Below, one piece after another: positions 1-36,487 of a stretch of 36,487 nucleotides of DNA; position 1 is the first letter of the stretch; every line of letters starts with the position of its first letter. The notes under the pieces are model-generated. The model was not told where the DNA came from. It saw only the letters and a program-made list of their open reading frames with translations, and ran no database searches. This stretch comes from Trueperaceae bacterium. GTDB lineage: Bacteria; Deinococcota; Deinococci; Deinococcales; Trueperaceae. The stretch spans positions 1 through 36,487 of the forward strand of contig JAVLCF010000007.1 of NCBI GenBank assembly GCA_031581195.1, in the 5' to 3' direction. A program made the position numbers and the translations under genes.

Positions 1-2366
1 ACCGAGACGCGGAAGAACCCCTCGCTGATCCCCAGCGCCGCGCGGCCCTCGGGCCCGAGGAGCGGGAGGGCGACGCCGGCCCGCAGGAACCAGGCGGGGG
101 TCCCGAGCGGGGTGGCGGCCGTGATCCGCCCGTCACGGCCGTCGACGCCGTCGCCGGCGTGCACGCGGCCGGTGGCGAGCTCCCACCAGCGGCCGGGCGG
201 GAGGCGCACCTCGCGCTCGGTCGCGCCGGGGGTGACGACGGGCGCGACGAGGAGGGCCGGCCCGAGCAGGTGCACGAGGTCCTCCCGGTGGCCGGGCCGC
301 CAGGTCGGGAAGGCGTAGGCGAGCGGGCGCGTGATCGGGGTGCCGTCGGTCGCCGCCGCGCGGAAGGCGGTGTCGAGGTAGCCGACCAGACGGTCGCGCA
401 GCTCCAGCAACCGCCGGACCTGGGGCAGGACCTCGGGGTGGCTCCACGGTTCCGTGACGCTGCCGTCCTCGTTCCAGGAGTGGATCGTGAAGCGCGGCAT
501 GGCGACGCCGTGCTCGATCCAGCGCACCAACAACTCCGGGTCCGGCATCGGGCCGGCGAACCCGCCGACGTCGTGCCCGTACGACGCCCAGCCCGACAGG
601 GACAGGTTGAGGCCCTGCGGGACGTTGTAGCGCAGGGTGTGCCAGTCGGTGTGGTTGTCGCCCGTCCACGTCTGCGCGTACCGCCAGGTGCCCGGCATGC
701 CGCTGCGCGTCAGCGTCCAGGGGCGCGCGTCGGGGGCGTGCTCGCGTTGCGCCTCGAACGTCGCCTTGTTCATCAACGTCGCCAGGACCGGCCGCAGGCC
801 GCGGGTCGGGCCGAGGGCGCTGCGCGCCCCCGGATCCCAGATCTGGTACTCGTTGTTGTCGTTCCAGGCGATGGTGGTGCCGACGTCCAGGATGCGTTCC
901 CGGACGCGGGCCTTCCACCAGGCGACCGCGTCGGGATGCCCGAAATCGAGGTAGCCGCCCTCGCCCCCCCAGAAGCGCGACAGGTACGGCCCGTCGGGGT
1001 CCGCCTCGTCGTCGGCGGGCGGGCCGTCGCGCCGGCGGGTCCCGAGCGCCGCGGCGTTGCGGACCAGCAGGCCGCGCGCGGCGAGATCCTCGAACTCCGG
1101 GTGGCTCGTCAGCAGCGCCGGCTTCAGGTTGGCGATGCTGCGGATCCCCGCGTCGTTCAGGACGTCCAGGAGGGCGGGCGGGTCGGGGACCCGCCGGTCG
1201 TTCCAGTGGAAGACGTAGCGCAGGCCGTCGTCGTGCAGCGAGTAGCCGCTGCTGAGGTGCAGGGCGGCGGCGTGGACGTCGTGCCGCTCGAGGTCGTCCA
1301 CGAACCCGCGCAGGGCGGCGACGGGGTCCTCCGCGTCGGTGTAGTGCATCGTCGACGCCAGGTACCCGAGCGTCCAGCGGGGCGGGACGGGCGGCGTGCC
1401 GGTCAGGTCCGCCAGGCCGTGCGCGACGTCCTCGAGGGTGGGGCCCGCCAGGAACCAGGCGTCCAGACTCTCCTCCATCACCTCGAGGTGGCGGTAGGGC
1501 CCGTGGTAGTTGTCGACCTCCGCCCCGAGGTCGGCCACGATCACCGCGCCGGAATCGACCAGCCACGACGAAGCGCGCCCGTCCGGCGCGAGGGTCGTCA
1601 GGACCGGGAGGTGCTTGTAGAGCGGATCGCCGGTCTCCGCGTCGTAGGCGAGCGCGTCGAGCGGACGGAGGCGGAAGCGGCGGCGGGCGCGGTCCAGCGG
1701 ACCGCTGGCCTCCCCGAGCCCGTAGAGGACCTCCGCGTCGTCGCGCCGCCAGTGCCAGCGCACGCCGCGCCCGGGCAGGTGCCCGTGCGCGCCGGTGGGG
1801 AGGTCGCGCCAGACGAGGGTGCCGTCGGCCCGGTGGATCGTGAGGGCGAACGGCGCCAGGTCGACGCGCACCTCGAGCGCGTCGCTGCGCAGCGTGACGT
1901 GGGGGCGCCCCTCGCGCGGGTCGAGGTCGGCGTCGCGCGCGTCGAGCACCACGCCCGCCCCGTCGCCCGCCCCGTCGCCCGCCTCGGTGATCGCGGGCCG
2001 GGGGAACCGCGTCAGGTCGCGCCGGTCGCGGCCCTCGTACGGCACGTCGCCCCCCTCGCCGACGACCATCCAGGTGCGCTCCTGGGCGGGCGTACCGGTC
2101 GGGTGGACCTCGAGGCGCAGGCGGTCGTGGTCGGCGAAGGTCAGCGCGACGCGGGCGGGACCGTGCCGGGCGGCGAGGTGGAGGGTGGCACCGTCGATCC
2201 CCTCGACGCGGAGGTGCCGGGTCGGGAGGCGGGCGCCGTGCACCCCCTCGCGGGGGGGCGCGCCGAGGCCGGCGGCCTCGGGGGCGCGCTCGCGCGCCCA
2301 CTGGCGCGCGAGGCGGGCGGATTCGTCGCCGGCGGTCCCGTCGGGGCTCGTGGGGTCGTCGTTCAC
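1..2366 (-). CDS. GH31-family alpha-glycosidase (partial, C-terminus beyond left edge)
   Basis: Retaining alpha-glycoside hydrolase of family GH31 (alpha-glucosidase/alpha-xylosidase type). It probably cleaves sugars brought in by the importer encoded just upstream. The frame stays open from a GTG at 2366 to the window edge, at least 788 codons. The GTG is preceded by AAGGAAGG at ideal spacing and lies 16 bp after the permease stop. The N-terminal beta-sandwich is followed by the catalytic barrel. The nucleophile motif WNDNNEY places Asp at about residue 503, and GDNHTDW places the likely acid/base Asp near 570. No signal peptide is visible, so the enzyme is probably cytoplasmic. The nucleophile motif differs from the common WNDMNE form, so the exact linkage cleaved cannot be inferred. 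Family assignment is firm; the substrate is unknown. Confidence 0.88.
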   Translation of the reverse strand, partial: MNDDPTSPDGTAGDESARLARQWARERAPEAAGLGAPPREGVHGARLPTRHLRVEGIDGATLHLAARHGPARVALTFADHDRLRLEVHPTGTPAQERTWMVVGEGGDVPYEGRDRRDLTRFPRPAITEAGDGAGDGAGVVLDARDADLDPREGRPHVTLRSDALEVRVDLAPFALTIHRADGTLVWRDLPTGAHGHLPGRGVRWHWRRDDAEVLYGLGEASGPLDRARRRFRLRPLDALAYDAETGDPLYKHLPVLTTLAPDGRASSWLVDSGAVIVADLGAEVDNYHGPYRHLEVMEESLDAWFLAGPTLEDVAHGLADLTGTPPVPPRWTLGYLASTMHYTDAEDPVAALRGFVDDLERHDVHAAALHLSSGYSLHDDGLRYVFHWNDRRVPDPPALLDVLNDAGIRSIANLKPALLTSHPEFEDLAARGLLVRNAAALGTRRRDGPPADDEADPDGPYLSRFWGGEGGYLDFGHPDAVAWWKARVRERILDVGTTIAWNDNNEYQIWDPGARSALGPTRGLRPVLATLMNKATFEAQREHAPDARPWTLTRSGMPGTWRYAQTWTGDNHTDWHTLRYNVPQGLNLSLSGWASYGHDVGGFAGPMPDPELLVRWIEHGVAMPRFTIHSWNEDGSVTEPWSHPEVLPQVRRLLELRDRLVGYLDTAFRAAATDGTPITRPLAYAFPTWRPGHREDLVHLLGPALLVAPVVTPGATEREVRLPPGRWWELATGRVHAGDGVDGRDGRITAATPLGTPAWFLRAGVALPLLGPEGRAALGISEGFFRVS

Positions 2367-2382
2367 GTCCTTCCTTTCCGCG

Positions 2383-3456
2383 TCACTGCTTGACGCCGCT
2401 GGAGGCGATGCCGGTGGTGATGAAGCGCTGCAGGAAGGCGAACACCATCGTGATCGGCAACAGCGTGAGGACCGTCATCGCGAGGACGTAGTGCCACTGG
2501 ACGTTCAGTTCCCCCTGGAAGGCGTTCAGGCCGACCTGGAGGGTGAACAGTTCGCTGCGGGTGAGGACGATCAACGGCCACAGGAAGTCGTTCCAACGCC
2601 ACATGACGGAGAAGATCGCCAGGACCGCCATCGCCGGGGCGGAGAGCGGCAGGACGATCTGCCAGTAGAGGCGCCACTCCGACGCGCCGTCGATGCGGCC
2701 GGCGTCGAGGAGTTGGTCGGGGATCGTGAGCATGTACTGGCGCAGGAGGAACACGCCGGTCGGGGTGGCGGCGCCGGGGATGATGACGCCCCAGAGGTTG
2801 TTGACCCAGCCGACCTCGGTGATGACGAGGTAGACGGGCACCAGGATCACGCTGAGCGGGATCATCAGGGTGCCGATGATCAACAGGAACACCGCGTTGC
2901 GGCCCCGGAACTTGTACTTCGACAGCCCGAACGCCGCCATGCTGTTCGCGAGGAGCGTGACGATCGTCGCGACGACGGTGACGACGACGCTGTTGCGGAG
3001 GTAGGTCAGGAAGTTGAAGCGCTGCAGCGGATCGACGTAGTTCTCCCACGCCAGCCGCAGTTCGCGGACCTGTTCGCGTTGCTCGATGTTGACCGTGATC
3101 GGGTCACCCGGCGCGTCGGGGTCGACCATGCTCGCTTCGATGCCGATGCGTCGCACCTGCGCCATGCGGCGTTCGGTGCCGTCCTCGAAGGTGACGTCGA
3201 AGAGGGGGAGCGGCTCGTCGTACCCCTCGACGTCGACGGTGGTTTGGGCGTAGGGCAGGGCGGTGGGGGGGAACTCGAGCAGGCCGGCGGGGGTCTTGAA
3301 GCTCGAGGCGACCAGCCACAGGACGGGCCCGAACATCACGACGATGCCGATCGCCAGGTAGCCGTACGCCAGCCAGTCGGTCAGGTGCAGGGTCCGGCGG
3401 CCCTGCGGGCCGCGGCGGCCGCGGCGGAGCTTGAGGAGGGCGCCGAGGCTACGCAA
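2383..3456 (-). CDS. carbohydrate ABC transporter permease, MalG type
   Basis: Inner-membrane permease subunit of a CUT1-type sugar importer (binding-protein-dependent transport permease family). Six membrane segments are visible. The EAA loop, which docks on the ATPase, is seen around residues 245-275 (DAGRIDGASEWRLYW, then IVLPLSAP). At 357 residues it is longer than the usual 270-300. The extra length is a polar stretch of about 75 residues between the first and second membrane helices, predicted to lie outside the membrane. The start is TTG at 3456, overlapping the upstream permease stop by 8 bp, with GGAAG about 10 bases ahead. There is no in-frame ATG before the first membrane helix. 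Translational coupling to the upstream gene is likely. No ATPase gene is nearby. Confidence 0.9.
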   Translation of the reverse strand: MRSLGALLKLRRGRRGPQGRRTLHLTDWLAYGYLAIGIVVMFGPVLWLVASSFKTPAGLLEFPPTALPYAQTTVDVEGYDEPLPLFDVTFEDGTERRMAQVRRIGIEASMVDPDAPGDPITVNIEQREQVRELRLAWENYVDPLQRFNFLTYLRNSVVVTVVATIVTLLANSMAAFGLSKYKFRGRNAVFLLIIGTLMIPLSVILVPVYLVITEVGWVNNLWGVIIPGAATPTGVFLLRQYMLTIPDQLLDAGRIDGASEWRLYWQIVLPLSAPAMAVLAIFSVMWRWNDFLWPLIVLTRSELFTLQVGLNAFQGELNVQWHYVLAMTVLTLLPITMVFAFLQRFITTGIASSGVKQ

Positions 3457-4480
3457 GGTGGGACTCGCTTCCGCGCGTGAGGCGCAACTGAACGAGGGTG
3501 ATGATCAGCAGCACGACGCCCAACGTCACCGACGCCGAGGCGGCGAGGCCGAAGCGTTGGATCTGGCTGGCGAAGCCGACCTCGTAGATGTACTGCACCA
3601 TCAACAACGTCGCGCTGCCCGGCCCGCCGCCGGTGAGGACGTACACGAGGTCGAACATCTGCACCGCCCGGATCATGGCGAGCACCAGCACGACGACGAC
3701 GTTCGGCATCAACAGCGGGAGGGTGATGTGCCAGAAGCTCTGCAGCGGCCCGGTGCCGTCGATCGCGCCGGCGTCGTAGAGCTCCTTCGGGATCGACTGC
3801 AGGCCCGCCAGCAGGATGAGGGTGTGGAAGCCCATGTTGGCCCAGATGGTGACGACGATGACCCAGAACATCGACCAGTCGGCGTTCAGCAGGAACAACG
3901 TCCGGTCGAACCCGAGGCTGACGAGGATGCCGTTGAGGACCCCGTCGCGCTGCAGGATCCACTTCCAGATCAACCCCACCACGACGGGGGACAACAGCAC
4001 GGGATAGAAGTACACGCTTCGGAAGAAACCGCGCGCCACGATGCGGGCGTTGAGGACGAGCGCGGTGATGAGCGCGAAGAACACGAGGCCGGCGACGTGG
4101 AAGGCGACGAACGTGAAGCTGTTCCACACCGCCCGCCAGAAGAGGTCCTCGTTGCAGGTCGCGGGATCCAAATAGTTACCGCAGGCGTAGATCCGTTCGA
4201 AGTTCTCGGTGCCGACGAACGGGCGTTCGAGGGGATAGAGCGCGGTGCCGCCGGTGAAGGCGTAGTAGAAGTTCATGACCATCGGGAAGAGGATGAACAC
4301 CCCGAAGATCGCGAGATTGGGAAGCAGGAAGATCCACGGCATGCGGCGCACGCCGATGAGGCGTTGGATGGGCTCGATCAGCCATCCGAGCACCGTCATG
4401 GCGACGGCGAAGACCCCGAAGGCCGCACCACCGGGCGTGGGCCGGCGCGGGCGCGGGGCGGGGGCGGCGGAGCGGTTCAA
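3449..4480 (-). CDS. carbohydrate ABC transporter permease, MalF type
   Basis: Partner permease of the sugar importer. The protein has 343 residues, with a proline/arginine-rich cytoplasmic N-terminus, an amphipathic stretch and about six membrane helices. The EAA loop reads DAGAIDGTGPLQSFW followed by HITLPLLMP, at about residues 235-265. The TTG at 4480 is chosen because it has AAAGG at normal spacing and the frame holds no better start before the first hydrophobic segment. A 113-bp gap containing two stem-loops separates it from the binding-protein gene upstream, and it overlaps the next permease by 8 bp. Together with that permease it would form the membrane channel. The sugar is unknown, but the linked GH31 enzyme points to an alpha-linked oligosaccharide or glycoside. 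Confidence 0.9.
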   Translation of the reverse strand: MNRSAAPAPRPRRPTPGGAAFGVFAVAMTVLGWLIEPIQRLIGVRRMPWIFLLPNLAIFGVFILFPMVMNFYYAFTGGTALYPLERPFVGTENFERIYACGNYLDPATCNEDLFWRAVWNSFTFVAFHVAGLVFFALITALVLNARIVARGFFRSVYFYPVLLSPVVVGLIWKWILQRDGVLNGILVSLGFDRTLFLLNADWSMFWVIVVTIWANMGFHTLILLAGLQSIPKELYDAGAIDGTGPLQSFWHITLPLLMPNVVVVLVLAMIRAVQMFDLVYVLTGGGPGSATLLMVQYIYEVGFASQIQRFGLAASASVTLGVVLLIITLVQLRLTRGSESHLA

Positions 4481-4500
4481 GGGCGACCTTTCGACGCGGT

Positions 4501-4578
4501 CGGGACGCGCGGTCCCGCGGAGCTCGGCACGGGGGAGGCCGGAGGCCCGACCCCGGGGTGGGGGCGGGCGTCCGGCCT
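4501..4578 (-). terminator. stem-loops in binding-protein/permease gap
   Basis: Two inverted repeats fill the gap after the binding-protein gene. One is 4501-4517 (6-bp arms, 5-base loop). The larger is 4536-4578, pairing AGGCCGGA with TCCGGCCT and then GCCCG with CGGGC across one mismatch. No T-run follows, so an RNA-stabilising or partial-termination element is more likely than a full terminator. Confidence 0.5.
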
Positions 4579-4593
4579 GCGATCGTCGTCAGT

Positions 4594-5868
4594 TTACTGG
4601 GCGTCGGCGATCTGTTCGTCGATGTCGCGCTGCATGCGTTCGATCGCCTGGTCGAGCGTCAGCTCCCCGACGAACACCTGCGTGAGGCGGTCGCGGGTGG
4701 CGTCGAACACGACGCGGTTGTACTGGTAGCCCTGCAGGGCGTACGCCGCGTCGGCGAGCTTGGGCACCTCCGCCGCGAACTGCGACAGGGCGTCCTGCGT
4801 CGCGGGCAGGTCGGCGTCGAAGTCGACGCCGCCCTCGGCGAGGCCGAGGTGGCCGGGGATGAACAGCGTGCGGCCGTAGAACTCCGCGAGCTGCTCCTCC
4901 TGCGCCAGGAAGTCCATCAGGCGCGCGACCTCTTCGGGGTGGTCGGTGTCGGCGATGCCGACGAGGGCCGCGCCGCCGGGCATGCCGGTGCAGGCGCCAC
5001 TGGGGCCGCAGGGGTTCGGCACGGCCTTCCAGTCGAAGGCGTCCCCGATCAGTTCGGTGAACTGACCGATCTGCCAGCTGCCGGACATGTAGAGCGCCAC
5101 CTGGCCGTTGACGAACTGTTCGTTGCCGGCGACGTAGCTGCCCTGCGAACCGATCCACACGTCGGGGATCATGGTGCCGTCGGCGTGCCAGTCGACCATC
5201 AGTTCCGCCATGCGGCGGAAGCCGTCGTCGGTGACGACCGGGTCGCCGTTCTCGTCGAAGTACTGCGCGCCCATGCTGATCGCGGGGCCGGCCAGGCGGT
5301 GCCCGGTGCGGTCCATCGCCATCGCGAAGACGCCGGTCGCGTCGGCCACCTCGTTGGTCGCCGCCGCCCAGTCCTCCCACGTCGCGCCCTCGCCGGGCAT
5401 CTCGACGCCGGCCTGCTCGAACAGGGTGGCGTTGACGTAGGGGCCGGTGACCGTCAACTGCGTCATGAAGCCGGGGATGGCGTCGGAGCCGTCGGGGCGC
5501 ATCCAGTCGTGGAACGGCCCGAAGTTGGCGTCCCAGTAGCCGGGGTCGTCGAGGTAGGGGCGCAGGTCGAGGAAGTACTCCTGCAGGCCGCCCAGGTCGG
5601 TGACGCGGGCGACGTCGGGGCCCTGCCCGGAGGCCAGCTGCAGCGGCAGCGACTCGAGGATGCCGCTCGAGTACGGCACGACGTCGATGACGACGTCGAT
5701 GTCGGGGTTCTCGGCCTCGAAGCGCTCGACGAGTTCGCTCATGACTTCGGATTCGGAGCCGTCGTCGTACCAGGTCATGCGCAGTTCGGTCTGCGCGAAG
5801 GCGGCGCCGGCCACCAGGGTCAGAACGGCGGCGAGCGCGGCGAGAAGACGTCGGGTGGACTGGGTCAT
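4594..5868 (-). CDS. extracellular sugar-binding protein of ABC importer
   Basis: Solute-binding protein (family 1, MalE-like) that captures the sugar outside the membrane and delivers it to the two permeases encoded downstream. It has 424 residues. Start ATG 5868 gives a typical Sec signal peptide (MTQSTRRLL, a hydrophobic core, then AFA before QTELRM), and GGAGG lies seven bases ahead. The frame remains open further upstream, but that extension lacks a ribosome site and would bury the signal peptide. The mature part starts LRMTWYDDGSE and continues with FEAENPDIDV, both typical of the family. A late cluster (GPSGACTG) sits in the C-terminal lobe region. First gene of the operon behind the promoter at 6015-6043. 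Confidence 0.93.
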   Translation of the reverse strand: MTQSTRRLLAALAAVLTLVAGAAFAQTELRMTWYDDGSESEVMSELVERFEAENPDIDVVIDVVPYSSGILESLPLQLASGQGPDVARVTDLGGLQEYFLDLRPYLDDPGYWDANFGPFHDWMRPDGSDAIPGFMTQLTVTGPYVNATLFEQAGVEMPGEGATWEDWAAATNEVADATGVFAMAMDRTGHRLAGPAISMGAQYFDENGDPVVTDDGFRRMAELMVDWHADGTMIPDVWIGSQGSYVAGNEQFVNGQVALYMSGSWQIGQFTELIGDAFDWKAVPNPCGPSGACTGMPGGAALVGIADTDHPEEVARLMDFLAQEEQLAEFYGRTLFIPGHLGLAEGGVDFDADLPATQDALSQFAAEVPKLADAAYALQGYQYNRVVFDATRDRLTQVFVGELTLDQAIERMQRDIDEQIADAQ

Positions 5869-5890
5869 GCCATACCTCCAGGGTGTCGGT

Positions 5891-5932
5891 CGCCACGGGA
5901 AGGGGGTCGTCCCCTCGCCCCACCCCGTGGCG
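5891..5932 (-). promoter_or_regulatory. nested stem-loop in malE-like leader
   Basis: The predicted 5' leader contains a 9-bp stem (CGCCACGGG with CCCGTGGCG) that encloses a second hairpin (AGGGG with CCCCT). It ends about 22 bases before the start codon, just upstream of the ribosome site. It may influence translation or stability. Seen directly; function inferred. Confidence 0.35.
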
Positions 5933-6014
5933 GTGGCGCGAGGGGCAACGGTCCACGACGCCAAGGGCCCGGGCGGACCCGGGGAACGACGTCTCGACGC
6001 GTTGCGTTGGGGGA

Positions 6015-6043
6015 AGTATCGTCCTTGCCGGCCGCCGCGTCAA
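6015..6043 (-). promoter_or_regulatory. sigma-70-type promoter of the sugar operon
   Basis: On the minus strand TTGACG (6043-6038) and GATACT (6020-6015) are separated by exactly 17 bp. Transcription should start near 6008, giving a leader of about 140 bases before the binding-protein gene. A perfect palindrome lies three bases upstream of the -35 element. Confidence 0.7.
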
Positions 6044-6046
6044 GCG

Positions 6047-6062
6047 GCGCGAACGTTCGCGC
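6047..6062. promoter_or_regulatory. 16-bp perfect palindrome, candidate operator
   Basis: GCGCGAACGTTCGCGC is self-complementary over 16 bp and touches the -35 region of the sugar promoter. A central CG within a symmetric A/T-flanked core resembles LacI-family operators, common regulators of sugar operons. No such regulator gene is in the window. The same 14-base stretch recurs at 31648-31661. Confidence 0.45.
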
Positions 6063-6150
6063 GCCGTGACGGTGCGCTGACGGGCGACCGCCACACTCGG
6101 GGGGCCGGGCGGCGCGCGGGCGGCCGCCCCCGGAAGGGAGGCGCAGGGGT

Positions 6151-7620
6151 ATGGCTCCAGGCGACCTCGCGTCGCTCCGCGTCGAGCTGGATGCGGTCCG
6201 CGAGCAGGTGGTGGCGCAGGCGGAGGCGACGCTCGCGCGCTGGGGTGCGGACGCCGTCCCGGAGCCGCGCCGTGCGTCGTTGCGCAACCTGGCGCACTAC
6301 CTGGCGTTGCGCCGTTACGACCTTCGCGACCTGCAGGACCGCCTGTCGGAGCTGGGGTTGTCGTCGCTCGGGCGGGCGGAGCCGCGGGTGCTGGCGAACC
6401 TCGATGCGATCCGCGCCAGCCTCGCGGCGATCCTGGGCGACGCCCGCGCCGCCGAAGCCCGGCCCGACCCGGCCGCCATGCGGGCGGGGTCCGCCCACCT
6501 CGACGCCGCCCTCGAGGCGCTCGCGGGGCCCGCGCGGGGGGAGCGCACCACCCGCATCCTCGTCACCCTGGACGGGCGCCGCGACGACCTCGCGGCGCAC
6601 GTCGGGCGGCTCCTGGACGCCGGCACCGACCTGGTCCGCATCAACGCCGCGCACGACGACCCCACCACCTGGCGCGGCATGGTCGACGTCGTCCGCGGCG
6701 AAGCGAGGGCGCGGGGCGCGCAGGTACGGATCCTGTTGGACCTCCCCGGCGCCGGCCTCCGGACGCGCATGGAGCAACGCACGAAGCGGCTTCGTCCGGG
6801 CGAGACGGTGCAGCTCCACCGTGCGCCATCGAAGCCGCGCGACGTGGGGGTGTCGGTCCCGGAGGCGCTCGATGCGATCCCGGTCGGCGCGACGGTCGCC
6901 TTCGACGACGGGCGGGTCGAGACGCGGGTCCGGACCCGCGGGCCCGACGCCCTCACGCTGGAGGTGACGCACGCGCGCGAGGGGGGCGACCGCATCCGCC
7001 CGAACAAGAGCGTCGGGGTGCGGGGCGTGGCGTTGCCGTTGCCGTTCCCGACCGACGCCGACCGCGCGGCGCTCGAGGCGCTGGCGGGGCACGTCGACGT
7101 CGTCGGCCTCTCGTTCGTGCGGAGCCCCGACGACGTCGCCTGGCTCCAGGACGCCACGGCGTCGTGGGGGGCGGACGCCCCGCCCGCCCTGGTCGCGAAG
7201 ATCGAGACAGGGGAGGCGGTCGCGGCGCTCCCGGAGATCCTGGCGCAGGGGCTGCGGGGCGGAGCGTTCGGCGCGATGATCGCGCGCGGCGACCTGGCGG
7301 TCGACATCGGCTTCGAACGCCTGGCGGAGATCCAGGAGGAGCTCCTCTGGGTGTGCGAAGCGGCGCACGTGCCGGTCGTGTGGGCCACGCAGGTGTTGGA
7401 GTCGCTGGCGAAGACCGGCCTCCCCTCGCGCGCGGAGATCACCGACGCGGCGATGGCCGACCGGGCGGAGGTCGTCCTGCTGAACAAGGGCCGCTACCAG
7501 GAGCGCGCCGTGGCCCTCCTCGACGACGTCCTGCGGCGGATGGAACGGCACGCGAAGAAGAAGAACCCCCGCCTCCGGGCGTTAGCGAGCTGGCCCGCGT
7601 GGAGCGCACCTCCGCGCTGA
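6151..7620 (+). CDS. atypical pyruvate-kinase-like protein
   Basis: Pyruvate kinase fold, predicted to convert phosphoenolpyruvate plus ADP to pyruvate plus ATP, or a related reaction. It has 489 residues: an alpha-helical N-terminal region (1-130) absent from classical enzymes, barrel domain A with inserted B domain (about 132-465), and no C-terminal domain. Active-site equivalents are present: Arg163 and Asn165 (LVRINAAH), Asp197 and Arg204 (LLDLPGAGLRT), Lys350 and Glu352 (AKIET), Asp381 (IARGD) and Thr413 (WATQVLES). The potassium-site residues Ser and Thr of classical enzymes are Ala167 and Leu198 here. SFVRSPDDV and FDDG are further family marks. ATG 6151 has an AGGGAGG site. It is divergent from the sugar operon. 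Family placement is good; activity as a true pyruvate kinase is uncertain. Confidence 0.78.
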   Translation: MAPGDLASLRVELDAVREQVVAQAEATLARWGADAVPEPRRASLRNLAHYLALRRYDLRDLQDRLSELGLSSLGRAEPRVLANLDAIRASLAAILGDARAAEARPDPAAMRAGSAHLDAALEALAGPARGERTTRILVTLDGRRDDLAAHVGRLLDAGTDLVRINAAHDDPTTWRGMVDVVRGEARARGAQVRILLDLPGAGLRTRMEQRTKRLRPGETVQLHRAPSKPRDVGVSVPEALDAIPVGATVAFDDGRVETRVRTRGPDALTLEVTHAREGGDRIRPNKSVGVRGVALPLPFPTDADRAALEALAGHVDVVGLSFVRSPDDVAWLQDATASWGADAPPALVAKIETGEAVAALPEILAQGLRGGAFGAMIARGDLAVDIGFERLAEIQEELLWVCEAAHVPVVWATQVLESLAKTGLPSRAEITDAAMADRAEVVLLNKGRYQERAVALLDDVLRRMERHAKKKNPRLRALASWPAWSAPPR

Positions 7621-7692
7621 GGACGGGTCGGGCCCGCTCCGCCTCGCGCTCCACGGGGCTCCGGGCGACCCCCCGACCGGATGCGACGGAGC

Positions 7693-7736
7693 GTGACGCA
7701 CCCCTGACGGGCGGGTGACGCGCCCCTGATGGGGGC
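7693..7736. repeat. tandem imperfect 22-bp direct repeat
   Basis: Two adjoining 22-bp units (7693-7714 and 7715-7736) both begin GTGACGC and share CCCCTGA, with 18 of 22 positions equal. They lie between the pyruvate-kinase-like gene and the Dpp-type operon and run into the first possible start of dppB. They could bind a regulator or simply be a local duplication. Confidence 0.5.
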
Positions 7737-8673
7737 CGGCGACACTCGCGCCATGATGCGGTTCCTTGCGGTGCGGACGGTCCGCGGCGTCGCCACCCTG
7801 ATCGCCGTCGTCGCGCTCACCTTCGCCCTGGGGCGCGCGACCGGCGACCCGGTGGCGTTGCTGCTGCCGCAGGGGGCCACCGTGGACGACGTGCTCGCCA
7901 TGCGCGCCCGCCTGGGGCTCGACCGGCCGCTCCCCGTGCAGTTCGGGCTCTACCTCGGGGATCTGCTCCGCGGCGATTTCGGGACGTCGCTGGTCTACAA
8001 CCGCCCCGCGCTCGCCGTCGTCGCCGAACGCGTCCCCGCCACGCTCCGCCTCGGGGCGGCCGCGTTCGCGGCGGCCATCCTGGTGGCGGGACCGCTCGGG
8101 GTGTTCGCGGCGTTGCGTCGCGACACCCCCTTCGACCGCGCGGTGCGGGACCTGAGCCTCACGCTGCAGTCGCTCCCGTCGTTCTTCGTCGGCATCGTCG
8201 GCATCCTCGTCTTCGGGGTGGTGCTCCGCTGGCTCCCGACGTTCGGGGACGCCACGCTCCAGCACTACGTGCTCCCGGTCGCCACCCTGACGTTGCTTCC
8301 TTTGGCGTTGTTGCTCCGCCTCGTCCGCGCCTCGCTCCTGGAGGTGCTTCACCAGGACTACGTGCGGACCGCGCACGCCAAAGGCCTCCCCGTCGGTCGC
8401 GTGGTGACCCGACACGCCCTTCGGACCGCGTTGATCCCCGTCGTGACGATCCTCGGGCTGCAGCTCGCGAACCTGATCGGGGGGGCCGTGATCGTCGAGA
8501 CGGTCTTCGCGTGGCCCGGGGTGGGCAGCCTGGCCGTCGAGGCGATCGGTGGGCGCGACTTCGCGATCGTTCAGACGGTGGTGCTGCTCTCGGGCACCGC
8601 ATTCGTCGTGATGAACCTCCTCGTGGACCTGAGTTACGCCGTGCTCGACCCGCGCGTCGAGGTGGCGCCGTGA
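7729..8673 (+). CDS. peptide/nickel-type ABC permease, DppB-like
   Basis: Inner-membrane permease of the dipeptide/oligopeptide/nickel family. It has 314 residues, six membrane helices, and the DppB-type docking motif DYVRTAHAKGLP followed by HALRTALIPVVT (about residues 212-245). The N-terminus follows the family pattern if translation starts at ATG 7753 or 7756 (MMRFLAVRTVRG). The ATG at 7729 would add eight residues. Neither has a strong ribosome site, so the start is unsure. The last four bases overlap the next gene (GTGA), indicating coupled translation. It heads an operon of two permeases, a Tat-exported binding protein and a phosphodiesterase. No DppD/DppF ATPase genes accompany it. 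Substrate unknown. Confidence 0.9.
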   Translation: MGAGDTRAMMRFLAVRTVRGVATLIAVVALTFALGRATGDPVALLLPQGATVDDVLAMRARLGLDRPLPVQFGLYLGDLLRGDFGTSLVYNRPALAVVAERVPATLRLGAAAFAAAILVAGPLGVFAALRRDTPFDRAVRDLSLTLQSLPSFFVGIVGILVFGVVLRWLPTFGDATLQHYVLPVATLTLLPLALLLRLVRASLLEVLHQDYVRTAHAKGLPVGRVVTRHALRTALIPVVTILGLQLANLIGGAVIVETVFAWPGVGSLAVEAIGGRDFAIVQTVVLLSGTAFVVMNLLVDLSYAVLDPRVEVAP

Positions 8674-9500
8674 GGCGCGTGGGGGCGCGCACCGCCGTCG
8701 CCGCGGCGACGCTCGCGGCGGTCGTGGCGGCCGCGGCCGTCGGTCCGGTCGTGTGGTCGGTCGACCCGACCGAGACGCGCCTCCTCGCCCGCCTCCAACC
8801 GCCGGTGTTCGCGGGGGGGTCGTGGGCCCACCCGCTCGGGACCGATCCGTTGGGGCGCGACGTGCTCGCGCGCGTCCTGTACGGTGCGCGCGTCTCGTTG
8901 CTCGTCAGCGTCACCGCGACGGTGGTCGGGGGCGGCGTCGGGACGCTCGCCGGCCTTGCGGCGGGCTTCGCGTACGGACGGCCGCTCGACACCCTCGTGA
9001 CCTTCCTCGTCGACGTCCAGCTCGCCCTCCCCTTCCTCCTGCTGGCCATCGCGATCGCGTTGGTGTTCGGCAGTTCCCTGCCCATCCTCGTCGCGCTCGC
9101 CGCGCTCGCCGCATGGCCCCCGTACGCCCGCGTGGCGCGCGGCGTCACGCTGGCCCTTCGCGAGCAGGAGTTCGTGCTGGCCGCACGCGCCCTCGGAGGG
9201 CGCGACGTGCACGTGATGCTGCGCCACCTGCTGCCCAACCTCGCGGCCCCCATTGCGGTCCTCGCGACCCTCGGGATCGGCAACCTCATCCTGTTCGAGA
9301 GCGCCCTCGGGTTTCTCGGCATCGGCCTTCCACCGCCCGCCCCCTCCTGGGGAACCATGATCGGGGAGGGCCGCGAGTACCTGTCGCGCGCCTGGTGGGT
9401 CGCCACCGTCCCCGGCGCGTTCCTCGTGCTCGTCACCGTCTCGGTCGGCGTTCTCGGCGATGACTTCCGGGATCGTCTCGACGTCCGTACCGAGCTTTGA
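8670..9500 (+). CDS. peptide/nickel-type ABC permease, DppC-like
   Basis: Second permease of the same importer, 276 residues. The GTG at 8670 overlaps the stop of the first permease as GTGA. The frame is open further upstream, but that reading lies over the previous gene and is spurious. Family marks are LGTDPLGRDVLARVLYGARV near the start of the core, the docking loop (EFVLAARALGGRDVHV, then HLLPNLAAP), and ALGFLGIGLPPPAPSWG near the end. The N-terminal membrane anchor (TAVAAATLAAVV) is followed by a short outer loop. It probably forms a heterodimer with the DppB-like protein and needs ATPases encoded elsewhere. Confidence 0.92.
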   Translation: MRRVGARTAVAAATLAAVVAAAAVGPVVWSVDPTETRLLARLQPPVFAGGSWAHPLGTDPLGRDVLARVLYGARVSLLVSVTATVVGGGVGTLAGLAAGFAYGRPLDTLVTFLVDVQLALPFLLLAIAIALVFGSSLPILVALAALAAWPPYARVARGVTLALREQEFVLAARALGGRDVHVMLRHLLPNLAAPIAVLATLGIGNLILFESALGFLGIGLPPPAPSWGTMIGEGREYLSRAWWVATVPGAFLVLVTVSVGVLGDDFRDRLDVRTEL

Positions 9501-9534
9501 GTCGCCCTCGTTCCCGGAACCGTTTGGAGACGTC

Positions 9535-11070
9535 ATGACCCTGCGCATGCCCCGCCGAAACTTCCTCAAGGGGGTCGCCGCCGCCGGCGCCGCCGCCGGC
9601 GTCGGTCCGTTCCCCACCTTCGCGCAAGCGATGCGGCCCGCGTTGCGGGTCGGCATCAACGCCGAAATCGCGAGTTGGGATCCGCACCACCAGGCCGGCT
9701 CGATCGTCGGCAACCGCTACTACGGCCTGGCGTTCGATCAGCTCGTCCGCAAGGACCTCGACGGGTCGCTGATCCCCATGCTCGCCACCTCCTGGGTCGC
9801 GGACGGGACGACCTGGCGCTTCGACCTGCGTGAGGGGGTCCGCTTCCACGACGGGAGCGTCATGACGGCGGACGACGTGGTGTTCAGCCTCGAGCGGCTG
9901 CTGTTCAGCGAGTACGAGAGCGCGATCCGTCCGACCTTCACGCCCTACGTCCGCGAGGTGCGCGCTACCGGTCCGCTGCAGATCGAGATCGTGACGCCGA
10001 CCCGCGATCCGTTGCTGCCGCGCCGCATCGCGACGCCGTTCGTGGCGATCATGCCGCGTGCGGCGGTCGAGGCCGCGGGGTTCGATGCGGTCCAGACCGC
10101 GCCGATCGGGGCGGGGCCGTACAAGGTGGAGGCGTGGGACGTCGGGAGTTCGGTGACCTTCACCGCCCACGAGGACTACTGGATGGGCACGCCGCCGCTC
10201 TCGGAGTTGACGCTGAACCTGATCCCGGAGAACGCGACGCGCGTCGCGGCGTTGCAGGCGGGCGAAATCGATGTCGCCACGACCCTCCCCCCCGACCTCC
10301 TGGGGCAGGTGGAGCGCACGGCGGACCTGCAGGTGGCCGACGTGCTGCTGTACAACTTCATGCACGTCTACTTCAACACCGTCGAGGGCGTCACGGCGAA
10401 CCCGGACGTCCGCCGCGCCCTTGCGCTCGGGATCGATCGCGGCCTGATCGCCGATGCCCTGTGGGGCGGCCGGGTGGCGGTCATGCGGGACTACTACCTG
10501 CCGAGCGAGTTCGGGTACGACCCCGACCGCGCCCCGTTCCCCTTTGAACCCGACGCCGCCACGGCGGCGCTCGATGCGGCGGGGTACGCGGGGGAACCGC
10601 TGGCCTTCACGCCGCCCGCGACGTACTACACGAACGGGCGTCTGGTCACCGATGCCATCAACGAGATGTGGCAGGCCATCGGGGTGAACGTCGAGTACGA
10701 ACCGCTCGAGCTGGCGCAGTGGGCGGAGCGCAGCTTCGCGCGCGCCAACGTCGCGACGCTGCAGAGCTTCGGGACGGGGGGCGACCCCGCGACCGGCTTC
10801 ATCGCCGAGTACCTCGCGGAGAACTGGATCGCGCAGTACTACCCGGCGTCGGACCGCTTCAAGGCGCTCGCGCGGGAGGCGGCGTCGACCCTCGACGAGG
10901 ACGTGCGGTACCGGAACTACCGCGCGATCGCCGACATCCTCGATCGCGACGTGCCGTTCACCCCGCTGTACCAGAGCGTGGAGTTCTACGGCATGCGGAG
11001 CGACGTGCGGTGGCGCCCGCACCCCAACTTCTTCCTGGACTTCCGTCCCGACGCCCTCGAGATCGGCTGA
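9535..11070 (+). CDS. Tat-exported ABC substrate-binding protein (family 5)
   Basis: Extracytoplasmic binding protein of the DppA/OppA type, 511 residues. ATG 9535 is chosen because GGAG precedes it and it gives a twin-arginine signal (PRRNFLK at residues 6-12, a hydrophobic Ala/Gly core, then FAQA). An earlier in-frame ATG at 9460 would lie inside the permease gene. The family signature is clear: LATSWVADGTTWRFDLREGV, then FHDGSVMTADDVVFSLER. Later GVTANPDVRRALALGIDR is the usual hinge-side segment. Tat export implies folding in the cytoplasm before export, possibly with a cofactor. It lies 34 bp after the DppC-like gene and 4 bp before the phosphodiesterase gene, so one transcript is likely. 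Confidence 0.92.
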   Translation: MTLRMPRRNFLKGVAAAGAAAGVGPFPTFAQAMRPALRVGINAEIASWDPHHQAGSIVGNRYYGLAFDQLVRKDLDGSLIPMLATSWVADGTTWRFDLREGVRFHDGSVMTADDVVFSLERLLFSEYESAIRPTFTPYVREVRATGPLQIEIVTPTRDPLLPRRIATPFVAIMPRAAVEAAGFDAVQTAPIGAGPYKVEAWDVGSSVTFTAHEDYWMGTPPLSELTLNLIPENATRVAALQAGEIDVATTLPPDLLGQVERTADLQVADVLLYNFMHVYFNTVEGVTANPDVRRALALGIDRGLIADALWGGRVAVMRDYYLPSEFGYDPDRAPFPFEPDAATAALDAAGYAGEPLAFTPPATYYTNGRLVTDAINEMWQAIGVNVEYEPLELAQWAERSFARANVATLQSFGTGGDPATGFIAEYLAENWIAQYYPASDRFKALAREAASTLDEDVRYRNYRAIADILDRDVPFTPLYQSVEFYGMRSDVRWRPHPNFFLDFRPDALEIG

Positions 11071-11074
11071 TCGG

Positions 11075-12322
11075 ATGGCGGGATTGATCCTCGTGATGAT
11101 CGATGGGGTGTCGGCGGATACCTTCCGGATTCGTCGTGGGCGCCTGGCGAACCTGGCGTCGCTCGCGGCCTCCGGGTTGGTCGTGGAGCGCCTGTCCGCC
11201 GCCGTGCCGGGGACGTCGCTCCCGGGGCGCGCGTCGATCCTGACGGGCGCCCCCGCGCGGCGCAACGGGGTCTACGGGAACCGCCTGCTCGACGAGGCGC
11301 ACGGAGCGTTCCGGTACGCGAGCCCGTACGACGTGCGCCTCCCGACGCTGCCCCGCCTCGCGCGGGAGGCGGGGTCGACGACCGCAGCCGTCGGGATGGG
11401 CATGGTGCGTCCCGAGGACGTCGACGTGTTCGCGCACCCGTGGTGGGTGGGTTCGTTCGTGCAGCGCGCGCGGGACGCGCGCCCCGAACCGCTCGCGAAC
11501 GGCTGGGAGAACGTCGCGGGCACGCTCGACCCGAGCGGGGCGCTGGCCGAGGCCGCCGCGAAGGCCGGCGTCCCGGATGCGTTCGATGCGCTGGACCTGG
11601 ACGATGCGAGCGTGGCGGCGATGGCGGGGTTTCTCGGCGACCGTCGGGTCGCGGAGTGGGTCGGGGCGCTCGCGACGAGCGACGACGCCCCCGACCTGAT
11701 CGTCACCGAGCTGCTGATGACCGACACGGTGCAGCACCGCAGCGGGTACGACACGCCCCTCTCGCAGTGGACGACGACGCTGATGGACGGCCTGATCGGG
11801 GACCTGCTCGCGCGCCTGCGTGACGCCGGCCGCGAGGATGCGTACGACCTGATGATCCTCTCCGATCACGGCCACGGGCCGGTCGAGCGGGCGTTGCGGC
11901 CCGACGTGCTGCTCCCGGGGGAGACGTTCGTGAGCGAGGGGGGGCTGCTGCACGTGCTCACCCCCGATGCGCCGACGCGTGAGCGCGTGACCGGCATCCT
12001 GGCGGAGGTCGGTGCGCAGGCCTACCCGACCGCGTACCTCCCCGACGACCTTCAGGGGGTGCTGTCGTCGTTTCTCGCGCCCGACGGCGTGAGCTTCGAG
12101 CACGATGGGGAGGCGCCCGACGGGCCGTGGGCGACGCCATCGGCGGTGAGCAGTCACGGGAAGCGTCCCGGCCATCCCGACGACGATCGCTTCCTGCTGC
12201 TTGCGGGGCCCCGCATCGAGGGGGGCGTCGTCCCGCGCGCGGAGGCGGCCGACGTGGCGGCCACGGCGGCGCGCCTCCTCGGGCTCGACGTCGCCCCGTT
12301 CGAGGGGACGCCGCTCGTCTGA
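11075..12322 (+). CDS. alkaline-phosphatase-superfamily phosphodiesterase (NPP-like)
   Basis: Type I phosphodiesterase/nucleotide pyrophosphatase-like metalloenzyme, 415 residues, predicted to hydrolyse a phosphodiester or phosphonate ester. Superfamily landmarks in order are MIDG (metal Asp, residue 9), GTSLPGRASILTG (nucleophile Ser/Thr at about 47-48), MTDTVQH (Asp/His ligands, about 212-217), LSDHGHG (Asp/His, about 268) and SSHGKRPGH (metal His, about 361). There is no signal peptide or membrane helix, so it should act inside the cell on imported material. Four bases separate it from the binding-protein gene, and it is the last gene of the operon. Phosphonoacetate hydrolase and phosphopentomutase relatives share the fold. 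The substrate cannot be named from sequence. Confidence 0.82.
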   Translation: MAGLILVMIDGVSADTFRIRRGRLANLASLAASGLVVERLSAAVPGTSLPGRASILTGAPARRNGVYGNRLLDEAHGAFRYASPYDVRLPTLPRLAREAGSTTAAVGMGMVRPEDVDVFAHPWWVGSFVQRARDARPEPLANGWENVAGTLDPSGALAEAAAKAGVPDAFDALDLDDASVAAMAGFLGDRRVAEWVGALATSDDAPDLIVTELLMTDTVQHRSGYDTPLSQWTTTLMDGLIGDLLARLRDAGREDAYDLMILSDHGHGPVERALRPDVLLPGETFVSEGGLLHVLTPDAPTRERVTGILAEVGAQAYPTAYLPDDLQGVLSSFLAPDGVSFEHDGEAPDGPWATPSAVSSHGKRPGHPDDDRFLLLAGPRIEGGVVPRAEAADVAATAARLLGLDVAPFEGTPLV

Positions 12323-12356
12323 CGCGCCCCGTCGCGTTTCGACGCAGCGGCGTCCG

Positions 12357-12384
12357 GCGCCCGCGCGCATCGACGCGTGGGCGC
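12357..12384. terminator. stem-loop between convergent genes
   Basis: A 10-bp stem (GCGCCCGCGC with GCGTGGGCGC, one G-T pair) with an 8-base loop sits in the 82-bp gap where the phosphodiesterase and nuclease genes converge. No T-run is present. Its position suggests a shared terminator. Confidence 0.4.
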
Positions 12385-12404
12385 GCGCGACGGCGCGCCG
12401 GAGG

Positions 12405-14375
12405 TCAGGGGCCGTCGTCGAAGGCCAGCCCGACCCGGACCGGGTCGTGGTCGCTGGCGCGGAAGGGATCGGGGGCGTACAGGTCCGCCTCGGCGGGACC
12501 CTTGTAGGTCAGGTCGTAATCGATGAGGTCGACCTCCGGGGCGTTGATGGGCCACACCGCCGCGCCGGTGACGCGCGGCCCTCCGGCCGGCGTCCCGGTC
12601 GCCAGGTCGGGGTGCGCGACGGCGTGATCGAGCCGGCCGAAGCGCCCGTCGAACACGAAGGTCGTGACGGGGTCGGGGCCCTCGCTCGCGAGGAGGTCGA
12701 CGGGGTCGTCCGGCGTCCTCGGGGTCGCGTCGGGCCCGGCGAGGAGCGCGGCGATGGGGTCCTCCTTCGGGTAGGCGTTCAGGTCCCCCAGCACCAGCCA
12801 GGGGGCGTCGACGCCGGTGGGGGCCTGCTCGAGCCAGGCGAGGAGGGCGCGGACGCCGTCGGTGCGGGTGCCGGCGCAGGAGCCCTGCAGCGGTCCGTCG
12901 TCGCCGGCGCCGCAGGACGAGCCCTTGCTCTTGAGGTGGTTCACGACGATCGTCACCGCCCCGCCTCCGCCGACGGAGGAGCGGTCGGCGGGCACGAAGC
13001 TCCAGGCGAGGGCGGGACGGTTCTTGCCGCGGCCGGTGGCGCGCGGGTCGGTGAAGGCGACGTCGTCGAGGACGGCGGGGGTCCCGACCGGCGCGACGAC
13101 GTCGGGGCGGTAGAGGACCGCCTGCGCGATCGCGTCGGTGCCCATCGCGCCGACCGCGACGTGGCGCCAGGGGTGGCCGGTGGCGTCGCGCAGGCCGGCG
13201 GCGAGGTCGGCGGCGGCGCGGTCGTTCGGGTCGTTCTGCAGTTCGACGAGGCCGAGGACGTCGGCGTCGAGGGCGGCGAGGGCGGCGACGAGCTTGGCGC
13301 GTTGGCGCGCCAGCTCGCGGGCGTCGTCCGCCCCGCGGCATTCCATCCCGCCGGTCGGGCCGCAGTCGTCGCCGACGTCGACGAAGTAGTTCTGGACGTT
13401 GAGGGTGGCGACGACGACGTCGGGGGGCGTCCCGTCCGCGGCGCGCACGTCGGGGGGCGCCGACGGAATGGGGGCGCGGCGGAGGTGCTCCGCGGGGGCG
13501 GTGGGGTGGATCCGCCAGGCGCCGTAGGCGTAGTGCAGCATGCCGGTCGCGCCCCGCACCGCGTCGCCGCCCCGGAAGCGGTGCTCGAGGCCGAAGACGG
13601 TGCCGTCGGGGTGCCGGACGGGGCTGGGGTTCTGGTCGTTGCGGCCGTCGTCGAGGGTGATGCGTCGGGGTTCCTGGGCGGCCTCCCAGGCCGCGGCGCG
13701 GGGGTCGTCGGGGGCGAAGCGGTGCGTCGCCTGGATCGGGCGGTCGGCGCCCTCCTGCGGGAGGGCGAGGACGACCTCGCCGAACCGGTCGTAGTTGTAG
13801 TACTCGGCGATCGCGAGGGCTTGGGGGAGGCGGACCGGCATGCCCTCGAGCGCCTCGCGGGCGGCGTCGTCGGCGGGGAGGCGGAGGGGGACCGGCGCGG
13901 GGGGCGCGACGCGCGCGCCGCAGTCCACGACCTCGCGCACGCCGGTCAGCGTCGTCATGCCGTACGCCTCGGTGATCGTCCCGGCCGCGCGCACGACGGC
14001 GCCGACCGACACCGAGGCGGCGCTCTCGACGAACAGGCCCTCCGACGTCGCGGGGTCGCCGTCGTCCTGGCCGGGGGGCGTGTGCAGGTAGAACCCGCCG
14101 AGGTCCCGCCGGAACCGATCCGTGGGGTCGCCCTGGAAGGCGGCGGTGACGACGCCCTGCACCGTGGCGCGGCGGTTCTCGAGGGGGGAGGTCGGGCCGT
14201 GCCCCTGGACGGCGTGCAGGGGCGTCGGGTCGGGCGCCGCGCCGGGCCGGCAGCGGGGGTCGAGGGCGGGCGGGTCCTGCGCGCAGGCGCTCGCGAGGAG
14301 GGCGGCGGCTCCCAACGCAGCGACGGCACGCGTCGTGACGGGAGCGGCCCATCGAGGGTGAGGCGCGTCGCGCAT
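12405..14375 (-). CDS. lipoprotein extracellular nuclease, ExeM/NucH-like
   Basis: Endonuclease/exonuclease/phosphatase-fold enzyme of the secreted ExeM/NucH type, predicted to degrade extracellular DNA. It has 656 residues. A hydrophobic N-terminus ends in a plausible lipobox (LLASA-Cys31). Residues 55-155 look like the OB-fold domain found in these nucleases (RRATVQGVV, then GGFYLHTP and EGLFVE). The catalytic domain is 318-650: LNVQNYF (Asn326), LVELQND (Glu379), NHLKSKGSSC (His480), LGDLNAY (Asp531, Asn533), RLDHA (Asp583, His584) and SDHDPV (Asp642, His643). Paired cysteines fit an exported protein. It is a single gene, minus strand, between two importer clusters. It could supply nucleotides or phosphate. 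Which exact nuclease subtype it is remains open. Confidence 0.85.
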   Translation of the reverse strand: MRDAPHPRWAAPVTTRAVAALGAAALLASACAQDPPALDPRCRPGAAPDPTPLHAVQGHGPTSPLENRRATVQGVVTAAFQGDPTDRFRRDLGGFYLHTPPGQDDGDPATSEGLFVESAASVSVGAVVRAAGTITEAYGMTTLTGVREVVDCGARVAPPAPVPLRLPADDAAREALEGMPVRLPQALAIAEYYNYDRFGEVVLALPQEGADRPIQATHRFAPDDPRAAAWEAAQEPRRITLDDGRNDQNPSPVRHPDGTVFGLEHRFRGGDAVRGATGMLHYAYGAWRIHPTAPAEHLRRAPIPSAPPDVRAADGTPPDVVVATLNVQNYFVDVGDDCGPTGGMECRGADDARELARQRAKLVAALAALDADVLGLVELQNDPNDRAAADLAAGLRDATGHPWRHVAVGAMGTDAIAQAVLYRPDVVAPVGTPAVLDDVAFTDPRATGRGKNRPALAWSFVPADRSSVGGGGAVTIVVNHLKSKGSSCGAGDDGPLQGSCAGTRTDGVRALLAWLEQAPTGVDAPWLVLGDLNAYPKEDPIAALLAGPDATPRTPDDPVDLLASEGPDPVTTFVFDGRFGRLDHAVAHPDLATGTPAGGPRVTGAAVWPINAPEVDLIDYDLTYKGPAEADLYAPDPFRASDHDPVRVGLAFDDGP

Positions 14376-14445
14376 GCACCGATGCTAGCCCGCGCGGGGC
14401 GGGTCCGGTGGACGGCCCGGAGCGGGCCCCGTCAGACGGTGGGGA

Positions 14446-15309
14446 TCAACCGTCGCTTCGCACGTCGAGGGCGTCCCGGAGTCCGTCACCGAGAAGGTTG
14501 AAGCTGACGACGACCAGCGCGATGGCGATGCCGGGAATGAGCGCGATGTGCGGCGCGCTCGTGATGTAGTCGCGACCCGCAGCGATCATGCCGGCCCACG
14601 TCGGGGTGGGCGGTTGTACGCCGAGACCGAGGAAGGACAGGGCCGACTCCATGAGGATGGCGTAGGCGAGGTAGAGGCTGCCGTACACCAACAACGTCGC
14701 GACGAAATTGGGGGCGACGTGCCGGCCGACGATCCGAACGTCGTTCGCACCCAGCGCGCGGGCCGCTCCGATGAAATCCCGCTCCCGCAGGACGACGACC
14801 GACCCACGCGAGATTCGCGCGAAGGCGGGCACCGTCCAGATGCCGATCGCAACGATGGTGTTCGTCAGGCCCGGGCCCAAGGCACTGACGATGATGATCG
14901 CCAACAACAGGTAGGGGAAGGCCAGAAGGACGTCCATGAGCCGCATGACGACGGTGTCGACCCAGCCCCCGACGTACCCCGCGACCGTGCCGAGCGCCCC
15001 TCCGACCACGACGCCCATCCCGACCGACGTAATGCTGACGAGAAGCGTGACCCGGGCGCCGTAGATGATGCGCGAGAGAATGTCGCGGCCGAAGGCGTCG
15101 GCGCCGAGGAGGTAATCGGACCCGGGTGCGGCGCGGCGATCGAAGAGGCTTTGCGCCGCCGGATCCTGGGGAGCGATCCACGGTGCAAAGAGCGCCGCGA
15201 AGGCCGTGAGGATCACGATCCCGAGGGCGACGACCGCCAATCGATTGCGGCGGAACCGCTTCCACGTTCCCCGCGTGGGGGCCGACGCATCGGACGCACC
15301 GCGCTTCAC
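14446..15309 (-). CDS. peptide/nickel-type ABC permease, DppC-like (second importer)
   Basis: DppC-type permease of 287 residues. GTG 15309 overlaps the stop of the upstream DppB-like gene as GTGA; the longer open frame lies over that gene and is not used. A basic cytoplasmic N-terminus (TWKRFRRNRLAV) precedes the first helix. The core motifs are LLGADAFGRDILSRIIYGARV, the docking segment (DFIGAARALGANDVRI, then HVAPNFVAT) and ALSFLGLGVQPPTPTW. The order and overlap mirror the first Dpp-type importer in this window, but the proteins are clearly different in sequence. No ATPase follows: the next gene downstream is the unrelated nuclease. It is the last gene of the minus-strand arm of the catabolic island. 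Confidence 0.92.
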   Translation of the reverse strand: MKRGASDASAPTRGTWKRFRRNRLAVVALGIVILTAFAALFAPWIAPQDPAAQSLFDRRAAPGSDYLLGADAFGRDILSRIIYGARVTLLVSITSVGMGVVVGGALGTVAGYVGGWVDTVVMRLMDVLLAFPYLLLAIIIVSALGPGLTNTIVAIGIWTVPAFARISRGSVVVLRERDFIGAARALGANDVRIVGRHVAPNFVATLLVYGSLYLAYAILMESALSFLGLGVQPPTPTWAGMIAAGRDYITSAPHIALIPGIAIALVVVSFNLLGDGLRDALDVRSDG

Positions 15310-16226
15310 GCGTACCTCACGCGCGGATCGAGGAACCCGTAGCTGACGTCGACGAGCAAGTTGACGGTGACGTAGACGGTCGCCAGCACGAGGACGACCC
15401 CTTGGACCAGCAGGTAGTCGCGGTTGAAGATGGCGAAGACGGTGAGGCGGCCCAGGCCGGGCCACGAGAAGACGGTTTCCGTCAAGACCGCACCCCCCAG
15501 CATCTGCCCGAGTTGCAGCCCGAGCGCGGTGACGACGGGGATCAGGGCGTTGCGGAGGGCGTGCTTGTAGAGGATCTGCAGGGAGCCGACCCCTTTGCTC
15601 CGGGCCGTTCGGACGTAGTCCTCCTGCAACACCTCGAGGAGGCTGGCGCGCGTCATGCGCGCAAGAATCGCGATCGAAGGGAGCGCCAGCGTGACCGAGG
15701 GGAGGACGTAGTGGCGCCAGGTTCCCCGCCCCGCCACGGGGAACCAGCCGAGCTCCACGCTGAAGAACACGATGAAGACCAGCCCGGTCCAGAACACCGG
15801 CATGGAGAGTCCGGCGAGCGACAGGACGCGGACGGCGTTGTCGACGACGCCGTGGGGACGGGCAGCCGACGCGACCCCGAGGGGTAGGCCCACGGCAAGT
15901 GCGACGAGAATCGCGACGGCGGCCAATTGCGCGGTCGCGGGCAGGGTCTCACCGATGATGGTCGCGACGGGACGTCGATCCTTGATGGACGTCCCCAAGT
16001 CGCCTTGGAACACGCCGGCGACGTAGTCGACGTAGCGCACGACGAGCGGACGATCCAAGCCGAGCTCGGTTCGCGTGGCCTCGATCGATTCCGGGGTCGC
16101 GAATTCGCCCAGCATCAGTGCGACGGGGTCGCCAGGCACGATCTCGAGCGAAGCCACGACGACCGCGACCACGCCAAGGAGGATCGGGACGGCAAGCAAG
16201 ATTCGACGGATGAGATAGGCCAACAT
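15306..16226 (-). CDS. peptide/nickel-type ABC permease, DppB-like (second importer)
   Basis: DppB-type permease, 306 residues, starting MLAYLIRRILL as family members do. It has six membrane helices, the ELGLDRPL segment, and the docking motif DYVRTARSKGVG with HALRNALIPVVT (about residues 208-240), close to the family consensus. ATG 16226 lacks a good ribosome site. The base of a very strong stem-loop (16235-16268) ends eight bases before it, so translation may be limited or depend on RNA processing. It follows the binding-protein gene by 52 bp and overlaps the DppC-like gene by 4 bp. Confidence 0.93.
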   Translation of the reverse strand: MLAYLIRRILLAVPILLGVVAVVVASLEIVPGDPVALMLGEFATPESIEATRTELGLDRPLVVRYVDYVAGVFQGDLGTSIKDRRPVATIIGETLPATAQLAAVAILVALAVGLPLGVASAARPHGVVDNAVRVLSLAGLSMPVFWTGLVFIVFFSVELGWFPVAGRGTWRHYVLPSVTLALPSIAILARMTRASLLEVLQEDYVRTARSKGVGSLQILYKHALRNALIPVVTALGLQLGQMLGGAVLTETVFSWPGLGRLTVFAIFNRDYLLVQGVVLVLATVYVTVNLLVDVSYGFLDPRVRYA

Positions 16227-16234
16227 GATGGGGG

Positions 16235-16268
16235 TCGGTACCGGAGGGCGGGGGCCCTCCGGTACCGA
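16235..16268 (-). terminator. perfect 15-bp stem-loop between binding protein and permease
   Basis: TCGGTACCGGAGGGC pairs with its exact complement across a four-base loop (16250-16253). It begins 10 bp after the binding-protein stop and ends eight bases before the permease ATG. No T-run follows. It is a likely 3'-end stabiliser or attenuator that lowers permease expression relative to the binding protein. Confidence 0.65.
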
Positions 16269-16278
16269 ACGCTTCCTC

Positions 16279-17847
16279 CTACTCGGCCTTGGACACGGGG
16301 TACAGGTCGAGGTTGTACTCGATCGGGTGGGGTTCGAACCCCTCCACGTCGGCTCCCACGACCGTCACTTCGATCGTGTTGTAGATCGGCACCGCGGGCA
16401 GGTCCTCGGCGAGGATCGCCTGGACGTCGGCGTACAGGCCTTCGCGCGTCGCGACGTCGGTTTCCTCCCGCGCTTGGGTTAGGAGTTCGTCCACCTCGTC
16501 GTTGGCGTAGCGCCAACTGTTCCAACTCTCGGGGGGGAACTGGTCGCTACGGAAGTTGGAGTACATCGTGTAGTCGGCGTCGGCGGTCGTCGTGAGCCAG
16601 CCGAAGGAGAACATGTCGTACTGCAGGGGATCTTCGCGCAACTCCGTGAACGTCGTGGCCCACTCGAAGACGTTGAGCTCGACCTGGATCCCGGCCTGAC
16701 GCAGGAACTCCTGGATGACTTCGGCGACCTCCTGGTCCTGAAGGTAGCGGCCTGCCGCGGGGAGCATCTGCAGCGTGAGTTCCTCGCCGTCGCGTTCCAT
16801 GATGCCGGCGTCGTTCTGGGTGAATCCGGCCTCCTCGAGGAGGGCGATCGCGGCGTCGGGATCGTAGGGGTAGCGTTCGTCGAGGTTCATGTCGGCGTAC
16901 CCGAGCACCCCAGGCGAGATCACGCTCGTCGGCACCGTCGCCGCATCCTCCAAGAGGTTCTCGACGATGCCCGGCACGTCGATGGCGTGCGCGATCGCTT
17001 GGCGAACGAGCGGCTCGTCGAGCGGAGCCCGCTCGAGGTTGAAGCCGAGGTAGAACACGCGCAAGCCCGTGGCGGCGTGCACGTCGAAGGCTTCGCTGGA
17101 CTCGAACGACGCCAGGTCCGCGGGGTTGGGCTTGAGCAGCATGTCGGCCTCGCCCGATTGGAGGGCGAGGGTGCGAGCACCCGCTTCGGGCACGGTCCGG
17201 AACACGACACGGTCGAGTTCGGGGCGGCCGCGCCAGTAGTCGTCGTTGGCCTCGAGGGTGATGCTCTCGTTCGTGCGCCACTCGACGAACTTGAACGGGC
17301 CCGTTCCTACGGGGTTACGGGCGTAGTCCTCGCCGAGCCGCTCGACGGCGGCCGGGCTGACGACACCGGTGTACACCATCGTGCTGGTGAGGAGAAGGGG
17401 ACCGTAGGGCTTCTCCGCCACGATGTCGACGGTGTATTCGTCGACCACGTCGACGGACGCGATGGGGCCGGCGAGGCTGGCCCACCGGCCGGGGGGATCG
17501 GCGAACAGCGAGCGATCCCACGTGAACTTGACGGCCTCGGCGTTGAACGGCGTTCCGTCGTGGAACTCGATGCCCTCGCGGAGGTAGAAGCGCAAGCGCG
17601 TGTCGTCCACGAACTCCCACCGCTCCGCGAGGCGGCCTTCGATCTCCATGTCGGCGTTCAGGGTGATGAGGGGTTCGATGACGTTGCCGAACACCCAAGC
17701 GCCCGGCGCGGTCGTTTCCTCTTGCGCATCGAGCGAGACCGGATCCGAGGGGCGCACGATGACCAGCTCGTCGGCGGACTGTGCCCACACCAACGTCGTA
17801 GCCAGGATGCCGATCATGGCGACGAGCGACGTAATTCCGCGTTTCAT
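16279..17847 (-). CDS. ABC substrate-binding protein, family 5 (second importer)
   Basis: Extracytoplasmic DppA/OppA-type binding protein, 522 residues. It has a Sec-type signal peptide (MKRGITSLVAMIG, hydrophobic core, LVWA then QSADEL). The family signature is present: LAERWEFVDDTRLRFYLREG, then FHDGTPFNAEAVKFTWDRS. ATG 17847 has an excellent AAGGAGGAGG ribosome site. It is the first gene of the minus-strand arm, transcribed away from the GntR regulator gene. The leader of about 113 bases begins at the promoter at 17968-17997. The linked amidohydrolase and peptidase suggest an amide- or peptide-containing ligand, which is inference from context only. Confidence 0.93.
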   Translation of the reverse strand: MKRGITSLVAMIGILATTLVWAQSADELVIVRPSDPVSLDAQEETTAPGAWVFGNVIEPLITLNADMEIEGRLAERWEFVDDTRLRFYLREGIEFHDGTPFNAEAVKFTWDRSLFADPPGRWASLAGPIASVDVVDEYTVDIVAEKPYGPLLLTSTMVYTGVVSPAAVERLGEDYARNPVGTGPFKFVEWRTNESITLEANDDYWRGRPELDRVVFRTVPEAGARTLALQSGEADMLLKPNPADLASFESSEAFDVHAATGLRVFYLGFNLERAPLDEPLVRQAIAHAIDVPGIVENLLEDAATVPTSVISPGVLGYADMNLDERYPYDPDAAIALLEEAGFTQNDAGIMERDGEELTLQMLPAAGRYLQDQEVAEVIQEFLRQAGIQVELNVFEWATTFTELREDPLQYDMFSFGWLTTTADADYTMYSNFRSDQFPPESWNSWRYANDEVDELLTQAREETDVATREGLYADVQAILAEDLPAVPIYNTIEVTVVGADVEGFEPHPIEYNLDLYPVSKAE

Positions 17848-17953
17848 GGAACCTCCTCCTTGGATTGAGAACCGATGTCGCCATCCCCGAGCGGAACGAC
17901 GGCGATCGGAACGAAGATGGACACGATGGGACTCGATGGGAATCGATGACCCA

Positions 17954-17974
17954 AAGTGTTAGCGCGAAGTGTAA
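17954..17974. repeat. direct repeat over -10 of binding-protein promoter, candidate operator
   Basis: AAGTGTTA (17954-17961) and AAGTGTAA (17967-17974) repeat with a 13-bp period across the -10 and start site of the minus-strand promoter. TGTAA in the second copy has an inverted match, TTACA, inside the -10 of the regulator promoter (18017-18021). These are candidate sites for the adjacent GntR protein. Confidence 0.4.
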
Positions 17975-17997
17975 CGGTCTGCATTTTCCTACGTCAA
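17968..17997 (-). promoter_or_regulatory. promoter of second Dpp-type importer
   Basis: On the minus strand TTGACG (17997-17992) and TACACT (17973-17968) are separated by 18 bp, in an unusually AT-rich gap. Predicted start is near 17961. The -35 overlaps the region where the divergent regulator promoter needs its own -35. Confidence 0.55.
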
Positions 17998-18014
17998 CTG
18001 CGCACATTCTTTCC

Positions 18015-18023
18015 TGTTACAAT
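18015..18023 (+). promoter_or_regulatory. extended -10 promoter of GntR regulator operon
   Basis: TGTTACAAT is an extended -10 (TGn then TACAAT). No good -35 exists at 16-18 bp, as expected for extended -10 promoters. Predicted start near 18030, about 47 bases before the GTG start of the regulator gene. Confidence 0.5.
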
Positions 18024-18076
18024 CGCTCCATGCAGAATCGCGTACCAGTCACCCCGTACACTTGGGGAGGATGAGC

Positions 18077-19090
18077 GTGCCCGAGCCACCTCCCCCGCTC
18101 CCCCTGCGCATCGATCGCGACCTCCCGGTGTCGATTCACGCGCAACTCCTCGGCCAAATCGAGTACGGCATTGCCACCGGGCGACTCGCCCCCGGACATC
18201 GCCTCCCGTCGGTCCGCGAACTCGCCGAGCAACTCTCGGTCTCTCCGGTGACGGTCGCCAACGTCTTCAAGGCCCTTCGCGAACGCGATCTCATCGAGAC
18301 GGTGCCGGGCCGCGGTACGTTCGCGGCTCGCCGCGACGACGACGCCCCACCGAACCCGCACCTCCCCGCGATTCATCACGCCATCGACGACGTGGTGCGT
18401 TTGGCCGAGCGCCACGGTATGCCGCCCGAAGAGCTGGCTACGCTGCTGAGCGTCCGCCTCCAATCGAGAGCGATGGAACCGACGCTCGACGTGTGGTTGG
18501 TGGGGATCTACGACGCCGCCACCGCCCGGTACGGGCGCGCCCTCGGCGAACGCCTCGGCCGTCACGTGTCCACCACGACCTTCGAGCGCCTTCGTGGCGA
18601 CACCCTCGAGCGCGTGACGAACGCCGACCTCGCTCTCACGTTCGCGTACCGTCGGCGCGAGCTCCTGACGCGCCTGGGCGGCCGGGGACCACGCGTGGCG
18701 TCGCTCCGGTTTCTCCCGCAGACGGGGGTCCGCAGCGCGCTGGCGACGTTGTCGCCGTTCAGCCGCGTGGGCGTCGTCTCGGCCCTCCCCTCGTTCCTGC
18801 CGACGTTCCTCGACGGGGTCCGGTCCTATGCCGGCCACGTCGCCGACGTCCGCGGAACCGTCCTGGACGCCGCCGACGTCGACGCCCTCGTCGCGACGAG
18901 CGACGTCGTCGTGTATTCGACCGGCGCGGACGCCGTCCTCGAGCGCATCCCGGCCGACCTTCACGCCTTCGAGTACCGCCACGATCCCGACCCGGTTTGG
19001 GTCGAACGGCACATCGTCCCCCAGGTGCAGGCGGCGACGCTCGCCCAACCAACCCCACCCAAGGAGGCCCAATGCACGTCCACGACATGA
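18077..19090 (+). CDS. GntR-family transcription regulator with unassigned C-terminal domain
   Basis: DNA-binding regulator, 337 residues. The GntR winged helix covers about residues 16-85 (QIEYGIATGRLAPGHRLPS, then VRELAEQLSVSPVTVANVF and LIETVPGRGTF), which is YtrA-like. The remaining 250 residues are far longer than in YtrA proteins and look like an alternating alpha/beta sensor domain (VWLVGIYDAA, VGVVSALPSF, VVVYSTGAD). I cannot assign it to a known effector domain. GTG 18077 is chosen because GGGGAGG ends six bases before it; ATG 18071 touches that motif and TTG 18062 has none. The gene sits between the importer and enzyme arms, overlaps the amidohydrolase gene by 19 bp, and probably controls both arms. 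Confidence 0.82.
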   Translation: MPEPPPPLPLRIDRDLPVSIHAQLLGQIEYGIATGRLAPGHRLPSVRELAEQLSVSPVTVANVFKALRERDLIETVPGRGTFAARRDDDAPPNPHLPAIHHAIDDVVRLAERHGMPPEELATLLSVRLQSRAMEPTLDVWLVGIYDAATARYGRALGERLGRHVSTTTFERLRGDTLERVTNADLALTFAYRRRELLTRLGGRGPRVASLRFLPQTGVRSALATLSPFSRVGVVSALPSFLPTFLDGVRSYAGHVADVRGTVLDAADVDALVATSDVVVYSTGADAVLERIPADLHAFEYRHDPDPVWVERHIVPQVQAATLAQPTPPKEAQCTSTT

Positions 19091-19779
19091 GTTGGTTCGA
19101 CATGGAGGCGTATCTGAAGCGCGACGACCGCGTCGTCGTTCCGCTCGGAAGCCTCGAACAACACGCGTACCTCAGCCTCGGGGTGGACAACATCCTGTCG
19201 CAACGGGTCGCCCTCGAGGCCGCAGGACCGCTCGGCGTTCCCGTCATGCCCGGCGTCCCCTACGGCCTCACGCCCTACCAGACGTCGTGGCCCGGGACCG
19301 TCACCTTGCGGGTGGATACCTACCTCGCCCTCCTCCGCGACCTGATGGACGGCCTGGCGCGACAGGGGTTTCGACGCATCCTGTTCGTCAACGGCCACGG
19401 AGGCAACGCCGGCGTCCGTGGCTTGCTCCAGGAATGGATGATGGACCACCCCGGAACGAGCGTTCGCTGGCACGATTGGTGGAGCGCCCCCGAAACGTGG
19501 GCCAAGGTGCAATCGATCGATCCAGCCGCCTCCCACGCCTCGTGGATGGAGACGTTCCCCTGGACGCGCCTCGACGCGGACCGCGACGTCCCGACGACCG
19601 CCAAACCCATGGTCGACTTCGAGGTCCTGCGCGCCCTCGCACCCGCCGACGTCCGCGCCTACGTTGGGGACGGCAACATGGGGGGCGCCTACGAAAAACC
19701 CGACGAGGTGATGCTCGCGTTGTGGGAGGTCGGCGTCACCGAAACGCGCGCCGCGATCGAAGGACCGTGGAGCGCATGA
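19072..19779 (+). CDS. creatininase-family amidohydrolase
   Basis: Metal-dependent amidohydrolase of the creatininase family, 235 residues. Members open creatinine and other cyclic or peptide amides. Metal-site residues are Glu29 and His31 (GSLEQH), Asp39 (LGVD), His109 (NGHGGN), and Glu160 (HASWMET). The usual second His after the EQH motif is not present (AYLSL instead of a PHLPL-like stretch), so this is not a close relative of creatininase itself. ATG 19072 follows AAGGAGG by four bases. The frame is open much further upstream, but that part lies over the regulator gene. It overlaps the next gene by ATGA. It is the first enzyme of the operon and may open an imported amide, which is an inference. 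Confidence 0.86.
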   Translation: MHVHDMSWFDMEAYLKRDDRVVVPLGSLEQHAYLSLGVDNILSQRVALEAAGPLGVPVMPGVPYGLTPYQTSWPGTVTLRVDTYLALLRDLMDGLARQGFRRILFVNGHGGNAGVRGLLQEWMMDHPGTSVRWHDWWSAPETWAKVQSIDPAASHASWMETFPWTRLDADRDVPTTAKPMVDFEVLRALAPADVRAYVGDGNMGGAYEKPDEVMLALWEVGVTETRAAIEGPWSA

Positions 19780-20795
19780 CGACGCTCGTCTGGGGGGCCG
19801 GTGCCATCGGCGGAACGATCGGAGCGTACGCCCACCGGGCGGGGCACGACGTGACCCTCGTGGACGTCGAGGCGTCGCACGTCGACGCCGTGCGCCGATC
19901 CGGCTTGACGATCGAGGGGCCGGTCGACACCTTCACGGTGTCCGTCCCCGCCTACGAACCCCACGAGCTCTCCGGCCGATACGACGCGGTGCTGCTGTGC
20001 ACGAAGGCGCAGCACACGCCGCAGGCCCTCGACGCCATCGAGGCGGTGCTCGCGCCCAGCGGGTACGTCGCCTCGTTCCAAAACGGGCTGAACGAATGGA
20101 CGGTGCGCGACCGCGTCGGCCCCGACCGCACCATCGGCGCGTTCGTCAACTTCGGAGCCGACTACCTCGGTCCGGGACGCATCCACTTCGGAGGTCGCGG
20201 CACCGTCACCATCGGCGAGCTCGACGGTCGCACGAGCGACCGCCTCGTGTCCCTCCATGCCCTCGTGCGGGCCTTCGATCCCGCGACGCGGATCACCGAC
20301 AACGTCTGGGGCTACTTGTGGGGCAAGATGGGGTATGGCGCCATGCTGTTCGCCAGCGCCCTGACGAACGAGAGTATCGCCGACGTCCTCGACGCGCGGG
20401 ACGTGCGCCCCATCCTCGACGCGCTCGCGGCGGAGGTGCTGCAGGTCGCGCAGGTGGAGGGGGTCATTCCCTTCGGGTTCAACGGCTTCGATCCCGTGGC
20501 CTTCGGGCCGGCGGGCAACGCCGCGATGCGTGCCGCGTCCTACGATGCGATGGTGGCCCACAATCGGGGCTCAGCCAAGACCCACAGCGGGGTCTGGCGC
20601 GATCTCGCGGTCCGCAAGCGCCGCACCGAAATCGATGCGCAGTTCGGCCCCATCGTGGCGCGGGCGCAGGCCGCGGGACGGGCGACGCCGACCTTGGCGC
20701 GGTTGATCGACGTCGTTCACGACGTCGAAGAGGGACGGCGCCCCCAGGCGTGGGACACCCTGCACGCCGTGGCGGACGTACCGGAGGTGGCGTGA
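19776..20795 (+). CDS. ketopantoate-reductase-like NAD(P) dehydrogenase
   Basis: Protein of the ketopantoate reductase (PanE/ApbA) family, 339 residues. It has an N-terminal NAD(P)-binding fold (WGAGAIGG, residues 5-12; acidic turn LVDVE) and a C-terminal helical domain with the family lysine segment (WGYLWGKMGYGAML). CTKAQHT carries the catalytic-type Lys of the N-terminal half. ATGA overlaps on the 5' side and GTGA on the 3' side show coupled translation. A biosynthetic role in pantothenate is unlikely because no other pantothenate gene is nearby. In this operon it more likely oxidises or reduces a hydroxy/keto acid intermediate. The real substrate is unknown. Confidence 0.82.
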   Translation: MTTLVWGAGAIGGTIGAYAHRAGHDVTLVDVEASHVDAVRRSGLTIEGPVDTFTVSVPAYEPHELSGRYDAVLLCTKAQHTPQALDAIEAVLAPSGYVASFQNGLNEWTVRDRVGPDRTIGAFVNFGADYLGPGRIHFGGRGTVTIGELDGRTSDRLVSLHALVRAFDPATRITDNVWGYLWGKMGYGAMLFASALTNESIADVLDARDVRPILDALAAEVLQVAQVEGVIPFGFNGFDPVAFGPAGNAAMRAASYDAMVAHNRGSAKTHSGVWRDLAVRKRRTEIDAQFGPIVARAQAAGRATPTLARLIDVVHDVEEGRRPQAWDTLHAVADVPEVA

Positions 20796-21562
20796 ACGTC
20801 CGCTTCGACGGCGACGTCGTCCTCGTCACCGGCGCCGCGCAAGGGATCGGTCGCGGCATCGCGCTCGCCTTCGCCGACCTCGGAGCCCACGTGCACGCCT
20901 GCGACGTGGATGCGACGGAGCTGGACGCGACCCGCGCCGAGGCCGAACGTCGAGGCGTACCCCTTGCGGCGTCGCGCGTCGACGTCACCGACCGGACGTC
21001 CGTGAGCGCGTGGGTCGACGGCGTCGAAGCGGCCGAGGGCCGCATCGACGTGATCGTCAACGTGGCCGGCGGCGTGTTGGGCCAGGTCGGGCGGCCTCTC
21101 GAGGAGGTCCCCGAGGAGGACTGGAAGGCGATCTTCGCCGTCAACGTCGACGGCGCCTTCCACACCGCGACCGCAGCGGCCCCGGTGTTCAAACGACGGC
21201 GCGCGGGCCGGATCGTGACCATCAGCAGCGGCGCCGGGCTGGGCGTGAGCCTGACCGGAATCCAGGCGTACGCGGCGGCGAAGGCCGCGCAGATCGGCCT
21301 CACGCGCCAACTCGCGCACGAGTTGGGTCCGTGGGGCGTGCGCGTCAACGCGATCGCACCCGGCTTCGTTCGCTCGAACCCGACCACCGAACGCCAGTGG
21401 GCTTCCTACGGCGCCGAGGGCCAGAAGCGCCTGATCGAGAGCATCGGCCTGCGGCGACTCGGTACCGTCGACGACGTCGTGCACCCCGTCCTGTTTCTCG
21501 CGTCGGAGCAGGCAGGCTGGATCACCGGGCAGACGCTCCCGGTCGACGGGGGACGCGCATGA
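20792..21562 (+). CDS. short-chain dehydrogenase/reductase (SDR)
   Basis: Classical SDR oxidoreductase, 256 residues. The cofactor motif is TGAAQGIG (13-20), with Asp at the end of the second strand (CDVD) suggesting NAD(H). NVAGG (90-94) replaces the usual NNAG. The catalytic set is Asn118 (VNVDG), Ser145/146 (ISSGAG), Tyr160 and Lys164 (YAAAK). The C-terminus has the usual GQTLPVDGG. GTG 20792 overlaps the previous stop as GTGA and has GGAGG upstream. The 3' end overlaps the peptidase gene as ATGA. It probably acts in the same pathway as the preceding dehydrogenase. The substrate cannot be predicted. Confidence 0.9.
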   Translation: MNVRFDGDVVLVTGAAQGIGRGIALAFADLGAHVHACDVDATELDATRAEAERRGVPLAASRVDVTDRTSVSAWVDGVEAAEGRIDVIVNVAGGVLGQVGRPLEEVPEEDWKAIFAVNVDGAFHTATAAAPVFKRRRAGRIVTISSGAGLGVSLTGIQAYAAAKAAQIGLTRQLAHELGPWGVRVNAIAPGFVRSNPTTERQWASYGAEGQKRLIESIGLRRLGTVDDVVHPVLFLASEQAGWITGQTLPVDGGRA

Positions 21563-22959
21563 CCCGCGCCGACCTTCCAACCGTGCTCGACGACCTGGCC
21601 GGCGCCTTCGAGGCGCACCGCACGGCGGTGGCCGAGTTCGTGGCGATCCCGTCGGTATCGACCGACCCTGCGCACGCGGACGACGTCCGCCGCGCCGCGG
21701 GCTGGATCGAGACGCGACTACGCGCCATGGGCGACCTGCGCGTCGAGCGCATCGACACGCCCCGGCACCCGGCCGTCCTCGCGAGCTGGGACGGCGCTCC
21801 GGGCGCCCCCACCGTCCTCGTCTACGGCCACATGGACGTCCAACCTCCCGACCCGCTGGACGCCTGGGCATCCCCCCCCTTCGAGCTCGACGAGCGCGAC
21901 GGTCGCTGGTACGCCCGCGGCATCTCCGACGACAAGGCATCGATGCTGATCCCCATTCTGGTCGCCGAAGCGTTCTTCCGGCACGGCGCTCCACCGGTGA
22001 ACCTCCGGCTGCTGTTCGAAGCGGAGGAGGAGATCGGCAGCCCACACCTCCCCGAGATCGTGCGCTCGCGCGCCGGCGAGTTGGCGTGCGACGTGGTGCT
22101 TTCCGCCGACGGGGGGATGTGGAAGGCCGAAGTCCCGGCACTGACCACCCGGGCCCGCGGTATGACCGGCCTCGAACTGAGGGTCCGCACGGCGGGGAAG
22201 GATCTGCACTCGGGCCGTCACGGGGGCGCAATCCACAACCCGACGCACGCGCTGGCGCGCATCGTCGCCAGCCTTCACGACGACGCCGGCCGCGTCGCCG
22301 TCGAGGGGTTCTATGACGGTGTCGCCACACCGAGCGAAGCCCGCCTCGCCGAGCTCGACCGACTCCCCTTCGACGAGGCCACCTACCTGCACGAGGTCGG
22401 TGCGCCCGGGACCTACGGCGAGCCGGGCTACGGCACGCTGGCGCGTCAGTGGCTGCGCCCGACGGTGGAGGTGAACGGTCTGGGCGGCGGCTATCAGGGG
22501 CCCGGCTCCAAGACGGTGCTCCCGTGGGAAGCGTTCGCCAAGATCACCTGTCGACTCGTTCCGGGGCAGGACCCCGACGCCGTCCTCGACGCACTCGAAC
22601 GCCACCTGCACGCGGTCCGGCCGCCCGGCGTCACGCTCGCAATCCGCCGCAGCGAGCTCGGCGCCCCCGCCTACGTCATGCCGGACGACCACCCGGTCCT
22701 ACATGCCGCCGAGGCGGTCCTCGAAGCCACCTTCGACCAACGACCGGTGCGCGTTGGAATGGGCGGCAGCGTGCCGATCGCCGCCACCTTCGCCGAGACG
22801 CTGGGGGCCGACACGCTGTTCTTCTCGTTCAGCACCGCCGACGAGAACATCCACGCTCCCAACGAGTTCTACCGCCCCGAACGATTCGCGCTCGGACTCG
22901 AGGCATGGGCGCGACTCTGGCATCGACTCGCTTCGTCCCTTCCCCCCACATCGTCATGA
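21559..22959 (+). CDS. M20-family metallopeptidase / dipeptidase
   Basis: Di-zinc hydrolase of peptidase family M20, 466 residues, acting on dipeptides, N-acyl or N-carbamoyl amino acids. Metal and catalytic residues are His91 and Asp93 (YGHMDVQPP), bridging Asp124 (GISDDKA), Glu157-Glu158 (EAEEEIGS), Asp184 (SADGGMW) and a C-terminal His (ENIHAPNE). The dimerisation lid starts with TRARGMTGLEL at about 196. There is no signal peptide, so hydrolysis would be cytoplasmic. The length and the DPLDAW segment resemble the dipeptidase branch rather than ArgE/DapE. The ATG overlaps the upstream stop, and its own stop overlaps the start of the last operon gene. Confidence 0.88.
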   Translation: MTRADLPTVLDDLAGAFEAHRTAVAEFVAIPSVSTDPAHADDVRRAAGWIETRLRAMGDLRVERIDTPRHPAVLASWDGAPGAPTVLVYGHMDVQPPDPLDAWASPPFELDERDGRWYARGISDDKASMLIPILVAEAFFRHGAPPVNLRLLFEAEEEIGSPHLPEIVRSRAGELACDVVLSADGGMWKAEVPALTTRARGMTGLELRVRTAGKDLHSGRHGGAIHNPTHALARIVASLHDDAGRVAVEGFYDGVATPSEARLAELDRLPFDEATYLHEVGAPGTYGEPGYGTLARQWLRPTVEVNGLGGGYQGPGSKTVLPWEAFAKITCRLVPGQDPDAVLDALERHLHAVRPPGVTLAIRRSELGAPAYVMPDDHPVLHAAEAVLEATFDQRPVRVGMGGSVPIAATFAETLGADTLFFSFSTADENIHAPNEFYRPERFALGLEAWARLWHRLASSLPPTSS

Positions 22960-23573
22960 GCGGCCGCGAGGACACTCCGGACGTCGCCGCGCTCCTGGAC
23001 GTCCTGCGCACGCACGTGGGCATCGGTGACCTCACCTGCATCCTCAGCGATCGCGCCGACGTCCGCGTTCTCGACGTCGATTGGGGGGTGCGACTCGGTC
23101 CTCCATGCTTCGTCGGGCGCGCCCGCACCGTGACCACGAACGGCGGCGTCGCGCCGATCCGCACGATGCTGCCCGCCTTGCTCCCCGGCGACGTTCTCGT
23201 CGTACGTTCGAGTCACCCCTCCGCCGCGGTGTTCGGCGACCGACTCGCGGACGCCGCGACCGCTCGCGGCGTCACGGGCGTCGTCGTCGACGGGAAGGTG
23301 CGCGACGTCGTCGCGCTGGAGGCCGGGACGCTTCCGGTCGTGGCGCGCGGCGTGCGACCGCAACGTCACGACGCGGTCGGTGCGGGGACGCAGGACACAC
23401 CACTGGCCATCGGATCGACGTACGTCGCCCCGCACGACATCGTCGTCGGCGATCGCAACGGCGTCGTCGGCGTTCCGGCTTCGTCGTCCGAACACGTCCT
23501 GAGCGACCTCGACGCGTGGATCGAGGCGGAGCGGACCGCCGACCAGGCCGCCCCCTCCCCTCGGGAAGGGTGA
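22956..23573 (+). CDS. RraA-like aldolase/decarboxylase-family protein
   Basis: Member of the RraA / 4-hydroxy-4-methyl-2-oxoglutarate aldolase fold family, 205 residues. ATG 22956 overlaps the peptidase stop (ATGA); the frame is open upstream but that is the peptidase gene. Family marks are LPALLPGDVLVV, FGDRLADAA (about 93-101), TGVVVDGKVRD (Arg116 and metal Asp117) and PVVARGV. In aldolase members these Arg and Asp residues bind the substrate and a divalent metal, and they cleave hydroxy-keto acids or decarboxylate oxaloacetate. RraA proper regulates RNase E, but the operon context favours a catabolic enzyme that releases pyruvate or a similar product. It is the last gene of the operon. 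Confidence 0.83.
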   Translation: MSGREDTPDVAALLDVLRTHVGIGDLTCILSDRADVRVLDVDWGVRLGPPCFVGRARTVTTNGGVAPIRTMLPALLPGDVLVVRSSHPSAAVFGDRLADAATARGVTGVVVDGKVRDVVALEAGTLPVVARGVRPQRHDAVGAGTQDTPLAIGSTYVAPHDIVVGDRNGVVGVPASSSEHVLSDLDAWIEAERTADQAAPSPREG

Positions 23574-23829
23574 GGCCCCCACCCGGTTCGCGGGGTCGAT
23601 CGCGGGACGGAGCACCGATCTCGCGGACGACGAGGGCCCGCCACGGATGGCGATCCCCTGAATCATCGGCGGCCCCGCCCTCGTGGGGCGAGGGGCGTTG
23701 GGGCGGGCGCGACGCCGAGTCCACAGCGCGGATCCAGGGTGGGCGGGACGCCCGCAGGCCTTCGGGCGGCATGAGCGGACGAGCCCACGTTCCGTCCGAG
23801 CGTGGCGAACGAACCCGACCCCCCCGTTG

Positions 23830-23844
23830 TCGGAATGATTCCGA
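23830..23844. promoter_or_regulatory. 7-1-7 inverted repeat, Fur/PerR-like box
   Basis: TCGGAATGATTCCGA is a perfect 7-1-7 inverted repeat whose AATnATT core equals the core of Fur-family boxes (Fur, PerR, Zur). It ends five bases before the -35 of the peroxiredoxin promoter. PerR-type control of a peroxidase would make sense. The outer bases differ from the AT-rich consensus. Confidence 0.5.
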
Positions 23845-23849
23845 CCTGC

Positions 23850-23878
23850 TTGACGTCGTCGAAACGGGGGGATAGCCT
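23850..23878 (+). promoter_or_regulatory. promoter of peroxiredoxin gene
   Basis: TTGACG (23850-23855) and TAGCCT (23873-23878) are spaced by 17 bp. The -10 is weak but fits TAnnnT. The start would be near 23885, next to a second inverted repeat, ATACCC-N5-GGGTAT (23887-23903). Confidence 0.5.
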
Positions 23879-23939
23879 ACGCTCACATACCCCCACCGGG
23901 TATCGGCGGGGTCGTTCCCCCCGCCCTCTGGAGACCCGC

Positions 23940-24617
23940 ATGTCCGACGCCCCGACCGCCCCCGACGCCACGCCCACCGCCGGCCCCACGCTGCCCCGCC
24001 TGAACGAGCCGGCGCCCGAGTTCACCGCGACGACGACGCAGGGCACGATCGCCCTCTCCGACTACCGCGGACGCTGGGTCGTCCTGTTCAGCCACCCGGC
24101 CGACTTCACGCCCGTCTGCTCGACCGAGTTCCTGGCGTTCGCCCGCGAAGCGAGCGCCTTCGAGGCGCGCGGGGCGAGCCTCATCGGCCTGTCGATCGAT
24201 TCCGTGCACGCCCACCTGGCGTGGCTACACGACCTCGAACAGATGACCGGCGAGCCGGTCCCGTTCCCCGTGATCGCCGACCTCGACATGAAGGTCTCGA
24301 ACCGGTTCGGCATGATCCACCCCGGCGCGTCGGAGACCGCCGCGGTGCGCGCGGTCTTCCTCATCGACCCCGAGGGCGTCCTGCGCGGCATGCTGTACTA
24401 CCCGCTCAACGTCGGGCGCAGCATCCCCGAGGTCCTGCGCTTCCTCGACGCGCTGCAGTTCTCCGACGCGCAGAAGATGTCGACGCCCGCCGACTGGACG
24501 CCGGGCGACCCGGCGATCGTCAAGGCGCCCGCCACGATGGAGGAGATCCGCAACGACGACCCGTCGACGTACCACGACTACCGCCGCTGGTACCTGCGCC
24601 TGAACGAACCGGCCTGA
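23940..24617 (+). CDS. 1-Cys peroxiredoxin (Prx6-like)
   Basis: Thiol peroxidase of the AhpC/TSA superfamily, 225 residues, reducing hydrogen peroxide and organic peroxides in the cytoplasm. The active site is PADFTPVC with peroxidatic Cys60, Thr57 and Pro53; the supporting Arg is in AAVRAVFLID. No other cysteine is present, so this is a 1-Cys enzyme that needs an external thiol. The length and the C-terminal dimer-domain motif (TPADWTPGD) fit the Prx6 class. ATG 23940 follows GGAG by seven bases; an open extension upstream covers the promoter and is not coding. It is a single gene, convergent with the liv operon and separated from it by a strong palindrome. Confidence 0.93.
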   Translation: MSDAPTAPDATPTAGPTLPRLNEPAPEFTATTTQGTIALSDYRGRWVVLFSHPADFTPVCSTEFLAFAREASAFEARGASLIGLSIDSVHAHLAWLHDLEQMTGEPVPFPVIADLDMKVSNRFGMIHPGASETAAVRAVFLIDPEGVLRGMLYYPLNVGRSIPEVLRFLDALQFSDAQKMSTPADWTPGDPAIVKAPATMEEIRNDDPSTYHDYRRWYLRLNEPA

Positions 24618-24634
24618 CGGCCGCCCTCCGCATC

Positions 24635-24666
24635 GTCACGGGCCGCCCCGCGGGGCGGCCCGTGAC
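24635..24666. terminator. 32-bp perfect palindrome, bidirectional terminator
   Basis: The 32 bp from GTCACGGG to CCCGTGAC are exactly self-complementary. They lie 17 bp after the peroxiredoxin stop and 20 bp after the livF stop on the opposite strand. Position suggests a shared terminator, although no T-run flanks it on either side. Confidence 0.65.
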
Positions 24667-24686
24667 GTGGCGCGAGGCCGACGCGG

Positions 24687-25430
24687 CTACACGTCGCCCA
24701 AGTACGCCTTCTTCATCGCCTCGTCCTCCAGCAGGTCCCGGGCGGGCCCGGACAGGACGACCTCGCCGGTCTGCAGGACGTAGCCGCGGTCGGCGATGGA
24801 GAGCGCGACGTTCGCGTTCTGCTCGACGACGAACACGCTGATGCCTTCGTCGTTGACGGTCTTGATGATCTCGAAGATCTTCTCGACGAACAACGGTGCG
24901 AGCCCCATGGACGGCTCGTCCATCAGGATGAGTTTCGGGCGGCTCATGAGGGCCCGCCCCATCGCCAACATCTGTTGCTCCCCCCCCGACATCGTGCCGC
25001 CCTGCTGGTTCAGGCGTTCCCCGATGCGGGGGAACAGGTTCACGACGTAGTCGACGTCCTCGCGGATGGCCTTGCGGTCGTTGCGCAGGTACGCCCCCAT
25101 CTCGAGGTTCTCGCGGACGGTCATCTTGGGGAAGATCCGCCGGTTCTCCGGCACGACCGCCATGCCCCGCTCGATGCGTTGCGCGGTGTCGAGCGTGTCG
25201 GCGCGCTCCCCCCGGAAGTACATCTCGCCCTCCGACACCCGGACGATCCCGAGGATCGTCTTGAGGGTCGTCGACTTGCCCGAGGCGTTCCCTCCGAGCA
25301 GGCACACCATCTCGCCGGGGTGGATGACCATGTCGACGTCGTGCAGCACCCGGATGGGGCCGTAGTGGGTGGTGACCTTGCGCAACTCGAGCAGGTTCTC
25401 CGGCGCCGGTCCGGGGGCCGCGTCGCTCAT
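24687..25430 (-). CDS. livF: branched-chain amino acid-type ABC ATPase, LivF
   Basis: Cytoplasmic ATPase of a hydrophobic-amino-acid (HAAT) importer, 247 residues. Walker A is LLGGNASGKST (Asn/Ala instead of the common NGAGKT form), the signature is MSGGEQQML, and Walker B is LILMDEPS followed by MGLAP, which is typical of LivF. VVPENRRIFPKMTV is the family Q-loop region, and VEQNAN carries the switch segment. ATG 25430 overlaps the livG stop as ATGA. A longer open frame upstream lies over livG and is rejected. It is the last gene of the livKHMGF operon, ending just before the bidirectional palindrome. It pairs with LivG to drive transport. Confidence 0.93.
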   Translation of the reverse strand: MSDAAPGPAPENLLELRKVTTHYGPIRVLHDVDMVIHPGEMVCLLGGNASGKSTTLKTILGIVRVSEGEMYFRGERADTLDTAQRIERGMAVVPENRRIFPKMTVRENLEMGAYLRNDRKAIREDVDYVVNLFPRIGERLNQQGGTMSGGEQQMLAMGRALMSRPKLILMDEPSMGLAPLFVEKIFEIIKTVNDEGISVFVVEQNANVALSIADRGYVLQTGEVVLSGPARDLLEDEAMKKAYLGDV

Positions 25431-26227
25431 GCCGCCCCCTCCTCGCGCGCGTCGTCGCTGCGCTTGCCGAGGTACGCCTCGAGCACCGCGGGGTCGTTCA
25501 CGACGTCCTCGTAGGCGCCCTCGGCGATCTTGCGGCCGTAATCGAGGACGATCACGCGGTCGCTGATCTCCCCGACGAGGTTCATCTTGTGCTCCACGAG
25601 CAGGATCGTGTAGCCGCCCTCGTCGCGCATGCGCTGGATGATTTGGGTGATCTCCTTCGTCTCCTTCGGGTTCATGCCGGCGCTGGGCTCGTCGAGCAGC
25701 AGCATCTTTGCGCCGGTCGCCATCGCGCGCGCCATCTCGGTGCGGCGTCGGTTGGCGTACGACAACACGTACACCGGCTGGTGCAGACGGAAGCTCATGA
25801 GGCGCGGCCCGAAGAACGACAGGGCCTCGAGGGCGCGTTCGTGCATGACGCGCTCCGCCTCGCGGTAGCTGCGCGTGCGCAGCACCGCCTGCCACCACGG
25901 CACGTGGCGGCGTCGGTGCTGCGGGATCAGGACGTTCTCGAGGACCGACAGGTTCGTGAACAGGCGCAGGTTCTGGAACGTCCGCGCGACCCCCTCGCCG
26001 ACCACCTGGTCGGGGGCCTTCCCGACCAGCGACTGCCCCTCGAGCAGGACGTCGCCGGCGTCCGGCGTGTAGACGCCGGTGATCAGGTTGAACAGGGTGG
26101 TCTTCCCCGCCCCGTTCGGCCCGATGACGCTGACGATCTCGCCCGGCTCGACGTCGAAACTGAGGTGGCTCGTGGCCTGCAGCCCCCCGAAGCTCTTGCT
26201 GACGTCGCGAACGCTCAACATCGACAC
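25427..26227 (-). CDS. livG: branched-chain amino acid-type ABC ATPase, LivG
   Basis: Second ATPase of the HAAT importer, 266 residues. Walker A is IGPNGAGKTT, the Q-loop region is VARTFQNLRLF (a LivG hallmark), the signature region reads LSYANRRRTEMARA (in place of LSYGQQR), and Walker B is MLLLDEPSAGMNP, with the switch His in LVEHKM. GTG 26227 is chosen because GGGGAGG lies at good spacing and it begins one base after the livM stop; ATG 26221 two codons later is possible. An extension further upstream reads through the acidic tail of livM and is not coding. It ends in a 4-bp overlap with livF. Confidence 0.92.
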   Translation of the reverse strand: MSMLSVRDVSKSFGGLQATSHLSFDVEPGEIVSVIGPNGAGKTTLFNLITGVYTPDAGDVLLEGQSLVGKAPDQVVGEGVARTFQNLRLFTNLSVLENVLIPQHRRRHVPWWQAVLRTRSYREAERVMHERALEALSFFGPRLMSFRLHQPVYVLSYANRRRTEMARAMATGAKMLLLDEPSAGMNPKETKEITQIIQRMRDEGGYTILLVEHKMNLVGEISDRVIVLDYGRKIAEGAYEDVVNDPAVLEAYLGKRSDDAREEGAA

Positions 26228-26228
26228 G

Positions 26229-27917
26229 TCAGGTCCTCCCCTCGTCACCGTCGTCGGTGGCACCGCCTCCAGCGTCGCCGCCGTCGTCGTCCGCGTCCCC
26301 CGACGCGCCGTCGTCGGGCGCGTCGGGGTGGAAGTCGGGGTCGCCGGCGACGCCGTGGCGTTGCACGTCGCGGGGTTTCGTGCCCCGCTCGAGCAGCGGG
26401 TGCGCCCCCGGCCCGTCGTCGTCCAGGAGCGCCCGCGGGAGCGGGTCGCCCTGCGCGCTCGGGTGGTCGGAGGCGTAGTCGTAGGGCTCCACCGGGTCGG
26501 CGGCCCCCGCCGCGCCGTCCGCCGCACTGCCCGCCGCACTGCCCGCCGCCCCGTCCGCGGCGGCGGCGCCGGCCCGGTTCAGGTCGGGGTTCGTGAGCCA
26601 GGCGTCCTGGGCGCGTTCGTCGTCGCTGGGCTCCGCCCTGCGTTCGCGGAGCAGCCACGCCCAACTGAACTCCGCGCGGCTCATGATCCCCTCGGGACGG
26701 AGCGCCATGATGGTGATGAGCAGGACCGCGAGGAGGATGCGGCGCATCCCGAACGCCTGGAAGGTGCCGTCGAACGCCGCCGCGTCGGGGAACAGCAGGG
26801 CGACGGCCAGCACCACCGCACCGATCCCCGCCAACAGGATCGTGAGGGGGTGCCAGACCGGCCGGAGGCGTTTGCGGCGGCGGAACGCCGCCCCCCCCAA
26901 TCCCGCCGCGAGGACCAGCGCCCCGAGGATCGCGAACCACGTCTCGAGGGGGTAGGTGCGCTCCAGCGGGTCGCCGTACTGCTGGACGAACACGACGACC
27001 GCGGTCCCCATCAGCACGCCGGTGTACGACCCCGTCCCCCCAACGCTGATGGCGACGAGGAAGAAGAAGGTGAGGAAGAACAAGAAGAAGTCGAGGCGGG
27101 CGGCGGACAGGTAGGACACCCACAGGCCGCCGGCGATGCCGGCGAAGAAGGCGCTGATGGTGAACGCCATGACCTTGTGGCGGGCCAGGGAGACGCCCAT
27201 CGCCTCCGCGGCGATCTCGTCCTCGCGGATCGCCTGCAGCGCCCGCCCGTGGCTCGAGAACTTCAGTTTCGTCAGGACGAACAGGGTGATCCCGAGCAGC
27301 GCGAACGTCCACCCCAGCGACTTCCCGAAGTCGCTGGGGACGCCGGCGTACCCGAGCGCGCCGTTCGTGAACGGCGCGAACAGGCTGGTGGACGCCGTGA
27401 GGCGGATGATCTCCCCGAAGCCGAAGGTGACGATCGCCAGGTAGTCGCCCTTGAGGCGGAGGCTGGGGATGCCGACGATCAGGCCGAACAGCATCGCGAC
27501 CAGCCCGCCGATGAACAGCGCGACGACGAAGCGCACCCAGAGGGTGCCGGGCGTCGTGAGCGCCTCGAGGCCGAGCGCGGCGAACCACGACTCCACCGAC
27601 AGGCCGAGCGTGAACGGCGTCATGGCGCTGCGCGCGCTCGAGGAGATCTGTTGCCGGGCGGAGTCGGGCAGGATCAACAGCGCGGTGACGTACCCGCCGA
27701 TCAGCATGAAGCCGTGGTGCCCGAGCGAGAGGATGCCGGTCGTGCCGTTGATCAGGTTGAGCGACAGCGCCGCGATGCCCCAGATGGCGAACAGGGCGAG
27801 GGTGTCGTTGAGCTTCGCGCCGCCGGCGCCCTGCACCCACGCGAGGAGGAGCGCGACGACGGCGACGACCCCGAGCGTCAGGAGGGCGTTGCGGGTGATG
27901 GGGCGTTCGCCGGGCAT
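26229..27917 (-). CDS. livM: branched-chain amino acid-type ABC permease, LivM, with long acidic tail
   Basis: Permease of the HAAT importer, 562 residues, against about 300-430 in most family members. The core has the expected motifs: SLNLINGTTGILSLGHHGFM, LRLKGDYLAIVTFGFGEI, the docking loop RALQAIREDEIAAEAMGV, and a typical family end IMALRPEGI. An extra pair of membrane segments lies at about 345-390. After the last helix a cytoplasmic tail of about 130 residues is rich in Asp, Ala and Gly, with AAGSAA repeats and a very acidic end (DGASGDADDDGGD). The start is ATG 27917 (TGATG junction with livH) or GTG 27920 (GTGA). Coding continues without a frameshift to the stop beside livG, so the tail seems real. 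Confidence 0.9.
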   Translation of the reverse strand: MPGERPITRNALLTLGVVAVVALLLAWVQGAGGAKLNDTLALFAIWGIAALSLNLINGTTGILSLGHHGFMLIGGYVTALLILPDSARQQISSSARSAMTPFTLGLSVESWFAALGLEALTTPGTLWVRFVVALFIGGLVAMLFGLIVGIPSLRLKGDYLAIVTFGFGEIIRLTASTSLFAPFTNGALGYAGVPSDFGKSLGWTFALLGITLFVLTKLKFSSHGRALQAIREDEIAAEAMGVSLARHKVMAFTISAFFAGIAGGLWVSYLSAARLDFFLFFLTFFFLVAISVGGTGSYTGVLMGTAVVVFVQQYGDPLERTYPLETWFAILGALVLAAGLGGAAFRRRKRLRPVWHPLTILLAGIGAVVLAVALLFPDAAAFDGTFQAFGMRRILLAVLLITIMALRPEGIMSRAEFSWAWLLRERRAEPSDDERAQDAWLTNPDLNRAGAAAADGAAGSAAGSAADGAAGAADPVEPYDYASDHPSAQGDPLPRALLDDDGPGAHPLLERGTKPRDVQRHGVAGDPDFHPDAPDDGASGDADDDGGDAGGGATDDGDEGRT

Positions 27918-29122
27918 CACACCTTCTCCGAGAGGTCCTCCCCGACGATGCCGGAGGGACGGATCAACAGCACGATGATCAACAGGGCGAAGGCGAAGGT
28001 GTCCTTGTACTCCGTGAGGCCGGGGAAGTCACCGGTGCGGGGGAAGAGGGCGGTGACGAAGTTCTCGAGGAAGCCGAGCAGCACCCCGCCGATCACCGCG
28101 CCGGGGAGGCTTCCGATCCCCCCGATCACCGCCGCGGCGAACGCCTTGATGCCGGGCAGGATGCCGAGGACGGCGGGCTGGTTGAGGCTCCCGAAGTTCA
28201 GGCCCCACAACACCCCGCCGGCGGCGGCCAGCATGGAGCCGAGCAGGAAGGTGGTGGCGATGACGCGGTTGACGTTGACGCCCATCATCTGCGCGGTTTC
28301 CGCGTCCTGGGCGCTGGCCCGCATGGCCTTGCCGAGGCGGGTGCGGGTGACGAACAGCGTCAGGGCGGTCACCAGGATCGCGGTGACGATCGGGATGAGG
28401 AACACGAGGCGGCTGGTGTAGACCGTCCCCGCCCCGACGTCGAACTGCAGGAACTCCGTCCAGGACGTCCCGGGGCGGTACGGCGTCTGGTTGCGGGTGA
28501 AGAGGATGAGGCCGGTGTTCTGCAGCAGGAACGACACCGCGATCGCGGTGATCAACAGCGAGATGCGCGGCGCGCCGCGCAGCGGCCGGTACGCCACCCG
28601 GTCGATGACGACGCCCAGCACGCCGGTCGTGAGCATCGCGAGCAGCATCGCGGCGAGCCAGTTCAGGCCCGACGTGCTCAACGCCACCGCGAAGGCGACG
28701 AAGGCGACGCCGCCCCCGGCCAGCACGAGCGGGTCGCGCATCGAGCCGCGCCAGAGGTTGAGCACGAACGTCACGCCCCACGCCAGCAACGCCGACCAGG
28801 CCAGCGCCCAGGGCAGCGCGAACGGGGCGAGGGTGAACAGGAAGTAGCTGGTGAAGGCCCCCACCATGAAGACCTCGCCGTGCGCGAAGTTGATGAGGCG
28901 GATGATGCCGTACACCATCGTGTAGCCCAACGCGATCAGGGCGTAGAGGCTCCCGAGCTGCATGGCTTGCAGCGCCGCGCCGAGGAAGAACGCCAGGTCG
29001 CGTTCGCCGGCGACGGCGACGAGGTAATAGATGCGGACGAAGATAAGGGCGGGGATGCCGAGGCCGAACAGCCATCCCCAGGGGATCCGGCGCGCGGGTG
29101 CGCGGGTCGTGATCGCGGACAC
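27917..29122 (-). CDS. livH: branched-chain amino acid-type ABC permease, LivH
   Basis: Permease of the HAAT importer, 401 residues, longer than the usual 290-310. The core motifs are SLYALIALGYTMVYGIIRLINFAHGE (split here by helix boundaries), AYRPLRGAPR, the docking loop AMRASAQDAETAQMMGV, and GIKAFAAAVIGGIGSLPGAVIGG. The extra length lies in an N-terminal helix (about 15-50) and in a pair of hydrophobic segments around 100-150. GTG 29122 has GGAGG at ideal spacing; an ATG-like start further upstream would cross the two stem-loops of the gap and has no ribosome site. It is separated from livK by 132 bp that contain two strong hairpins. Confidence 0.92.
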   Translation of the reverse strand: MSAITTRAPARRIPWGWLFGLGIPALIFVRIYYLVAVAGERDLAFFLGAALQAMQLGSLYALIALGYTMVYGIIRLINFAHGEVFMVGAFTSYFLFTLAPFALPWALAWSALLAWGVTFVLNLWRGSMRDPLVLAGGGVAFVAFAVALSTSGLNWLAAMLLAMLTTGVLGVVIDRVAYRPLRGAPRISLLITAIAVSFLLQNTGLILFTRNQTPYRPGTSWTEFLQFDVGAGTVYTSRLVFLIPIVTAILVTALTLFVTRTRLGKAMRASAQDAETAQMMGVNVNRVIATTFLLGSMLAAAGGVLWGLNFGSLNQPAVLGILPGIKAFAAAVIGGIGSLPGAVIGGVLLGFLENFVTALFPRTGDFPGLTEYKDTFAFALLIIVLLIRPSGIVGEDLSEKV

Positions 29123-29172
29123 GGAACCTCCTACGCGGCGATGCGGGAGACGCGGAAGCGTGGCGACGGGGC

Positions 29173-29237
29173 GGGAGGGCGGCGGACCGCCCTCCCCCGT
29201 CGCGCTGAGGGCGCGGGGGCGGCGCTGGGCCGCCCCC
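29173..29237 (-). terminator. two tandem stem-loops between livK and livH
   Basis: Hairpin one is 29173-29196 (10-bp perfect stem, four-base loop). Hairpin two is 29215-29237 (9-bp perfect stem, five-base loop). Both lie after the livK stop and before the livH ribosome site. No T-run is seen. They probably stabilise the livK message or reduce read-through. Confidence 0.6.
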
Positions 29238-29254
29238 ACGTCCGGGGCGCGTCC

Positions 29255-30409
29255 TTACTCGCCCGTACCGACCCCGAAGAGGCTGGCCTTGCTCCACTCC
29301 GAGCCGTCCTCGCCGGGCACGGCGTACTGGAAGAAGGCGATCGTGCGGTCGGCGGGGGTGCCGTCGGTGCCGGCGTACGTGATCTCGCCCGAGACGCCGG
29401 GGTAGCCCTCGAGGTTCTGCAGCGCCTCGAGCACCGCGTCGCCGTCGGTGGAGTCGGCGTCGTCGATCGCCTGCACCAGCACGTTGAACGAATCCGCGCC
29501 GGCGAGGGTGAAGCCGTTGAAGTCCGGCGCGTCGGGGAAGACGACGTCGAAGAGGCTGGCGAAGTCCTCGGCGCGGGCCGCCGCGTCGCCGCTCAGCACC
29601 TCGGGCCCGCCGAAGCCGGTGAGGAGGTAGCCGTCGAACGCTTCGCCGCCGCCGGTCGGGCACTGCGAGTCGTCGCTGGCGTCCGCCCCGAGGATCTGCT
29701 GGTCGAAGCCCTGCTGGCGCAGCTGCGGCATGAGGCTGGCGCCCTCGGCGCAGAAGCCGCTGTAGTAGATGACGTCGGCGTCGAAGCCGCGCGCGTCGTT
29801 GATCTGCGCGCTGAAGTCGACGGTGTTCGCGACGAAGTCGAGGGTGATCGTCTCCCCGCCCAGCGCCTCGAACTCGTCGGCGAAGAAGCCGGCGAGGCCG
29901 AAGCTGTAGTCGTCGTCCTGCTGGCGGAAGACGATGGCGCGCTCCGCACCGAGCTCGTTCACGGCGTGCCGTGCGGCGACCTTGCCCTGGAAGTCGTCGG
30001 TGTACGCCATGCGGAAGATGTGGTCGCCGATCTGCGTGGTGGCGGGGTTGGTGGAGCTGGTCGAGATCATGATGACGCCGGCCTCCTGCAGGGGGTTGGC
30101 GGCGGCGATGCTCATGGTCGTCGAGATGGACCCCAGCACCCCGACGACGCCCTCGTCGACGAAGCGCGCGGCACAGTTGATCGAGCCCTCGGGCGTGGTC
30201 TGGTTGTCGCAGATCGACAGTTCGATGGGGCGGCCGTCGACCGTGGCGCGCTCCTCGAGGGCGGTCTCGATGCCCTGGAGGGTGGAGGTTCCGATGGTCG
30301 CGAAGCGGCCGGACAGCTCGAGGTTGACCCCGATGGTGACCGGCTCCTGCGCGGTCGACACGCCGAGCAGCGCGCCGAGCGTCACGAGAAGGGCAAGCAT
30401 CTTCTTCAT
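29255..30409 (-). CDS. livK: branched-chain amino acid-type binding protein, LivK/LivJ-like
   Basis: Periplasmic-type binding protein of the HAAT family (receptor family ligand-binding fold), 384 residues. It has a Sec signal peptide (MKKMLALLVTLGALLG, then VSTAQ). The mature start VTIGVNLELSGRFATIGTSTLQG is the family hallmark (split over strand and helix), followed by GVLGSISTTMSIAAA and ISTSSTNPA, where ligand alpha-carboxyl contacts normally occur. Cys pairs (ICDNQ with INCAA; FCAEG with QCPTG) fit an exported protein. ATG 30409 has AAAGG upstream. It is the first gene of the livKHMGF operon, behind a near-consensus promoter. The ligand may be any amide or amino acid. Confidence 0.92.
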   Translation of the reverse strand: MKKMLALLVTLGALLGVSTAQEPVTIGVNLELSGRFATIGTSTLQGIETALEERATVDGRPIELSICDNQTTPEGSINCAARFVDEGVVGVLGSISTTMSIAAANPLQEAGVIMISTSSTNPATTQIGDHIFRMAYTDDFQGKVAARHAVNELGAERAIVFRQQDDDYSFGLAGFFADEFEALGGETITLDFVANTVDFSAQINDARGFDADVIYYSGFCAEGASLMPQLRQQGFDQQILGADASDDSQCPTGGGEAFDGYLLTGFGGPEVLSGDAAARAEDFASLFDVVFPDAPDFNGFTLAGADSFNVLVQAIDDADSTDGDAVLEALQNLEGYPGVSGEITYAGTDGTPADRTIAFFQYAVPGEDGSEWSKASLFGVGTGE

Positions 30410-30524
30410 GGATACGTCCTTTCGAGGAGCGGGACCGCCGCGGGTCCGTCATGAAGACGGCACACCTGGACGGGAACGAGCACAACGCGACCGGCGTCGC
30501 GTCCTTGGACCGGACCTGCAGCGG

Positions 30525-30540
30525 CTGCATGCCTATGCAG
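30525..30540. promoter_or_regulatory. inverted repeat at liv transcription start, candidate operator
   Basis: CTGCAT-N4-ATGCAG lies directly downstream of the predicted start site of the liv operon (about 30542). A repressor bound here would block the promoter. A second, weaker inverted repeat, GTGCC-N6-GGCAC, lies inside the promoter spacer (30556-30571). Confidence 0.4.
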
Positions 30541-30548
30541 GTTGGCGG

Positions 30549-30577
30549 AGTATACGTGCCCCCCGCGGCACTGTCAA
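30549..30577 (-). promoter_or_regulatory. near-consensus sigma-70 promoter of liv operon
   Basis: On the minus strand TTGACA (30577-30572) and TATACT (30554-30549) are exactly 17 bp apart. This is the best promoter match in the window. The leader before livK would be about 130 bases. Confidence 0.85.
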
Positions 30578-30652
30578 CGCCGCGAACCCCGTCCTGCGCG
30601 CGTCTCGAGCCGCACGAACCGTGACCGGTGTTACCGCATATCGATGCGCCCG

Positions 30653-30682
30653 TCGAAGGCGGTCCGGCCGGATCGCCTTCGA
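30653..30682 (-). terminator. stem-loop after FAH-family gene
   Basis: TCGAAGGCG pairs with CGCCTTCGA, extended by a G-T pair and TCC with GGA, giving a 13-bp stem around GGCC. It lies about 20 bp after the stop of the FAH-family gene and upstream of the liv promoter. It likely insulates the liv operon. Confidence 0.5.
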
Positions 30683-30702
30683 TGCGAAGGGCGGCCGGCG
30701 GA

Positions 30703-31626
30703 TCAGCCGTCGCGTTTGCGGTCGTGCACCGGGCACACGACCGAACCGACGCCCGGGATGGTGCACCCCACCCGTCCGCCGTGCGCGAGCGGGACCGCGC
30801 CGGGCGTCCCGGTGCTGATGACGTCGCCCGGCTCGAGCGGCATCACCGCACTGAAGAACGCCACGAGCGACGCCGGGTCGTGCAGCATGTTCGCCACGAC
30901 GTTGCGGCGGACCGGCGCGTCGTTCCACGTGGTCGTCACCTCGAGCGCCCCGACGTCCAGACCCCCGGACGTCGCCTCCCCCGTCTCGGCGAGGGCGGCG
31001 TGCACGTCGTCGAGCGTCACCAGGTCGGGCCCCAGCACCAGGAAGCCGTCGAAGCTCTTCGCGCGCGTCAGGAAGCGCGGGTTGCGCTGCAGGATGTCCT
31101 CCGCGGTCATGTCGATCGCCGTCGTGACGCCCGCGATCAGGTCCGCCGCCCGCTCGGGGGGGACGTCCTTGCCGTGCCCGCCGATCACCAGCGCGAGTTC
31201 CGCTTCGCCGGTCGTGCGTTCGCTCTGCCGCGGGATGGGGATCGTCCCGCCGGGCTCGAGGATCGCGGTGTGCGGCTTCATGAACGTCGCGGGTTCGTCC
31301 GGGCGGGTCTCGCCCAGGTCGCCCGCGTGCTCGGCGTAGTTCAGGCCCACCCCCAGGATCTTCGGGGGGTGCGCCAGCAGCGCGGCCGGGGCGGCGTCGG
31401 CGAGAGCGCGGCCGGCCTCGCCGGCCGCGACCTCGGCCACCTCCGCCGCGTGCGCGTCGCTCCAGGCGCGCAGGGCCGCGAAGCGGCCCGACGCCAGGAG
31501 GGCGTCCAGGGTCGGCGGCCAGGGGCCGTTCCCGTCCCCGGGCAGGGCGGGGACCGGCGCGAGGCCGGCGGGGACGCGTAGGGCGGCGATGGGCCCGTCG
31601 GGCCCCTGCAGGGACGTGATGCGCAC
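30703..31626 (-). CDS. fumarylacetoacetate hydrolase (FAH) family protein
   Basis: FAH-fold metal enzyme, 307 residues; members hydrolyse, decarboxylate or hydrate acyl-pyruvates and related keto acids. The C-terminal catalytic domain starts near 88: ILGVGLNYAEHAGD, ATFMKP, metal ligands Glu141 and Glu143 (GEAELALVIG) and Asp172 (AIDMTAED), Lys190 (AKSFDGF), and ISTGTPGAVP near the end. The first 85 residues form the usual N-terminal domain. GTG 31626 has GGAGG about seven bases ahead; a longer open frame upstream lies over the neighbouring hydrolase gene and is arginine-rich noise. It is 38 bp after the alpha/beta hydrolase gene, so probably in one transcript. The precise reaction is unknown. 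Confidence 0.88.
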   Translation of the reverse strand: MRITSLQGPDGPIAALRVPAGLAPVPALPGDGNGPWPPTLDALLASGRFAALRAWSDAHAAEVAEVAAGEAGRALADAAPAALLAHPPKILGVGLNYAEHAGDLGETRPDEPATFMKPHTAILEPGGTIPIPRQSERTTGEAELALVIGGHGKDVPPERAADLIAGVTTAIDMTAEDILQRNPRFLTRAKSFDGFLVLGPDLVTLDDVHAALAETGEATSGGLDVGALEVTTTWNDAPVRRNVVANMLHDPASLVAFFSAVMPLEPGDVISTGTPGAVPLAHGGRVGCTIPGVGSVVCPVHDRKRDG

Positions 31627-31647
31627 GGCGGCACCTCCAAGGACGTA

Positions 31648-31657
31648 CGAACGTTCG
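31648..31657. promoter_or_regulatory. palindrome shared with sugar-operon operator
   Basis: CGAACGTTCG lies in the 38-bp gap before the FAH-family gene. Together with the following CGCG it repeats 14 bases found at 6050-6063. It could be a binding site of the same regulator or a chance match. Confidence 0.3.
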
Positions 31658-31664
31658 CGCGAAT

Positions 31665-33008
31665 CTACCCCGCGAGGCGCACCAGGTGCGTGGGGCCCTC
31701 GGGCGGCCACGGCTGGCGTTCGACGACGACGCGCAGCCGCACCGTGGTCCCGACCGGGAGGAACGCCGTCCCGTCCGGCGGGGTCAGCGGCAGGACCGCG
31801 GTCCAGGGGTCCGCGCCCGGCCCCTCGCCGGCGACGGGGAGCGCCCGCCGCCTCCCGACGTACCCGACGCGGGGGCTGCCCGAGCGCGCGACGAGGCGGA
31901 GGGCCCACGCCACGTCGTCCGCGTCCTCCGGGGGACGCACGTGAAACGCGCGGGAGGCGGGGTCCGCGCCGTGGACGTGGACGTCCAGCGCGCCGTCGGT
32001 CGCCACCCGCCGCCAAACCCGTGCCCCCGGCCGCCGGGTGAGCAGGTCGACGTAGTAATCCCGGACGCCGTCGCCCCGCTCGTCCTCGACGCGGACCCAC
32101 GCCTGCCGCCAGCGGTCCCCGTCGTCCCCCTGGGCGCGCAGCCGACCGCGCGCCGCGGCCGCCCGCGCGGTGGCGCGCGCCCGGAGGGCCGCCGTCGGGC
32201 CCGGCGCGGCCAGCGCCGCGAGCACGAACCCCGCGACGTCGGGGGGCGGGTCGCGCAGGACCGAGCCGTGGTCGGCGTCGGGGAGGACCAGGGGTGGGAG
32301 GTCGTGCGCCGCCGGCCGCCGGCCGCCCTCGCGGACGAGCGCACCCCCCTCGCCCGCCCCCGGGCGGGCGTCGAGGCGGTAGGCGGGCGCGCGGGGGTCC
32401 AGGCCGGCGACGCGCACGACGCCGTCGCTGCCGGCGGGATGCACGAGGCCGGCCGGGCCGGTGCGGGACCCGGCGCCGCCCACCAGCAGGAGGTGGGGGC
32501 CCGACCCCGGCGGGGCGCCGCCCGCCGGGGGACTCCAGGCGTCCGCCAGCCGCCACGCGGTCGGGCTGGCCAACTCGAGGGCGCGGAGGACGCGATCGCC
32601 GCCCTCGAGGAAGTCGGGGCCCGGCCGCCAGTCCCCCCGGAACACGCCCGCGAGCATGCCGCGCCCGAGGTGCGCGAGCGGGGACCCGAACGTCGCGGGG
32701 GCCAGGCCCACGACCCAGCGGAGGCGGGCGGCGCGTGTGGGTTCGCGCGCCAGCCAGGCGGCCAGCACCAGCAGGCCGGTGGAGTGCACGAAGGCGTCGA
32801 ACGGCGCGCCGCCCGCGAGGCGGGCGTCGCGCCGAAGGGTGCGGTCGAGGGCTTCGGCGAGGTCGTCGAGGTCGACGTCGTTGCTGCGGACGTCGTAGTG
32901 CAGAGGGAGGACGACGGGGCGGCCCGCAGCGCGGAGGCTGGAGATCCACGCCCGGTACCCCTCGGGCCGACCTCCGAACCCGTGCAGCAGCACCACGGGG
33001 CGCGCCAC
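31665..33008 (-). CDS. alpha/beta hydrolase, esterase/lipase-like
   Basis: Predicted serine hydrolase, 447 residues. The oxyanion segment VVLLHGFGGRPEGY is at 5-18. The nucleophile motif is degenerate (FVHSTG, Ser76), lacking the first Gly of GxSxG. Candidate acid and base are in GSDGVV and DADHGSV. Residues 325-447 form an extra, mostly beta C-terminal part (DYYVDLLTR, FHVRPP, VRLRVVVE), perhaps a binding domain. GTG 33008 follows GGAAGGGAG by five bases; the open frame reaches 11 codons further without a ribosome site. There is no signal peptide, so the enzyme is probably cytoplasmic. It lies upstream of the FAH-family gene. Substrate unknown. Confidence 0.7.
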   Translation of the reverse strand: MARPVVLLHGFGGRPEGYRAWISSLRAAGRPVVLPLHYDVRSNDVDLDDLAEALDRTLRRDARLAGGAPFDAFVHSTGLLVLAAWLAREPTRAARLRWVVGLAPATFGSPLAHLGRGMLAGVFRGDWRPGPDFLEGGDRVLRALELASPTAWRLADAWSPPAGGAPPGSGPHLLLVGGAGSRTGPAGLVHPAGSDGVVRVAGLDPRAPAYRLDARPGAGEGGALVREGGRRPAAHDLPPLVLPDADHGSVLRDPPPDVAGFVLAALAAPGPTAALRARATARAAAARGRLRAQGDDGDRWRQAWVRVEDERGDGVRDYYVDLLTRRPGARVWRRVATDGALDVHVHGADPASRAFHVRPPEDADDVAWALRLVARSGSPRVGYVGRRRALPVAGEGPGADPWTAVLPLTPPDGTAFLPVGTTVRLRVVVERQPWPPEGPTHLVRLAG

Positions 33009-33126
33009 CGTCGCTCCCTTCCGTCCCCGAACGCTTCCCAACGAGGGGACGGACCGAGCGTCGCGCGGACGTGTGACGCGAACGTCGCGAACCCGACCGA
33101 TCCGGCCTAGGCGACGGCGGCGGGGC

Positions 33127-34581
33127 TCAGCGCGGGATGACCAGGACCATGCCCGGGAAGATCAGGTCGGCCTCGTCGATCAGGTTGTCGTTCTCCGCCA
33201 GGATGTCGGGCCACCGACCCACGTCGCGGTAGAAGAACACCGCGATGCTCGACAGCGAATCCGCCGGCTGGACGGTGTAGATCCCCCGCGCGTCGCGCAG
33301 CTCCGCCACGCGGTTCTGCGTCGCGCGCAGGTCCGCCCGGATCGCGGCCAGCTCCTCGCGCTGCGCCTCGGTGACCTCCTCGAGCCCCTCGCGCGCCTCC
33401 AGGGCGGCCTCGAGGTCGGCGGTCAGGCGGGCCGCCTCCGCCCGGGCGGCCTCGACCTCCGCACGCGCCTCCGCCGACGCATCCCGCAACGACGCCACCC
33501 GCCCCTCGAGCGCATCCCGCTCCTCCACCGCCGCCTCGAGCGACGCAGCCAACGCATCACGCTCCGCCTCCACCCCCTCCAGCGTCTCGGCCAACCCCGC
33601 CGCCTCCGACCGCGCCGCCTCGACCTCCGCACGCGCCTCCGCCGACGCATCCCGCAACGACGCCACCCGCCCCTCGAGCGCATCCCGCTCCTCCACCGCC
33701 GCCTCGAGCGACGCAGCCAACGCATCACGCTCCGCCTCGGTCGCCTCGAGTTCCGCGCGGGTCGCATCCAGGTCACCCCGTGCGGCTTCGAGCTCCCCCT
33801 CGACGTCCGCCAGGTCGTCCTGCACGATCCGCAGGTTCGCGCGCGCCGACGCCAACTCGACCTCGGTCACCGAGAGGTCCGTCTCGACGCTCTCGAGGTC
33901 GGCGCGGGCGGCGGCCTCGTCGCTCCCCGAGGCGTCGGCGGCGGCTTCGAGGTCCGCCACGCGCGCCTCGAGGCGCTCCACCTCCGCCTCGGCGAGAGAC
34001 GTGCGGGCCGCCTCCAGCTCGGTGCGCAGCGCCTCCGCCGCCCCCCCGTCGACGTCCCCGTCGCCCTCCGAGCCTTCGCCGCCGTCCTCGACCCGAGCGA
34101 GGCGGGCTTCGAGATCGGCCACCTCCGCGCGGAGCGCGTCGCGCTCCGCGCGGAGGGACTCGCTGCGCGCCCGGGCGGCGGCGAGCGCCTCGCGCGCCGC
34201 CTCCAGTTCGCTGCGCGCCGCCTCGAGATCGTCGACGCGGTCGCCGAGACGTTCGCGGGTGTCGCTCGCGCGCGCCTCCAGACGGGCGACGTCGGCCTCG
34301 AGGTCCGCGACCTGGGCCTGCAGCGTGTCGCGCTCGTCGAGCGCGGCGTCGAGGCGTTCCTGTAGCGCGTCGCGAGCGTCGTTCGCGTCCCCGAGCTCGG
34401 TCTCCGCGGCGGCGAGCCGCGTTTCCAGGTCCCCGACCTGGGTCTGCAGGGTTTCGTTGCGGGCCTCGAGCTCGCGTTCGCGTTCGCTTGGCCCGCAGGC
34501 CGCCAACATCCCGAGGGCAAGGAGTCCCGCGACGATGCGCGACGTCGTCTGGACGGACGGTAAAGCGATGACGTGGGGCAC
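33127..34581 (-). CDS. coiled-coil LysM lipoprotein
   Basis: Predicted cell-envelope lipoprotein, 484 residues. The signal peptide ends with a good lipobox (MLAAC, Cys29). Residues 36-425 are an almost unbroken heptad-rich coiled coil of Glu, Ala, Arg, Leu and Asp, broken by an acidic Gly/Ser-rich insert (about 165-185). The C-terminal LysM domain (about 434-484: YTVQPADSLSSIA, then FPGMVLVIP) binds peptidoglycan. The architecture suggests a long spacer linking a membrane to the cell wall. GTG 34581 follows GGAGG at good spacing. Two exact copies of a 122-bp segment inside the coil reveal a recent in-frame duplication. Function beyond envelope anchoring is unknown. Confidence 0.85.
   Translation of the reverse strand: MPHVIALPSVQTTSRIVAGLLALGMLAACGPSERERELEARNETLQTQVGDLETRLAAAETELGDANDARDALQERLDAALDERDTLQAQVADLEADVARLEARASDTRERLGDRVDDLEAARSELEAAREALAAARARSESLRAERDALRAEVADLEARLARVEDGGEGSEGDGDVDGGAAEALRTELEAARTSLAEAEVERLEARVADLEAAADASGSDEAAARADLESVETDLSVTEVELASARANLRIVQDDLADVEGELEAARGDLDATRAELEATEAERDALAASLEAAVEERDALEGRVASLRDASAEARAEVEAARSEAAGLAETLEGVEAERDALAASLEAAVEERDALEGRVASLRDASAEARAEVEAARAEAARLTADLEAALEAREGLEEVTEAQREELAAIRADLRATQNRVAELRDARGIYTVQPADSLSSIAVFFYRDVGRWPDILAENDNLIDEADLIFPGMVLVIPR
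33449..33738. repeat. 122-bp exact direct repeat inside coiled-coil gene
   Basis: Bases 33449-33570 recur without change at 33617-33738. The period is 168 bp, exactly 56 codons or eight heptads, so the duplication kept both reading frame and coiled-coil register. Confidence 0.9.
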
Positions 34582-34600
34582 GAAGCCACCTCCTCGGAGA

Positions 34601-34630
34601 AGGGTACGAAACCGGACGGTCCGCTGTCCA
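34601..34630 (-). promoter_or_regulatory. candidate promoter of LysM lipoprotein gene
   Basis: On the minus strand TGGACA (34630-34625) and TACCCT (34606-34601) are 18 bp apart. The start would be near 34594, close to the ribosome site, giving a short leader. Confidence 0.4.
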
Positions 34631-34728
34631 CGGCGCCGACCCCCACGCCCCCACCGCGGGCACCATCTCGCCCTCTGCGATCGCCCGTGCCGGTACCCAC
34701 GTCACAGGTCTCACGCGAAGCGTCACGA

Positions 34729-34734
34729 TAGGGT
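34729..34734 (+). promoter_or_regulatory. -10 element for a possible leaderless transcript
   Basis: TAGGGT (TAnnnT type) ends six bases before GTG 34741. Transcription would start at or next to the start codon, as in leaderless mRNAs known from Deinococcus. No clear -35 and no good ribosome site are present. GTCAC occurs three times nearby (34701, 34722, 34733). Confidence 0.35.
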
Positions 34735-34740
34735 CACGAG

Positions 34741-36487
34741 GTGAAGGACGACGTCGCGCCCGCCCCCCGCCGGCCCACCATCCGCCCACCTCGAACCGCC
34801 CCCACGCGGTCCTCGCGCCACCGCGCCTCGCGGCGGTCGGTCGGCGTTCTCGCGTGGCTCCTCGCGCTCATCGTCGCGCTCGGGGGGTGCTCCACGCCCG
34901 ACGACGCGTCGGCGGCGGTGGTCTCCTCCCACCACCTGGCGACGGAGGCGGGGTTCGAGATCCTCGCGAAGGGCGGGACCGCGGCGGACGCCGCGGTCGC
35001 CGTCGCGGCGACCCTGAGCGTCGTCGAGCCGTGGTTCTCCAGCGTCCTCGGGGGCGGGACGTGGGCCCTGTACTACGACGCGGACACGCAGCAGGTCACC
35101 AGCCTCGACGGGGTCGGACCGACCGGGAGCCTGGCGAGCGTCTCGGACTACGCCGACCGGGTGGAGACCCCCGGGTTCCACCAGTCGATCGTGCCCGGCG
35201 CGTGGGACGGTTGGATGCTGTGGCTGGACCGGCACGGCGCGCTGGAGCTCGGGGACGTCCTCGCGCCCGCCATCCGCACCGCGCGGGAGGGCTACGGCGT
35301 CTACCGGACCATGGATTTCTGGCTGTCGCGGGACGCGAACCTGATCGCCAACCGTCCGGCCGCGCGGGCCATCTACATGCCGGAGGGGCGCCTCCTGCGC
35401 TACGGCGACACGGTCGTGCAGGAGGACCTCGCCGCGACGTTCGACGCGATCGTCGGTGCGTACGACGGCGCACGCGACGAGGGGCGAAGCGCCGCGATCC
35501 AGGCGGCGCGCGACTACGTCTACCGCGGACCGATCGCCCGCGCCATCGCCGACGCGTCCGCCGCGCGGGGCGGGTACCTGACGTACGACGACCTCGCAAC
35601 GTACGAGGCGGGCGTCGTTCCCAGCATCGCGATCGCGTACGGCGACGGCGTCACGGTGCACCAGAACCCGCCCGCCTCGCAGGGCCTCACGCAACTCCTG
35701 GCGCTCAATATCCTCAAGGGCTTCGACCTGGCCTCCTTCGACGGCCCCAATGATCCGCGCGCGGTGCACCTGCAGGTCGAAGCGCTCAAGCTCGCCTTCG
35801 CCGACCGCAACGCCTTCGTCGGGGATCCCACGCGGGTCGACGTGCCCGTCGACGCGCTCCTCTCGGACGCCTACGCCGAGGACCAACGCGCCCGGATCCG
35901 CACCGACGACGTGCTGCGCCTCCCCATCGCGTCGGGGCTCGCGTCCGGCGCGAAGGCCGGTGCGGACGACCCCACAGCCCTGACGCCGGCGTCCCCCCCG
36001 CCCTACCGGCCGCCCCCGCCCGGCGTCCCCACCAGCACGACGACGTTCCACGTCGTGGATCGCTTCGGGAACGCCGCCGCGGTCACGACGAGCCTCGGGG
36101 CGCAGTTCCTGGTGGTGGACGGCACCGGCATCCACATGAACAACCGCATGCGCTTCCTCGCGCTCGACGAGGGCGACCCCAACCGCCTCACGCCGGGCTT
36201 CGACGTGCGGCACACCTCCAACCCCTACCTAGCGACGAAGGACGGGCTCCCCTACGTGCTCGGGGGGAACACCGGCGTCGACACCCAACCGCAGGGCCAA
36301 ACGCAGCAGTTCGTCGCCGTCCACGAGTTCGGGGTGTCGGCGCAGGCGGCGGTGGACCGCCCGCGCTTCGTGACGTCGGCGTTCGCCGCGACGACGTACC
36401 CCTACGCCGCGTCCGACGCGCTCGCCCTCGAGCGCGGGTGGCCGGCCGCGACCCGCACGGGCCTCGCGGAGGCGGGCCACACGTTCT
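34741..36487 (+). CDS. gamma-glutamyltranspeptidase-like lipoprotein (partial, C-terminus beyond right edge)
   Basis: Ntn-hydrolase of the gamma-glutamyltranspeptidase (GGT) family, 582 codons visible. A long basic N-terminus precedes a lipoprotein signal (LIVALGGC, Cys50). Large-subunit marks are GFEILAKGGTAADAAVA, LGGGTW, PGAWDGW and QNPPASQGLTQL. The self-cleavage site is in TSTTTFHVVD, with Thr433 the probable nucleophile, followed by FGNAAAVTT. Later QPQGQTQQF and AAVDRPRF match the family C-terminal half. Two departures are seen: the substrate-binding Arg of the DxRExAP motif is absent (LDGVGPTG), and the residue two after the nucleophile is Thr instead of His. It may therefore be an acylase or peptidase with other specificity. 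GTG 34741 is the likely start but is not certain. Confidence 0.87.
   Translation, partial: MKDDVAPAPRRPTIRPPRTAPTRSSRHRASRRSVGVLAWLLALIVALGGCSTPDDASAAVVSSHHLATEAGFEILAKGGTAADAAVAVAATLSVVEPWFSSVLGGGTWALYYDADTQQVTSLDGVGPTGSLASVSDYADRVETPGFHQSIVPGAWDGWMLWLDRHGALELGDVLAPAIRTAREGYGVYRTMDFWLSRDANLIANRPAARAIYMPEGRLLRYGDTVVQEDLAATFDAIVGAYDGARDEGRSAAIQAARDYVYRGPIARAIADASAARGGYLTYDDLATYEAGVVPSIAIAYGDGVTVHQNPPASQGLTQLLALNILKGFDLASFDGPNDPRAVHLQVEALKLAFADRNAFVGDPTRVDVPVDALLSDAYAEDQRARIRTDDVLRLPIASGLASGAKAGADDPTALTPASPPPYRPPPPGVPTSTTTFHVVDRFGNAAAVTTSLGAQFLVVDGTGIHMNNRMRFLALDEGDPNRLTPGFDVRHTSNPYLATKDGLPYVLGGNTGVDTQPQGQTQQFVAVHEFGVSAQAAVDRPRFVTSAFAATTYPYAASDALALERGWPAATRTGLAEAGHTF

Follow-up and report, generated by a model that had tools for sequence, protein, structure and literature searches.

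A Divergent Short-Form Relative of Pyk2 That Probably Acts as an Accessory Pyruvate Kinase in a Trueperaceae Bacterium

The open reading frame at positions 6151–7620 (forward strand) of the window, by which we mean the whole stretch of 36,487 nt that was analyzed, quite probably encodes an accessory pyruvate kinase: a short-form member of the Pyk2/PRK14725 family, gained beside a classical enzyme and probably in need of little or no monovalent cation. The 489-residue product is a divergent pyruvate kinase of a known, already named, and partly characterized bacterial family, mostly ordinary and not a new kind of enzyme; its one unusual point, as read from the alignment, is a private loss of both the Lys/Arg at the cation site and the motif of the lid hinge.

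Domain Layout and Family Placement

The frame opens with an ATG preceded by GGGAGG and has a coding-type GC composition by codon position (0.80/0.52/0.95). Pfam places the pyruvate kinase barrel (PF00224) at residues 132–445 (E = 1.1e-42; 146.7 bits against a gathering score of 30) and gives no match to the C-terminal domain PK_C (PF02887), which is present in the second, classical enzyme that the genome encodes. An AlphaFold model (mean pLDDT 91.7, pTM 0.91) has helices at residues 3–31, 40–53, 59–66, 80–94, and 107–125, followed by the barrel and the B domain, and can be aligned over about 350 columns with pyruvate kinases of solved structure, at a TM of about 0.6. The anatomy given in a preliminary description of this DNA, a pyruvate kinase barrel with a helical N-domain of about 130 residues and no C-domain, is thus borne out by both Pfam and the model. 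Along the forward strand, the N-terminal helical domain (residues 1–131; 6151–6543), placed by the model and by profile searches, carries a conserved GLSSLGRxE motif and has no Pfam match in this protein; it is followed by the first barrel part (residues 132–205; 6544–6765) with R163, N165, D197, and R204, as seen in Pfam, alignment, and model, by the B or lid domain (approximately residues 206–285; 6766–7005; alignment and model), and by the B-to-A hinge (7006–7023), where in the alignment KSVGVR replaces KGxNxP.

Of the NCBIfam models, NF011314 (PRK14725, "pyruvate kinase") matches best, at E = 9.2e-147; the score of 489.9 bits lies below the curated cut-off of 642, as do those of the other short forms scored. 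The model of the classical enzyme, TIGR01064, yields 190.1 bits against a cut-off of 306.4, and the C-terminal PK_C is missing. The Pyk2-type family in the wide sense, a grouping of our own, combines a GLSSLGRxE N-domain with a pyruvate kinase barrel without a C-domain, and the 489-residue protein has both. Its long forms (611–643 residues as trimmed) carry about 115–140 extra residues between what are residues 206 and 228 here, a stretch absent from the B domain of our protein; its short forms have 489–520 residues as trimmed. With PRK14725 the protein shares an N-region of about 120–130 residues, the barrel, the lack of a C-domain, and the same catalytic residues, and the 11 long forms have Ala at the position of Ser76 of the rabbit enzyme (11/11) and Leu (ten) or Val (one) at that of Thr113; the differences are the missing extra stretch before the B domain, a score of 490 against 642 bits, Gly in place of Lys117, and the changed hinge. 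The short-form relatives, annotated as pyruvate kinase and found in the source phylum, Cyanobacteria, and Pseudomonadota, in part on plasmids, resemble it in length (about 490–520 residues), N-domain, catalytic residues, and absence of the extra stretch, whereas the full-length ones carry Lys or Arg at position 117 and keep the hinge residues G, N, and P. The 29 short-form relatives compared are 40–48% identical to it, and no full-length relative above about 49% identity was found, with short segments reaching 66–80%.

In a tree of 47 rows (the 489-residue protein, 37 of the 50 full relatives aligned below, and nine classical enzymes), the Pyk2-type family forms a clade that excludes the classical enzymes with support of 100/100. 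The long forms cluster, and our protein falls among them (97/89) despite lacking their extra stretch; we do not trust this placement, because no end branch in the tree is longer than its own (1.44; median 0.52). Literature searches for PRK14725 by name and for cg3218 together with pyk2 returned no paper, and one for pyruvate kinases without a C-domain gave nothing relevant among the matches listed.

The characterized relative is Pyk2 of Corynebacterium glutamicum (NCgl2809; Chai 2016), for which the accessible part of the report gives an N-terminal extension of 120 residues, barrel segments at 128–213 and 346–606, and no C-domain (PMC5112673); this is the long-form layout. Among 14 control genomes, two match PRK14725 at E 1e-90, C. 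glutamicum and Deinobacterium, and from the length and layout of Pyk2 we infer that the genome passing the cut-off is indeed that of C. glutamicum and that its matching gene is Pyk2. The same text describes Pyk2 as a true pyruvate kinase, both by assay with phosphoenolpyruvate (PEP) and ADP and by complementation, a pyk1 pyk2 double mutant regaining growth on ribose; as a hexamer in gel filtration; and as cotranscribed with ldhA, with a 14-fold induction without oxygen (PMC5112673). Though devoid of a C-domain, it responds to FBP as an activator and to ATP as an inhibitor, and the authors infer a distinct allosteric mechanism, to which the accessible text assigns no location (PMC5112673). These assays are the reason to regard an enzyme of such anatomy as a pyruvate kinase, and as a regulated one; the idea that a missing C-domain leaves the enzyme unregulated, put forward in the preliminary description, does not follow. 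The Pyk2-type family matters here in that a pyruvate kinase can evidently dispense with its C-domain and yet stay under FBP control, as in C. glutamicum.

By analogy with the hexameric, FBP-activated Pyk2, the helical N-domain may stand in for the C-domain in assembly and perhaps in control by FBP or ATP, and the domain, with its conserved residues (N46, Y50, R54, and GLSSLGRxE), would be a testable candidate for the seat of FBP control. As a known fold the N-domain found no convincing match in PDB, Pfam, Foldseek, or VIA searches: the best hit among PDB sequences was an untrustworthy 19 residues of a designed protein (E = 0.002), Pfam gave a weak match in one of 32 members (DUF7939, E = 0.0029), and the structure searches reached E = 2.9 in Foldseek and Z = 5.4 in VIA, a value common for helical bundles.

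Active Site and Cation Dependence

The protein was aligned with 55 relatives, of which five fragments (L003, L014, L015, L016, and L056) were left out; 42 of the remaining 50 full relatives are less than 90% identical to one another. R163, N165, D197, R204, K350, E352, D381, and T413 align with the corresponding residues of solved enzymes and are invariant in all 50, which have the N-domain as well, so that the catalytic residues named in the preliminary description are kept at the positions it gave them. The codons for K350 to E352, the catalytic Lys and the divalent-metal Glu, lie at 7198–7206, that of the divalent-metal Asp D381, in the ARGD motif, at 7291–7293, and that of T413, in the WATQ motif, at 7387–7389 (all forward strand, from the alignment). 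We take E352 and D381 to hold the divalent metal, K350 together with R163 and R204 to stabilize the phosphoryl group in flight, and T413 to lie on the proton path to the enolate. The protein would most likely move the phosphoryl group of PEP to ADP, with the B domain closing as a lid, possibly at an altered rate because the hinge has changed.

At the cation site, Ala167, Leu198, and a Gly (G202), the residues already pointed out in the preliminary description, occupy the positions of Ser76, Thr113, and Glu117 of the rabbit muscle enzyme. The Ala and the Leu are family-wide, and Gly202 alone is private to the 489-residue protein: the relatives have Ala (48/50) or Gly (2/50) where the Ala167 codon stands (6649–6651, forward strand), Leu (47), Ile (two), or Val (one) at the position of Thr113, and Lys (46) or Arg (four) at that of Glu117. 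The alignment accordingly pairs the loop L198-P199-G200-A201-G202 (6742–6756, forward strand) with a consensus that is mostly L-[ASG]-G-P-K. The hinge departs in the same manner, with S, G, and R at three positions where 50 of 50 relatives have G, N, and P; the Lys/Arg at 117 and the hinge G, N, P, both absent here, are common features of the group and are not known as requirements. Compensating frameshifts, considered as a source of the odd cation loop and hinge, were rejected, as the other two frames of both stretches hold no family motif.

Sequence signatures for K+ dependence and independence have been proposed, with one exception to them in the accessible text (PMC12428139), and the protein fits neither: of the dependent pattern T113/K114/E117/T120, its L198/P199/G202/T205 matches the last Thr only, and of the independent pattern L113/Q114/K117/(L,I,V)120, the Leu only. 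The crenarchaeal members of the K+-independent cluster also break the latter rule. In the accessible part of the work on the enzymes of Pyrobaculum aerophilum and Thermofilum pendens, these K+-independent proteins have neither Glu nor Lys at 117, as is the case here; enzymes with Ser or Val at this position were measured as K+-independent, Gly occurs in the same branch, and the Pyrobaculum enzyme shares the Ala and Leu at two K+-ligand positions (PMC4374775). Unlike our protein, the Thermofilum enzyme is described with A, B, and C domains and hence has a C-domain (PMC4374775). Cation independence of the 489-residue protein is therefore plausible. Neither the Ser and Glu typical of K+-dependent enzymes nor the Lys typical of K+-independent ones is present at its cation site, so that it would probably run, like the crenarchaeal enzymes, on little or no monovalent cation.

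The opposite reading, in which the protein binds and needs K+ or any monovalent cation because the sequence rule fails in the Pyk2-type family, is the strongest rival and seems to us possible, though unlikely. It draws on Pyk2 itself, which the accessible report describes as strictly dependent on both Mn2+ and a monovalent cation, K+ being best and NH4+, Na+, and Li+ giving 73%, 51%, and 38% of it (PMC5112673). By analogy with the 11 of 11 long forms over the PRK14725 cut-off, Pyk2 probably has Ala at the Ser76 position and Lys at the Glu117 position; K+ independence is thus not simply readable from sequence, because Pyk2 needs K+ though its long-form relatives all have Lys117. Further, the rabbit E117A enzyme is cited as remaining fully K+-dependent (in PMC4374775), and two of the four K+ ligands, N165 and D197, are kept here. 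Against this stand the alteration of the other two ligand positions (A167 and L198), although Leu198 alone need not matter because the ligand at the Thr113 position is a main-chain oxygen; the K+ independence of the Pyrobaculum enzyme with the same Ala and Leu (PMC4374775); and the weak selectivity of Pyk2 among cations, which could in part be an effect of ionic strength of the kind discussed in the accessible parts of PMC12428139 and PMC8835810. Taken together, the family consensus of Lys117 and the K+ requirement reported for Pyk2 appear at odds with the sequence rule, and the 489-residue protein is a natural variant at exactly this position. A more far-reaching version of the cation-independent reading, which we offer only tentatively, is that it represents a bacterial pyruvate kinase that has given up both ways of filling the cation site, K+ bound with the help of Glu117 and the built-in Lys117, and would work without a charge there, the changed lid hinge compensating and the helical N-domain replacing the C-domain as the regulatory part across the Pyk2 family; working enzymes with a chargeless position 117 have been described for the Crenarchaeota (PMC4374775).

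Divergence of the Barrel and Hinge, and Barrel-Degenerate Paralogues

The divergence of the protein is concentrated in the first barrel part and the hinge and is small elsewhere. In the first barrel part its identity to the family is 0.398, where the family mean is 0.521, and in the hinge it is 0.206 (mean 0.570), the lowest other member averaging 0.423 there; the corresponding values are 0.377 and 0.393 for the N-domain, 0.275 and 0.338 for the B domain, and 0.553 and 0.604 for the second barrel part. It departs at 16 of 122 near-invariant positions (at least 90% identical), the three hinge residues and the cation-site Lys/Arg among them, and activity may be reduced or lost on account of these changes.

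Such changes raise the alternative of a catalytically weak or dead member, regulatory or decaying, with a fold that endures despite drift in the hinge and the cation loop. The long end branch (1.44) and the low identity of the hinge favor it, and so does a paralogue in two cyanobacteria that shares the N-domain, has a degenerate barrel, and evolves under purifying selection (dN/dS 0.10); we nevertheless consider it improbable, given that none of the eight catalytic residues is lost, conservation of the second barrel half comes close to that of other members, the frame is open with a coding-type composition, and a relative exists that departs at more near-invariant positions (L005, 24/126; a further one, L013, is about equal with 15/123).

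These paralogues came from a search of 98 cyanobacterial genomes with an N-domain profile, which matched 18. In 16 the match is a family gene already found by the PRK14725 search (that of G111 with an in-frame stop), and in the other two (G180 and G116) it is a 369-residue protein whose barrel lacks the KIET, ARGD, and WATQ motifs (L123:3950–5059 and L124:3967–5076, respectively, both reverse strand); the N-domain was not seen outside the Pyk2-type lineage in these 98 genomes. The dN/dS of 0.10 between the two 369-residue proteins is near the values for a pair of members with intact motifs (0.108) and for a neighboring amidase-like gene (0.089) and higher than that for a neighboring MTA-phosphorylase-like gene (0.023); because of it the pair resembles a pseudoenzyme under selection more than a gene in decay.

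Genomic Context, Second Pyruvate Kinase, and Distribution

The source genome (2.45 Mb, 95% complete) encodes two proteins with a pyruvate kinase barrel. The preliminary description had proposed a search for a second, classical pyruvate kinase, and one is present: a protein of 475 residues (L001) with PK_C and without the N-domain, the start of whose gene overlaps the end of an enolase gene, identified as such by sequence reading. The two share the barrel fold and the catalytic motifs, with 35% identity over the barrel; the classical enzyme keeps Ser76 and Lys117, and its cation loop reads LQGPKIRV, the K+-independent signature in the accessible text of PMC12428139. Of 37 family-bearing genomes searched with PF00224, 35 have another, classical-type match (partial in G112). 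In the remaining two (G261 and G312, of the phylum of G113) the family gene, split into two matches, is the sole barrel gene at E 1e-5 and may be the sole pyruvate kinase; other routes from PEP to pyruvate may exist there, because both genomes match PPDK_N. Among the 60 relatives searched, ten have a family-type match (in G052 only two short fragments), and nine of these also have a classical-type match (partial in G029), the exception being G032 (80% complete). A relative of the same order carries the family gene as two overlapping pieces in different frames (G051:C5:67104–68524), through either a frame change or an assembly error.

As scanning of the neighboring frames and comparison with same-genus genomes show, the gene is flanked on the left by a solute-binding protein gene of an ABC transporter (SBP_bac_1; 4594–5964, reverse strand), transcribed away from it, which forms the left side of a variable site, and on the right by a peptide-type ABC permease gene (7729–8673, forward strand), the first of the downstream transporter genes. 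In the same-genus genome G003 the transporter genes are collinear (DNA identity 81% on one side and 76% on the other), with a short-chain-dehydrogenase-like frame in the place of the pyruvate kinase; in G004 a left side of 92% identity runs to position 6045 and the match resumes at 12416. The stretch missing at the corresponding site of G004, 6046–12415, holds the pyruvate kinase, the peptide-type ABC transporter genes, and a phosphodiesterase-like gene. None of the four same-genus genomes searched (80–98% complete) has the family gene, which points to a lineage-specific gain or to repeated loss elsewhere; the gene was probably acquired horizontally.

That the enzyme acts on another enol-phosphate or phosphorylated acid, as the preliminary description had suggested, is very improbable: changes unique to this protein around the active site and in the lid hinge would speak for it, as would a position upstream of peptide-type transporter genes and then a type I phosphodiesterase-like gene, with no lactate or glycolysis gene recognized among the 20 neighboring frames scanned, yet the catalytic residues are unchanged, Pyk2, the measured enzyme of the same architecture, uses PEP and ADP in the accessible report (PMC5112673), the same transporter genes stand without a pyruvate kinase gene in G003, and positive support for another substrate did not emerge. 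The neighborhoods gave no conserved operon from which a function could be read: leaving aside the gene itself and overlapping frames, no neighbor family is common to more than four of 34 neighborhoods (some of them short), and the only one present in four is the large and common short-chain-dehydrogenase-like family (L005:7808–8560, L039:10112–10870, L100:8180–8890, and L102), whose recurrence may be chance for this reason. The frame in the place of the pyruvate kinase in G003 (L138:4334–5347) looks similar.

The distribution of the family is patchy: PRK14725 is matched at E 1e-90 in 13 of 111 genomes of the source phylum, 20 of 146 of the phylum of G111 (Thermosynechococcus), and 11 of 299 of the phylum of G113 (Chromatiales). 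Phage cargo was rejected as an origin, since none of the 20 phage records that match does so over 80% of the protein; among viral contigs, P0001 retrieved no relative, and the family profile picked up two members, both carrying the usual Lys and one truncated where its contig ends. Plasmid-borne members occur in Skermanella, Nostoc, Marinobacter, Sphingobium, Novosphingobium, Paracoccus, Thiodictyon, and Hymenobacter. On two Nostoc plasmids (L038:6698–10126 and L044:6722–10254) a short-form pyruvate kinase gene is followed by genes for L-lactate dehydrogenase and phosphoglycerate mutase, an order that is not found in the window and that recalls the ldhA–pyk2 pair of C. glutamicum.
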